64,000 nt of DNA from an uncultured Pelagibacteraceae bacterium (GCA_902599995.1 CACKHN010000004.1:55353-119352), one strand, 5' to 3'. Shown: positions 1-64,000, counted from the first letter of the stretch. The notes: generated by a model from the letters alone, not told the origin. Program-made: numbers and translations.

Positions 1-2
1 TG

Positions 3-731
3 ATTAAGAAAAATGAAATTATTATTCCTCCTAGAGATGCTAAAACTTTTAAGGTTCAAAAGGGAGAGTTTTTTAGGATTGAAAGCATTGACGGACCTCA
101 AGTTGGAGATTTAAATCTCTTTAATTTTAGTAATTTGAATGAAAAATTTTATTCAGGGAAAACAAGGGCTCTTTATGGAACACATTTATCTGTTGGTGAT
201 AAAATGTTAAGTAATTTTCCTTATTTAAGATCTTTGGCAACTATTACATGGGATACCTTAGATTGGTATGACTATGATGGAGATGGGGGATCAGTGCATG
301 ATGTAATTGGCACTAGGTGTGATCCCTATACCTCAAAGCTCCTTTCAGGTAATGATTACCACTATTGCTGTCATTCGAATTTAACTAGAGCTTTAGTGAA
401 AGAAAAAAAACTAAAAATTGATGAAGCCGAAAAGATAGTACATGATGTTTTGAATGTATTCATGCTAACTGGATTTACCAATGACACAAAACAATATTTT
501 ATGAAAGCAAGCCCTGTAAGACCAGGTGATTATCTAGAATTTTTTGCAGAAATAGATTTGTTAGGAGCACTGTCTGCTTGTCCAGGTGGAGATTGTGGAT
601 CAGAGCATTCTTCTGATGTAGCTAAATGTTATCCATTGAAAGTAAGTATATGGCAGGGAGAGGAAAAGTATTTAAAAGATTTAGTTAAATCAGAAATTTC
701 AAATTATGACAGAGGTCATGGCATAGATTAA
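3..731 (+). CDS. DUF1989 / urea carboxylase-associated family protein (5' truncated by window edge)
   Basis: Frame stays open from base 3 through the listed ORF; C-terminal motif ASPVRPGDYLEFFAEIDLLGALSACPGGDC typical of this family. Confidence 0.75.
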   Translation: MKKNEIIIPPRDAKTFKVQKGEFFRIESIDGPQVGDLNLFNFSNLNEKFYSGKTRALYGTHLSVGDKMLSNFPYLRSLATITWDTLDWYDYDGDGGSVHDVIGTRCDPYTSKLLSGNDYHYCCHSNLTRALVKEKKLKIDEAEKIVHDVLNVFMLTGFTNDTKQYFMKASPVRPGDYLEFFAEIDLLGALSACPGGDCGSEHSSDVAKCYPLKVSIWQGEEKYLKDLVKSEISNYDRGHGID

Positions 732-733
732 AT

Positions 734-1447
734 ATGTTAAACAAAAATATTTCATTTATTATTCATAAACCTCAATTATCAGAAAATATAGGCGCGTGTG
801 CAAGAGCCATAAAAAATTTTAATTTTCAAAAAATGATTGTTGTGGACCCTAAACCAATTTATCCTAATGATAAAATTTTAGCTACTGCAGTAGGCGCCAA
901 AAACATAATTACTAAAAGTAAAAAATACGAAAATTTAGAGCCAGCACTTAAAAATATTGATATTGTAATTGCTACTTCTGCTAGATTCAGAAACAAAAAT
1001 ATCAAACACATTCAGCTAGAAGACCTAAAAAAGATAGATTTTACAAAAAGAGTTGCTTTTTTATTTGGTTCCGAAGCATCAGGACTGTCAAATAATGAGA
1101 TTAGTTATGCAAATTACACCCTTCAAATTCCTACTAATCCAGAATTTAAATCTCTAAATTTATCTCACAGTCTTATTATAATTGCCCAATTTGTTTACAG
1201 CATCTTAAAAACAAAGATTTCTAATTTTAAAAAATCAAAAAAAGTAAAAGCAGCCTCAAAAAAAGATATACTATCAATGAAAAATCTATGCATAAAAAAT
1301 TTAGAAGAGATAGGTTTTTTTAAACCTAAAGATAAGAAGCCCACAATGCTTGAGAACTTGAGAAATATTTTTTATAAAATGGAATTATCTTCTAAGGAAA
1401 CGCGTATTTTATCAAGTGTATTTGCCAGTTTAGGAAAAAAAAAGTAA
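734..1447 (+). CDS. trmJ: SpoU/TrmH-family RNA methyltransferase, TrmJ-like
   Basis: SPOUT motifs: LSENIGACARAIKNF, FLFGSEASGLSN, IPTNPEFKSLNLSHSL. Confidence 0.8.
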   Translation: MLNKNISFIIHKPQLSENIGACARAIKNFNFQKMIVVDPKPIYPNDKILATAVGAKNIITKSKKYENLEPALKNIDIVIATSARFRNKNIKHIQLEDLKKIDFTKRVAFLFGSEASGLSNNEISYANYTLQIPTNPEFKSLNLSHSLIIIAQFVYSILKTKISNFKKSKKVKAASKKDILSMKNLCIKNLEEIGFFKPKDKKPTMLENLRNIFYKMELSSKETRILSSVFASLGKKK

Positions 1448-1499
1448 AATTAACATTGATTATTATTGATTAAATTTACAAAATATTTTACGGTGTATA

Positions 1500-1868
1500 A
1501 TGTTTAAATTAATTTCATTCTCATTTGCTTTTGTCCTACTTACTTCCTGCGCGACTATAGTAAATGATGCTGAGGTTCCAGTAACTTTATCATTTAGTGA
1601 TGGTAGTTCTGGAAGTTGTAATCTTTCAAATAAAAGAGCACAATATCAAGTTGATGTTCCTGGCACACACAGAGTTAGGCGTTCTGACGATGCTTTAAAA
1701 TATGATTGCAAAACCGTAGAAGGTAAAACGGCATTTGGTAGCATTCCAAGCGAAATGGAAGGAGCTAAGCTTGCTGGAAGTGTTGTTTTTTTTGATTTAG
1801 GTATAACAGACTCAATTACTGACAAACATAGAACTTACACTCCTAATTTTACAATACCAATTAAGTAA
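1500..1868 (+). CDS. putative lipoprotein
   Basis: Signal peptide with lipobox LLTSC; no family recognised. Confidence 0.6.
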   Translation: MFKLISFSFAFVLLTSCATIVNDAEVPVTLSFSDGSSGSCNLSNKRAQYQVDVPGTHRVRRSDDALKYDCKTVEGKTAFGSIPSEMEGAKLAGSVVFFDLGITDSITDKHRTYTPNFTIPIK

Positions 1869-1884
1869 ATATAAGGGATCATAG

Positions 1885-1910
1885 ATCAAGGAATGAGATA
1901 AATCCTTGAT
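1885..1910. terminator. 8-bp perfect inverted repeat upstream of rpsD
   Basis: ATCAAGGA (1885-1892) / TCCTTGAT (1903-1910), 10-nt loop; no T-run after it, so terminator role is uncertain. Confidence 0.4.
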
Positions 1911-1937
1911 TGACAAAACAATGACTAGGTTTATAAC
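1910..1937 (+). promoter_or_regulatory. candidate sigma70-type promoter for rpsD
   Basis: TTGACA at 1910-1915, 16-nt spacer, TATAAC at 1932-1937. Confidence 0.45.
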
Positions 1938-1949
1938 CCCCCATATCAA

Positions 1950-2567
1950 ATGACAAAAAGATTAAACTCTAAACACAAAGTTGATAGAAGATTAAAGGTT
2001 AACCTATGGGGAAGACCAAAAAGTCCGTTTAACACTAGAGCTTATGGACCAGGACAACATGGTCAAACAAGAACAGCTAAGCCTTCAGATTATGGAATTC
2101 AGTTACAGGCAAAACAAAAACTAAAAGCTTATTATGGCAATATTAATGAAAGACAATTTAGAAATATCTATAAAAAAGCTGTTATGCTTAAAGGGGATAC
2201 AGGTGAAAATTTAATAGGTTTACTTGAAAGAAGACTGGATGCCGTCATTTATAGAGCAAAATTTGCAACAACAATTTTTTCAGCCAGACAGTTAATAAAT
2301 CATGGACATGTGAAAGTTAATGGTAAAAAAGTTAATATTGGAAGTTATTTAGTCAAAGAGGAAGACTCAATAGAAATTAGAGATAAATCAAAACAATTAG
2401 CAATTATTGATATTGCCCTTGCTAATAAAGAAAGAGAAACACCTGAATATCTACAAATGGATGAAAAAAATAAAAAATTGAAATTTGTTAGAGTTCCTAA
2501 ATTTGAAGAAGTCCCGTACCCAATTGTAATGGAACCGAACTTAGTTATTGAATATTACTCAAGATAA
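1950..2567 (+). CDS. rpsD: 30S ribosomal protein S4
   Basis: S4 motifs [49 protein letters not shown]. Confidence 0.97.
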
Positions 2568-4148
2568 TTGAGCCAAAAAATTTACAAAACTAGTTTTATT
2601 TTACTATTTATTTATTTAATAACAGGTATCTACTTAAGTTTAAATGTGGGTATATCTCACGATGAATATCATGAGCAATTAAATTGGGAAATTAATTTTA
2701 AAGCGATAAAAAACTTTTTTGAAACTGGAACTTATCAAGAATTACTTCAGTATAAAGATAGATATCATGGTGTTGGTTTTAATCTATTGAGCCAACCTTT
2801 TCAGTACTTAATTAAGGATTTTTTATTAAAATATTTAGATTTAAATGAATATGGGTCCATTTTAATATCAAAGCATACAATAGTTTTTATTTTATTTTTT
2901 ATATCAGGATTATTTTTTTACAGAATATGTTTATTATTTTATAATGATAAAAGATTTGCATTAATCTCTTTATTTTTATTTTTATTATATCCTTATTTTT
3001 TTGGACATTCTTTGATGAATCCTAAAGATATTCCATTTCTATCATTTTGGATTATCAGCACTTATATTTTATGTAAAATAATTCAAAAACTTCACAATGA
3101 CCAAGAAGTTCCCATTAAATATATAGTTTATTTTGCCATATCTACTTCATTTCTTATTTCAATAAGAATTGTTGGAATTTTAATTTTATTACAATTTTTT
3201 ATTTTTATTTTTACTTTTATTGAAATTAAAAAAGCAAGTTTTTTAAATGTATTTAAAAATAATATTAAAAATCTTTTAATATTAATATTTACCATTATTT
3301 TTTTTACTTACCTGTTAAATCCTATATTCTGGCACGATCCGAAAGAAATAATCAATTCCTTTAAATGGATGAGCAAATATCAACAAGATGTTAGCACTTT
3401 GACACTTGGTGAATATATGAAAGCACTTAATTTGCCAGCAAGTTACTATTTTATATGGTTGTTTTTTAAATTACCAATTTTAATAATTTTAGGCATTTTT
3501 TTATTTCCTTTAATAGAGAAAAAATTCAATCAAAATAACTTAAATAAAATATTAACTATTTCACTAATTTTAACTTGTTTAATAATTTTATTTCTTTTTA
3601 TCTTGTTTGATGTTGCAATCTATAATGAGATTAGACATATAATGTTTTTGGTTCCATTAATGTTTCTAGTCTCACTAAATCATTTATATTTGTGGAGTAA
3701 AAATTTTTTTTATATTTCAGGTATTTTAGTAATTATCTTTTTTGTGATAGAAAATATTTCTGTAAGTCCATATCAATATACATGGATGAATTCGTTTTCT
3801 AAATTTTATAAAATAAATAAAAATTTTGAAGTAGACTATTGGGGAATAAGTAATAGAAATTTATATAGCTCTATTGCGAAACATGCCTCCAAGAACAATT
3901 TTGATAAGAGTAAATGTGTCTATGGAGATCTCTACTCAAACGTATTTTTAGAAAATAAAAAATTTAAATGTTTAAAAATGTATAGTGAATTGGATTCTGC
4001 AGAGGAGAGACCCTATTATGTGATGCAAAATCATAGAAATTTAAAAAGATCTGATCCTAAAGATTGTCAACTAATAACCAGTGAAAATTATAGTTATTCA
4101 TTTAGCAGTCAGGTTATTAATGTTGGAGCAGTATGGTATTGTAATTAA
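2568..4148 (+). CDS. multi-TM GT-C-like glycosyltransferase family protein
   Basis: About 10 hydrophobic helices, early loop acidic motif GISHDEYHE; TTG start immediately after rpsD stop. Confidence 0.55.
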   Translation: MSQKIYKTSFILLFIYLITGIYLSLNVGISHDEYHEQLNWEINFKAIKNFFETGTYQELLQYKDRYHGVGFNLLSQPFQYLIKDFLLKYLDLNEYGSILISKHTIVFILFFISGLFFYRICLLFYNDKRFALISLFLFLLYPYFFGHSLMNPKDIPFLSFWIISTYILCKIIQKLHNDQEVPIKYIVYFAISTSFLISIRIVGILILLQFFIFIFTFIEIKKASFLNVFKNNIKNLLILIFTIIFFTYLLNPIFWHDPKEIINSFKWMSKYQQDVSTLTLGEYMKALNLPASYYFIWLFFKLPILIILGIFLFPLIEKKFNQNNLNKILTISLILTCLIILFLFILFDVAIYNEIRHIMFLVPLMFLVSLNHLYLWSKNFFYISGILVIIFFVIENISVSPYQYTWMNSFSKFYKINKNFEVDYWGISNRNLYSSIAKHASKNNFDKSKCVYGDLYSNVFLENKKFKCLKMYSELDSAEERPYYVMQNHRNLKRSDPKDCQLITSENYSYSFSSQVINVGAVWYCN

Positions 4149-4411
4149 TTTTCCGAATTTTTTAATTCAATGGCTATTTTTTGGATAAATTCGTTAATTA
4201 ATCTAGCATCTTCTTTAGAAAGATATCTCTCTTTTTTGATGGCTTTTTTAATTTCTTCTCTTAGTTTTTCTATACCTTCTTTTCTACCTTCTTTGCTAAG
4301 AAGAATTTCACTTTGTTCAGTGATTTGTTTAATTTGTCTTGAAATGGTAAATTCATAAATTACTACAATAGCAATTATAACGATAATAGTTTTATAAATG
4401 AATTGTTTCAT
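4145..4411 (-). CDS. small membrane-anchored hypothetical protein
   Basis: 88 aa, one N-terminal TM plus charged helix; same strand as the downstream cluster. Confidence 0.55.
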   Translation of the reverse strand: MKQFIYKTIIVIIAIVVIYEFTISRQIKQITEQSEILLSKEGRKEGIEKLREEIKKAIKKERYLSKEDARLINEFIQKIAIELKNSEN

Positions 4412-4430
4412 TTTTTATGAAAACAAAATA

Positions 4431-4769
4431 TTAACTTTTACTTTTAAAATTTACACCTTTGCTTTCAAATAGTTTAGCTAACTCTCCATTCTCAAACATT
4501 TCTTTAACAATATCACATCCACCAATAAATTCTTTTTTAACATATAATTGAGGAATTGTAGGCCAGTCACTATAAACCTTAATACCTTCTCTAAGATTTT
4601 GATCTTCTAAAACATTTATTCCTTTAAATTTTACCTCTAAAACTTTTAAAATATTGGATGTGGCCATTGAAAATCCACATTGAGGAGCATCAGGTGTTCC
4701 TTTCATGAATAAGCAAATTTCGTTATTTTCAATTTCATTTTTTATTAATTCTTTTGTTTGTTGGTCCAT
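4431..4769 (-). CDS. grxD: monothiol glutaredoxin, Grx4 family
   Basis: CGFS active site (PQCGFS), WPTIPQLYVKKEFIGGCDIV. Confidence 0.93.
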   Translation of the reverse strand: MDQQTKELIKNEIENNEICLFMKGTPDAPQCGFSMATSNILKVLEVKFKGINVLEDQNLREGIKVYSDWPTIPQLYVKKEFIGGCDIVKEMFENGELAKLFESKGVNFKSKS

Positions 4770-4770
4770 T

Positions 4771-5001
4771 TTAATTTTCCTTTGTTTTGATTGCTAAAGC
4801 ATGTAATTCGTTTCCCATTCTTCCTTTTAATGAGTTATAAACCATTTTATGCTGTTCAATTTTACTCTTTCCAGAAAATTGAGATGAGGTAATAGTTGCA
4901 GAATAATGATTTCCATCACCAGCCAAATCTTGTATTTCAACAATTGCGTCTGGCATTGCCTCTTTTATTAAACTCTCAATCTCATTTAAATTCATCGCCA
5001 T
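4771..5001 (-). CDS. bolA: BolA family protein
   Basis: BolA-like sequence DGNHYSATITSSQFSGKSKIEQHKMVYNSL; next to grxD. Confidence 0.88.
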   Translation of the reverse strand: MAMNLNEIESLIKEAMPDAIVEIQDLAGDGNHYSATITSSQFSGKSKIEQHKMVYNSLKGRMGNELHALAIKTKEN

Positions 5002-7193
5002 TAGTTACTCATATATTCTTTTAACCACTTTGTATTAAACTCTTTTAATTCGTCAATCGTAACTTTTGTCTTTTCATTCAAAAATAGCACATTTTCATTG
5101 ATTGTTCCAAGTTCATCATAATGAACAGCATTTTTATTTAATATATTTAGGACTTTTTTTTGATCTTTTTTACTAATTTCTATTATGTATCTACCTTGAT
5201 CTTCTGAAAAAAAATATTCTATTTCATTTATTAAATATTTAGGTTTTTTAAGATTAATACCTTTATTACCTTTAATACACATTTTTGATACAGCTGTAAT
5301 TATTCCGCCTAAAGAAATATCATGTGCACTTTTAATAAAATTGTTATCCATCAACTTTAATAATGTTTCGCCATTATTTTTTTCATTAAAAAGATTTACT
5401 TCTGGCGGAGGACCATTTTTTTCATTTAATACAACTCTTGCAAATAAACTTTGATCGATGTGTCCCTCGGTTTTGCCAATGACAAATACTATGTTATCAA
5501 CTTCTTTAAAATCCATAGTGATCATTTTTGTATAATCCTTTAAGAGACCGACACCACCTATAGATGGAGTGGGTTTAATCCCTTGGTCTTTTGTTTGATT
5601 GTAAAAAGAAACATTTCCAGACACCACAGGAAATTTTAAATAAGAACTAGCCTCCCCGATTCCTTGAACACATTCAACAAATTCACCCATATTTTCCTCA
5701 TTTTCAGGGCTCCCAAAATTTAAACAATTTGTGATTGCAACAGGTTTTGCTCCAACAGATATTAAATTTCTAAAACTTTCACATACCACTTGTTTTCCTC
5801 CTGTTAAAGGATGTGCCCAACAATAAACCGCTGATGAGTCGACTGAGGCAGCCACTGCTTTGTTGGAACCGTGAACTCTGACAACACCCGAGTCTCCTCC
5901 AGGTTTTTGAATGGTATCTCCCATTACAGTATGATCGTATTGCTGCCAAATCCATTCTTTGCTACATACATTAGGATTAGCTAAAATTTTTTTTAAAACC
6001 TCAATTATTTTTAAATTATTAATTTCATCTTTGTTAATTTTATTTTTTTTGGGAAGTTTTGTTTTTTTCCATTTACGATCATACATTGGAGAATTTTCTA
6101 CTAAAGTATTTACCGGAATATCAGCCACTCTTTCATTATCGTAATAAAGTTCAATTTTTTTTGATTTTGTTGTTTTTCCAATTATGGCAAAATCTAAGTT
6201 CCACTTATCAAATATTTTTTTAGCTTGTTCTTCTTTTCCATTTTCTAAAACAATCAACATCCTTTCCTGGCTTTCAGAGAGCATAATTTCATAAGGCGTC
6301 ATTTTGCTTTCTCTACATGGAACCATGTTTAAATTAATTTCTATTCCAAGATTTCCTTTTGAAGCCATTTCTATACTTGATGAGGTGAGACCAGCTGCAC
6401 CCATATCTTGAATGGCAATAATTGAGTCTCCAGCCATTAGTTCTAGACACGCTTCAAGTAAAAGTTTTTCTGTAAATGGATCACCTACTTGCACTGTGGG
6501 TTTTTTTTCTTCAATTTTGTCATCAAAACTAGCTGAAGCCATACTAGCACCATGAATTCCATCACGACCAGTTTTTGATCCTACGTATATAACTGGTTTA
6601 TTTAAACCTGCTGCTTTTGAATAAAAAATCTTATCTTTTTTAACTAACCCTAAAGTCATCGCGTTAACTAAAATATTTCCGTTATAAGAGCTATCAAAAC
6701 TAGTCTGTCCTGCTACTGTTGGAACACCCATGCAGTTTCCATAACCTCCTATTCCATGAACCACACCTCTTAAAAGATTTTTTGTTTTTTTATGTTGTGT
6801 TGAGCCAAAATGTATTGAATTTAAATTAGCTATAGGTCGTGCGCCCATTGTAAATACATCCCTCATTATCCCACCTACTCCAGTCGCAGCACCTTGATAA
6901 GGTTCAATGAAAGAGGGGTGATTATGACTTTCAATTTTAAAGACAATTGCATCATTATCTCCAATATCTACAACACCAGCATTTTCTCCAGGTCCTTGAA
7001 TAACTTGCTTACCCTTAGTGGGCAATTTTTTTAAATGTAGTCTTGAAGATTTATAAGAACAGTGTTCATTCCACATTGCTGAAAAAATCCCTAATTCAGT
7101 GATATTTGGAATTCTTTTTAAAAGTTCACAAATTTTTTTATATTCATCTTTTTTTAATCCATGATCAATTGCTATTTTTTCGCTAACAATCAT
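5001..7193 (-). CDS. purL: phosphoribosylformylglycinamidine synthase subunit PurL
   Basis: [46 protein letters not shown] motifs. Confidence 0.97.
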
Positions 7194-7873
7194 TTTAAAT
7201 TATTAATTAAGTTTTTAAAAAAAAGAGATCCATCTTCACCTGAAAGAGAAGTATCAATCATTCGCTCTGGATGAGGCATCATACCTAAAACATTTTTTGC
7301 TTTATTAAAAATTCCAGCAATATTTTTTATAGATCCATTAGGATTATAGAGTTGTCCTATTTTTCCACTTGGATCACAGTAATTGATTGCAACTTGAGCA
7401 TTATCCTCAATTTCTTTCAATTGATCATTTGTACAAAAATAGTTTCCCTCATTATGTGCGATATGTAGTTTTAATACTGTATTATCAATATTTTTAAAAT
7501 ACGCATTATCTTTGTTATTAATTTTTACAAAAACATTTTTGCAAATAAACTCTAAGTACTTATTTCTCAGCAAAGCACCAGGAACCAATCCTGTTTCAAC
7601 TAGAATTTGGAAGCCATTACAAATACCCATTACCATTCCACCAGAATTTGCAAAATTAATTACTGATTTCATTATTTTAGATTTAGAGGCCATGCTTCCA
7701 CATCTAAGATAGTCCCCATAAGAAAAACCACCAGGTAAAACTACCAAATCACTCTTTGGTAATTCATCTTCTTGATGCCACACCATTTTATTTCTAAATC
7801 CAAATTTTTTTAAGGCAACATCCATATCTCTATCACAATTAGATCCTGGAAATGTAATGACTGATGATTTCAT
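7190..7873 (-). CDS. purQ: phosphoribosylformylglycinamidine synthase subunit PurQ
   Basis: GATase class [27 protein letters not shown]. Confidence 0.96.
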
Positions 7874-7876
7874 TAA

Positions 7877-8119
7877 TTATTGTACATCGATAATCCTGTA
7901 ATTTTCAATTACAAGATTTGCCAAAAGTTTTTTACACATTTCTTCGACTTTATCTTTTGCTTTCTTAGGATTAGTTTCTTGAGTGTCAATTTCAAAATAT
8001 TTACCTTGCCTTACCTCATTGACCTCATTGAATCCCATTCCATCAAGAGCTTGATGAATAACTTTACCTTGTGGGTCTAAGACATCTTTTTTAAGCGTTA
8101 CAATTACTGATATTTTCAT
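7877..8119 (-). CDS. purS: phosphoribosylformylglycinamidine synthase subunit PurS
   Basis: [21 protein letters not shown] motif; between purC and purQ. Confidence 0.94.
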
Positions 8120-8901
8120 TTTCGTTTTCTTTTGATCGAGGATAATTTTGTTACATTTACTGCACTTAAATTAGATTGTTCGTGAAGAATACCAAGTCTT
8201 TTTGCAACTTCTGTGTATGCTGGGATCAGATCTCCTAAATCTTTTCTGAACCTGTCTTTATCTAATTTTTTATCAGTTAAACTGTCCCATAACCTGCATG
8301 TATCAGGACTTATTTCATCAGCTAAAATAATATCTTTTTTTCCATTGGAATTTAGCCTTCCAAATTCTAATTTGAAATCGATTAATTTAATACCCACCCC
8401 TCTAAACATACCAATCATAAAATCATTAATTCTTAAAATCATTTTTTTTACTTTTTCTATTTCTTTTTTAGATGCCCATTCAAACGCAATAATATGTTCT
8501 TCAGCAATTAAAGGATCGCCAAGTTTGTCATCTTTCAAGCAATATTCAATCAATGGTTCTTTTAAAATAGTTCCATCTTCAATTCCAAGACGTTTTGTTA
8601 AAGATCCTGATGCAACATTTCTAACAATAAATTCAATAGGAATTATCTCAACAAGTTTAACAACTTGCTCACGCATATTTAATCTTTTAACTAAATGATT
8701 TTTGATACCTATTTGTGATAGGCTTGACAGTATATGTTCAGAAATTCTATTATTTAAAACACCTTTTCCTTCAATGATAGATTTTTTTTGATTATTAAAA
8801 GCTGTTGCATCATCTTTAAAATATTGAATTACTAAATCCTTATCGTTTGTAGCATAAATAATTTTAGCTTTTCCCTCGTATAATTTTTTACCTTTTTTCA
8901 T
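8116..8901 (-). CDS. purC: SAICAR synthase
   Basis: [42 protein letters not shown]. Confidence 0.96.
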
Positions 8902-10193
8902 TATTTAAAAACTCTTCTAAAAATTAAATTTACATTTTTAAAATGTTTAGAATAACTAAAGATAGATTTTAGTCTTTTTTGAGAAATCTTAATCATGATC
9001 AATTTATCCTCTAAAAGAACATCATATAAATTTAGATTTTGTTCAAAACATTTTTTTGCATAGCTTTGAACTATTTTATAAGATTTTTCTCTACTCAATC
9101 CTGATTTTGTTAATTCTAACATCACTTCTTGTGAAAAAATCAAACCTTTAGTTATGTTCAAATTTTCAAGCATTTTTTTTGGATAAACAATCATGTTATC
9201 TAAAATATTTGTAAGTCTTACCAATGCAAAATCAGTTGTTATATTAGCATCTGGTCCAATATTTCTTTCAACACTGGAATGAGAAATGTCTCTTTCATGC
9301 CAAAGTGCTATATTTTCAAGAGCTGGTAACACTGTACTTCTTACCATCCTAGCTAAGCCTGTTAAATTTTCACATAAGATTGGATTTTTTTTATGAGGCA
9401 TTGCTGATGATCCTTTTTGATTTTTAGAGAAATATTCTTGCAGTTCATAAACCTCAGTTCTTTGTAAGTGTCTTATTTCAACTGCTACTCTCTCTATGGA
9501 TCCTGCTATAATTCCTAAAACAGAAAAATAAAAAGCATGTCTGTCTCTTGGTATTACTTGTGTAGAAATTGGCTCAACTTTTAAACCTAATTTCTTTGCT
9601 ACATATTTTTCAACGTTTGGATTAATGTTAGCAAATGTACCTACAGCACCAGAAATTGCACACGTTGAAACTTCGTCAATAGCATCTTTTAGTCTTTTTC
9701 TATTTCTTTTAAATTCTTCATAAAACGAAGCCAATTTTAAACCAAAAGTAATTGGTTCAGCATGGATACCATGGCTTCTTCCCATACATGGTGTAAATTT
9801 ATATTTTTTAGCCTGTCTTTTTAAAACTTTTAAAATTTGATCTATATCTTTTAAAATGATTTTACCTGATTGAATTAATTGAATGTTAAAACTGGTATCT
9901 AAAACATCAGATGAGGTCATTCCCTGATGAAGATATCTCGCTTTAATTCCTACTTTTTTAGTTACAGATGTGAGAAAGGCTATTACATCGTGTTTAACTT
10001 CAGCTTCTATTTTATGAATTCTACTCACATTGATTTTTGCTTTCTTTTTTACTATTGATGCTACACCTTTGGGTATTTGACCCAAGTTTTCCATAGCTTC
10101 AGCAGCTGCTATTTCCAAGTTTAGCCATATATTATACTTATTCTGTTCAGACCAAATTTCAGCAACTTCTTTTCGAGAGTATCTTTTAATCAT
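8901..10193 (-). CDS. purB: adenylosuccinate lyase
   Basis: [24 protein letters not shown] fumarase/ASL signature. Confidence 0.97.
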
Positions 10194-10301
10194 TATTAGA
10201 AATATGAGAATATAGTTATAATTAGCAGATATTATTCAAATTTCATAAGTATTTAATTTTTTTTTTGAATTTTTTTAATAACTACGTATAAGTACTTTAT
10301 A

Positions 10302-11045
10302 ATGTTTTTAGTACCTGATAAAAAGTCAAATTTGTATAGTACATTAGTTGAATTTGCATATGCAGAATATGGTTCAGCTTTAGAGATGTTAGCTGCTGCT
10401 AAAAAAACCGACTCACCAAGGCTAAAAGTTGGATATATTAATCATGCACTTGATGAATATAGGCACTCAAAATTAATCTTTGATGTTTTAAATAATGAGG
10501 TAAAAAGGAACAGAGACTATTTTAATAAAGAGTTTAGATTTACACCACAAAATGTAGTTTTAAAAGGATATGTAGATAAAAGAAATTTTTTAGTTGAAAA
10601 ATTAAAACTTAAAAATTTTGTGGAGTTTGTGTATGCAAACGAATTCCTGGCAAAAGACTCATTTGATAGTCTAATTAAAAGAATTAAAAATACAGACTCT
10701 CTAAAAATCTTAAAACAAATATCTGAAGAAGAGAAAGGTCATGCAGATTATTCAGTAGAAACCCTTAATAAAATAATGGCAGAAGAAGATAGACATTGGA
10801 CATTTGCTAAATTGTTCTATGATAAAAAATTTCCAAACTCAAACCTCAAAACAGCCTTTAAGAGAGAAAAATTAAAAAATAAATTTAGAATGTTTTATTT
10901 TAAAAATCTAATGTTTTTAAATAAAATATTCGATCCAATTATAAATACTTTAATCGTCATATTTGGCTACATTACAATTTTTTTAAAATCAAATTCAACA
11001 TTTAAAAAAAATTTAATGTCAATAAGTGACAAATCCATTATTTAA
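10302..11045 (+). CDS. ferritin-like / di-iron four-helix protein with C-terminal hydrophobic segment
   Basis: Two ExxH motifs (DEYRH, EEKGH) in helical context EFAYAEYGSALEML..., EFVYANEF; C-terminal hydrophobic stretch PIINTLIVIFGYITIFL. Confidence 0.6.
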   Translation: MFLVPDKKSNLYSTLVEFAYAEYGSALEMLAAAKKTDSPRLKVGYINHALDEYRHSKLIFDVLNNEVKRNRDYFNKEFRFTPQNVVLKGYVDKRNFLVEKLKLKNFVEFVYANEFLAKDSFDSLIKRIKNTDSLKILKQISEEEKGHADYSVETLNKIMAEEDRHWTFAKLFYDKKFPNSNLKTAFKREKLKNKFRMFYFKNLMFLNKIFDPIINTLIVIFGYITIFLKSNSTFKKNLMSISDKSII

Positions 11046-11059
11046 TAATATTTCTTTTA

Positions 11060-12787
11060 ATGAAATATTATTTAGGAATATCTGGTTATTTTCATGATTC
11101 TTCGGTTGCACTATTAGATCAAAACGGAAAATTAATAGATTTTAAAAAAGAGGAATATTTCTCTAGAGTAAAGGGAGACAAGTCATTTCCAAGATTAGCC
11201 CTAATGGAAATGATTGAAAATTTCAATTTGAAAGATGAAAATATTTTAAAAGTGACATTTTATGAAAAACCTTTTAAGGCATGGTTAAATATTTTAAAAT
11301 ATTCAATTAAAAACAATTCTTTATTCAATGAGCTTACGAGAAATTACTTTAAAAATATTTGGAAATCTTCAATTATATTTCCTTATGATTTATCAAAATA
11401 TTTGAAAATTTCTAATCAAAAAATTATTTATTGTGACCATCATCTAAGTCACACATTAAGTGCAGCATATTATAATAATAAAAATCCTATTACATCTATA
11501 GTAATTGATGGATTTGGTGATGAAAGTTCAAGTTCGATACATCATGTAATATCAAATAACGAAATCAATAATGTATGGTCCAGTCCTTTTCCACATTCAA
11601 TTGGATTATTTTATTCAGCTATCACAGATTATTTGGGTTTTTCAATTAATGAAGGTGAATATAAAGTTATGGGTCTTGCTGCTTATGGTGAACCAACTTA
11701 TTATGATGAGCTTTCAAAAACTATTAGTTTTGAGAATGGCAAACTTTATTTAGATGACAAATATTATGATTTTTGCAGAAGTGTAAGTAGATCTTATTCA
11801 AATAAACTAGGTGAAAAATTTAAAATAGGCGAACGAGAAAGCAACCAAATTCTTGATTTAGACACCCCTAATTTTAAAGAATACGCAAATATTGCGGCAT
11901 CAGCTCAAAAAGTTGTTGAGGATTTATTAAAGGAAATATTTTTCTTTGCACATGAAATTACTAAAGAAAAAAGATTTATTTTTTCTGGTGGAGTTGCAAT
12001 GAATAGTGTTGCAATTAATAAATTATCTAAACTTGATTTTGTTGAAGAAATAATAATTCCACCTTCACCTGGGGACTCTGGAGCTGCAATTGGTGCTGCA
12101 TATTATGGATATATAAAAAATGGAAATGAATTTAATAAAAATTTTAATGTAGAAAATTTAGAATTATTATCGCCAGGTTATGTAAATAATAAAAATACAG
12201 ACGAAGAATTTTTTTTATCTAATTATGAAAAAATATGTGATGACCATAATCTGATAGAAACGGCCTCTGATTTAATAGCAACAAATGAAGTTGTTGCTAC
12301 ATGTTATAGGAATATTGAGACTGGACCTAGAGCTTTAGGACATAGATCTATGATTTGTAACGCACATTCAAAAGAGGCTGTAAATTTTTTAAATGAAAAA
12401 ATTAAAAAAAGAAGTAAATTTAGACCTGTTGCGCCTGTAACTTTAGCAAATAATGCTGGTAAATACTTCTTGTTATCAGATAAAATTTATCAATCTTATT
12501 ATTTTATGGGCTCTGTTGCTGAAGTTATCAAATCAGAGAATATAGAAGCAGTAGTTCATAACGACAAAACAGCTAGGATTCAGTTGTGTGATGAAAATCA
12601 TGTATTAGGAAAGATATTAAAAAAATTAGAAAAAAAAAATATATTTGTAATTGCAAACACTTCATTTAATATTTCATCAGATCCAATGGTCTACTCTTTG
12701 GAAGATGCTTATTTAGCAATTGAGAGAATGAATATTAAATATCTAATGACTGAGAATGGAATTTATACAAAAAAAGAAAAAAAATGA
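11060..12787 (+). CDS. carbamoyltransferase, NodU/CmcH/TobZ family
   Basis: YLGISGYFHDSSVALLDQNG, DHHLSHTLSAAY, GPRALGHRSM, FRPVAPV, NTSFN motifs. Confidence 0.93.
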   Translation: MKYYLGISGYFHDSSVALLDQNGKLIDFKKEEYFSRVKGDKSFPRLALMEMIENFNLKDENILKVTFYEKPFKAWLNILKYSIKNNSLFNELTRNYFKNIWKSSIIFPYDLSKYLKISNQKIIYCDHHLSHTLSAAYYNNKNPITSIVIDGFGDESSSSIHHVISNNEINNVWSSPFPHSIGLFYSAITDYLGFSINEGEYKVMGLAAYGEPTYYDELSKTISFENGKLYLDDKYYDFCRSVSRSYSNKLGEKFKIGERESNQILDLDTPNFKEYANIAASAQKVVEDLLKEIFFFAHEITKEKRFIFSGGVAMNSVAINKLSKLDFVEEIIIPPSPGDSGAAIGAAYYGYIKNGNEFNKNFNVENLELLSPGYVNNKNTDEEFFLSNYEKICDDHNLIETASDLIATNEVVATCYRNIETGPRALGHRSMICNAHSKEAVNFLNEKIKKRSKFRPVAPVTLANNAGKYFLLSDKIYQSYYFMGSVAEVIKSENIEAVVHNDKTARIQLCDENHVLGKILKKLEKKNIFVIANTSFNISSDPMVYSLEDAYLAIERMNIKYLMTENGIYTKKEKK

Positions 12788-13956
12788 ATCTAATTTTTAG
12801 ATTTTTAATTATTATTTTAATGATTGAAATTATTTTAGGTTATGGACATTATTTAAAAAATTCTACTTTATTATCTGGTCATTACGTTTCCTCGACAATA
12901 ATGTCAATTAATAAGATATTAGAAATTTACAATAAAAATTCTGATTCATCAGAAAATGAAGTTATAAAAGACAATCCAAAAAAAAAAGTAATTGATAAAA
13001 AAGAGAAAAAAATTAGCGATGCAACGCAAAAAAGAAATGAAGCATTAGCAAAACAAAGGGAAGAAGAAGAGTCATTTAAAATTAATAAGGAAAAATGTGA
13101 TAATTATTTTAGTCAAAATCAACACATAAAAGTCTCAGGAGTTACATCATTTAAAAAACCCTTAGATGTTCAAACTTACTTGGATTTTTTAAATTTATAT
13201 GATGAAAAAACAGATTACTTAATAATAATAGTAGGTAATTCAGAAACGTTTGGTACTTTAAAAAAAGTAGATAACAGATTGCATGTAAAGCTTCAAAGAA
13301 ATTTGAGAAATGAACTGCAATCAAAAAAAATTTTTGTTGTAAATATAGCATACCCAGGAGGATTAATAAGTGATCATCTGAGAGATTTGGTTAGCTTTTC
13401 AGAGCTTTATAAGCCTGATCTAGCTATTTTTTATACAGGTGGTAACGAACTAATTATGACTGAGACTTATGAAACTTTTACAAAAAAATTTACTATAAAC
13501 AAAAAAAACTTTGCAACCTACGATTTTTACAAAAATGGATTAATAATACCTAATAATGTTAGATATTGTTTAGATAAAAATAAATATTTTACTAAGATAA
13601 ATTTTGATCAAAATGATCAAATACTTAATATAAATCAACATATTACCTCTCATTATAAAAAAATAAAAAATAAACTAAATGATAATTCTGTTGATTTTTT
13701 GTTTTATATTCAGCCCTTTAACAAAAAAATGGTTCCTAGTAAAAATGCTGAAATTAATTTTCCAAAAATAGTAAATTTAAATATTGAAGATAGTAATTTT
13801 AAAAATTTAAATTTAACTAATTTAGGTACAGAACTTAATTTTATTGATTTATTCCACACAAAAGACTCAGAAAAAATTTCTCAAAAATTAACTAAAGATA
13901 TTTTGGATATATACAAAAAAAAAATTTTAAAAAAATTAAATAATGAAAATAATTAA
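12784..13956 (+). CDS. membrane-anchored SGNH/GDSL-like protein with charged coiled-coil linker
   Basis: N-term TM, Lys/Glu-rich linker, GNSETFG (block I-like), YTGGNELIM (GxxN-like). Confidence 0.55.
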   Translation: MNLIFRFLIIILMIEIILGYGHYLKNSTLLSGHYVSSTIMSINKILEIYNKNSDSSENEVIKDNPKKKVIDKKEKKISDATQKRNEALAKQREEEESFKINKEKCDNYFSQNQHIKVSGVTSFKKPLDVQTYLDFLNLYDEKTDYLIIIVGNSETFGTLKKVDNRLHVKLQRNLRNELQSKKIFVVNIAYPGGLISDHLRDLVSFSELYKPDLAIFYTGGNELIMTETYETFTKKFTINKKNFATYDFYKNGLIIPNNVRYCLDKNKYFTKINFDQNDQILNINQHITSHYKKIKNKLNDNSVDFLFYIQPFNKKMVPSKNAEINFPKIVNLNIEDSNFKNLNLTNLGTELNFIDLFHTKDSEKISQKLTKDILDIYKKKILKKLNNENN

Positions 13957-14062
13957 AATCAGCATTTCAATAATAATTTTGTTAATAATAATTTTTTTTA
14001 TAAAAGAATTTATTGCACATAAAATTACAATGCCTTTTGATTATAACTTTATTATAAAATAA
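13943..14062 (+). CDS. 39-aa single-TM hypothetical protein (not in supplied ORF list)
   Basis: ATG 13943, TAA 14060-14062: MKIIKISISIIILLIIIFFIKEFIAHKITMPFDYNFIIK; overlaps the preceding stop as in an operon. Confidence 0.4.
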   Translation: MKIIKISISIIILLIIIFFIKEFIAHKITMPFDYNFIIK

Positions 14063-14071
14063 GTTATAATT

Positions 14072-15031
14072 TTGAAAATGAGATTATTTTTATATCCCAT
14101 ATTAATTTTAATATTTATTGTAGAAGTTTTCTTTCAAATAATTTTTATTGCTGATATTAAAAATTTAAAAAAACCTATATTATATTTTAATCCTTACTGT
14201 GATCAGCCTTATTGGGACTTAGAGGGAGATTCATCTTATGATAAAAAAAAATATACTTATCATCCTATCTTATCAATTATAAAAAAGGAAAATGAAGAGC
14301 TTTATAATAGTAAATCAATAAAAAAAAATGAATTAATTTTTTATGGAAGTTCATTTATAGATCACAAATATTTTGTACCAAATTATGAGAATAAAATAAA
14401 TTTTGCTGTTCAATCATATGGATTTGATCAAATTTATCAGTCATATATTTTAACAAAAGACAATTTTCCTAATAGCAAAATAATTATAGGTTTCCTATTA
14501 GAAGATATTGATAGAGCTGTTTTTGATAAAAGAAATTTTACAAAATTAAAATATATCTTTAATAAAAATAATTATGAGATATCTAATGTTCCTGTATCTT
14601 TAAATGAAACAAGTAATTTTAATTTACATTTTTATACTTATAGATTTATTAAAAGTATTATTTTTTTATCATTAAATGAGTTTAATTATAAAAAAAGTTT
14701 ATGTAAAGTTGAAGAAAAAAAGCAGTTATTTAAATTTTTTATAAATGAAATAATTTCTAAATCTCGAATACTTAATCAAAATATTATTTTTGTCACTTTT
14801 AACTTTATGAATGATGTTAATGATTCTAATTGGAGATATACTTTTGTAAAGGATTATTTAAAACTAAATAATATCAACCATATAGATATGACTAATGTTA
14901 TAAAAAATGACATAAAAAAAAATAATTCAAAAATATCTGATTATTATAATAAGGAAGACTTTCATTTAAATAGATATGGTTTCAGTTTAACCAAATTTAA
15001 AATTGATGAATTTATAAAGCAATATAAGTAA
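14072..15031 (+). CDS. SGNH-like hydrolase/acyltransferase-type protein (ATG alternative start 14078)
   Basis: N-term TM; FYGSSFIDH (block I-like) and C-terminal DFHLNRYGF (DxxH-like block V). Confidence 0.5.
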   Translation: MKMRLFLYPILILIFIVEVFFQIIFIADIKNLKKPILYFNPYCDQPYWDLEGDSSYDKKKYTYHPILSIIKKENEELYNSKSIKKNELIFYGSSFIDHKYFVPNYENKINFAVQSYGFDQIYQSYILTKDNFPNSKIIIGFLLEDIDRAVFDKRNFTKLKYIFNKNNYEISNVPVSLNETSNFNLHFYTYRFIKSIIFLSLNEFNYKKSLCKVEEKKQLFKFFINEIISKSRILNQNIIFVTFNFMNDVNDSNWRYTFVKDYLKLNNINHIDMTNVIKNDIKKNNSKISDYYNKEDFHLNRYGFSLTKFKIDEFIKQYK

Positions 15032-15173
15032 ATGGTATTACTACTTTTATTAATGAAAAAATGCCAATAACCGCTAACAATAATAATAAAAAAATAAAAA
15101 TTACAAATTGAAAAATTGTTGTATTGCTTCTTATATTTAAAATAAGATTAAAAATAAATTTTAAAATTTTCAT
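15012..15173 (-). CDS. 53-aa membrane protein, weak resemblance to DUF5989 small proteins (not in supplied ORF list)
   Basis: Manual translation: MKILKFIFNLILNIRSNTTIFQFVIFIFLLLLLAVIGIFSLIKVVIPFTYIAL; overlaps the end of 14072-15031 convergently by 20 bp. Confidence 0.45.
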   Translation of the reverse strand: MKILKFIFNLILNIRSNTTIFQFVIFIFLLLLLAVIGIFSLIKVVIPFTYIAL

Positions 15174-15203
15174 TATTTTTTAATTACAAGTTATAATGAC
15201 AAC

Positions 15204-15959
15204 TTATATCTCATACTTAGGAGATTTAGTAAATATTTCATAACCATTATCTGTTATTCCTAATGTATGTTCAAATTGTGCAGAAAAAGATTTGTCTTTA
15301 GTTACGGCCGTCCAACCATCATTTAGCATTTTGACATCACATTTACCAGAATTAATCATTGGCTCTATAGTAAATGTCATTCCTGGTTTAAGTTCCATTC
15401 CAGTATTTTTATTACCGTAATGTAAAATATTTGGAGGTTCATGAAAAGTAGAACTTATACCATGTCCACAAAAATCTCTCACAACAGAAAAACCTTTTTT
15501 TTCCACAAATGATTGAATTTCATGACCTATATCACCCAACCTAACTCCAGGTTTAAGTATTTCAATTGCTTTCATTAAAGACTTGTAAGTTACATCAATA
15601 AGATTATTTAATTTTACTGGAGTTTTACCAATACAAAACATTCTGCTTGTATCTCCATAGTACTCATTCACAATAGCAGTAACATCTACATTAACAGCGT
15701 CACCATCTTGTAAAATTCTTTCAGAGGGAATTCCGTGACAAATAACATGATTTAATGAAGTGCACAAAGATTTTGTAAAACCTCTATAAAAAAGTGGCGC
15801 TGAATATCCACCATTATCTCTAATAAATTCATAACCAAGTTTGTCAATATAATTTGTAGAAATTCCTTCTTTGATATTCTCTGTTAACATATCTAAAGTT
15901 TTTGCAGCTAGGTTTCCTGCAATTCTCATTTTTTCAAATTTTTCATTATAATCAGTCAT
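15204..15959 (-). CDS. map: type I methionine aminopeptidase
   Basis: NHVICHGIPSERILQDGDAVNVDVTAIVNEYYGDTSRMF, GHGISSTFHEPPNI, TIEPMI. Confidence 0.96.
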   Translation of the reverse strand: MTDYNEKFEKMRIAGNLAAKTLDMLTENIKEGISTNYIDKLGYEFIRDNGGYSAPLFYRGFTKSLCTSLNHVICHGIPSERILQDGDAVNVDVTAIVNEYYGDTSRMFCIGKTPVKLNNLIDVTYKSLMKAIEILKPGVRLGDIGHEIQSFVEKKGFSVVRDFCGHGISSTFHEPPNILHYGNKNTGMELKPGMTFTIEPMINSGKCDVKMLNDGWTAVTKDKSFSAQFEHTLGITDNGYEIFTKSPKYEI

Positions 15960-16650
15960 CTATAATTTCTAATTTTTTATCTATATAAATTTTTTTAGAA
16001 CTTATATTACATCTATAAGCTAAAAAATTTACTCTTGCTTTTTTTGCTAGCAAATAATTTTTATAATACTGCTCATCTATATCTTTAGCTATTTTAAAAT
16101 ATTTCATATTTTGAATTTGAACTAAAAATAATAGATAAGTTTTATAACCTTTTTTTATGGCATCAATAAGGGTTAATAGATGTTTTGATCCTCTAGAAGT
16201 TACAGCGTCAGGAAATTCGGCAGTATTTTTCTCTCTAAATAAGGTAACATTTTTAACTTCTACAAAGCTTTTTTGGCCTTTCTTTTCTAATAAAAAATCA
16301 AACCTGGTCTCTTTATTAAAAAATACCTCTGGTTTAATAACGTCATTGTTTTTAAGTTCATTGATTAGGTTATTTTCTAAACCATGCTGTGCAATTCTAT
16401 TAGCCATATGAGTATTAACTCCAACTAAATTTTTTCTCGATTTTATAATCTCTAGACCAAATTTAAGTTTTCTTTTTGGATCATCATTGGGAAGTAAATA
16501 GACTTCATTACCCTCATCTAACAAGCCTTTCATAGAACCTGTATTTGGACAATGTGCTGTTACAGTTTCATTTTGTAACTTCACATCTGTAAAAAATCTT
16601 TTATATCGCTTGATTAATTTGCCTTTTATTAAAGACTTGGTAAATTCCAT
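15952..16650 (-). CDS. sfsA: SfsA family DNA/RNA nuclease-like protein
   Basis: AHCPNTGSMKGLL, KKGQKSFVEVKNVTL, FPDAVTSRGSKHL. Confidence 0.9.
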   Translation of the reverse strand: MEFTKSLIKGKLIKRYKRFFTDVKLQNETVTAHCPNTGSMKGLLDEGNEVYLLPNDDPKRKLKFGLEIIKSRKNLVGVNTHMANRIAQHGLENNLINELKNNDVIKPEVFFNKETRFDFLLEKKGQKSFVEVKNVTLFREKNTAEFPDAVTSRGSKHLLTLIDAIKKGYKTYLLFLVQIQNMKYFKIAKDIDEQYYKNYLLAKKARVNFLAYRCNISSKKIYIDKKLEIIDD

Positions 16651-16670
16651 CTCTAAATTATATATATTAA

Positions 16671-17420
16671 ATGTCTAAAAAAACAAAAGTTAATGCTGGG
16701 ATTTTAATTATTGGCAATGAAATCTTATCTGGACGAACTCAAGATACCAATACGTCGACAATAGCAGTGTGGTTAAATTCAATTGGTGTTAAAGTAGAGG
16801 AGGTTAGGGTAATTCCAGATGTTGAAAAAACAATTATTGATACTTTAAATCTATTAAAATCAACTTATGATTATGTTTTTACAACCGGTGGTATAGGCCC
16901 AACCCATGATGATATCACAGCCGAGTCTGTTTCAAAAACTTTTGGATTAAAATATGAGATTCATAAAGAAGCTTTTAAAATTTTAGAGGCATACTACAAA
17001 CCAGGTGAGTTTAATGAAGGAAGACAGAAAATGTGCTGGATGCCTGAGAACGCAAATTTAATCTTAAACCCTACAAGTGGTGCTCCTGGATTTAATGTTG
17101 AAAATGTTTTTTGTTTGCCAGGTGTACCATCTATTTTAAAATCAATGTTAGGTAGTTTAACGAATACTATAGTTGGTGGTGAACCAATTAAAAGTCACAC
17201 CATCAGTTTAAGAACAGTTGAAAGTGAAATAGCAAACTCTTTAACTAAAGTACAAAACGATAATCAAGATGTTGAAATAGGAAGCTATCCTTTTTTTCAT
17301 GCGGGAAAATTAGGTGTTTCAATCGTAATAAGATCTGAGGATCAGACCAAAATAGATGTTTGTAATTCTCAAATCCTAAAATTTGTTAATGCAAAGAAAA
17401 TCGAAGTTGTTGATAGGTAA
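16671..17420 (+). CDS. molybdopterin-binding / CinA N-terminal-like protein
   Basis: ILIIGNEILSGRTQDTNT, TTGGIGPTHDDITAESV, LPGVPSIL. Confidence 0.88.
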   Translation: MSKKTKVNAGILIIGNEILSGRTQDTNTSTIAVWLNSIGVKVEEVRVIPDVEKTIIDTLNLLKSTYDYVFTTGGIGPTHDDITAESVSKTFGLKYEIHKEAFKILEAYYKPGEFNEGRQKMCWMPENANLILNPTSGAPGFNVENVFCLPGVPSILKSMLGSLTNTIVGGEPIKSHTISLRTVESEIANSLTKVQNDNQDVEIGSYPFFHAGKLGVSIVIRSEDQTKIDVCNSQILKFVNAKKIEVVDR

Positions 17421-17821
17421 TGCTTTATTTTGCATACGGTAGTAATCTGCATCACTTTCAGATGAAACGAAGATGTAAAGATAGTATTTTTTTAAAAAAA
17501 ATTAATTTAAAAGACTTTAGATTAACTTTTAGAAGTAAGTATAGAGCTGCAGATATCGAAATTAAGAAAAACTCAATTGTTCCTGGAGCTTTATTTGAGA
17601 TTTCTAAAAGTGATGAAAAAAAATTAGATGTATATGAGGACTACCCAATACTTTATAAGAAACATTTTTTTTCTTATTATGGAAAAAAAGTAATGACTTA
17701 CACGATGGTTAAAAAATCCCCATTTAAGTTTCCAACAGAGAGATACCTCAATATTGTTAAAAGAGGATATAAAGATTGTAAACTTGATAAAAAGTATCTT
17801 AATATCGCATTGAAACCCTAA
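17420..17821 (+). CDS. gamma-glutamylcyclotransferase-family protein
   Basis: LYFAYGSNLHHFQMKRRC; PGALFEI; LDVYEDYP. Confidence 0.8.
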   Translation: MLYFAYGSNLHHFQMKRRCKDSIFLKKINLKDFRLTFRSKYRAADIEIKKNSIVPGALFEISKSDEKKLDVYEDYPILYKKHFFSYYGKKVMTYTMVKKSPFKFPTERYLNIVKRGYKDCKLDKKYLNIALKP

Positions 17822-17829
17822 AATTTATC

Positions 17830-19128
17830 ATGTTTTTACACACAAAATTAGAAAATCGAAAAGATCCTATAAAAATTTGTTTTATTGGATGTGGTAAATT
17901 TGTGAGTATGTTTTTGGCTCAATACAACCATTTAGACAAAATTCAAATAGACTCAATAGTTGATATCAATGTAGATCAGGCAAAGAAAAATTGTTTGAAA
18001 AGTGGATTAAATGAACAAAAAGTAAAACAAATAAATTTCACCAATTCTTTAGATGAAGTGCTTAATAGAGATATAGAAATTTTTATCGAGGCCACAGGCA
18101 ACCCTATAGTTGGCACTGTTCATGCAGCAAAAATAATTAAAAATAAAAAACATGTTATATTAGTTAATGTAGAAGCGGATATAACTTGTGGGAAATATTT
18201 ATCTGATCTTGCAAAAGATAAAGGTGTAATTTGCTCAATGGCTTATGGTGACCAGCCATCTTTAATTCTTGAACAAGTAGAGTGGGCAAGATTAAATGGA
18301 TTTTCTATAGTTTGTGCTGGAAAAGGAACAAAATATCATCCAACTTTTGAATATTCTACACCTGATACTGTTTGGGGTCATTATGGTCTAACTAAAGAAC
18401 GAGCTGAAAAAGAGTCTGGAATGAACCCTAAGATGTTCAATAGTTTTTTATGTGGAGACAAATCAGCCATTGAAATGTGTGCAGTGAGTAATGCGGCTAA
18501 TCTTAAGTGCCCTAGCAATGGATTAACATTCCCATCAGTTGGTGTTTACGATATTGCAAAAAAAATGATTCCGAAAAATGATGGTGGTTTAATAGAATTT
18601 GATGGGCAAGTAGAAGTTATCTCAAGCATAGATTTAGAAAAAAAAGATATTCCAAATGATTTAAGATGGGGTGTTTATATTGTTATTAAAGCGCAGAACG
18701 AGTATGTAAAAAATTGTTTTAAAGATTATGGAATGGTAACGGATGCATCTGGAAACTATTCAGCAATCTGGAGACCTTATCATTATATTGGGTTAGAGCT
18801 TGCTCAATCAGTTTATTCAATTGCACTAGATAACAGAGCAACAGGTTATACAAAAAATTATAACGCCGACGTTGCAAGTTTTGCTAAGAAAGATTTAAAA
18901 ATAGGTGAAAAACTTGATGGCGAAGGTGGATTTTGTGCAAGAGGTAGATTAATCACATCTGAAAAATCAAAAAAAGAAATGATTTTACCACTAGGTTTAA
19001 CTGATAATGCAGTTTTAAAAAAAAATATAAGTAAGGATGAAGTTATCAAAATTGATGATGTCGAGTTAAATCTTCCAAATGAAGTTACTGAGGCAAGAAA
19101 TTATCAGTATAATTTATTAAACGGTTAA
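17830..19128 (+). CDS. NAD(P)-binding oxidoreductase with C-terminal SAF-like domain
   Basis: Rossmann CFIGCGKF; GEGGFCARGRLITSEKS; DLKIGEKLDGEG SAF-like segment. Confidence 0.7.
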   Translation: MFLHTKLENRKDPIKICFIGCGKFVSMFLAQYNHLDKIQIDSIVDINVDQAKKNCLKSGLNEQKVKQINFTNSLDEVLNRDIEIFIEATGNPIVGTVHAAKIIKNKKHVILVNVEADITCGKYLSDLAKDKGVICSMAYGDQPSLILEQVEWARLNGFSIVCAGKGTKYHPTFEYSTPDTVWGHYGLTKERAEKESGMNPKMFNSFLCGDKSAIEMCAVSNAANLKCPSNGLTFPSVGVYDIAKKMIPKNDGGLIEFDGQVEVISSIDLEKKDIPNDLRWGVYIVIKAQNEYVKNCFKDYGMVTDASGNYSAIWRPYHYIGLELAQSVYSIALDNRATGYTKNYNADVASFAKKDLKIGEKLDGEGGFCARGRLITSEKSKKEMILPLGLTDNAVLKKNISKDEVIKIDDVELNLPNEVTEARNYQYNLLNG

Positions 19129-19140
19129 AGAAAAAAGAAA

Positions 19141-20412
19141 TTAGTTATATTTTTTCTCCATTAACAGATCTAAAAATAACGAGGCGGTCCATGAAAAATT
19201 GTTTGCTCCAAATGCTTCTCCAGTTTTAAAACTGTAGTATTCATAGAAGCCCTTTTTTTTAATGAGATTAATTGTTTTTTTTTTAATTTTATCTGCAAAT
19301 TTCTTATCTTTATTTTTTAACCCTTGATAGATAATCCAGTTACAATTTATCCAAACTGGGCCCCTCCAGTAGCGTTTTTCCTCAAATTTTCCATAATTTG
19401 GTTTAATGCTAGAAAATAGATATGTTTCATGTTGGTTATGATTCTTTAAATGTTTTATTATTTTTTTATTAATAAGTTGATTTTTTAAATCAGCAAATAA
19501 TATAAAATAATTTGTAATTGAAGGAACAATAATTTTTTTATTATTTTTTATATCATAATTTACAAAGACACCTTTTTTCGTATCAAATAATTTCTCAATT
19601 TGATTTTCCGACTTTAAAATAAATTTTTGTAATTTATCATGCTCTAAATTAAATGATTTAAGTAACTCTATTAAGTCTTTATTTGCTTTTAAAAAAATTG
19701 AATTAAACCCTACATCTACCACATTAAACATAGATTTATCGTAAAGTTTTTTTGGGTTATATTTATTTTTTCTCAAATGATTTTTGATGGTCACATATCT
19801 ATCATAATCTTCATCTAAAGGTCTGTGCTCTGGATTTATAACTTTATTATCTCCTCTTTTATATTTTAAATTTTTTTCAACTTTAACTTCGTTCATCGAA
19901 TAATCCCACAGAGGAGAATTATCATATCCACTTTCCCAAGGATGTAATATAGATACTAGTCCAGTATTTTTTGGATCCCTATATTTAATTAACCATTCAT
20001 GATATTTTTTTAATTTTTTAATTATTGATTTAATTTTTATTTTTTCAGAAACTTTAATTTTATTTTTATCTAAAATTTTTTTTAACATTATCGCTAGCAC
20101 TGGTGGCTGAGTTATTCCTGATGAATGTATCTTGTTTCCACAATTCCACACCGAATGATTTGGATAATAATTTGTATTTAAATCATGAAATAAAATATGA
20201 GGTATCATGCCGTCTTTCCATTGGCCTTTTAAAAGAGTTGATATTTCATCAAGGGCATATTTTAGATTAAAATGTGAATATCCTAGAGCAATAAAACCTG
20301 AGTCCCATTTCCATTGGGCGGGATATAGCTTATTATTTGTAGGTAATGTAAAACCTTTTTTTTTATTACGTAATAAAACCTTTTTTGCCTCTTCTATTAA
20401 ATTTTGTCTCAA
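19141..20412 (-). CDS. GH63-like glycoside hydrolase, candidate glucosylglycerate/mannosylglycerate hydrolase
   Basis: GFTLPTNNKLYPAQWKWDSGFIALGYSHF; EEKRYWRGPVWINCNW; adjacency to GpgS-like gene and sugar ABC transporter. Confidence 0.65.
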   Translation of the reverse strand: MRQNLIEEAKKVLLRNKKKGFTLPTNNKLYPAQWKWDSGFIALGYSHFNLKYALDEISTLLKGQWKDGMIPHILFHDLNTNYYPNHSVWNCGNKIHSSGITQPPVLAIMLKKILDKNKIKVSEKIKIKSIIKKLKKYHEWLIKYRDPKNTGLVSILHPWESGYDNSPLWDYSMNEVKVEKNLKYKRGDNKVINPEHRPLDEDYDRYVTIKNHLRKNKYNPKKLYDKSMFNVVDVGFNSIFLKANKDLIELLKSFNLEHDKLQKFILKSENQIEKLFDTKKGVFVNYDIKNNKKIIVPSITNYFILFADLKNQLINKKIIKHLKNHNQHETYLFSSIKPNYGKFEEKRYWRGPVWINCNWIIYQGLKNKDKKFADKIKKKTINLIKKKGFYEYYSFKTGEAFGANNFSWTASLFLDLLMEKKYN

Positions 20413-21605
20413 CCTTTTACACTCCCTGTAGTAAGACCACTAACTAAATATTTTTCAAAATAAACAAAAATGAATAGAACGGGTAAAGTCACAACCACAG
20501 AACCCGCCATTAAATATTGTCTAGGCGTTTCTGCATCACCACTTAAATATTGTATAGCTCTTGAAAGAGTAAAAGAATTTGGGTTATCTAAAAACATTAA
20601 AGAAAATAAAAATTCGTTCCAAGCTATCATAAAAACATATAAAGCCACAGAAGATATTGCAGGAATACTTAGTGGAATTATAATTTTAGTGATTATTCCA
20701 AACCAACTAAGTTTATCCAATATTGCAGCTTCTTCCAGTTCTTTAGGGATACTTTTAAAATATCCTTGTAGCATATAAATTGCCACGGGGAGAGTTGTGG
20801 CTGTATAAACAATCAACAAACCCTCTATAGAATTTCTTAGACCCAATTGACTAAAGATTGTGTACAAAGGAATTACTAAAACAATTGCAGGAAACATATA
20901 AATTATCAATATTGACGTTGACATAAATGTTTTTCCAAAAAAATTTAATCTAGCAATTGCATATGCTGCTGGAATAGCAAAAATAAGAGTTATGATCACA
21001 GTTCCCACTGAAACGATGGTGCTAGTTAAAATATATCTACCAAAATTATAGGACTCAAAAATTACAAAGTACGATTTAAATAAACTCTTCAAATCTTGAC
21101 CAAAATTAATACTAAAGTCTAATGGGTTAACTAATAACGCTATCTGAGTTTTAAAGCTTGTTATCAACATCATATAAAAAGGAAAAAGTATAACAAAAGA
21201 AAAAAATAAAATTCCAAATAAAGTTAAGAATTCAAAAAAGATAACCTGCGTTGAGTGTTGTTCTCTTAAATTTACAAAACTATATTTATTTATTTTATTA
21301 ACAAAAAAATATAAAATTAAAAAAATACCAATATTATACCAAAGCGGTAATTTTTGAATTAAGTAACCATCACAAATAACAAAAATTATAGAAAAAAGAA
21401 TAGATTTATAAAAATCTTTAATTTTATTTCCTATTCTTAAGTTAGCAAATGATATTAGAACACCAAAAATAAAAATTATTTGCAGGTTAAAGTTTTGAAT
21501 GTTTAAACCTTGTAATGTTGCTAATATTTTCCATATAGAAACTATAAAAATCAAAAAAAATGACGATATCAATGTAAATAAAATTAAATTTTTAGTTTTC
21601 ATCAA
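20409..21605 (-). CDS. sugar ABC transporter permease (MalG-like) with N-terminal membrane extension
   Basis: EAA loop PKELEEAAILDKLSWFGIITKIIIPLSIPAI; about 130 extra N-terminal residues. Confidence 0.88.
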   Translation of the reverse strand: MMKTKNLILFTLISSFFLIFIVSIWKILATLQGLNIQNFNLQIIFIFGVLISFANLRIGNKIKDFYKSILFSIIFVICDGYLIQKLPLWYNIGIFLILYFFVNKINKYSFVNLREQHSTQVIFFEFLTLFGILFFSFVILFPFYMMLITSFKTQIALLVNPLDFSINFGQDLKSLFKSYFVIFESYNFGRYILTSTIVSVGTVIITLIFAIPAAYAIARLNFFGKTFMSTSILIIYMFPAIVLVIPLYTIFSQLGLRNSIEGLLIVYTATTLPVAIYMLQGYFKSIPKELEEAAILDKLSWFGIITKIIIPLSIPAISSVALYVFMIAWNEFLFSLMFLDNPNSFTLSRAIQYLSGDAETPRQYLMAGSVVVTLPVLFIFVYFEKYLVSGLTTGSVKG

Positions 21606-22851
21606 CTCTCTTTCCTAAAAGCTTGAAGTAAAAAAACATAAACAATAAAAGTAAGGCAACTATTACTATTGAAACAGCCGATCCCATTCCAATGTCAGAT
21701 ATTGTAAAACCTTGTTGATAAACATTAATTGGTAAAGTTCTTGTACCCGAAGCGCCACCGGTAAGTAAGAAAACATCTTCAAACTTATTAAAATTCCAAA
21801 TAAATCTTATCATAAATAAAATCGATATAACTGCAGTAATCTGAGGGAGTGTTATATTAAAAAACTTCTGAAACGGGCTTGCTCCATCAACATCAGCTGC
21901 CTCATATAATTCTTTTGGAATTGCCTGAAGTCTTGCAAGAATAAATAAAAATGCCAAAGGAAAATATCTCCAAATTTCAAACATGATAACTGTTGTAAGA
22001 GCTAGTCTTAATTTAAAATCAAAACCTAATATGTTAATGTTAATATATTTTTGTCCAAGTAGATTTATTGGAGTTTCAATAATTTGGTAGTTGATTAGTA
22101 AACTGTTTAAAGTCCCACTATTAGGATCCAATAGAAGTTCCCATGTATAAGCTAAAGCGACAACTGGAGCAACATAAGGAAAAAGTAAAACACTACGCAT
22201 AAATGTTCTTCCATAAAATTTTTGATTAACCATTTGGGCTGTTAAAATTCCAAATATAATTGAGCCAACTGTACCAAAAAATGTGTAGTAAAAAGTTGTA
22301 AGAAGTAGGTCTACAAATTCATTATTAAATAAAACTTTCTTAAAGTTTTTTAAAGTAAAATTAGTATTAAGCAGTATATTATCTGAGGTACCATCTAATT
22401 TAGGTTTTGTGGATTTTATTGCTTTTTTATCTATTTTTGATCCGTCATTTGTTTCAAATACTACTTGAAAATTTTCCCTATACTTTGCAGGCCAGTTACC
22501 AAATTTACATCTTAAAGTGTATTTTTTGAATTCACAACGTGGATCTAAATTTTCAATTTCAAAATTTCTTGGAAATTTATCTTGAAATGAAACCTCTCTA
22601 ACTTCTTGAAGTAATGAGCTATTTCTTAATTTATATAAAATTTTTATTTTTGAAGGATCTTCAGAAATAGATTTAATAATTTTTTTAGCTCTTGGTTCAG
22701 GAATTCTTATATCTTTAAGCTCAACTTCTTTAAAACTAATCCACACATTTGCAAAAATAGGAAATAAAATTATTGCAAAAACTAAAGCAACCGCAGGTAA
22801 GGTTAAAATATAAGCAGTTTTCTTTTCAGTAATTGCTAAAGTGTCTTTCAT
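21592..22851 (-). CDS. sugar ABC transporter permease (MalF/UgpA-like) with extracytoplasmic insert after TM1
   Basis: EAA loop PKELYEAADVDGASPFQKFFNITLPQI; about 120-aa polar insert before TM2. Confidence 0.88.
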   Translation of the reverse strand: MKDTLAITEKKTAYILTLPAVALVFAIILFPIFANVWISFKEVELKDIRIPEPRAKKIIKSISEDPSKIKILYKLRNSSLLQEVREVSFQDKFPRNFEIENLDPRCEFKKYTLRCKFGNWPAKYRENFQVVFETNDGSKIDKKAIKSTKPKLDGTSDNILLNTNFTLKNFKKVLFNNEFVDLLLTTFYYTFFGTVGSIIFGILTAQMVNQKFYGRTFMRSVLLFPYVAPVVALAYTWELLLDPNSGTLNSLLINYQIIETPINLLGQKYININILGFDFKLRLALTTVIMFEIWRYFPLAFLFILARLQAIPKELYEAADVDGASPFQKFFNITLPQITAVISILFMIRFIWNFNKFEDVFLLTGGASGTRTLPINVYQQGFTISDIGMGSAVSIVIVALLLLFMFFYFKLLGKRVDEN

Positions 22852-22852
22852 A

Positions 22853-22886
22853 AAAAAAGCGGATAAGTAATATTACCCGCTTTTTT
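22853..22886 (-). terminator. hairpin with flanking A/T runs between substrate-binding protein and permease genes
   Basis: AAAAAAGCGG (22853-22862) / CCGCTTTTTT (22877-22886). Confidence 0.7.
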
Positions 22887-22901
22887 AATTAATTTAAATT
22901 A

Positions 22902-24230
22902 TTAGAAACTAGCTAATCCAGCATTTATTTTATCTACTGCTTCATCAACTGAAATTTCATCATCAATGTATTCTCTTGTGATTCTGTTTATGAATTGTGA
23001 ATTAATAATTTTAGATGCTCTTGATAGCTCACCTTCTTTAACTCCCCATCTATTTGCAGTATCTAAACCAGCAACAATGTTATTAATAACATCAGGGTCA
23101 TATAGATCTGACAAGGCAGCTTTTCTATCAACTCCAACTGGCAGTTTGCTCCAAGCTTTTGTAAATGCTTCAGAGTCACTCGCATTTCCTCTTCTTACTG
23201 GAAATTTACCTTCTGGAGCAATTGATAGGGTACTTGTATAACCTTCATCCATTGAGTACATGATAAATTGTTTTGCTTCATCAGTATCCGCATCAGCTGT
23301 TATACCAAAGTATCTAATATCTGCCCATGCAGCACCTTTTTTATTACTTGGTCCACTGAAATTAGTTATAAAACCAGTTTTAGATGCTAGTTCAGGAGAT
23401 GTTGGATCACTATTTATTGTTGGTGGTGCTGAGTCTCTTAAACCTGCAAGCTCATCCATAATAAATGGAGACCAAATTATCATTGGTGTCTTTCCAGCAA
23501 AATAAAGTGCTCTTGATTGCTTCCAATAAAGTTCACCAGGAGGACTTGCCTTTGCGATGACTTTATAAAACTCTAATGCTTCTTTTAATTTTTTACCTTG
23601 CTTCTTGATACCACCTTTTTTAACAATATTAACTCCATTTGCTAAAAGAACATGTTCTAAAACTTGACTCATAAAATTCTCATCAGTTTTAGTTGCTGCT
23701 ACAAAACCAAACACACCATTTACTTTAGATAATTTTTCAACAGCTTTAACAATGTTGGCATAACTTGTTGGTGGCTCTAGATCAGCGTTTTCAAAAAGAT
23801 CCTTTCTATAAACGACCATCTGTGTCCATCCATCAACAGGAACAGCAGCAATTTTTGATCCTGACTTAGCCATGCTAAGAGCGCCTGGAGCAAAAGTATT
23901 TTTGCCAAGTGCTTTAACCACAGCGTTATTAGCATCAACATCTAGAATTCCAGCCTCAGCCCAAGGTAACACATATTGTAAAGTGTGATAAATCACATCT
24001 GGTAAATCACCAGCCGCTGCCGCGGCAGTTGCTCTTGTACCCAGATCTTTTTCCTCGATTGGAATCACATCAACTTTGATTCCTGTTTTAGCCTCAAAAG
24101 CTTTAGCCATTTCCTCTTGCTTAGCCATTCGAGCAGGTTGGACTTCTGTAGTCCAAAATTTAATATCTGCATAAACCGCGTTAGTAATGAATAATGATAT
24201 TATACAAAACATTTTTATTATTTTTTTCAT
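22902..24230 (-). CDS. sugar ABC transporter substrate-binding protein (family 1)
   Basis: Signal peptide; KFWTTEVQPARMAKQEEMAKAFEAKTGIKVDVIPI. Confidence 0.88.
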   Translation of the reverse strand: MKKIIKMFCIISLFITNAVYADIKFWTTEVQPARMAKQEEMAKAFEAKTGIKVDVIPIEEKDLGTRATAAAAAGDLPDVIYHTLQYVLPWAEAGILDVDANNAVVKALGKNTFAPGALSMAKSGSKIAAVPVDGWTQMVVYRKDLFENADLEPPTSYANIVKAVEKLSKVNGVFGFVAATKTDENFMSQVLEHVLLANGVNIVKKGGIKKQGKKLKEALEFYKVIAKASPPGELYWKQSRALYFAGKTPMIIWSPFIMDELAGLRDSAPPTINSDPTSPELASKTGFITNFSGPSNKKGAAWADIRYFGITADADTDEAKQFIMYSMDEGYTSTLSIAPEGKFPVRRGNASDSEAFTKAWSKLPVGVDRKAALSDLYDPDVINNIVAGLDTANRWGVKEGELSRASKIINSQFINRITREYIDDEISVDEAVDKINAGLASF

Positions 24231-24363
24231 TTTCCCTCCTAGAATTTAAAAAAATACTATATTTGACAGTTTGTCGCAAATTTTCATTAAAATAAATTAC
24301 CAAAAAATTATTAAATTTAATTCGTTTTAATTAAATTTTAACCAATAACAATTAAAAGTTGTA

Positions 24364-25419
24364 TTATATATTTACTCTAATTTTATTTTTATTAAAAACT
24401 AATAAATCCTTAATGTTAAATCCAATTATATTTGTAATCTCTGCGGAACTTGGAATCTTTGCACTCAGCTGATTTTTGTCTTTCTTAATATAAACAATTT
24501 TTTCATTTCCTAGATTTTCAATTAAGTCTATTTCTGCATTAAAATTAAAATCACTTTCATAGCTAACTTTTAAATGTTCAGGCCTAATTCCGATGAAATG
24601 TTTTGATTTTTCAAATTTGATATTATTAAACTTAATTTCTAAACCTAATAGTTTTATTGTATTTTCAGATATAATATTTTCTTCACTAATTTCTAATATA
24701 TTCATTTTTGGCGTACCTATAAATTGAGCTACAAAAACATTCGCTGGATTATTATATATTTGTTCTGGAGTTCCGACCTGTTCAATATTTCCTTTATTAA
24801 TAATTACTATTCTGTCAGCCAAGGTCATCGCCTCAACTTGATCATGCGTAACATAAATCATATTGGTATTAATTTGGCTATGTAACTTTGATATTTCTAC
24901 TCTCATCTCTGCTCTTAATGCTGCATCTAAATTAGACAAAGGCTCGTCAAATAAAAATATTTTTGGATTTCTAGTGATCGCTCTACCAATAGCAACTCTT
25001 TGTCGTTGTCCGCCTGATAATTCTTTTGGTTTTCTATCTAAAAGCTCTTCTATTTTTAAAATTCTAGCAGCCTCTGTTACCTTTGAGTCAATTTCCTCTT
25101 TTGGTCTCTTTTCTATTTTCAATCCAAAGGACATGTTTTCAAATACATTCATGTGCGGATAAAGAGCATAAGACTGGAAAACCATAGCAGTTTGACGTTT
25201 TGAAGGATGAAGTTCATTTATCCTTTGATCATTAATAAATATTTCACCATCATCAATCTTTTCAAGTCCAGCAATCATTCTTAATAAAGTTGACTTCCCG
25301 CATCCTGATGGTCCTACTAAAACAAGAAATTCGTCTTCTTTTCCCTCTAAGTTAAAATCTGAGATTATTTTATTCGAGCCAAAGGATTTATGAATTCCTT
25401 TAAATTGTATGTTTGCCAT
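24364..25419 (-). CDS. sugar ABC transporter ATP-binding protein (MalK/UgpC-like)
   Basis: Walker A GPSGCGKST, LSGGQRQRVAIGRA, LFDEPLSNLDAALR, IGIRPEHL. Confidence 0.95.
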   Translation of the reverse strand: MANIQFKGIHKSFGSNKIISDFNLEGKEDEFLVLVGPSGCGKSTLLRMIAGLEKIDDGEIFINDQRINELHPSKRQTAMVFQSYALYPHMNVFENMSFGLKIEKRPKEEIDSKVTEAARILKIEELLDRKPKELSGGQRQRVAIGRAITRNPKIFLFDEPLSNLDAALRAEMRVEISKLHSQINTNMIYVTHDQVEAMTLADRIVIINKGNIEQVGTPEQIYNNPANVFVAQFIGTPKMNILEISEENIISENTIKLLGLEIKFNNIKFEKSKHFIGIRPEHLKVSYESDFNFNAEIDLIENLGNEKIVYIKKDKNQLSAKIPSSAEITNIIGFNIKDLLVFNKNKIRVNI

Positions 25420-25516
25420 GTCTCATATCAATTATTTTAATGATGTAGATTAATTTATTTTATTAAAACATCTATATCAATTAGAAAAAATTTTAACGAG
25501 TTTTGTCTTGGTACAA

Positions 25517-26737
25517 TTAAAGATAATGTCTGTTATCTTCATTTACTGCTTTTTCCAATCTAATTAAAAAATCAGGAATTGCACTTTTCACTCTACTCCA
25601 AGTGGGAATAAAAGGTGCATCCATTGGGTTTAAATAAAAATCCTCTCCAGCTCGAATGATATTGCTTGAAAATAATTCAACTGCTTTTTCTTCAGTATGT
25701 GAGTCAAATTTTAAACCATTCATTTCAGCATCTGCTCTGTATGCATCTATCAAATCTAATGCAGATCTATAATATGTTGCTTTTAAAGATCTTAATTGCT
25801 CTCTACTAAAAGAATGCCCTTGAGTGGCTAATTTTTTGATGAAAGTTTTAATAATATCGACAGACATTCTTGATAGGCCTTTCTTTTCATCATTTAGAGA
25901 TAGATCTTGGTGTTTATGATCATAAGTATCTGCTAAATCAACTTGGCAAATATTTTGAGGAGAAAAGTTTCTTTGCATTTCTGATAAAATTCCAATTTCA
26001 ATTCCCCAGTCGGATGAAATTCTAAGTTCAGGTAAAATATTTCTTCTAAATGAAAATTCACCAGCTAGTGGATATTTAAATGATTTCATAAAGTCTAAGT
26101 AATCACTTTTGCCGATTGTTTTTTCTAAAGCATTTAATAAAGGAAACACTAAAAGTCTTGCCACTCGTCCATTCATTTTGTTGTCAGCAACTCTTGGATA
26201 AAAACCTTTACAAAATTCAAAGTTAAAAAGGGGGTTTACCACTGGATAAAATAATTTTGCTAACATTCTTCTATCATAAGTTTTGATATCACAATCATGT
26301 AATGCAACAGATCTTGCACTATCTCTTGCAATTGACATTCCTATACAGTACCAAACATTTCTTCCTTTACCATGTTCGTTTGGTGCTAATCCTTTTTTTT
26401 GTAATTCTTTATCCAATTTTTTTAAATTAGGGCCATCATTCCAAAGGATTGTAAAAGGAGTTTCTAATTTTTCAAAAAATGTCCAGGCTTTTCTTGCTTG
26501 AGCTTCACTTGCTTGATCTAAGCCTATGATTATATGATGTATATAATTAGTTTTGCTAATCTCTTTTACAATATTAGGCAATGCATCACCCTTTAATTCT
26601 GAATAAAGACATGGCAAGATTAGTTCCATTCTTCTTTCTTTTGAAAAACCTAAAAGTTCTTTCTCAATTTGCTCTATAGATTTTGTTCCAAAATCGTGAA
26701 GTGTTGAAATTATTCCATTTTGAGAAAAATCACTCAT
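25517..26737 (-). CDS. gpgS: glucosyl-3-phosphoglycerate synthase-like glycosyltransferase (GT81-like)
   Basis: LILPCLYSEL, GKGRNVWYCIGMSIARDSARSVALHDCDIKTYDRRMLAKLFYPV, PLAGEFSF, SSDWGIEIGIL. Confidence 0.75.
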   Translation of the reverse strand: MSDFSQNGIISTLHDFGTKSIEQIEKELLGFSKERRMELILPCLYSELKGDALPNIVKEISKTNYIHHIIIGLDQASEAQARKAWTFFEKLETPFTILWNDGPNLKKLDKELQKKGLAPNEHGKGRNVWYCIGMSIARDSARSVALHDCDIKTYDRRMLAKLFYPVVNPLFNFEFCKGFYPRVADNKMNGRVARLLVFPLLNALEKTIGKSDYLDFMKSFKYPLAGEFSFRRNILPELRISSDWGIEIGILSEMQRNFSPQNICQVDLADTYDHKHQDLSLNDEKKGLSRMSVDIIKTFIKKLATQGHSFSREQLRSLKATYYRSALDLIDAYRADAEMNGLKFDSHTEEKAVELFSSNIIRAGEDFYLNPMDAPFIPTWSRVKSAIPDFLIRLEKAVNEDNRHYL

Positions 26738-26745
26738 AATTGATT

Positions 26746-27552
26746 TTAGTAATTTTTATTTATTTTAACCAGAGCAATTTTTATCACATCTGCCCAGCCC
26801 TCAGGTGATGGCTTATTAGTTACTATTAAATCATTTATAGGGATTTGATCTAATGTAAATTTATCATTAAATACTAAACAAGGAAAATCACTTATTTTAA
26901 GCATATCTAAATCGTTGTAATTATCACCAACTGCAATCGTTTTTACATTTTTGTTATTTTTTTTGAAAAACCTTAAGAAAACCTGAAGAGCTTTAGCCTT
27001 ATTTACTTTATCAGTTAAATTAATAACTCTTCCACCTTCCTGTAAAGCTAAACCCTTTTTTTTTACAATTGTAGACAATTCTTTTTTTTCATTTTTGCTT
27101 CCCTCAAATATAAAGGGAACAGAATAATTACGATCTAAAGCCATTTTAAGTTTTTTATTTTCCAAGCCAAAAATTAAGCTTTGTTTTTCCTTATCCATTT
27201 CAAATAACCATTTACATTTATTTTGTAAACTTAATGGGACAGACTCCTCAAAAATATTTGCAAGAATATCTTTTTCTCTACTCAGGATTAATTCTTTTGG
27301 CAAATTCGAATTTAACAAATCTAGACCATTTATAGTTGCTCCATTTTCTGAGATATAAGGTAAATCTTCCCCAAGCTCTTTGTTAAACTCTAAAATCTCT
27401 TTTTTTGTTTTACTTGTGTTGGGAATAATAAATATACCTTTAGCAAGTATTTGTTTTATATAGCCTTTTATTTTTTTAAATTCAAAAGTATCCCTATGTA
27501 AGAGTGAGCCATCAAGATCGGTAAATATCAAGATCTTAAATATTTTTCCCAT
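26746..27552 (-). CDS. HAD-IIB phosphatase, glucosyl/mannosyl-3-phosphoglycerate phosphatase-like
   Basis: IFTDLDGSLLHRDTF, NTSKTKKE, ENGATI, VGDNYNDLDML; adjacent to gpgS-like gene. Confidence 0.8.
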   Translation of the reverse strand: MGKIFKILIFTDLDGSLLHRDTFEFKKIKGYIKQILAKGIFIIPNTSKTKKEILEFNKELGEDLPYISENGATINGLDLLNSNLPKELILSREKDILANIFEESVPLSLQNKCKWLFEMDKEKQSLIFGLENKKLKMALDRNYSVPFIFEGSKNEKKELSTIVKKKGLALQEGGRVINLTDKVNKAKALQVFLRFFKKNNKNVKTIAVGDNYNDLDMLKISDFPCLVFNDKFTLDQIPINDLIVTNKPSPEGWADVIKIALVKINKNY

Positions 27553-27564
27553 AATACTAAAATC

Positions 27565-28263
27565 TTATTTTTTAACTATTACTGCTAAGGATTTACCTAC
27601 ACTATATAATAACATTATATCTAAAATTTTTGATATAATAATTAATTTATTCCAAAATTTTATTTTAAGTCCAAAATTCTTTTTATAATTTTTTGTAAAA
27701 ATTCTTGAAATAAATGATAAGCAGAAACCTATTGAGTCATAATAGAACATATTTAAATTTTGAAATTTTTTATTACTTAGGATTTTTTTAAAATCTTTTT
27801 TTTGAAATCTTTTAATGTGATCTACATCTTTATCAAATTGAGAATAAAGAAACTGAAAAGCTGGGACATTTATAATTAAATAGCCATTTTTTTTTAAAGA
27901 ATTGTAGGCGTTAATTATTTCTTTTTTATGATCTTTAATATGCTCTATTACATCTAAGTAAATTATTGAATCATAATAGGTTTTATTTTTTTTAAATTTT
28001 CTATTAAATACCTTAATTTTCGAATCTGACTTAAATTTTTTTTTTAAATGGGTAGAGAGTTTTCTTGTGGGTTCATATAAATGTAGTTTATCACAATATT
28101 TGTTATACATTCTAGCGTTTGTTCCGTTACCAGGACCAACTTCAGCAACATTACCCTTTATATATTTTTTGATTAAATTTTGTTGATAATTTCTAAAATT
28201 GTATGCTCTATCGAAATATTTGAGTTCCCATCCAGGGTAATTAATTAATGTTTTTTGTTTCAT
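27565..28263 (-). CDS. class I SAM-dependent methyltransferase
   Basis: VAEVGPGNGTNARMY, YDSIIYLDVIEHIKDHKKEI. Confidence 0.85.
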   Translation of the reverse strand: MKQKTLINYPGWELKYFDRAYNFRNYQQNLIKKYIKGNVAEVGPGNGTNARMYNKYCDKLHLYEPTRKLSTHLKKKFKSDSKIKVFNRKFKKNKTYYDSIIYLDVIEHIKDHKKEIINAYNSLKKNGYLIINVPAFQFLYSQFDKDVDHIKRFQKKDFKKILSNKKFQNLNMFYYDSIGFCLSFISRIFTKNYKKNFGLKIKFWNKLIIISKILDIMLLYSVGKSLAVIVKK

Positions 28264-29501
28264 TCAGTCCATAAATTTAATTTTCCAATTATTACACCTT
28301 CAAAATCAGTGCCAGCAATTAATTGATTATCATTAAATTTAAATTTTCTTATTCTGGAAGGAAGTTCTATTTTTTCATAACTCATGACCTTTGATAAATT
28401 TTTATCTATCAAGATTAAAAATATACTTTTTGCCCGCATTGAACCAACTGCAACACACTTTAACGGAACATAGTATTCTGCATATTCTTTTGGACATTTT
28501 TCAATACTGCTTATTCCAATAGAAGGCAAAAAAGAAAATAACGGACCTTCAAAAATATCCTCATTTGAAAGTCCTTCTTTAGAAATTTTTTCAAAATTAT
28601 AATGTGAACCCAACGAATTGATAGGCCAAGCGTAATTTTTATTTTCTTTAATTATATTTATTTCATCACCACCTCTTGGCCCATGTTCAACTGAAAAAAT
28701 AGTATTATAATTTGTCATGATTCCTTGAGGATTTCTATGACCTTTAGAGAAAACTTCATAATTAATTTTATTATTTTTATTAAAATATATTTTTAAAACT
28801 TTTCCATATGGACTATCATCTTTTTGCGCCAAGATACGCACAGGGTCTATTTGTTTTGAAGGAGTTCCAGTGGTCAAAAGATTTTGATTATTAAAATTTA
28901 CAAATGCTCCGCCTGATCCGTTCAAATCGAATTGTTCTAATTTTCCTGGCAAACAAGGAAAATCAATTAAATTTTCTCCTTCTGGATAGCTAAAAATAGA
29001 TATTAAAGCACAGTCCTTCTTACGATAAGCTACATATGCAAAATATTTATTTTTAATTTTGAAAACATTTTTTATTCCTGGGTTTAAAACATCATTAAAG
29101 TTTTCTTCATTTAAATTTATTTTCTTTAAAAAATCTTCGTTGTCTTGATTTAGATAATTAATTTTATTTTTATTAAATTCTAAAAATGAAAGTTTTTTAT
29201 AATTTGGAACCTCGATTTGTGTCCAATCTAAATAAAAATTATTAAGATCAATAGACTCTGATAATTCGATTTCTTTAGGAAGATCAAAACATTGAAATAT
29301 TTCATCGTTTAAACAATTTGAACTACTGTTGCTGGATTTAGATAAAGTAATTATTTTTTTATTAAATGTTTTTTTGATATCTTCTTTAATATTATAAAGC
29401 AATAAGTATGGAAACGTTCTTTTTACACCTGTAAAAAAACCAAAAAAATACACAATCATTATTAAAGAGAGCAGAAATATAAACTTATACTTATTATTCA
29501 T
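28260..29501 (-). CDS. membrane-anchored glucose/sorbosone dehydrogenase-like beta-propeller
   Basis: N-term TM; GHRNPQGI...FSVEHGPRGGDEINIIKENKNYAWP. Confidence 0.65.
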   Translation of the reverse strand: MNNKYKFIFLLSLIMIVYFFGFFTGVKRTFPYLLLYNIKEDIKKTFNKKIITLSKSSNSSSNCLNDEIFQCFDLPKEIELSESIDLNNFYLDWTQIEVPNYKKLSFLEFNKNKINYLNQDNEDFLKKINLNEENFNDVLNPGIKNVFKIKNKYFAYVAYRKKDCALISIFSYPEGENLIDFPCLPGKLEQFDLNGSGGAFVNFNNQNLLTTGTPSKQIDPVRILAQKDDSPYGKVLKIYFNKNNKINYEVFSKGHRNPQGIMTNYNTIFSVEHGPRGGDEINIIKENKNYAWPINSLGSHYNFEKISKEGLSNEDIFEGPLFSFLPSIGISSIEKCPKEYAEYYVPLKCVAVGSMRAKSIFLILIDKNLSKVMSYEKIELPSRIRKFKFNDNQLIAGTDFEGVIIGKLNLWTE

Positions 29502-29574
29502 TTTAAACTTATTTATTGATATGACTTAATTTTAAAATATATATTGTTATTTAAAAGAATAACAACATTACAAA

Positions 29575-31398
29575 TTGACATACAATAAATACTATATCTA
29601 TTTTTTTATTTTACTAATTCAAATTGTATCTTTTTCTTTGGTTAATCGCTACCCAATTCCATATGAACTATATTATTATATAACCAAAGTTGACCAAAGT
29701 TTACTTACTGACCCACTAACGTATTCTTTTCAGTTGTTAAAGACACCTTCTTATACATTTCTTGAATTTTTTTATGATAGACCTGTTATATTTTTTTGGT
29801 CATCATTTTTAATTGATTTAATATTATCTATTATTTTATTTCATTTGGTTTTTTCTTTAACAAAAAAAAAGATTATTTCATTACTAGTTATATTAATTTT
29901 TTCTCCTTTGTTTCTTGCAATTTTTACTAAAATTTTCATGGACCCTGGTTTTAGAGTTATTCATGTTTTTGGTTATGGAAGTTATATATTAAGTACTCGT
30001 TACCTGCTTGGGATAGTAACACTGCTTTCATACTTTTACTTAATTAAGCAAAGATATAACTTATCTCTTTTTTTCTATTCTTTATCCTTAATGTCCCATC
30101 CCTCGAGCGCTTTATTAAGTGGACTTTTTTTATTCTCTACTTTTTTTATTATTAGATTAAAAATAAAATCCTATCTTTATTTCATAATTGCTTCTTTGGT
30201 TGGTTTAGCACCTACTTTTTTTAAACTTTTTAAATTAAAAGAATTCAATTTCCAGGCTGATTTGTTGTCTAAAAGAGAATGGTATTTAAGAGTAATACAT
30301 GATGAACCTGATGATTTTTCATTACTTTATCAATTAAGTAATAATTTAAATGAGATTATATTTACGACACTTTTAGTAATCATAATTTCTTTTTTAATAT
30401 ATAAAAATAATAAATTAGATCTTATTACAAAAAAAATTATTTATTGTTCACTCTTATTACCAATATTTTATTTATTTAGTTTTGCCTCATTTGAATATGG
30501 ATCAGTATATTTTGATAATTTTTCTCTAATAGATCCAATTATAAAAAGTCAAGCTGGATATAAAATTTTAAAATTTACTTACTTTCCAATAGTTTTGGCT
30601 TTTGGATTGGTTTTAAAAGATTTTATGTTTTTTGAAAAATATTCAAAAAAAATTAAATCATTTTTAAAAATAGCTTTAATTTTATTGTTTATTGTAATTG
30701 TTCCATCTATTTACTTTATTGAACCTATAAATTTTAAAAATAAAAAAATCTTATTGAGCCAATTAAGTGATGTAAAAAAAAATAACTATATTGACTACTT
30801 AAATGCTCGTTTTTTTTACTATAATAAAAGAACTTATGCCCATGAGAACTATTTTTTAAATATAGAAGAAGAAAAGTTAGAAAAAATTAAAGAGGAAACG
30901 AACTTCTTTGAATTAAAAAAGCATGTAAAATTATTAAATAATCTCCCAGAGTCAGTAGATAAAAATTCTCTTAAATACAATAATGTAGAAAGTTTTAATC
31001 ACTTAATTTCTATTATTGATGAAAATATCCCAAAAAAATCTAGTGTAATAATACTACCATATTTTCTTTATTTGCGTGATGTTCTTCCACAATACAATTT
31101 TTTTTACTTAGAAAAACCTGATGCCAATCTAGCTCTAGGTTCAAGATTAGCAGCAAGTATAATTTCAGAGCGATTAAATGATTTAATTGACGTAGATCAC
31201 AAACAATTACACTTAAATTTTTCACCATTTTTAAATAGTGATATCAGAAGACGTTACTTAAGTATCAATGATGACAAAATTGTACATTTAAAAAATAAAT
31301 ATCCAAAGTATAAATATTTCTTAACTGAAACAGGACATGAATTGAACTTTACAAAAGTTTATTATGATGAACTTTATGTTATATACAAATTGTATTAA
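29575..31398 (+). CDS. large multi-TM membrane protein, unknown function
   Basis: 607 aa, N-terminal ~11 hydrophobic segments, soluble C-terminal part; TTG start. Confidence 0.65.
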   Translation: MTYNKYYIYFFILLIQIVSFSLVNRYPIPYELYYYITKVDQSLLTDPLTYSFQLLKTPSYTFLEFFYDRPVIFFWSSFLIDLILSIILFHLVFSLTKKKIISLLVILIFSPLFLAIFTKIFMDPGFRVIHVFGYGSYILSTRYLLGIVTLLSYFYLIKQRYNLSLFFYSLSLMSHPSSALLSGLFLFSTFFIIRLKIKSYLYFIIASLVGLAPTFFKLFKLKEFNFQADLLSKREWYLRVIHDEPDDFSLLYQLSNNLNEIIFTTLLVIIISFLIYKNNKLDLITKKIIYCSLLLPIFYLFSFASFEYGSVYFDNFSLIDPIIKSQAGYKILKFTYFPIVLAFGLVLKDFMFFEKYSKKIKSFLKIALILLFIVIVPSIYFIEPINFKNKKILLSQLSDVKKNNYIDYLNARFFYYNKRTYAHENYFLNIEEEKLEKIKEETNFFELKKHVKLLNNLPESVDKNSLKYNNVESFNHLISIIDENIPKKSSVIILPYFLYLRDVLPQYNFFYLEKPDANLALGSRLAASIISERLNDLIDVDHKQLHLNFSPFLNSDIRRRYLSINDDKIVHLKNKYPKYKYFLTETGHELNFTKVYYDELYVIYKLY

Positions 31399-31413
31399 CT
31401 AAATTTATAAGAT

Positions 31414-32796
31414 ATGAAAAAATTATTAGGTCTTTTAATAAATAACAAATTAAAAAGTATTATTCTATTTTTTATATTTTTAGGTCTTCTATCTTTCATA
31501 CTAGCATGGATGGCTGTGAGTGGTGGTCATGACAAGCAAAATAAATTAATACTCTTTTTCAAAAATATTATTCCAACACCAGTATATCAAAAAGTTAGAG
31601 ATGTTGTTTTTATAGTGCCTCATTTAAAAGAAAGAAATAAATTTTATAAAACTCAAGTTGATAAATATGAACAAGGTTTAAATGGAAATCTTTTTAATAC
31701 TGAAATTTTTATATCTCAAAAACATAAAGAAAAGTATGAGTTGAAGGAATTTTTTTTACCATTTAAAAGACTTGATTTGAGTCTTGGATGGCACGGAGAG
31801 GAAAATTCTAGAAGAGCTCATCACTTTGAAATTATAAATGATAAGGTTATTGTAATTTCAGGAGAGGCTGAAACTATTTTCTTTGAGAAAAAAAACATAG
31901 TTAACGAAAAATTAAATCAATCAATCATACAAAACAATATAAAAGAAGTTTTGAGTGAAACGAACTCAAGATTAATTGGAATAAGAGATATCTACTACGA
32001 GGATAATAAGATTTATATATCGATGTTATCTGAAAATGATAGAGGTATTACTATAAATGCATATCAAGCAGACCTAAGTTTTGAAAAACTAGTTTTTAAA
32101 GATTTTTTTATTACAGATCATTACTGGGGTGATTATAATGTATATTCTGGTGGTCGCCTTGAAAAATTTAAAGATAATAAAATATTATTCTCAATAGGTT
32201 TTCAGAATATGTGGCCTGCTGCACAAAGTCTGGAAAATACTCTTGGAAAAATTATTGCTGTAGATAAAGATACAAGCAATTTTGAATTTATTTCCATTGG
32301 GCACAGAAACCCACAGGGGCTTAAATACTTGAATGAGGAAAATATAATAATTAATACTGAACATGGACCAAAAGGAGGAGATGAAATAAATATAAATTAC
32401 CTTGATAAAAATAATGGAGATATACCTAACTACGGTTGGGCAATAGCTTCATATGGTGTTAATTATGTAGGTCCAGATACTTTGTTAAAATCTCATTCAA
32501 AATATGGGTTTGTAGAACCATTTAAGTGGTACACACCAGCAATAGGTATTAGTCAATTAGAATATCTTTCCGAAAAACACAGTCCACATAAAAAAAAATA
32601 CATGTATGTTTCATCATTAAGAGCTGGATCACTTTATACCTATGAATTGAATGATAGTTTTGATAAAATCTTAAAAGACGACAGAATATATTTTCATGCC
32701 AAAAGAATAAGAGACATTAAATATGATAAAGAGTTAAAATTATTTTTTATTATTTTTGAATTTACTCCTTCAATAGCAGTTCTCAAAGTTATGTAA
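31414..32796 (+). CDS. membrane-anchored glucose/sorbosone dehydrogenase-like beta-propeller (second copy)
   Basis: N-term TM; IGHRNPQGLKYLNEENIIINTEHGPKGGDEININ. Confidence 0.65.
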   Translation: MKKLLGLLINNKLKSIILFFIFLGLLSFILAWMAVSGGHDKQNKLILFFKNIIPTPVYQKVRDVVFIVPHLKERNKFYKTQVDKYEQGLNGNLFNTEIFISQKHKEKYELKEFFLPFKRLDLSLGWHGEENSRRAHHFEIINDKVIVISGEAETIFFEKKNIVNEKLNQSIIQNNIKEVLSETNSRLIGIRDIYYEDNKIYISMLSENDRGITINAYQADLSFEKLVFKDFFITDHYWGDYNVYSGGRLEKFKDNKILFSIGFQNMWPAAQSLENTLGKIIAVDKDTSNFEFISIGHRNPQGLKYLNEENIIINTEHGPKGGDEININYLDKNNGDIPNYGWAIASYGVNYVGPDTLLKSHSKYGFVEPFKWYTPAIGISQLEYLSEKHSPHKKKYMYVSSLRAGSLYTYELNDSFDKILKDDRIYFHAKRIRDIKYDKELKLFFIIFEFTPSIAVLKVM

Positions 32797-32820
32797 TCAA
32801 GTCGTGAATATTTAAATTTT

Positions 32821-32958
32821 GACTCGAGTGAGTCAGTCCGTGGTAGTACAAGTTAGTCTTTAATATCCTATAAAATCATATAAATTAAATTTAGCTCTCA
32901 ATTAATATTAGAAAATAAAGGTTAATTAATTTGTGTAGACTTGTACTAAACTTGTACT
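32821..32958. repeat. noncoding repeat copy R1
   Basis: AGTACAAGT (32845-32853), TCCTATAAAATC, then ACTTGTACT at 32939-32947 and 32950-32958 (11-bp period). Confidence 0.75.
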
Positions 32959-32987
32959 TAAAAAGATAAAAAATTATAGTTTATTAT

Positions 32988-33827
32988 ATGAAAAAACTTT
33001 TAGGGATCGTGGTTCTAGGTTTGCTGTTGAGTGGAAACTCTAACGCTTGTGAAAAAGAGGATTTCATAAAATATATATCAGCAGGTAAAAACAAATGTAT
33101 AGCAATTTTAAATTTAGGAAAGATTGAAAAGGGTAAAAAAAACCTAATAGTATTTCTTCATGGTGACGGTAGTCCTACTTCTCCAAGACCAGGAATACCC
33201 AAAAAAAGTCAAATTAGATTTGCAAAAGAATTAATAAACGATAATAACAATATTTTTCTTTTTGCAAGACCTGGTTACTTTATTAGAGAAAGAGGCAGTA
33301 GTGAAGAGGATAGATATTCATCAGGACCTCGTAACGCTATAAAGAGTACAATAGTAAATTATGATTGGAAAAATTTTCAAATACTAGCACCTGCATTACA
33401 AAATCTTAGAAAATATTATAAACCAAAAAAACTAATTTTAATTGGTCATTCCGGAGGAGCTTATCAGGGAGGTACTATTCATGGAAAAGTACCAGGATTA
33501 GTTGATATAAATATTTTGATCTCTTGCCCGTGTGACTGGGAAATTAGAAAAAAACTAAGCAACGGTAAAAAATGGGAAACCAAATCTCAATTGAAAGAAT
33601 TAAAAAAAAACTCACCAAGTTTCAATTATAAAGATATAGATTTAAAATCTCTCAATATATTAATTGTTGGAAAAGATGATAAAAATACGGCTCCAGGAGT
33701 TTCAAAATATTATTATGATTTACTTAAAAAGAAAAAACTACAAGTTAAGTTGCATATTATTGATGGAGGCCACGGATTAAGGTCTATGCCAACAATTGGA
33801 TCTATAATTAAAGAATATATAAACTAA
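32988..33827 (+). CDS. secreted alpha/beta-hydrolase-like protein
   Basis: Signal peptide MKKLLGIVVLGLLLSGNSNA; VFLHGDGSP; LIGHSGGAYQGG; IDGGHGL. Confidence 0.65.
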   Translation: MKKLLGIVVLGLLLSGNSNACEKEDFIKYISAGKNKCIAILNLGKIEKGKKNLIVFLHGDGSPTSPRPGIPKKSQIRFAKELINDNNNIFLFARPGYFIRERGSSEEDRYSSGPRNAIKSTIVNYDWKNFQILAPALQNLRKYYKPKKLILIGHSGGAYQGGTIHGKVPGLVDINILISCPCDWEIRKKLSNGKKWETKSQLKELKKNSPSFNYKDIDLKSLNILIVGKDDKNTAPGVSKYYYDLLKKKKLQVKLHIIDGGHGLRSMPTIGSIIKEYIN

Positions 33828-34408
33828 TGAAAAAATTTTTAGGGATCGTAGTTCTGGGTTTGTTGTGGATTATTCCAGTATCAGCTGATGGAAGATTTAT
33901 TCCTTTAGAGCTTTTTACTGGTGGTGAAATAAGAAAAGATACTGAAATTAAATTTACAAATGCTAATTTGGTATTTGGAGAAAAGAAAAGAAAAAAAATT
34001 GTTGGACCTGAGAATTGGAAAAATCCTCAAACTGGAAAAACAATAAAGGTTTATAAAAGAACAAGAAAAGGCCAAAGCGGATTAAAAACACAGTTATTTA
34101 CAGTCACTAATGATGGACAGTGTATAGGTAGAGTTTGGGATAGTAGACGTGGAGGAAGAATAATAGAAAATGGATGTAAATTTCCTTTAGGGATCTGGAA
34201 AGAAGGCGAGACTAGATCATTTAAAGGTTCTTCTGGTGGCAAGCCAAGGAAAATAGAATTGACTATTTTAAAATTAGGAAAGAATCAGAAAGATAAAATA
34301 AAATTTAATTGGAAACTTTATGATGGAAGTGGAAAATTAATGGATGACAATGATTATACTTTCGCCCCTGGAAAAGCTATGACTAAGCTAAATGATAAAA
34401 AATTATAA
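33827..34408 (+). CDS. secreted hypothetical protein
   Basis: Signal peptide MKKFLGIVVLGLLWIIPVSA; overlaps the previous stop. Confidence 0.6.
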   Translation: MKKFLGIVVLGLLWIIPVSADGRFIPLELFTGGEIRKDTEIKFTNANLVFGEKKRKKIVGPENWKNPQTGKTIKVYKRTRKGQSGLKTQLFTVTNDGQCIGRVWDSRRGGRIIENGCKFPLGIWKEGETRSFKGSSGGKPRKIELTILKLGKNQKDKIKFNWKLYDGSGKLMDDNDYTFAPGKAMTKLNDKKL

Positions 34409-34510
34409 TTAATCCTGATATAGTTTACTTTAAGTTTAATCAAACAAATGGAATAAGTCCAAAATGAATAATTTGAAAAAACTTTTGGAGATTTTGGTTT
34501 TGGATTATAG

Positions 34511-34544
34511 GATTTTATAGGACAACTAGAAACAAACTAGAAAC
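34511..34544. repeat. noncoding repeat copy R4
   Basis: GATTTTATAGGA then ACTAGAAAC at 34525-34533 and 34536-34544 (11-bp period). Confidence 0.65.
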
Positions 34545-34627
34545 TATAGAGATAAAATAAAAAAAATTTACTTATTCCTCTTGTTCAATTATAAATATTG
34601 ACATAAACACTCATGAAATTCATTAAT

Positions 34628-34674
34628 GCTCTCGTGTTGAAATTGGTAGACACAAAGGACTTAAAAGCCGAGGG
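34628..34674 (+). pseudogene. decayed tRNA-Leu(TAA) copy with internal deletion
   Basis: gctctcgtgttgaaattggtagacacaaaggacttaaaa joined directly to gccgaggg; matches 5' part and acceptor end of the intact tRNA-Leu at 35971. Confidence 0.8.
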
Positions 34675-34686
34675 ATAGAAGTTAAA

Positions 34687-34813
34687 GTCAGTCTATAGTA
34701 GTCCAAGGTAGTCTAAACATCCTATAAAATCACAGAACTTTAAATTAGCTTAAAATTAATATTAGAAAAAAAGACATAATTAATTTGAGCAGACTTGGAC
34801 ATAACTTGGACAT
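34687..34813. repeat. noncoding repeat copy R2
   Basis: AGTCCAAGG (34700-34708), TCCTATAAAATC, then ACTTGGACAT at 34793-34802 and 34804-34813. Confidence 0.75.
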
Positions 34814-34869
34814 AGAGAGATAGATTTTAGTAGTTAGACTCATGGTTCAGGATTTGGTAGTCTTGGTTC

Positions 34870-35352
34870 ATGAAAATAATAATTTATTCTTTATTTTTAT
34901 CCATTCTATTTACTAACTTTAGTTTTGCAAAAACTCTCAAATGGAATTTTGAAAAATCTAGTCAAGAAAATGAATTAATAAATTGTATCAAAATTATTGA
35001 TATAAAATCTAAGAGAAGTATTTTTGACTCTGTTTCTACTATGGGTTTACTTAATGAAACTCCATTTGTAGTTAGACTTCAAAATAATTGTAGTGAACAA
35101 ATAATAGGGTCATATGATATTAAATTTTTAGATAGAGAGGGATTTGAAGTTGATAAATGGTTTTCTGACTTTAAGTTACCTAGAAAAGGTATTCAAAAAC
35201 AGACTTTTAAAGTTTTATTAGGTCCAATTAAATGGTCAAAGATAAAAAAAAATAGAGAGACATTGTTAGAATTTAATTTTGATATTCCTTTAGATAAAGA
35301 ACTGTCAAAAGAAATAGAAGCATTAAAAAAAGTTATTTATGGCAATAATTAA
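34870..35352 (+). CDS. secreted hypothetical protein
   Basis: Signal peptide MKIIIYSLFLSILFTNFSFA; no family recognised. Confidence 0.55.
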   Translation: MKIIIYSLFLSILFTNFSFAKTLKWNFEKSSQENELINCIKIIDIKSKRSIFDSVSTMGLLNETPFVVRLQNNCSEQIIGSYDIKFLDREGFEVDKWFSDFKLPRKGIQKQTFKVLLGPIKWSKIKKNRETLLEFNFDIPLDKELSKEIEALKKVIYGNN

Positions 35353-35809
35353 AAAAATTATAGTCATTTTATCTTTAACAACTTTTATTTATTCATGTTC
35401 ATCCAATCCTTACAACGTTAGCAAGGATGATGCACAAGTAGTTTTAAATACAGATACTGGAAAAATAATAGATGTTGTCCCAGTTAAAATTAAAGGAGAT
35501 CCATCAGAAATAGCAGCAACTATTGGTGGCTTAATCGGAGGCATAGCTGGACAAGATGTTGGTAGTGGAAAGGGACAAGAAATCGCTGTTATTGTAGGAT
35601 CAACAATTGGAGGTGTTGCAGGATATTATTCAACTGTGAAACTTGGTGAGCATAATGGCTTTCAATATACTATTAAAATAAATGGAGAAACAAAACCTAT
35701 TGGATTAGTTCAAGGTGCCGACAAAGAAAAAAAAGCAATATTTAAAATAGGAGATAAAGTTAGTATTGTTTATGGTGAACAAGTTAGAGTTCTTCCCTTA
35801 GATAATTAA
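35339..35809 (+). CDS. glycine-zipper outer-membrane lipoprotein (SlyB/17-kDa antigen-like)
   Basis: Lipobox YSCSS; IGGLIGGIAGQDVGSGKGQEIAVIVGSTIGGVAGYY. Confidence 0.75.
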   Translation: MAIIKKIIVILSLTTFIYSCSSNPYNVSKDDAQVVLNTDTGKIIDVVPVKIKGDPSEIAATIGGLIGGIAGQDVGSGKGQEIAVIVGSTIGGVAGYYSTVKLGEHNGFQYTIKINGETKPIGLVQGADKEKKAIFKIGDKVSIVYGEQVRVLPLDN

Positions 35810-35810
35810 A

Positions 35811-35860
35811 ATGAAAAAACTTTTAGGGATCGTGGTTCTGGGTTTTGTTATAGGATAATA
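35811..35860 (+). pseudogene. orphan signal-peptide fragment
   Basis: atgaaaaaacttttagggatcgtggttctgggttttgttatagga: near identical to starts of 32988 and 33827 genes, then stops after about 14 codons. Confidence 0.6.
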
Positions 35861-35888
35861 TGGGAGAACTTGGACATAACTTGGACAT
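35848..35888. repeat. noncoding repeat copy R3
   Basis: GTTATAGGATA then ACTTGGACAT at 35868-35877 and 35879-35888. Confidence 0.7.
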
Positions 35889-35970
35889 AGAGAGATAAAA
35901 TAAAAAAATTTTACTTATTAGACTTGTTCAATTATAAATATTAGCATAAACACTCATGAAATTCATTAAT

Positions 35971-36056
35971 GCCCTCGTGGTGAAATTGGTAGACACAAAG
36001 GACTTAAAATCCTTGCCGCTTGCGGAGTGCCAGTTCGAGTCTGGCCGAGGGCACCA
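35971..36056 (+). tRNA. tRNA-Leu(TAA)
   Basis: Acceptor GCCCTCG/CGAGGGC, anticodon loop CTTAAAA, long variable arm, T-arm GTTCGAGTC, encoded CCA. Confidence 0.95.
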
Positions 36057-36060
36057 TTAA

Positions 36061-36831
36061 GTGAGTAAACCTCAAATAATTTCTGATAAAAATAAAAAAT
36101 CTTTAAAAATTAAAAATATACTATCCAAAAAGATTGAAGCTACTGAATTTAAAAAATCAAATCTTGTAATTGTCATTGGTGGCGATGGTTTTATGCTTCA
36201 AACACTTAAAAAAAATAAGAGTTCTAAAAAGCAATTTTATGGAATTAATTCAGGAAATTATGGTTTTCTAATGAATATATTTTCTTCAAAAAATATTATT
36301 AAAAATTTAACAAAAGCTAATATGATTTCAATTTCTCCTTTAGAAATGACAGTTAAAAACAAGAATAATAAATCAAAAAAATCAATAGCTATTAATGAAG
36401 TATCTGTTCTTCGACAAAGCAGGCAGGCTGCTTCGTTATCAATTAAACAAGGTTCAAGGCTAATAATCAAAAACCTAGTTTCTGATGGAGTTTTAGTGTC
36501 AACACCTGCAGGCAGCACTGCTTACAATTTATCAGTGCACGGTCCTATATTAAGTTTGAATTCAAAAAAATTATCAATTTCTCCAATAAGCCCATTTAGA
36601 CCAAGAAGATGGAAAGGAAAAATTGTTAATGATAAATCAAAAATTACTATCACTAATTTAAACCCAGTTAAAAGGCCCATAAGTGCGGTTGCTGATAATC
36701 TAGAAGTAAGAAATGCGAAGTCGATTACCGTTAAAACTAATAACAAAATTAAGTTTAATTTGCTTTATGACAAAAATCGAAGCTTACAAAAAAAAATTAA
36801 AGTTGAGCAATTAAGAAGAGAAACAAATTAA
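36061..36831 (+). CDS. nadK: NAD kinase
   Basis: VIGGDGFMLQTLK, GINSGNYGFLMN, STPAGSTAYNLSVHGPIL; GTG start. Confidence 0.9.
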   Translation: MSKPQIISDKNKKSLKIKNILSKKIEATEFKKSNLVIVIGGDGFMLQTLKKNKSSKKQFYGINSGNYGFLMNIFSSKNIIKNLTKANMISISPLEMTVKNKNNKSKKSIAINEVSVLRQSRQAASLSIKQGSRLIIKNLVSDGVLVSTPAGSTAYNLSVHGPILSLNSKKLSISPISPFRPRRWKGKIVNDKSKITITNLNPVKRPISAVADNLEVRNAKSITVKTNNKIKFNLLYDKNRSLQKKIKVEQLRRETN

Positions 36832-36966
36832 ATGAAATATAAACTAAATTTAGTATATTTTAAAATGATAACTTTAGATGAAGCTCCTAAGTTAATTGTT
36901 GTGAGTGTTGAACCAAAACAAGTTATTAATGAAGTTAATCTTCAAACAGTTGTTAAAAAAACTTAA
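36832..36966 (+). CDS. 44-aa hypothetical protein (below ORF-track cutoff)
   Basis: MKYKLNLVYFKMITLDEAPKLIVVSVEPKQVINEVNLQTVVKKT; ATG 1 nt after nadK stop. Confidence 0.35.
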   Translation: MKYKLNLVYFKMITLDEAPKLIVVSVEPKQVINEVNLQTVVKKT

Positions 36967-36968
36967 TC

Positions 36969-37106
36969 ATGAAAAAAATCAATCCAATTCTATTAATAGC
37001 ATTAGTTTTGATTGGTGGTTTTTTTGCATTTAAAATAATGTCTTTTTTGGGTTGCTATGTTCGTCTTGAAGATGCAGATAAGTGCTTGAAGCTTACTGCT
37101 TGGTAA
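36969..37106 (+). CDS. 45-aa single-TM hypothetical protein (below ORF-track cutoff)
   Basis: MKKINPILLIALVLIGGFFAFKIMSFLGCYVRLEDADKCLKLTAW; 2 nt after previous small ORF. Confidence 0.45.
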   Translation: MKKINPILLIALVLIGGFFAFKIMSFLGCYVRLEDADKCLKLTAW

Positions 37107-37113
37107 AATTTAA

Positions 37114-37189
37114 TGGTGCCCCCGCACGGACTCGAACCGCGGACCTATTGATTACAAATCAATTGCTCTACCAACTGAGCTACAAGGGC
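37114..37189 (-). tRNA. tRNA-Thr(TGT)
   Basis: Reverse complement gcccttgtagctcagttggtagagcaattgatttgtaatcaataggtccgcggttcgagtccgtgcgggggcacca. Confidence 0.95.
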
Positions 37190-37222
37190 ATGCGCAATAA
37201 TTATTAATTATTTATATAATAA

Positions 37223-37966
37223 TCAACTCTTTTTTTTTAAATAACTTAAATGATGAAACACAATAGCAGCGCTATTTGAGATATTTAAACTTTCAATATC
37301 TTTGTTCATATTAATTTTAACAAAGAAATCAGTATATTTACTGGTATGTTGTCTCATACCAAAACCTTCTGAACCAAATAGTAAAATATTATTTCCATCC
37401 CATTTTATGTCTGTAAAATCTTTTTCACCTCTCGAATCAAATCCATAAACCCAAAAATTTTTTTCTCTTAAATTTTTTAGTGTCGAGTTAATATTAGAAA
37501 CTTTAAATATATTTAAATATTCCATACATCCACTTGCAGATTTATACATCAATTTACTATCACTTGGAAAATGTCTTTCTTTTATTATTAATCCATCAAT
37601 TTTAAATGATGCTGCGCTTCTAATTAAAGAACCAATATTTCTTGGATCTGATACTTCATCTAAGCACACAAATGTGAGATTATTTTTGTCTTTTATAAAT
37701 CGTTTAAGATCGGGTTGATCTAGATGTTCTACCTCAGCGACATAACCATTGTGCATTAACTGTTCTTTAGAGGAATATTTGTCTAATTCTTTTTTTGATT
37801 TAAAATAAACTTTTACATCCTCTAGAAGATTTTTATTTTGATTTTTTCTATGAATATTTTTTTTGGCTTCTTCAGTTAAAAAAACTCTTAAAACCCTTCT
37901 TTTTGGGTTTCGTAGAGCCTCTATAACTGCATGTTGACCAACTATAAAAAAAGAGGATTTGTTCAT
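37223..37966 (-). CDS. rlmB: 23S rRNA 2'-O-ribose methyltransferase RlmB-like
   Basis: GQHAVIEALRNPKR, LDEVSDPRNIGSLIRSAASF, LLFGSEGFGMR, LNISNSAAIVFHH. Confidence 0.88.
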   Translation of the reverse strand: MNKSSFFIVGQHAVIEALRNPKRRVLRVFLTEEAKKNIHRKNQNKNLLEDVKVYFKSKKELDKYSSKEQLMHNGYVAEVEHLDQPDLKRFIKDKNNLTFVCLDEVSDPRNIGSLIRSAASFKIDGLIIKERHFPSDSKLMYKSASGCMEYLNIFKVSNINSTLKNLREKNFWVYGFDSRGEKDFTDIKWDGNNILLFGSEGFGMRQHTSKYTDFFVKINMNKDIESLNISNSAAIVFHHLSYLKKKS

Positions 37967-38095
37967 AAATTATCATAAGTTTTACACGTTTTTTTTAACA
38001 TTTGCCTATTAAATCACGTGTTGCATTTGCATAAATAAAATATATAAAACGCATGTTGTTTAAAGCTTTATTGAACAGGGGACACTTCCCCATAA

Positions 38096-38181
38096 GGAGG
38101 GGTTCCAGAGCGGTCAAATGGGGCGGGCTGTAAACCCGTTGACTTCGGTCTTCGAAAGTTCGAATCTTTCCCCCTCCACCA
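38096..38181 (+). tRNA. tRNA-Tyr(GTA)
   Basis: GGAGGGG...CTGTAAA anticodon loop, long variable arm, CCCCTCCACCA. Confidence 0.95.
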
Positions 38182-38227
38182 TTCAGTAGAATTTTAAGTG
38201 GCAATGGAGTGTTACTCTTGGGGTTGT

Positions 38228-38301
38228 GCGGGTGTAGTTCAATGGTAGAACGCTAGCCTTCCAAGCTGGATGTAAGGGTTCGATTCCCTTTACCCGCTCC
38301 A
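38228..38301 (+). tRNA. tRNA-Gly(TCC)
   Basis: GCGGGTGTAGTTCAATGGTAGAAC, anticodon CTTCCAA, GGTTCGATTCC, CCCGCTCCA. Confidence 0.95.
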
Positions 38302-38344
38302 AGAAAAAATTAGTAATGAAACAAATAAACTGAGGTAAAAAGTA

Positions 38345-39535
38345 ATGTCAAAAGAAAAATTTGTAAGAAATAAACCCCACTGTAACATTGGGACTATTGG
38401 TCATGTCGATCATGGTAAAACAACTCTTACTGCTGCAATCACAAATGTATTAGCACAAGCAGGTGGTGGAACTGCAGTCGCTTATGATCAAATTGATAAA
38501 GCACCAGAGGAAAAAGAAAGAGGCATAACAATTTCAACTGCTCACGTTGAGTATGAAACTGAAAAAAGACATTATGCTCACGTAGATTGTCCAGGACATG
38601 CTGATTATGTTAAAAATATGATTACAGGTGCAGCTCAAATGGATGGTGCGATTTTAGTAGTAAATGCTGCAGACGGTCCAATGCCACAAACTAGAGAACA
38701 TATTCTTTTAGGTAGACAAGTTGGTATCCCAGCAATTGTTGTTTATCTTAATAAAGTTGATCAAGTTGATGATAAAGAAATGATTGAACTTGTAGAAGAA
38801 GAAATTAAAGAGCTTTTAACTTCTTATAAATATCCTGGTGATAAAACACCAATCGTTAAAGGGTCTGCTTTGGCGGCTGTTGAAGGAAGAGATGATGAAA
38901 TTGGAAAAAATTCAATTTTAGAATTAATGAAAGCTGTTGATGAACACATTCCACAACCAGCTAGAGAGGTTGATAAACCTTTCTTGATGCCAGTTGAGGA
39001 TGTGTTTTCAATTTCTGGAAGAGGAACAGTTGCAACTGGAAGAGTTGAGTCGGGTGTGATTAAAACTGGTGAGGAAGTTGAAATAGTTGGAATAAGAGAG
39101 ACTAAAAAATCAGTTTGTACTGGTGTCGAAATGTTTAGAAAGCTTTTAGATTCTGGTGAGGCTGGAGATAATGTAGGAATTTTATTGAGAGGTATAGAAA
39201 GAACCGACATTGAGAGAGGACAAGTTCTTTGTAAGCCTGGTTCAATTACTCCCCATACTAAATTTGAAGCTCAAGCTTATGTGCTTAAAAAAGATGAAGG
39301 TGGTAGACATACCCCTTTCTTTACTAAGTACAGACCGCAATTTTATTTTAGAACAACAGATGTAACTGGTGAGGTAGAATTGCCGGCTGGAACAGAAATG
39401 GTTATGCCAGGTGATGATGCTAAATTTACAGTGAAATTAATTACACCAATCGCAATGGCTGAAAAACTAAATTTTGCTATTCGTGAAGGAGGAAGAACTG
39501 TTGGAGCAGGAGTAGTAACAAAAATTATAGAGTAA
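38345..39535 (+). CDS. tuf: elongation factor Tu
   Basis: [50 protein letters not shown]. Confidence 0.99.
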
Positions 39536-39545
39536 CTCTATAAAT

Positions 39546-39621
39546 AGGAGTGTAGCTCAATTGGTAGAGCGCCGGTCTCCAAAACCGGAGGCTGAGGGTT
39601 CGAGTCCCTCCGCTCCTGCCA
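39546..39621 (+). tRNA. tRNA-Trp(CCA)
   Basis: AGGAGTGTAGCTCAATTGGTAGAGC, anticodon CTCCAAA, CGCTCCTGCCA. Confidence 0.95.
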
Positions 39622-39637
39622 ATTAGAGCATAAAAGT

Positions 39638-39829
39638 ATGAGAAACCCGATTAAATTTATTCAAGAAGTAAAACAAGAGGCATTCAAAGTTACTTGGCCA
39701 ACTTGGAAAGAGACTTTACAGGGTGCCTTAATGGTATTTGCTATGGCAGTGGTGATGTCTCTGTTTTTTTTACTTTTAGATCAGGTTTTAAAATTTTTCT
39801 TAGAACTTTTACTTAAAGTGAGCATTTAA
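39638..39829 (+). CDS. secE: preprotein translocase subunit SecE
   Basis: FIQEVKQEAFKVTWPTWKETLQGALMVFAMAV; position between tuf and nusG. Confidence 0.93.
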   Translation: MRNPIKFIQEVKQEAFKVTWPTWKETLQGALMVFAMAVVMSLFFLLLDQVLKFFLELLLKVSI

Positions 39830-40359
39830 TGAAAAATTGGTACATTGTTCAGTCTCATTCTAGTTTTGAAAATAAAGTTGCCTCCCTTATTAAAGAGGAA
39901 GCAGATAAAGCAAAAATTAGTGAAAAATTTGAGGAAATAGTAGTCCCAACACATGATGTAACTGAAGTAAAAAGAGGTAAAAGAATTCAAAGAAAAAAGA
40001 AATACTTTCCTGGATATGTATTAATTAAGAGTGAAATGGATAATAATATATATCATATGATAAAGAGCATAAAAAGAGTTAGTGGTTTCCTTGGCACAAA
40101 AGGTATTCCAGTTCCTGTCTCAGACAAGGAAGTAGAAAAGATTTTAGGTCAGATAAAAGATGGTGTGGCTCAGCCAAAATCTGGTATAGAATACAGTGTT
40201 GGTGAAAAAGTTCAAGTTGTTGACGGTCCTTTTGCTTCATTTAGTGGAATGATTGAGGAAATAGATGAAGAAAAGTCTAGACTTAAGGTGTCAGTATCTA
40301 TATTTGGACGACCAACACCGGTAGATTTAGAATATAACCAAATTGAGAAAGCAAGTTAA
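39829..40359 (+). CDS. nusG: transcription termination/antitermination protein NusG
   Basis: [38 protein letters not shown]. Confidence 0.97.
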
Positions 40360-40784
40360 TGGCAAAAGAAATTAGTGGATTTATAAAATTACAAATTAAA
40401 GGTGGTCAAGCTAACCCAGCTCCGCCAGTAGGTCCTGCTTTAGGTCAAAGGGGTGTTAACATCATGGAATTTTGTAAAGCTTTCAATGACAAAACTAAAT
40501 CAATGGCTGGTAAGCCAGTTCCTGTTGAAATCACAGTATACAAAGATAAAAAATTTGATTTTAAGATAAAATCACCTCCTGCATCTTATTATATTAAAGA
40601 AGCAGTTAAACTTAAAGGTGGATCAAAAGAACCTGGAAGAAATATTGTTGCCTCTATTTCAAAAAAACAGCTAGAAGATATTGCAAAAGAAAAAATGAAT
40701 GATCTTAATGCTCACGATATCAATGAAGCAATAAAAATTATAGCAGGATCAGCAAGATCAATGGGCATAGAGGTAAAAGAATAA
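40359..40784 (+). CDS. rplK: 50S ribosomal protein L11
   Basis: [24 protein letters not shown]. Confidence 0.98.
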
Positions 40785-41473
40785 TGCCTTCAAAAAGATT
40801 TAAAAAGTTACCAGAAAAAACAAAGGATCTCAGTGCTGAGATTTTTGAAAAATTAATACCTGAGCTTAAAAAAAATTGTACTACCAAATTTGATGAGTCT
40901 TTAGATTTAAGTTTTCAAATAAACAACAAACAAAAGAAAAGTGAAGTTAATATTAGAACAGTTGTAAATTTACCAGGCGGTACAGGTAAAAAAGTAAAAG
41001 TTGCTGTTGTTTGTGAAGACAATAAATCTCAAGAAGCAAAAGATGCTGGGGCAGATATTGTTGGTAGTGATGAATTTGTTGAAAAAATTAAAAGTGGTGA
41101 ATTAAATTTTGAAAAATTAATATGTACTCCTAGTATGATGGTTAAGCTTTCAAAATTAGGTAAAGTTTTAGGACCAAAAGGATTAATGCCAAATCCAAAG
41201 CTTGGTTCTGTGTCTGATAATATTAAAGAGGCTGTAATGAACGCAAAATCAGGTCAGGTTGAAATAAGAAACGATAAAGATGGTAATATTGGTGTAAGCG
41301 TTGGTAAAAAATCTTTCAGTGACGAGCAATTAATGAAAAATTACAACGCTATATTAGAGACTTTAGAAAAAGAAAAATCAAACAATACTTTAAAAGGAGA
41401 TTTGATAAAAAATGTTTTTGCAACATCAACAATGGGTGTTTCTTATAAAGTTAAATTAGGTAAGTCGATTTAG
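40784..41473 (+). CDS. rplA: 50S ribosomal protein L1
   Basis: LGKVLGPKGLMPNPKLGSVS. Confidence 0.98.
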   Translation: MPSKRFKKLPEKTKDLSAEIFEKLIPELKKNCTTKFDESLDLSFQINNKQKKSEVNIRTVVNLPGGTGKKVKVAVVCEDNKSQEAKDAGADIVGSDEFVEKIKSGELNFEKLICTPSMMVKLSKLGKVLGPKGLMPNPKLGSVSDNIKEAVMNAKSGQVEIRNDKDGNIGVSVGKKSFSDEQLMKNYNAILETLEKEKSNNTLKGDLIKNVFATSTMGVSYKVKLGKSI

Positions 41474-41475
41474 TT

Positions 41476-41997
41476 ATGATGAATAAAGAGCAAAAGAAAA
41501 ATTATATTGAAGAAATGAGTAAAAAATTTGAGAACAGCAAAGCTGTTATGGTTACTCATTATCAAGGTTTAACAATGGATCAATTAGACGATTTAAGATC
41601 AAAAATGAGAGAACATGGAATTGTATTTAAAGTCACAAAAAATAGAATTACCAAACTTGCTTTAGAAAAAACCAAGTGCAAAGATTTGACCGATTTGTTT
41701 ACTGGTCCAACAGCTGTTGCTTTTGGTGAAGATCCAATTATATCAGCAAGGATTCTCTCAAAATTTGCTAAAGATAATGAAAATTTAAAATTAATTGGCG
41801 GCATAATGGATAATGAAGTCCTAGATCAGGCTGGTGTCCAAAATGTAGCAAGTTTACCTACTTTAGATGAAGCTAGGGCAAATATTGTAGGTATTTTAAA
41901 CGCACCCGCATCTAAATTAATTAGCATTTTGCTTGCACATTCGGAAAAAATGAGTAGTTTGACCGCAGAAAATTCTGAAACACAACCCAAAGAGTAA
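41476..41997 (+). CDS. rplJ: 50S ribosomal protein L10
   Basis: Typical L10 sequence; rplA-rplJ-rplL order. Confidence 0.96.
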
Positions 41998-42002
41998 TTG
42001 AT

Positions 42003-42368
42003 ATGCCTGACCTTAACAAAATTATTGAAGATCTTTCAAGTTTAACAGTTGCAGAAGCAGCTGAACTTTCAAAACAATTAGAAGAAAAATGGGGTGTAAC
42101 TCCAATGGCCGCACCAGCTCCAGCAGCAGCAGGTGGCGCAGCACCAGCAGAAGAAAAAGATGATTTTACTATTATGCTTGTTTCTGCAGGTGATAAAAAA
42201 ATTAACGTCATTAAAGAAGTAAGAGCAGCTACTTCATTAGGATTAAAAGAAGCTAAAGATCTAGTAGAGGGAGCACCAAAAGAAGTGAAATCTGGTGTGA
42301 ACAAAAAAGAAGCTGAGGAGATCAAAGCGAAGTTAGAAGCTGCAGGCGCTAAAGTAGAACTTAAATAA
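42003..42368 (+). CDS. rplL: 50S ribosomal protein L7/L12
   Basis: Ala-rich hinge; [31 protein letters not shown]. Confidence 0.98.
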
Positions 42369-42387
42369 ATTAATAAGAAAGAATTCA

Positions 42388-42412
42388 AATACTGATTTTT
42401 TTGATCAGTATT
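42388..42412. promoter_or_regulatory. perfect 9-bp hairpin between rplL and rpoB
   Basis: AATACTGAT (42388-42396) / ATCAGTATT (42404-42412), loop TTTTTTG. Confidence 0.65.
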
Positions 42413-42423
42413 AATAAATATAG

Positions 42424-45400
42424 ATGCAATTATCCTTTACTGAAAAGAAAAACATAAGAAAAAGTTTTGGAAAACTAAAAGAAAGTTTATCAATACCAAA
42501 TTTAATAGAAGTTCAAAAAAATTCATATAGAGAATTAACTGAATTCATTTCAGCATCAGCTGATTTAACAAAAGGCTTTGATAGGGTTTTTAAAAGTATA
42601 TTTCCTATTGAAGACTTAAATGACAAAGCAACATTAGAATATGTTTCCTATAGATTGGAAAAACCGAAATTTGATGTTGAAGAATGTATCACAAGAGGAC
42701 TCACTTATTCATCAGCATTGAAATGTACTTTAAGATTGGTGGTTTATGAAATAGATCAAGAAAATAATACAAAAGATATTTTGTCAGCTAAAGAACAAGA
42801 GGTTTATATGGGTGAAGTTCCAATGATGACAAATAGTGGTACATTTATTACTAACGGTGTCCAACGAGTTGTAGTAAATCAGATGCATAGGAGCCCCGGT
42901 GTTTTTTTTGATCATGACAAAGGCAAAACCCATGCAAGTGGTAAACTATTATTTAATTGTCGAGTAATACCAAACAGAGGATCTTGGTTAGATTTTGAAT
43001 ATGATGTTAAAGATTTTTTATATTTTAAAATAGATAGAAAAAAGAAAATTTTTGCTTCGACTTTATTATTAGCACTTGGATACACTAAAGCAGAAATAGC
43101 AGATGAATTTTATGAGAACGAAGAATATACTTACGATACTAAAACAGAAAAATGGAAAACAAAATTTAATCCTGAAAACTATAAAGCAAAAAATTTCTCA
43201 GAAGAAGTAATAGATGCAAAATCTGGTAAGGTTGTAATAAAATTAGGAGAAAAAGTTAATTTTTTAAATGCTAAAAAATTAGCAAATGATGGACTTAAGG
43301 ATATTTTAGTTTCTAGTGAATCTTTATTTGGAAAAATTTTACATAGAGACATTAAAGTAAACGATGGGGAAGAGAGAATATTTAAAATTGGAACTGAATT
43401 AAATAATACCTTTATACAGCAAATTCTTGACGCTAATATTCATTCTCTCCAAATATCTGTTACCAACTCGATCAACAAAGGTCCTTATTTGCTAACTACG
43501 ATTTTAAATGACAAAAATAATTCTAAAGATGAAGCAATAACTGAAATTTATAAAATGTTAAGGCCTGGTGAACCACCAACTATAGAAATTGCTTCACAAA
43601 TATTTAATAATTTATTCTTCAGTTCAGATAGATATGATTTATCTGACGTTGGAAGGGTTAAAATGAACTCTAGATTAAATCAAGAATGTTCAGATAAAAT
43701 TACAATACTAAGAAATGATGACATTATTGCTATTGTTCATAAGATGTTGGAATTAAGAGATGGTAAAGATGAAGTTGATGATATTGACCATCTTGGAAAC
43801 AGAAGAGTTCGTTCAGTAGGTGAGCTTGTTGAAAATCAAGCGCGTATTGGTGTTTATAGAATGGAAAGAGCAATTAAAGAGAAGATGACAACTTTAGATG
43901 TTGAGTCTGCAATGCCTCAAGATTTAATTAATGCTAAACCTTTAACTGTTTCTTTAAAAGATTTTTTTGCAAGTTCTCAACTTTCTCAGTTTATGGATCA
44001 AACAAATCCACTTTCTGAAATAACTCATAAGAGAAGAGTATCTGCACTTGGGCCAGGTGGTCTTACACGTGAAAGAGCAGGGTTTGAAGTTCGAGATGTG
44101 CACCCAACTCATTATGGTAGAATTTGTCCGATAGAAACTCCTGAAGGCCCTAACATCGGATTAATCAACAGTTTATCTACATATGCAAAAATTAATAAGT
44201 ATGGATTTATAGAAAGTCCATATAAAAAAGTAAAAGACGGTATTGTTCAAGATAAAGTTGAATATCTCTCAGCAATGGAAGAAACTAAGTATACTATTGC
44301 ACAAGCAAATACTAAACTTGATAAGAATGGAAAAATTGTTGAAGATTTAGTTTCATGTAGGCAAAATTTAAACTTTCTATTATCAAAACCGGATACAATT
44401 GATTATATCGATGTATCTCCCAAACAACTAGTTTCAGTTGCAGCATCTTTAATTCCTTTTTTAGAAAATGATGATGCCAACAGGGCTCTGATGGGTTCTA
44501 ATATGATGAGGCAGGCTGTTCCATTGTTAAAACCAGAGTCACCTCTTGTTGGAACAGGTATTGAAAGTGATGTTGCACTCGATTCAGGAGTAACTATAGT
44601 TGCCAAAAGAGAAGGGGTAGTTGATAAAATAGATGGTAAAAGAATTGTAATTAAAGTGACCGAAGAAACAGATTTTAGTGAGTCAGGAGTTGACATTTAT
44701 AACCTACAAAAATTTAAGCGATCAAATCAAAATACTTGTATCAATCAAAGACCTTTAGTTAGAGTTGGAGATAAAGTTAAATCAGGTGACATAATTGCTG
44801 ATGGGCCTTCAACTAAATTAGGTGAGTTAGCTTTGGGAAAAAATGTAACCGTAGCTTTTATGCCTTGGCAAGGATATAACTTTGAAGACTCTATTTTGAT
44901 TTCAGAAAGATGTGTGACCGATGACGTATTTACTTCTGTGCACATTGAAGAATATGAGATTATGGCAAGAGATACTAAACTTGGAGAGGAGGAAATAACA
45001 AGAGATATTCCAAACGTAAATGAAGAAGCGTTAAAAAATTTAGATGAGTCTGGTGTGGTTTATATAGGTGCCGAAGTAAATGCAGGAGATATTTTAGTTG
45101 GAAAAGTCACTCCAAAAGGCGATTCTGCATCAGGTCCTGAAGAAAAATTATTAAGGTCGATTTTTGGTGAAAAGGCAATAGATGTAACTGATACATCCTT
45201 AAGAATGTCTAGAGGCAGCAGCGGAACAGTTGTTGATGTAAGAGTTTTTAATAGGCACGGCATTGAAAAAGACGAAAGATCTATAACTATTGAAAGAGCT
45301 GAAATTGAGGAGGTTCAACAGGATAAAATAGTTGAGGAAGAAATTTTAGAGAGAAGTATTAAACAAAGAGCAGCTCAGATTTTATCTGGCACGTCACTAA

Positions 45401-46512
45401 CTAAAAAAGTTAAAGATTTAGCAGAAGGTATTAAACTAGATTTTGAAGCTATCAATAGTCTTCCAATTAATGAAGTATTTAAAATTTTAAATGGAAATGA
45501 AGCAAATGAAACAACTCTTTTACAACTAAAAGAGCAATATAATAAAGCCAAACAAGATATTACAGAAAGATTTGAAGATAAAGTTCTCAAAATAAGAAGT
45601 GGGGACGATTTACTCCCTAGCGTTATGAAAATGGTAAAAGTTTTTGTTGCGATCAAAAGAAGATTGAGACCAGGAGATAAAATGTCAGGTAGACATGGAA
45701 ACAAAGGTGTTGTCAGTAAAATTGTACCTGTTGAAGACATGCCATATCGAGAAGATGGTAGGCCTGTCGATATTGTGCTCAATCCTCTCGGAGTTCCTAG
45801 TAGAATGAATGTAGGTCAAATTTTAGAAACTCACTTAGGTTGGGCATGCAAAGAGTTTGGTGAAGAGGTTAAAAAATTAGTTAATGAAAATAGTAAAAAA
45901 ATTGAAAAAACTGAAAAAATAGCAAATTTTTTGAAGTCTGTTTATGGTGAAGAAATCTTTAATGATAAGGTAGACAAATTGAATAAAACTGAATTTAAAG
46001 ATTTGTGTGAAAATTTACAAAATGGAATAGCAATTTCCACTCCAGTATTTGATGGAGCCAAAGAAAAAAATGTTACAGAAATGCTGGAACTAGCAAAACT
46101 TCCAGGTTCTGGTCAAACATATTTATGGGATGGAAGAACTGGTGAAATGTTTGATAGACCAGTAACAGTGGGCATTATCTACATGTTAAAACTTCATCAT
46201 TTGGTTGAGGATAAGATTCATGCAAGATCAACGGGACCTTACAGTCTAGTTACTCAGCAACCACTCGGAGGAAAAGCACAACTTGGTGGACAAAGATTTG
46301 GTGAGATGGAGGTTTGGGCTTTAGAAGCATACGGTGCTTCATATACCCTTCAAGAAATTTTAACTGTAAAATCAGATGATGTTGCTGGTAGAGTTAAAGT
46401 ATACGAAACAATCGTTAAAGGTGAAGAGAACTTTGAGTCAGGTATCCCGGAGTCTTTCAATGTATTAGTTAAGGAAATTAAATCTTTAGCATTAAATGTG
46501 GAGCTAAATTAA
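42424..46512 (+). CDS. rpoB: RNA polymerase subunit beta
   Basis: Full-length RpoB motifs including [32 protein letters not shown]. Confidence 0.99.
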
Positions 46513-49500
46513 ATGAAAAAAGAATTAACAGATCTATTTAAAAATACTGAGATATCTGAAGCTCAAAATTTTAATAGCATTAAAATTTCTTTAGCTAGCC
46601 CTGAAAAAATTAAATCATGGACATATGGTGAAATTAAAAAACCTGAAACTATAAATTATAGAACTTTCAGACCTGAAAAAGATGGTCTATTTTGTGCAAG
46701 AATTTTTGGCCCTATAAAAGATTACGAGTGTTTGTGTGGAAAATACAAACGAATGAAGTTTAGAGGAATTATTTGTGAGAAATGTGGTGTTGAGGTTACA
46801 AAATCAAATGTGAGAAGAGAGAGAATGGGCCATATTAATCTTGCTACACCAGTAGCACACATATGGTTTTTAAAATCATTGCCTAGTAGAATTGCACTAG
46901 CTGTAGATATGAAGCTAAAAGAAATTGAAAGAGTTCTTTATTTTGAGAATTTTATAGTAATCGAACCTGGTTTAACCGGATTACAAAAAAATCAATTGTT
47001 GAATGAGGAAGAATTAGCAAAATATCAAGATGAGTTTGGTGAAGAGTCGTTTACAGCAGGCATTGGAGCTGAAGCTGTTCTTGAAATGCTTAAGAATTTG
47101 GATTTGGAGCAAGAACGAAAAAATTTAGTTAATTTTATTAAAGAAACAAAATCGAAAGTTAATGAAGAAAGAGCTATTAAAAGGTTAAAACTGGTAGAGT
47201 CATTTATTGAAACTGGTCAAAAACCAGAGTGGATGATTATGACAGTTGTACCCGTAATTCCACCTGAATTGAGACCTCTAGTTCCATTAGATGGTGGTAG
47301 ATTTGCAACGTCAGATCTGAATGATCTCTATAGAAGAGTAATTAACAGAAATAATAGATTGAAAAGATTAATGGATCTTAAAGCTCCAGATATTATTGTT
47401 CGAAACGAAAAAAGAATGCTTCAAGAGTCTGTTGATGCATTATTTGATAATGGAAGAAGAGGAAGAGTAATTACTGGTACAGGTAAAAGACCTCTTAAAT
47501 CACTTGCTGAAATGCTTAAAGGTAAGCAAGGTAGATTTAGACAAAACTTATTAGGAAAACGTGTAGATTATTCTGGTAGATCTGTAATCGTTGTTGGTCC
47601 AGATTTAAAACTTCATGAATGTGGTTTACCTAAAAAAATGGCTTTAGAATTATTTAAACCATTTTTATATGCAAGATTAAACAAATTAGGCTTAGCATCT
47701 ACAATTAAACAGGCTAAAAAACTTGTTGAAAAAGAGACAAATGCAGTTTGGGATGCACTTGAGTTAATTGTAAGAGAACACCCGGTATTACTAAATAGAG
47801 CACCAACACTTCATAGACTTGGTGTACAAGCATTTGAACCAAAGTTAATTGAGGGAGATGCAATTGAACTTCACCCACTAACATGTGCAGCATTTAATGC
47901 TGATTTTGATGGTGACCAAATGGCAGTACACGTACCTTTGAGTTTAGAGGCTCAATTAGAGGCAAGAATATTAATGTTATCAACTAATAATATTCTTTCT
48001 CCATCGAACGGTAAACCTATTATCGTTCCAAGTCAGGATATGATTTTAGGAATTTATTATCTTTCTCAGGAGCCTGTTACTGATAAACCCGCTGGTTATT
48101 TTGTTGATTCTGATCAAATTGAATTTGCATTATCTTCAGGTCAGATAAAAGTACATAGCACAATTATATCTAGATTTGAAACTGTTGATGATAAAGGAAA
48201 TAAAAAATTTGAAAAATATACATCAACTGCTGGAAGATTTTTATTAGCAAATTTATTACCAAAAAATAGTAACATTAAATTTTCTTTAATAGATAGATTG
48301 TTACCTAAGAAAGTAGTTTCAGAAATTATTGATATTGTATTTAGATTTTGTGGTCAAAAAACTACAGTTATATTTTGTGATAAGTTAAAAGATTTAGGAT
48401 TTAAGCATGCATTTAAAGCTGGAATATCATTTGGAAAAGATGATTTAGTAATTCCAGAGAGCAAAACCCAATTAATTGATGATACTAAAAAATTAATAGC
48501 TGACTATGAAACACAGTACGCAGAAGGTTTAATCACCAGAGGTGAAAAATACAACAAGGTTGTTGATGCATGGTCAAAGTGTACAGATAAAGTAGCTGGT
48601 GAAATGATGAAAGGTATTTCTGCTACTGAGAAAACATCAGAGGGATTAAAAATCAATTCAGTATTTATGATGGCTGATAGTGGTGCAAGAGGTTCTGCTG
48701 CCCAAATGAAGCAATTAGCTGGAATGCGTGGTCTAATTGCTAAACCATCTGGAGAAATTATTGAAAGTCCAATTACTTCTAACTTTAAAGAAGGTTTAAC
48801 AGCTTTAGAATATTTTAATTCAACTCACGGAGCAAGAAAAGGTCTTGCTGACACAGCTCTTAAAACTGCGAGTTCTGGTTATTTAACGAGAAGACTTTGT
48901 GATGTTGCACAGGATTTAACTGTAACTAAAAAAATTTGTGACTGTAAGAAACCAGGTTTCATTGAATTATCTGAAATTTTAGAGGGTGGAAACGTTGTAG
49001 TTAGTTTATCAGAAAGAGCTTTAGGAAGAGTTACTTTCGATGAAGTTAAGCACCCTTTAACAGGTGAAGTAATTATTAAAAAAGAAGAAATGATTAATGA
49101 GGCAGGCTGCGATAAAATCGATGCAGCTGGAGTAAAAGTAATTAAGGTTTATTCTGTAATGACTTGTGGATCTAAAGAGGGTGTTTGTGCAACTTCTTAC
49201 GGAAGAGATCTATCTAGAGGTAAAATGGTGCATGTGGGCGAAGCAATTGGTATGATTTCTGCTCAATCTATTGGTGAACCTGGAACTCAGTTAACAATGA
49301 GAACTTTCCATGTTGGTGGTACAGCATCTGTTAAACAAGATTCTCAAATTGTAACTAAGAGTGACGGAACACTAAAAATTTTAAATTCAAATATTCTTGA
49401 AGACTCTAAAAAAAATTTAATTGTAATGGGTAGAAATACACAGCTTTCTATTGAGGATGACAATGGAGTTCAAATAGCAGTTTACAAAGTTGCTTATGGT

Positions 49501-50691
49501 TCAAGATTATTTTTTAACAATGGTGATAAAGTTAAAGCAAATACAAAAATATGTGAATGGGATCCATACACAACACCAGTCATAGCTGAGAAAAGTGGTG
49601 AAGCTAGTTTTGTTGATTTGATTGATGGTGTTTCTATCCAAGAAACTACTGACGACGCAACAGGCATTTCATCTAAATCTGTAATTGACTGGAGAGGTCA
49701 GTCAAAAAGTACTGATTTAAAACCAAGAATTACTTTAAGAGATGAAAAAGGAAACGTAATTAAAAAAGCAGATGATAATGAAGCAAGATACTATTTGGTT
49801 CCAGATTCAATTTTATCTGTAAAAGATGGACAAAAAGTTTTTGCAGGAGATGTTATTGCAAGATTACCTAAAGAGACTACTAAAACAAAAGATATCACCG
49901 GTGGTCTCCCAAGAGTTGCAGAATTATTTGAAGCAAGAAAAGCTAAAGACAGTGCAATTATTGCCGAAAATGATGGTCAAGTAGTTTTTGGTAAGGAAGT
50001 TAGAGGTAAGCAAAGAGTTTCAATAGTACCAGAAGATGGAGCAGAACCTTCAAATTACTTAATACCAAAAGGTAAGCACATTAACTTTAATCCTGGTGAA
50101 AAAATTCAAAAAGGTGAATATCTCCTTGATGGTCAGCCATTACCTCATGACATATTAAGAATATTAGGAATAAAAGAATTAACTGAATATTTTGTCAATC
50201 AAGTTCAAGAAGTCTACAGATTACAAGGTGTAATCATTAATGATAAACACATTGAAACTATTTTAAGACAAATGTTGAAAAAAGTTGAGGTTAAAGTGTC
50301 TGGAGATTCATCATATTTACCGGGTGAAATTGTAGATAGAATTAAATTTGAAAATACAAATGAAAAATTAGTTGCAGATGGCAAGAATCCAGCTGTTGGT
50401 GAAAGAGTATTGATGGGTATCACTAAAGCATCATTACAAACTGAATCATTTATTTCTGCAGCATCATTCCAAGAAACTACAAGAGTATTAACTGATGCAG
50501 CTATTAAAGGTAAAGTTGATCCATTAAACGGTCTTAAAGAGAATGTTATCGTTGGTAGATTGGTACCTGCTGGAACTGGAAATATTAAAAATAATTGGAA
50601 CAAAAAAGCTCTTAAGGATGATAATGAGTTTTTATCAGAACAAGAAAAAATTGAGAGCTCAGAACCTTCTGAAACGCAAGCAAATCAGTAA
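46513..50691 (+). CDS. rpoC: RNA polymerase subunit beta'
   Basis: Full-length RpoC motifs including [18 protein letters not shown]. Confidence 0.99.
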
Positions 50692-50696
50692 AAAAG

Positions 50697-50760
50697 TCGC
50701 CTAATACTTGAACTTTTAGTTTGACAATAGTCAATTAATAAGTAATTTGGCGATGTTTTT
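50697..50760 (+). terminator. long hairpin plus T-run after rpoC
   Basis: TCGCCTAATACTT paired with AAGTAATTTGGCGA (outer), TTGAC/GTCAA (inner), then TGTTTTT. Confidence 0.6.
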
Positions 50761-50801
50761 GGTTGGAATGTAGTGCTTCTAACAGTACTAAACGCTGCCA
50801 C

Positions 50802-50823
50802 AAAATAACCTGTCAGTTATTTT
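50802..50823. promoter_or_regulatory. perfect 8-bp hairpin in rpsL leader
   Basis: AAAATAAC (50802-50809) loop CTGTCA GTTATTTT (50816-50823). Confidence 0.5.
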
Positions 50824-50858
50824 CATCTAAAAATAAATTAATTAATTTTTAAAAATTT

Positions 50859-51230
50859 ATGCCAACAATTAACCAATTGTTAAGAAAAAAAAGAGTGAAA
50901 CAAGTATCAAGGAACAAAGTTCCTGCTTTACAGAAGCAACCTTTGAAGAGAGGTGTTTGTGTTAAAGTTTATACGACAACTCCAAAGAAGCCTAATTCAG
51001 CTTTAAGAAAAGTCGCAAGAGTAAGACTATCAAATGGTTTTGAAGTTACAGCATACATTCCAGGTGAAGGTCATAATTTACAAGAACACTCTGTAGTTCT
51101 AATTAGAGGCGGAAGGGTAAAAGATTTACCAGGTGTTAGGTATCATATACTCAGAGGTAATCTTGATACTCAAGGTGTTGCTAACAGAAAACAAAGAAGA
51201 TCTTTGTACGGAACAAAAAAAGGTAAGTAA
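50859..51230 (+). CDS. rpsL: 30S ribosomal protein S12
   Basis: [42 protein letters not shown]. Confidence 0.99.
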
Positions 51231-51700
51231 TGTCTAGAAAAAAAACTCAACCTAAAAAAAATGTTGTTCCAGATCCAAAATTTAACTCAACAATAATTCC
51301 AAAACTAATAAACAATATTATGTATGATGGCAAAAGGGGTGTTGCTGCTAAAATTGTTTATGATGCAATCGATAAAATAAAAACGAAAAGTAAAGATGAG
51401 CCAATTAATATTTTTAATGAAGCTATTAATAATATTAAGCCAACAGTAGAAGTTAGATCAAGAAGAGTTGGTGGTGCAACTTATCAAGTACCTGTTGAGG
51501 TAAAAAGTAAAAGAGCACAAGCATTAGCAATTAGATGGTTAGTAGATTCAGCAAGAAAAAGAAAAGATAAACATATGTCAGATAAAATTTTTAATGAACT
51601 TTACGATGCATATGAAAAAAAAGGTGCTGCAGTCAAAAAAAGAGAGGATGTTCATAAGATGGCAGAGTCTAATAAAGCTTTTGCACATTTTAGGTGGTAA
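51230..51700 (+). CDS. rpsG: 30S ribosomal protein S7
   Basis: VEVRSRRVGGATYQVPVEV. Confidence 0.98.
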   Translation: MSRKKTQPKKNVVPDPKFNSTIIPKLINNIMYDGKRGVAAKIVYDAIDKIKTKSKDEPINIFNEAINNIKPTVEVRSRRVGGATYQVPVEVKSKRAQALAIRWLVDSARKRKDKHMSDKIFNELYDAYEKKGAAVKKREDVHKMAESNKAFAHFRW

Positions 51701-51706
51701 AAAATT

Positions 51707-53785
51707 ATGGCTAGAACTCATACTTTAGACAAATATAGAAATATTGGGATTATGGCCCACATAGATGCTGGTAAGACAACTACTACTGAAAGAGTTTTAT
51801 ATTACACAGGCAAAAGCCATAAAATCGGTGAAGTTCATGATGGCGCTGCAACAATGGATTGGATGGAGCAAGAACAAGAAAGAGGAATTACCATTACATC
51901 AGCTGCAACTACTTGTTTTTGGAATGATCATAGAATTAATATAATTGATACTCCAGGTCACGTAGATTTTACAATCGAAGTTGAAAGATCACTTAAAGTA
52001 TTAGATGGAGCAGTTGCAGTATTTGACGGTGTAGCAGGTGTAGAGCCACAATCAGAAACTGTATGGAGACAAGCAGATAAATATAAAGTTCCTCGAATTT
52101 GTTTTGTTAATAAACTAGACAGAACTGGTGCTGATTTCTTTAGATGCGTAGATATGATTAGAGATAGATTAGGTGCAAAACCTTTAGTTCTTCAGGTTCC
52201 AATAGGAGCAGAAGCGTCTCTAACAGGTGTTGTTGATTTAGTTAAAATGAAAGCACAAGTATGGAAAAACGAGGCACTAGGAGCAGAGTGGGAGTACAAA
52301 GATATCCCTGAAGATCTTAAAGAAATTTCAGAAAAATATAGAACAGAATTAGTTGAAACAGCGGTTGAGCAAGATGAAAAGCTTATGGAAGCTTATTTAA
52401 ATGGAGACGAAATCAAAGAAGAGGATTTAATTAGATGTATTAGAAGTGGAACTTTAAATTTTAGTTTTGTACCAGTTTTAACTGGTTCAGCCTTTAAAAA
52501 TAAGGGTGTACAGCCTTTACTTGATGCTGTTGTACATTATTTACCAAGTCCAGTTGATATTGGTTCTATTAAAGGAACCAAATTAGGGTCTGAAGACGAG
52601 ATGGAGATGAAATTTGATGACAATGTCCCTTTTTCAGCTCTTGCATTTAAAGTTGCTAACGATCCATTTGTAGGTTCTTTAACTTTTATACGAATATACT
52701 CAGGAACAGTTAAAACAGGAACTGCTGTTTTTAATTCATCTAAAGAAAAAGAGGAAAGAGTTGGAAGAATGCTTTTAATGCATGCTAACTCTAGAGAAGA
52801 CATTAAAGAAGCTAATGCTGGAGATATAGTTGCTTTAGCGGGATTAAAAAATACCATTACTGGTCATACTTTATGTGATGAAGAAAATTCAGTTTTACTT
52901 GAACCTATGGAATTCCCTGATCCAGTTATCGAAATTGCAGTAGAGCCAAAAACAAAAGCCGACCAAGAAAAAATGGGTGAAGCTTTAGGTAGATTAGCAA
53001 AAGAGGACCCATCATTTAGAGTAACTTCTGACGAAGAGTCTGGTCAAACGATAATTAAAGGTATGGGTGAGTTACACTTAGATATAATTGTTGATAGAAT
53101 GAAAAGAGAATTTAAAGTTGAAGCTAATGTTGGCGCTCCTCAAGTTGCATATAGAGAAACAATTGAAGCTGCATCTGAGGTTGAATATACTCATAAAAAA
53201 CAAAGTGGTGGTGCAGGACAATTTGCTAAAGTTAAATTATTAGTTGAGCCACAAGAGGCTGGCAAAGGTAGAGAAGTAGAAAGTAAAATAAAAGGTGGAG
53301 CAATTCCTAAAGAATTCATACCTGGTGTAGAAAAAGGAATTGAAACTATATCAGACGGTGGAATTTTAGCTGGTTTCCCGATGATAGATTACAAGGTAAC
53401 TATTTTAGATGGACTTCATCACGACGTTGACTCAAGTGTATTAGCTTTTGAATTAGCTAGTAGAGCTTGTTTCAAAGAGGCGTGCACAAAAGGTGGTTTA
53501 AAGCTATTAGAACCAGTCATGAGAGTTGAAGTAGTAACACCGGAAGACTATATGGGTGATGTTATAGGAGATCTAAACAGTAGAAGAGGCCAGATTAGCA
53601 CTCAAGAGCAAAGAGGTAACGCAACTGTAATTACAGCAATGGTTCCTTTAGCAAATATGTTTGGATACATTAATAATTTAAGATCAATGTCACAAGGTAG
53701 AGCCCAATATTCTATGTTTTTTGATCATTATTCCAAAGTCCCACAAAATGTTCAGGACGAAGTAACTAAAAAGATCGCAGGGTAA
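51707..53785 (+). CDS. fusA: elongation factor G
   Basis: [22 protein letters not shown]; full-length EF-G. Confidence 0.99.
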
Positions 53786-53787
53786 TT

Positions 53788-54096
53788 ATGGAAAAACAGA
53801 ATATTAGAATTAAACTTAGAGCCTACGATAACAAAGTATTAGATGCATCAACTGAAGAAATAGTAAATACAGTAAAAAGAACTGGTGCTACAATTAAAGG
53901 ACCAATTCCTCTACCAACAAGAATAGAGAGATATACTGTACTAAGATCTCCTCATATTGATAAAAAAAGTAGAGAACAATTTGAGACTAGAACGCACAAA
54001 AGATTAATAGATATTATTGAACCAACACCTCAAACAGTAGAAGCATTAATGAAATTAGATTTAGCTTCTGGTGTAGATGTGGAAATAAAAATTTAA
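53788..54096 (+). CDS. rpsJ: 30S ribosomal protein S10
   Basis: [31 protein letters not shown]. Confidence 0.98.
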
Positions 54097-54098
54097 TT

Positions 54099-54809
54099 AT
54101 GAGTGAAATAGCTTTAATAGGTAAAAAAATTGGAATGACTAGAGAATTCTATAAATCTGGTCAGATAGTGCCGGTTACAGTTTTAAAAGTTGAGAAGGCT
54201 AGAGTTATTCAAGTTATTGAAGAAGAAAACCGAGGATATAAAGCAGTGCAGCTTGGCTATGGTAAGATTAAAAATTCGAAGCTAACAAAAGCCATGAAAG
54301 GTTTTTTTGCTAAAAAAAATACTGAAGCAAAGAAGAAATTGAAAGAATTTAGGGTAAATGACACCTCTGTATACAAAGAAGGCAATGAGTTCGGTTTGGA
54401 AATTTTCAAGGATACTAAATTTGTAGACACAAGATCAAAAACTATTGGTAAAGGTTTTGCAGGTGCTATGAAAAGACACAATTTTGGAGGTTTAAGAGCT
54501 AGTCATGGAGTATCTATCTCTCACAGAGCACATGGTTCAACAGGTCATAGCCAAGATCCAGGAAAAGTTTTCAAAGGTAAGAAAATGGCTGGTCATATGG
54601 GTGACAAATTAAGAACTATGCAAAATATTGAAATTATTAAAACAGATTTAGAAAACGAACTACTTTATTTAAAAGGATCAATTCCGGGTTCAAAAAATTC
54701 AGAAGTATTGGTTAAGGGTTCAGTAAAAAATATTAGTAAAATGACCATAACTGAAAAACTAGCCGCTGCCGAGCAAGCAAAAAAAACACCTGATAAAAAG
54801 AAAAAATAA
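54099..54809 (+). CDS. rplC: 50S ribosomal protein L3
   Basis: GKGFAGAMKRHNFGGLRASHGVSISHRAHGSTG. Confidence 0.98.
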   Translation: MSEIALIGKKIGMTREFYKSGQIVPVTVLKVEKARVIQVIEEENRGYKAVQLGYGKIKNSKLTKAMKGFFAKKNTEAKKKLKEFRVNDTSVYKEGNEFGLEIFKDTKFVDTRSKTIGKGFAGAMKRHNFGGLRASHGVSISHRAHGSTGHSQDPGKVFKGKKMAGHMGDKLRTMQNIEIIKTDLENELLYLKGSIPGSKNSEVLVKGSVKNISKMTITEKLAAAEQAKKTPDKKKK

Positions 54810-55432
54810 TGAAATTAGATAAAATAAGTATTGATGGAAAAAAAGATAGCATTGAGGTGCTAGATAAAATTTTCTCAGCAAAAGTTAACAATAAACTCGT
54901 TAGCAGCGTGCTTTATAAAACAAATGCAAATTATAAAGGTAGACATGCAAAAACTAAGCAGCAAAATGAAGTAAGGGGTCCAACATCAAAAATATATGCA
55001 CAAAAGGGTACTGGTGGAGCTAGACACGCAAGTAGAAAAGCTCCGATTTTTGTTGGTGGTGGTATAGCACACGGACCAAAAGGTGAACTAGCCTACAAAA
55101 AAAGAAAATTAAATAAAAATGAAAAAAAATTGAGTGTTGCATCACTAATCACAGAGAAAAATAATAATAAGAATTTATTAATTTTAAATGACTTTAGTTC
55201 TGAAATTAAAAAAACTAAAGAAATGAGTTCAATAATTAATAAACTAGAAATTTCAAATTCACTATTAATATTAGATAAAAATTCTAAAGAAAAAATTGAA
55301 AAATCAGCAAGAAATATCCCAAACGTTAAAGTTACAGATGTCAATCATTTTAGTGCCTACGACATTATTAAATTTAAAAAAGTTGTATTTACAGAAAGTT
55401 CAGTAAAAGAACTAGAAAAGAGATATTCTTAA
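54809..55432 (+). CDS. rplD: 50S ribosomal protein L4
   Basis: QKGTGGARHASRKAPIFVGGGIAHGPK. Confidence 0.97.
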   Translation: MKLDKISIDGKKDSIEVLDKIFSAKVNNKLVSSVLYKTNANYKGRHAKTKQQNEVRGPTSKIYAQKGTGGARHASRKAPIFVGGGIAHGPKGELAYKKRKLNKNEKKLSVASLITEKNNNKNLLILNDFSSEIKKTKEMSSIINKLEISNSLLILDKNSKEKIEKSARNIPNVKVTDVNHFSAYDIIKFKKVVFTESSVKELEKRYS

Positions 55433-55433
55433 A

Positions 55434-55727
55434 ATGGATAAAATACATTTATTCGACAAAATTCTTTCACCAGTTGTTACAGAGAAATCAACAAATTTGT
55501 CTGAGTTAAATAAGATTACATTCAAAGTACCTGATGGTGCCAACAAAAAAAATCTTAAAAAAAATATTGAAAAAATTTTTAAAGTAAATGTTACAAAAAT
55601 TAATATTATAAATAAGCAGAACAGAACTAAAGTTACCAGAGGAAAAAAAGTAAAAGTTTCAGGATATAAAAAGGCAATAATTACACTTAAAAAAGGTCAA
55701 AGTATTGATTTAACTACAGGAATTTAA
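55434..55727 (+). CDS. rplW: 50S ribosomal protein L23
   Basis: ILSPVVTEKST; order rplD-rplW-rplB. Confidence 0.95.
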   Translation: MDKIHLFDKILSPVVTEKSTNLSELNKITFKVPDGANKKNLKKNIEKIFKVNVTKINIINKQNRTKVTRGKKVKVSGYKKAIITLKKGQSIDLTTGI

Positions 55728-55730
55728 TAA

Positions 55731-56570
55731 ATGGCACTAAAAACTTTTAAACCATACACAAAATCTACTAGAGGTACTATTTTAGTTGATAGAACTGGAC
55801 TATGGAAAGGTAAACCCTTCAAGTCGCTTGTTTCTCCTAAAAATGCCATGAAAGGTAGAAATAATAACGGTCACATTACCTCAATAAATAGAGCAGGTGG
55901 CCACAAGAAGATGTACAGACATGTTGACTTTTATAGAAAGAAATTTGACATGGAAGCTACTGTTGAAAGAGTAGAATACGATCCAAATAGATCATGCTAT
56001 ATTATGTTAGTTAAGTTTGAAGATGGAACTCACGCATACTTTCTTGCACCTCAAAAAATAAAAGTAGGTGATAAAATTGAAAGTGGATCCAAAAAAGAGA
56101 TTAAAATTGGAAACTGTATGCCTTTGCAAGATATTCCAGTTGGTATTAATATACATAATGTTGAGATTCAGCCAGGTGGAGGTGGAAAAATTGCTAGATC
56201 AGCAGGATCTTCTGTAACAATTAGCGGTTTAGACGGAAATTACAGTTTAATTAAACTTGCATCAGGTGAAGTTAGAAAAATCGATTCAAGATCTTTAGCT
56301 ACAATAGGAATTTTAAGTAATCCGGATCAAAAAAATATTAAAATTGGAAAAGCAGGTAGATCAAGATGGTTGGGAAGAAGACCACATACTAGAGGTGTTG
56401 TTAAAAACCCTGTAGATCACCCACATGGGGGTGGTGAAGGTAAATCTGCTGGTGGTAGACATCCTGTTTCACCTACAGGTCAATCAGCTAAAGGATTAAA
56501 AACAAGAGACAATAAGAGAACAGATAAATTCATAGTTAAAAGAAGAAACAAAAGGAAGGATACTAAGTAA
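55731..56570 (+). CDS. rplB: 50S ribosomal protein L2
   Basis: [26 protein letters not shown]. Confidence 0.99.
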
Positions 56571-56866
56571 TGGCTAGAGCAGTTTGGAAGGGACCTTTTG
56601 TAGAAGAAAGTTTAATGAAAAAAGTTGATAAATATAAAGATGACCCAAAAAAGATTCCTATTAAAACATGGTCTAGAAAATCAACTATTTTACCAGATTT
56701 TGTGGGAGTTAGTTTTCAAATTTATAATGGAAAAAAATTTATTCCAATCACGGTATCAGAAGATATGGTTGGACATAAGCTGGGTGAATTTGCACCGACA
56801 AGAACTTTTTTTGGTCATACTCCAGCAGATAAGAAAGCTAAACCTGCTACAGCAGAAAAGAAATAA
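56570..56866 (+). CDS. rpsS: 30S ribosomal protein S19
   Basis: [30 protein letters not shown]. Confidence 0.98.
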
Positions 56867-56868
56867 TT

Positions 56869-57267
56869 ATGGGTAAAAAAAAGAAAATTGATAAAAATAA
56901 CGATAAGACTGTAAAGTCTATCAACAATGGTGTGAGATCAAGCGTCAGAAAACTTAATCCAATACTAAGAAGTATTGTTGGAAAAAAAGTTGATGTAGCA
57001 ATTAGAGATTTACAGTTTTCTGAAAAAAGAATTACAAGAGACATTAGAAAAACTATTAGTTCAGCAGTTGCAAATGCTGAAAATAACTTTCAGTATGATA
57101 TTGATAATTTAGTTGTGAAAGAGGCATATTGTGGAAAAAAAATTGTTATGAAAAGATTTAGACCACGTGCAAAAGGGCGAGCTGCTCCTATTTTAAAACC
57201 TTGGTCAACAGTTACAATAATATTATCAGAAACAAAACAATTGGAGAAACATGGGACAAAAAGTTAA
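56869..57267 (+). CDS. rplV: 50S ribosomal protein L22
   Basis: RFRPRAKGRAAPILKPWSTVTIIL. Confidence 0.96.
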   Translation: MGKKKKIDKNNDKTVKSINNGVRSSVRKLNPILRSIVGKKVDVAIRDLQFSEKRITRDIRKTISSAVANAENNFQYDIDNLVVKEAYCGKKIVMKRFRPRAKGRAAPILKPWSTVTIILSETKQLEKHGTKS

Positions 57268-57931
57268 TCCTGTAGGTTTTAGGTTAGGCGTGAATAGAGG
57301 TTGGGACTCTGTTTGGTATGCTAAGAAAAAAGATTTTGGTAATTACTTAATCGAAGATTTTAAAATCCGTGAATATATAAAGAAAAACGTTATTAATTCT
57401 GGTGTATCTAAAGTTATGATCGAGCGAACATCTAACAAATGTTACGTCACTATCTATACTTCTAGACCAGGTTTTGTAATCGGTAAAAAGGGAAGTGACA
57501 TTGATAAAATAAAAAACAATCTATCAAAATTTACTACGAATGAAGTAAATTTAAATATTAAAGAAGTAAAAAAACCTGAGACTAATGCTTATTTGGTGGC
57601 AGAAAATATTGCGCAACAACTTGTTAAAAGAATTTCCTACAGAAGAGCTATGAAAAGAGCAATGCAATCTTGTATTAGATTAGGTGCCAAAGGTATCAAA
57701 GTCTCTGTTAGTGGAAGATTGGGAGGAAATGAAATTGCTAGAACTGAGTGGTTAAGAGATGGAAGTATACCTTCACACACATTGAGAGCAGATATTGATT
57801 ATGCTGAAGCAGAAGCACTAACTACTTATGGAATTATTGGAATTAAAGTTTGGATTTACAAAGGTGAAGTTTTTGCGAGAGAATTTAGCCAAGAAACAAA
57901 CAAAGCAACACCTCAAGGGGGCAAACAGTAA
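57251..57931 (+). CDS. rpsC: 30S ribosomal protein S3
   Basis: [36 protein letters not shown]. Confidence 0.98.
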
Positions 57932-58341
57932 TGTTACAACCAGTAAGAACAAAGTGGAGAAAAGCACACAAGGGTAGAATTCATGGCACTGCCACAAGAG
58001 CTAGTACAATAAATTATGGAGCCTATGCATTAAAAGCTTTACAGCCCGAAAGAGTAACTGGAAAACAAATTGAAGCTGCTAGAGTAGCACTAACAAGACA
58101 CATGAAAAGACAAGGTAGGGTTTGGACAAGGATCTTTCCAAATATACCAGTTTCTAAGAAACCGATTGAGGTTAGAATGGGTAAAGGAAAAGGGTCACCT
58201 GAGTATTTTGCTTGTAGAGTAAAACCAGGCAGAATTTTATTTGAGGTTGATGGTGTTTCAGAACAAATAGCTAAAGAGGCCTTATATAAAGCTTCAGCAA
58301 AGCTACCAATCAAAACAAAAACAATTAAGAGATTTGTATAA
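57931..58341 (+). CDS. rplP: 50S ribosomal protein L16
   Basis: [38 protein letters not shown]. Confidence 0.98.
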
Positions 58342-58532
58342 TGAAAAAGCAAGAAATAAAAAAATTATCAAAAGATGAAGTTTTGAAAAATATTGAGAAA
58401 CTTAAAAAAGATCTATTTAATTTTAGATTTCAGAAAATGAATTCACAAATAACAAATCCAGCTAAAATTGGAGAAACAAGAAAAACAATAGCTAGACTAA
58501 AAACTATATTAAAAGGAAAAATAAATGCCTAA
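58341..58532 (+). CDS. rpmC: 50S ribosomal protein L29
   Basis: [35 protein letters not shown]. Confidence 0.95.
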
Positions 58533-58761
58533 AAAAATATTAACAGGTGTAGTTATAAGTGATAAGCCAAACAAGACTGTGACTGTTATGGTTGAGCGAA
58601 AATACTCACATCCTGTGCTTAAAAAAGTAATTAAGGTTAGAAAAAACTATAATGCACATGACGAAAATAACAAATTCAAAACAGGCGATAAAGTATCAAT
58701 TATTGAAAGTAAGCCTTTTTCAAAAAATAAGAAATTTCAAGTTATGGAGAATACAAAATAA
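58525..58761 (+). CDS. rpsQ: 30S ribosomal protein S17
   Basis: [31 protein letters not shown]. Confidence 0.96.
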
Positions 58762-59129
58762 TGATTGGTGTACAGACAGAATTACAAGTGGCTGATAATA
58801 CAGGAGCAAAAAGAATAGAGTGCATCAAAGTTCTTGGTGGATCTAAAAGAAGATATGCAAGTATAGGAGACACTATAGTTATTGCTGTTAAAGAAGCTAT
58901 ACCTAAAGGTAAAGTCAAAAAGGGTACAGTCCATAAAGCAGTTGTTGTTAGAGTAAAAAAAGGAATTCATAGAAATGATGGTTCAAAAGTGAAATTTGAC
59001 AATAATGCAGCAGTTTTAGTAGATGACAAGGGTGAACCAGTTGGTACTAGAATTTTTGGTCCTGTCACAAGAGAGTTAAGAAGCAGAGGTCAAATGAAGA
59101 TTATCTCATTAGCCCCGGAGGTTTTATAA
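58761..59129 (+). CDS. rplN: 50S ribosomal protein L14
   Basis: [37 protein letters not shown]. Confidence 0.98.
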
Positions 59130-59130
59130 G

Positions 59131-59376
59131 ATGATTAAAAAAGGTTTAAAAGTGAGAGTTTTGAGTGGTAAAGACAGAAAAAAAGAGGGTGAAGTTATAG
59201 AAATTGATAGAGCAAATAATAGAGCTAAAGTAAAAGAAATTAATATGGTTAAAAAGCATGTCAAGACAACTAAAGAGAAAAAAGGCGGCATTTTTCCAAA
59301 AGAGAGTTTTATTCATTTATCTAACCTAAAATTAATCGATGAAAAAGCTGCTAAAAAAAAAGAGGCTAAAAAATAA
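59131..59376 (+). CDS. rplX: 50S ribosomal protein L24
   Basis: [19 protein letters not shown]. Confidence 0.95.
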
Positions 59377-59930
59377 TGACTCCAAGATTAAAAGAAATAT
59401 TCAATAAAGAAATTCAACCAGCATTGAAAGATCAATTCGGATTTAAAAATATTTATATGGCACCAAAAATTGAAAAAATTATTTTAAATATGGGTCTTGG
59501 TTTAGATGCTTCAGATGCAAAAATTCTAAAATCATGTGAGGAAGATATGGCTAAGATAACTGGACAAAAACCTGTTACAACAAAGTTTAAAAAGTCTGTT
59601 GCTAATTTTAAGACAAGAAAAGGATCTAATGCTGGTTTAAAAGTTACTCTTAGAAAGAATAAAATGTATGAATTTTTAGATAGATTAGTCAATATTGCAT
59701 TACCTAGAATTAAAGATTTTAGAGGATTATCTCCAAAGGGATTTGATAAGTTTGGTAATTACACATTTGGCATCAAAGAGCACATAATTTTTCCTGAAGT
59801 TAGCTTTGATAGAGCTGACAAAGTGAGAGGACTAGATATTATAATTGTAATTAAAGCGATTAATAAAGAACACAGTTTTGCATTATTAGAAAAAATGAAT
59901 TTTCCATTTATAAAAAAAGGAGATAATTAA
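59376..59930 (+). CDS. rplE: 50S ribosomal protein L5
   Basis: KIILNMGLG, LPRIKDFRGLSPKGFDKFGNYTFGIKEHIIFPEV. Confidence 0.98.
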   Translation: MTPRLKEIFNKEIQPALKDQFGFKNIYMAPKIEKIILNMGLGLDASDAKILKSCEEDMAKITGQKPVTTKFKKSVANFKTRKGSNAGLKVTLRKNKMYEFLDRLVNIALPRIKDFRGLSPKGFDKFGNYTFGIKEHIIFPEVSFDRADKVRGLDIIIVIKAINKEHSFALLEKMNFPFIKKGDN

Positions 59931-59932
59931 AA

Positions 59933-60238
59933 ATGGCTAAATTGAGCGCTGTAAATAAAAATAAAAGTAGAATTAAATTATCTGATAGGCTTTACAAGAA
60001 AAGGTCAGCTTTGAAGAAAATAGTAATGAATAAGAAAATTACCCTTGAAGAAAGATTTAAGGCACAGCAAAAATTATCAAAATTACCAAGAAACTCAGCA
60101 AAAACCAGAGTGATGAATAGATGTGAGATAACAGGAAGACCACATGGAGTTTATAGAAAATTAAAAATTTCAAGAATTGCATTAAGACAATTAGGATTAC
60201 AAGGAAAGATACCAGGATTAGTTAAATCTAGTTGGTAG
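59933..60238 (+). CDS. rpsN: 30S ribosomal protein S14
   Basis: LPRNSAKTRVMNRCEITGRPHGVYRKLKISRIALRQ. Confidence 0.98.
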   Translation: MAKLSAVNKNKSRIKLSDRLYKKRSALKKIVMNKKITLEERFKAQQKLSKLPRNSAKTRVMNRCEITGRPHGVYRKLKISRIALRQLGLQGKIPGLVKSSW

Positions 60239-60249
60239 AAAGGATAATT

Positions 60250-60645
60250 ATGAGTTTAAGTGACCCAATAGGAGATATGATTGCAAGAGTTAAAAATGCT
60301 CAAGCTAGAAATCATAAAAAAGTAGAATTGCCTTCTTCTAATTTTAAAACAAAAATTGCAGATATATTAAAAAATGAAGGATTTATAAAAGATTTCAAAA
60401 TAAATTCTGAAGATAAAAAACCTACTTTATCATTAGAATTGAAATATCATTCAGGGAATCCAGTTATAAGTGCTTTTGAAAGAGTTTCAAAGCCTGGCAG
60501 AAGAATTTTTTCAAGTGCAAGTGGTTTACCAAAGATAAATAATGGACTTGGTATTGCTATAATCTCTACACCAAAAGGTGTTATGACAGATATTGACGCC
60601 AGAAAACAAAAAGTTGGTGGAGAAATAATCTGCAAGGTATTTTAA
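60250..60645 (+). CDS. rpsH: 30S ribosomal protein S8 (start trimmed from ORF-track 60232 to ATG at 60250)
   Basis: MSLSDPIGDMIARVKNAQARNHK; AAAGGA upstream of ATG 60250. Confidence 0.97.
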   Translation: MSLSDPIGDMIARVKNAQARNHKKVELPSSNFKTKIADILKNEGFIKDFKINSEDKKPTLSLELKYHSGNPVISAFERVSKPGRRIFSSASGLPKINNGLGIAIISTPKGVMTDIDARKQKVGGEIICKVF

Positions 60646-61184
60646 TGTCTAAAATAGGTAAAATAAATATATCAATCCCTGAAAAAGTAAAAGTTGCTTT
60701 AGCAGGTAATGTTATCAATATTGAAGGTCCGTTAGGTAAAAAATCAATTAGCATTGATCTTGAAATGTTTAATTTAGATATACAAGAGGGAAAGGAAATA
60801 TCAATTAAACCAAAAAAAGTTGATCAAAATTCTAAAAGACTTTGGGGCATGAACAGAAGCTTAATAAATAATGCAGTTATAGGCTCTAGTGCTGGTTATG
60901 AAAAAATTTTAGAATTAGTTGGCGTAGGATACAGGGCTGCTACTAAAGGCAATCAATTAAATTTACAATTAGGTTATAGTCACGATATTGATTTCGATAT
61001 ACCTGAAGGTATTAAAATTGCAGTTGAAAAACAAACAACTTTAAAAATTACTGGATCAGACAAGCAACTTGTTGGTGCTGTTGCATCCAAAATTAAAACC
61101 TTAAGAAAAATCGAACCTTATAAAGGTAAGGGAATAAGAGAAAAAGGCCAATACGTTCTCAAAAAAGAAGGAAAGAAAAAATAA
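60645..61184 (+). CDS. rplF: 50S ribosomal protein L6
   Basis: EIVGVGYRA-like [25 protein letters not shown]. Confidence 0.97.
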
Positions 61185-61540
61185 TGAAACTAAACACAAG
61201 TATTAGAAAAAGGTTTAGAGTGAGCAACAAAGTTAAAAGGGTTGCTGCAAGCGACAGATTTAGATTGAGCATCTCAAGATCAGCAAAAAATATTTCTGCT
61301 CAAATAATAGATGATATTAAAAAGGTGACATTATTGTCTGCATCTTCAGTTGAAAAGGATCTTAAGTCTGTTGAAAAAGTGAATAAAACTGAACTATCTA
61401 AACTAGTGGCACAAAAATTAGCAAAAAAGGCTCAAGAAAAAAATATAACCAAAATCTATTTTGATAGAGGTTCATATAAATATCACGGCAGAGTTAAAGC
61501 TTTTGCTGAAACTTTAAGAGAAAACGGTATGGAATTTTAA
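61184..61540 (+). CDS. rplR: 50S ribosomal protein L18
   Basis: [35 protein letters not shown]. Confidence 0.96.
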
Positions 61541-61541
61541 T

Positions 61542-62057
61542 ATGGAAAATTTTAAAGATAAAAAAAACGACGATATATTAGAAAAATTAGTTCACATAAA
61601 CAGAATTACTAAAGTTGTGAAAGGTGGAAGAAGATTTGGCTTTTCAGCACTAGTCGTAGTTGGCAATCAAGCTGGAAAAATTGGAATAGCTCATGCAAAG
61701 GCTAAACAAGTTCCAGATGCTATTAAAAAAGCTAATGAAATGGCTAGAAGAAAACTTACTCATATTCCTCTTAGGGAAGGTAGAACTATACATCACGATG
61801 TTAAAGCAAAAGATGGTTCGGGTAGAATAGTTTTAAGAGCAGCATCTAAAGGAACAGGAATAATCGCTGGAGGACCTGTTAGAGCGGTTTGTGAAGTTTT
61901 AGGTGTAAAAGATATTGTAGCTAAATCAATGGGGACTTCTAATGCACATAATGTTATTAGAGCTACAATGAAAGCATTGTTGAAACAAAGTTCACCCAAA
62001 CAAATATCTGCAATAAGAAATAAGAAAATTTCAGAAATAGTTGAAAAAAGAGGATAA
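61542..62057 (+). CDS. rpsE: 30S ribosomal protein S5
   Basis: RITKVVKGGRRFGFSALVVVGNQAGKIGIAHAKAK. Confidence 0.98.
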   Translation: MENFKDKKNDDILEKLVHINRITKVVKGGRRFGFSALVVVGNQAGKIGIAHAKAKQVPDAIKKANEMARRKLTHIPLREGRTIHHDVKAKDGSGRIVLRAASKGTGIIAGGPVRAVCEVLGVKDIVAKSMGTSNAHNVIRATMKALLKQSSPKQISAIRNKKISEIVEKRG

Positions 62058-62509
62058 TGATAAGTTTAAACAATAGAGAAAAGATAAATAAATCCAAAAT
62101 TAGAGTTGGTAGAGGCATTGGTTCTGGTAAAGGCAAAACATCCGGTAGAGGAGTTAAAGGTCAAAAATCAAGATCTGGTGTTGCTATAAAAAGTTTTGAA
62201 GGTGGACAAATGCCACTGTATCGAAGATTACCAAAAAGAGGATTTAATCCCATTTCAAAGGATAGAGTAGCAATTTTAAATTTAGAAAAAATTCAATCAT
62301 ATATTGATAAGAAAAATATAAATCCTAACGAAGTACTTAATTCTGAATTATTAAAGAAATTAAAATTAATAAACAAGAATTCAAAAAAACTTAAGATTTT
62401 AGGTACAGGTGAAGTTAAAGACAAAATTAATATTGAAGCAGATTTAGCTTCAAAGTCTGCAATAGAAAAACTTGAAAAAATTGGTGGATCTATTCAACTA
62501 AAAAAATAG
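62057..62509 (+). CDS. rplO: 50S ribosomal protein L15
   Basis: RVGRGIGSGKGKTSGRGVKGQKSRSGVAIKSFEGGQMPLYRRLPKRGF. Confidence 0.98.
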   Translation: MISLNNREKINKSKIRVGRGIGSGKGKTSGRGVKGQKSRSGVAIKSFEGGQMPLYRRLPKRGFNPISKDRVAILNLEKIQSYIDKKNINPNEVLNSELLKKLKLINKNSKKLKILGTGEVKDKINIEADLASKSAIEKLEKIGGSIQLKK

Positions 62510-62518
62510 TTATTTGAT

Positions 62519-63799
62519 ATGAGCGATTCATCATCAACAACTGATTTAAGAAATAGGATAATATTTACTATTTTAATTCTTGCCGTATATAGATTTGGAA
62601 CCTTTGTTCCTCTTCCCGGAATAGATCCAGAACAATTAAAAATAATGATGGACGGAAATCAAAAAGGACTTCTTGGTATGTTTAATGTGTTTGCAGGTGG
62701 AGCGGTTAGTCGAATGGCTATATTTGCTCTTGGTATAATGCCATACATATCATCAGCAATCATTGTGCAACTTTTAACAGGTGTATCTGATTATTTTAAG
62801 AATCTAAAAGCACAAGGTGAAACTGGCAGAGCAAAAATTACTCAAATTACAAGATATGGAACTGTTTTATTGGCAACTGTGCAAGGTTACGGTTTATCAG
62901 TCGGTCTTGAATCTTCAGCAGATTTAGTTATCAACCCTGGTGCTTTTTTTAAAATTACAACCGTAACAACTATTGTAGCAGGTACCATATTTTTAATGTG
63001 GTTAGGTGAACAAATTACTCAAAGAGGAATTGGTAATGGTATATCATTAATAATTTTTGCAGGAATTGTTGCTGAAATACCTAGGGCTTTAGTAACTACC
63101 TTTGAACTTGGAAGAACAGGTGCTGTATCAACTTTTATGATTTTGGCGATTTTTGTTCTACTGATTTTGACAATACTATTTGTTGTGTTTATGGAAAGAG
63201 CACTTAGAAAAATTCTTATAAATTATCCAAAAAGACAAATGGGTAACAAGATGTATGGTGGTGAGTCATCACATTTACCATTAAAAATAAATCAAGCAGG
63301 AGTAATACCTGCTATATTTGCTTCTGCACTTTTATTGTTACCAGTTACTTTTTCAAATTTTTCGTTTTCAGACAATGAAACATTTTTAAATTTAAGTTCA
63401 TTTTTTACACAAGGTCAGCCTTTATATATGCTGCTGTATGCATCAGGGATAATATTTTTTACTTTTTTTTATACTTCTATTACATTCAATCCTACAGAGA
63501 CTGCAGAAAACTTGAGAAAATATGGCGGATTTGTTCCAGGTATTAGACCAGGTGAAAGTACGGCGATGTATATAGAAAATATTTCAACAAAATTAACTAC
63601 AATTGGTGCTTTATATTTAACATTGGTATGTTTAATGCCTGAATTTTTAATTGCAAATTATCCTATTCCTTTTTATTTAGGTGGTGCTTCGATTTTAATT
63701 GTTGTAGTTGTTGCAATTGATACTGTAACACAAATCCAAACTAGATTGATGAGCTCACAGTATGAACAATTAATTAAAAAAACTAAATTTGGTAGATAA
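62519..63799 (+). CDS. secY: preprotein translocase subunit SecY
   Basis: YRFGTFVPLPGID, GIMPYISSAIIVQLL, GERGIGNG-like QITQRGIGNGISLIIFAGI. Confidence 0.98.
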   Translation: MSDSSSTTDLRNRIIFTILILAVYRFGTFVPLPGIDPEQLKIMMDGNQKGLLGMFNVFAGGAVSRMAIFALGIMPYISSAIIVQLLTGVSDYFKNLKAQGETGRAKITQITRYGTVLLATVQGYGLSVGLESSADLVINPGAFFKITTVTTIVAGTIFLMWLGEQITQRGIGNGISLIIFAGIVAEIPRALVTTFELGRTGAVSTFMILAIFVLLILTILFVVFMERALRKILINYPKRQMGNKMYGGESSHLPLKINQAGVIPAIFASALLLLPVTFSNFSFSDNETFLNLSSFFTQGQPLYMLLYASGIIFFTFFYTSITFNPTETAENLRKYGGFVPGIRPGESTAMYIENISTKLTTIGALYLTLVCLMPEFLIANYPIPFYLGGASILIVVVVAIDTVTQIQTRLMSSQYEQLIKKTKFGR

Positions 63800-64000
63800 G
63801 TGAATATTATTTTATTTGGACCTCCGGGTGCTGGTAAAGGAACACAGGCCAAATATTTAGTAAACAAATTGAGCAATTTCCAAATTTCAACAGGTGATAT
63901 TTTGAGAGAAGAAATCAAAAATAATTCTGATATTGGAAAAAAAATTATTAATGATATGAACGATGGAAAATTTGTTAGTGATGATATAGTTAATGAGCTT
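63800..64000 (+). CDS. adk: adenylate kinase (3' truncated by window edge)
   Basis: GTG start; [38 protein letters not shown]. Confidence 0.94.

Follow-up and report, generated by a model that had tools for sequence, protein, structure and literature searches.

Matched repeat pairs at the ends of integrase-less tRNA-Leu(UAA) islands in SAR11-type bacteria as candidate arm-type integrase sites

The 11-bp-spaced repeat pairs described here are very likely the arm-type sites of tyrosine integrases, placed at the ends of tRNA-Leu(UAA) islands that would be mobilized in trans by rare elements. The window, that is, the whole 64-kb stretch of DNA analysed, holds one intact island of 1,343 bp and a composite remnant. 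Its source genome amounts to 947 kb, assembled into 23 contigs with a completeness of 79%, and is probably of SAR11 type, since the tRNA-Leu half agrees with pelagiphage attachment sites and a match to the rpsL sRNA occurs. An integrase-less island keeps a full attachment site: besides the tRNA upstream region and a 39-nt 5' tRNA half, it has arms on either side. In the mechanism that we propose, a rare element of ~8-10 kb with the same core and arm sequence would supply the integrase in trans. The catalytic part of this integrase would recognize the common tRNA core and its N-terminal domain the arm pair. Given the joint change of arm sequence and N-terminal domain, each integrase would be restricted to islands with a matching arm code, even where many of them are stacked at a single tRNA. 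Mobilization in trans is the best mechanism that we can infer from the observations below, and the same holds for the physical binding of the arms, for excision in trans and for a selective reason behind the codes.

SAR11-type bacteria, which rank among the ocean's most abundant cells, have streamlined genomes in which gene gain is poorly resolved. The boundaries of the islands are sharply defined, their end code can be read and candidate enzymes are available, making gene gain at this locus directly testable, and the match between their end codes and those of rare integrase elements suggests how these streamlined bacteria trade genes.

Repeat pairs and island anatomy in the window

The four repeat pairs proposed in the initial annotation are real: ACTTGTACT at 32939/32950, ACTAGAAAC at 34525/34536, and ACTTGGACAT at both 34793/34804 and 35868/35879. 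When the whole 64-kb window was scanned for exact repeats no shorter than 9 nt and containing 3 or more G/C, these four sites were the only runs of period 11, and periods 9, 10, 12 and 13 returned 1, 1, 1 and 0 runs, respectively. The 11-bp spacing and the agreement within each pair are kept in dozens of other genomes. The common element that had been pointed out, TCCTATAAAATC at ~32866 and 34720 with its inverse GGATTTTATAGGA at 34510, was likewise recovered, and the two forms correspond to invariant parts of the left and right island ends, respectively, across relatives. An upstream inverted site (AGTACAAGT/GTCCAAG), which had been thought to change in concert with the pairs, is present, but an alignment of 25 islands shows GTCCAAGG to be nearly constant whatever the pair sequence. 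Two further points of the earlier reading need correction: the pairs belong to both ends of islands, giving four copies per island, and an integrase is almost never found within the same island as the pairs.

The island parts of the window listed in this and the next paragraph all lie on the + strand. A truncated tRNA-Leu(UAA) 5' half of 39 nt (34628-34666), whose identity with the real tRNA ends at GGACTTAAAA, represents the left attachment remnant (attL core). The complete mini-island starts at the crossover and includes the whole copied tRNA half (34667-36009), and the integrase profile has no match in it. Its left end (34667-34830), defined by the alignment of 25 left ends, comprises AGTC repeats (34686-34714), CCTATAAAATC (34721-34731), an AT-rich spacer, the arm pair and AGAGAGAT. 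The left arm pair, two copies of ACTTGGACATA with 11-bp spacing (34793-34814; code ACTTGGACAT), is situated ~126 nt past the crossover. Two cargo ORFs follow, one of 160 aa with a signal-peptide-like N-terminus and without a Pfam match (34870-35352), the other of 156 aa, lipoprotein-like, with a glycine-zipper match (PF05433) slightly below the cut-off (35339-35809). At the right end are a truncated copy of a recurrent signal-peptide sequence (ATGAAAAAACTTTTAGGGATCGTGGTTCTGGG) followed by TATAGGATAATATGGGA (35811-35865), and then the right arm pair, again two copies of ACTTGGACATA (35868-35889), which is identical to the left pair of this island and is placed 103 nt ahead of the tRNA. The tRNA-Leu upstream region carried by the island (35890-35970), resembling the native region of the empty-site genomes L197 and L214, leads to the intact tRNA-Leu(UAA), which is restored at the right junction (attR; 35971-36056, ARAGORN). 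The displaced tRNA fragment and the intact tRNA are found at opposite ends of the island, as in most relatives.

Upstream of the intact island, the left end of a second one (the first copy, 32830-32960) has lost its tRNA half and contains CCTATAAAATC at 32867-32877 and two copies of ACTTGTACT at 32939-32960. It is followed by two cargo ORFs, an alpha/beta-hydrolase/Peptidase_S9-like one of 279 aa (32988-33827) and a secreted-like one of 193 aa without an assigned function (33827-34408), and then by the right end of another island, GGATTTTATAGGA with two copies of ACTAGAAAC (34510-34546). Since this right end mismatches the ACTTGTACT left end, the segment 32830-34666 is a composite remnant; we read the older unit, bordered by the copies at 32939 and 34525, as probably derived from two former islands.

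A near-identical signal-peptide sequence (ATGAAAAAACTTTTAGGGATCGTGGTTCTGGGTTT, MKKLLGIVVLG) occurs ahead of unrelated cargo genes, at 32988-33030, 33827-33869, 34473-34515 and 35811-35853 in the window and in several islands. A truncated copy of it closes seven islands, and a single gene body (ATPPKNKWSPSL) is found behind several signal-peptide variants; the recurrent sequence may serve as a recombination joint for cargo swapping. Elsewhere in the window, 50747-50837 matches the rpsL sRNA family (RF01823, 4.9e-16).

Islands of relatives and the matching of their ends

The pattern formed by the tRNA half and the left end is present in 55 of the 297 genomes of the family, and several of its hits often follow one another in tandem. 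From 57 retrieved regions and further elements, we delimited 70 islands in 56 clusters, with sizes ranging from 945 to 11,831 bp. The PF00589 model missed the integrase of the G221 element and the islands were scanned again with an integrase profile, by which 67 of the 70, the window's included, lack an integrase; elsewhere in these genomes, PF00589 detects almost only one Xer-type recombinase per genome. Empty attachment sites also exist (for instance in L197, L205 and L214). A genome-wide search with a right-end pattern was too degenerate, its controls matching in most genomes, and a scan of genome contigs with the tRNA-half pattern returned unrelated taxa alone.

Throughout the island set, the left pair is mostly located +123 to +127 nt from the crossover and the right pair mostly 102-104 nt ahead of the tRNA, so that direct repeats flank the core on both sides at fixed distance, as for arm-type sites. 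The sequence of the pairs varies between islands (ACCAGCACA, ACTAGAGCA, ACTAGACGT, ACTTGTAC, ACTGGTAC, ACAAGAGCA and others), and in the left-end alignment the AGTC repeats, CCTATAAAATC and much of the remainder are far more conserved than these variable letters. Left and right arms of the same island, taken as matching when they have at least 8 contiguous nt in common, agree in 38 of 53 non-redundant integrase-less cluster representatives. In 5,000 shuffles, the maximum was 12 matches when all ends were permuted and 17 when the permutation was kept within the end class. Approximately a quarter of the islands have no matching ends, some being composite and some eroded.

Two other repeat arrangements were noticed in the course of these comparisons. 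A separate class of islands (L076 8608-10110, L078 5856-7838, L207 and L213) carries 11-bp repeats (CTAGTGTAGTT) whose distances from the core are different. Island left ends also contain, at +23 to +53, two or three 10-bp repeats of the AGTCTCAGAC type beside the core, which are possibly excisionase sites or extra integrase sites.

Integrase-bearing elements and the protein that reads the arms

Elements with an integrase are rare, being present in 9 of 399 genomes. They are ~8-10 kb long, encode a tyrosine integrase of ~545 aa and have paired sites at the same positions as the islands. Ten were compared, nine at tRNA-Leu and one at tRNA-Ser; in most of them the sites agree between the two sides and differ from those of unrelated elements. 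The 7.8-kb G286 island encodes a 545-aa integrase (PF00589, 3.4e-10), an AlpA-like protein, an AEP primase/DUF5906 protein and a PDDEXK-type nuclease, and relatives of it are contained in IMG/VR contigs. In all six IMG/VR contigs that have this integrase and the tRNA-Leu half, the core is flanked on both sides by paired sites, with a diverged pair on the integrase side of L179; one of the contigs, L160, is circular by a 99-bp terminal repeat. Among the other contigs with a tRNA half, 16 of 17 are without such pairs on both sides, the clear exception (L168) being an integrase-less island end. The chromosomal elements G286, G602 and G221 have paired sites on both sides too. Where an element has an integrase, the integrase-side sites fall within the beginning of the integrase gene; integrase-less islands of the window's end class have these sites at the same place, generally before the first cargo gene. 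The tRNA-Ser element, L192 (G746:C2), has the same integrase family and arm pairs at the tRNA-Ser 5' half, with a ACTTGAAG right end immediately upstream.

The arms of several integrase-bearing elements exactly match those of integrase-less islands. The 8.8-kb G602 element, which belongs to the window's own end class, has two ACCAGCACA sites, 25 nt apart, inside its integrase gene start and ACCAGCACAAGACCAGCACA at its right end; ACCAGCACA is the commonest code among the integrase-less islands of that class. The G221 element bears a different code, GTTCCACAC. Arm types common to both kinds of element are ACCAGCACA (G602 and 7 islands), ACTAGAAAC (G286) and CTAGGATCT (L175 and L074), and for these three a cognate integrase-bearing element with the same att was found, but not for the window's ACTTGGACAT: searches of the 399-genome set and of viral contigs returned no integrase with this code. 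The window's own 79%-complete genome gave no integrase-bearing element, the viral contigs had no match to the window-class left-end pattern, the G602 integrase used as a query found nothing, and a relative of the 545-aa integrase is absent from the phage record collection.

Three pairs of related elements offer a natural swap experiment. Between L176 and L178, the integrase N-terminal domain is 52% identical, the rest of the protein 96% and the AlpA-like protein 97%, and the arms differ (AGTTGCCCA and AGTTACCCA). The same is seen between L175 and L181, with 78% identity in the N-terminal domain, 96% in the rest and 98% in the AlpA-like protein, and with arms CTAGGATC and CTAGGGTC. In L160 and L181, where the three values are 95%, 94% and 95%, the right-arm pair is unchanged. 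The arm sequence tracks the integrase N-terminal domain in all three cases, and the joint change of arms and N-terminal domain, while the AlpA-like protein stays at 97-98%, supports the 11-bp pairs as candidate integrase arm-type sites. This was the preferred reading of the initial annotation, which had placed such sites beside a tRNA; the site variants do follow differences between integrases, as it had asked, and specifically those of the N-terminal domain. The L179 integrase appears to be a mosaic, with an N-terminal domain nearer to G286 (77%) and a catalytic part nearer to L160 (78%), suggesting domain exchange.

Structure prediction is consistent with this assignment. In the AlphaFold model of the G602 integrase (mean pLDDT 80.7, pTM 0.48), strands are predicted at residues 57-103 and a helix at 111-125. 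A Foldseek search with this model matched the core and catalytic parts of lambda-type and Xer recombinases, together with the arm-binding domains of P4-type integrases (3jtz, 3ju0 and 3rmp), the latter with weak E values of 0.12-0.13, a probability of 1.00 and no residue ranges. These matches support a predicted arm-binding-like domain in the N-terminal region. We lean slightly towards the broader idea of a combinatorial code, in which many mutually orthogonal integrase specificities would have arisen on a single SAR11 tRNA-Leu core by rapid change or swapping of the N-terminal domain together with the arm repeats, and integrase-less islands would adopt these codes for selective movement in trans.

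The cargo also bears on mobility. The hydrolase gene at 32988-33827 has 97-98% nucleotide identity to copies in another genus of the family, and in the same comparison of genera tuf is 80% and NAD kinase 73% identical, a contrast that shows recent transfer of this cargo between genera. Transporter and phosphodiesterase-like genes (named by eye) are found behind different arm codes in two genera with 95-98% protein identity. In L168 (4939-5129), the right end of an island meets, exactly at the core, the start of an O-methyltransferase-like gene located downstream of gatB. The same 22 nt precede this gene start in G066, where there is no island (junction comparison: L084 2994-3100). The site in L168 is apparently a secondary attachment site and suggests that the island unit moves, although L168 could in principle be a chimeric assembly. 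The remainder of L168 has phage-like genes, a PhoH-like one among them by eye.

The conservation of the left ends and the permutations led us to drop two readings. That chance duplication with local slippage produced the matching pairs has a probability close to nil: an 11-bp tandem duplication is a simple event, but homologous positions differ in sequence among islands and are nonetheless usually paired and matched 1-12 kb away, and the shuffles never come near the observed left-right matching. Pairing of the repeats as RNA, which the initial annotation had offered as an alternative, or regulation of the downstream secreted-protein genes, is scarcely credible. The left end does lie 5' of a secreted-protein gene in many islands, and two of the window copies have an inverted partner; this partner, however, is invariant while the pairs vary, the pairs recur beyond the cargo, one code precedes unrelated genes, and no Rfam match was found at the pair sites.

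More serious is the proposal that the pairs bind a recombination directionality factor (RDF), i.e., an AlpA-like excisionase, rather than the integrase. Direct repeats one helical turn apart can also serve as RDF sites, a precedent being Apl of phage 186, which binds direct repeats at helical-turn spacing (PMC7498355), and the integrase-bearing elements encode an AlpA-like protein. We consider this very unlikely: the comparison of integrase domains with AlpA-like proteins weakens it, with arms differing in L176/L178 and L175/L181 where the AlpA-like protein is kept and the integrase N-terminal domain is what falls; moreover, the pair sites are symmetric about the core, and the 10-bp AGTCTC repeats close to the core make better candidates for RDF sites. 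It is also unlikely that the islands are dead relics of integrase-bearing elements which lost the gene, inherited the arms and are mobilized by nothing. Their ends are homologous to those of integrase-bearing elements, and composite or one-ended islands exist (L062, L075 and 32830-34666 of the window), but most islands have intact arm pairs, many cargoes stand behind one code, one-gene islands of ~1 kb recur in many genomes, and both the near-identical cargo gene in two genera and the island end at a secondary site speak for movement.

Relation to known mobile elements

Precedents are known for integrase-less elements moved by relatives, for tRNA islands and for marine cargo elements (PMC11389934, PMC10872708, PMC4383910). 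In the literature searched, with subscription papers mostly outside it, we found no prior description of this SAR11 island family or of a common core with a diversified arm code. As in Islander-type islands of tyrosine integrases (PMC4383910), the tRNA gene is split, the island restores the tRNA and a displaced fragment is left; here, in contrast, 67 of 70 islands have no integrase, sizes go down to 945 bp and it is the 5' half that is displaced. CALINs (PMC11389934) are similarly cassette-like arrays without an integrase and depend on one in trans, as the islands would, whereas the ends found on the islands are of the phage-type attP kind, with a tRNA core and arms, rather than attC. The resemblance to tycheposons, as described in PMC10872708, and to VEIMEs/phage satellites (PMC11389934) lies in the marine host, the tRNA target, the cargo and the viral contig sets, as well as in the tyrosine recombinase, found here in the integrase-bearing elements; most islands differ in having neither recombinase nor replication module.

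CIMEs are classically derived from ICEs. Integrase-less DNA between att sites, tandem arrays and, presumably, dependence on a related element are features that the islands have in common with CIMEs, cis-mobilizable elements and accretion at a shared att site (terms used in PMC7563491 and PMC5704250). Unlike in CIMEs, no conjugation genes were recognized here, and many different arm codes are present on one core.

At the protein level, P4-like and lambda-type integrases (PDB 3rmp, 3jtz, 1z1b) combine an arm-binding fold, predicted here for the N-terminus, with core and catalytic domains; in the present case, the core target is retained and arm specificity is diversified among close relatives. 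Nature has thereby provided a set of integrases whose arm-binding domain and sites have changed on a constant core target, which should help to explain how site-specific recombinases acquire their specificity and to design orthogonal integration tools. The pelagiphages HTVC105P/HTVC109P, which have an integrase and a tRNA-Leu attP, use the same tRNA-Leu 5' half as core (HTVC019P pelagiphage group: PMC3861242), but with another integrase, inverted arm-like sites (GAAGTAGCGGA/TCCGCTACTTC) and no 11-bp pairs. In the pelagiphages L021, L022 and L023, with a tRNA-Leu core, inverted arm-like sites also co-vary (GAAGTAGCGGA/TCCGCTACTTC and GTAGGAGCGGA/TCCGCTCCTAC).
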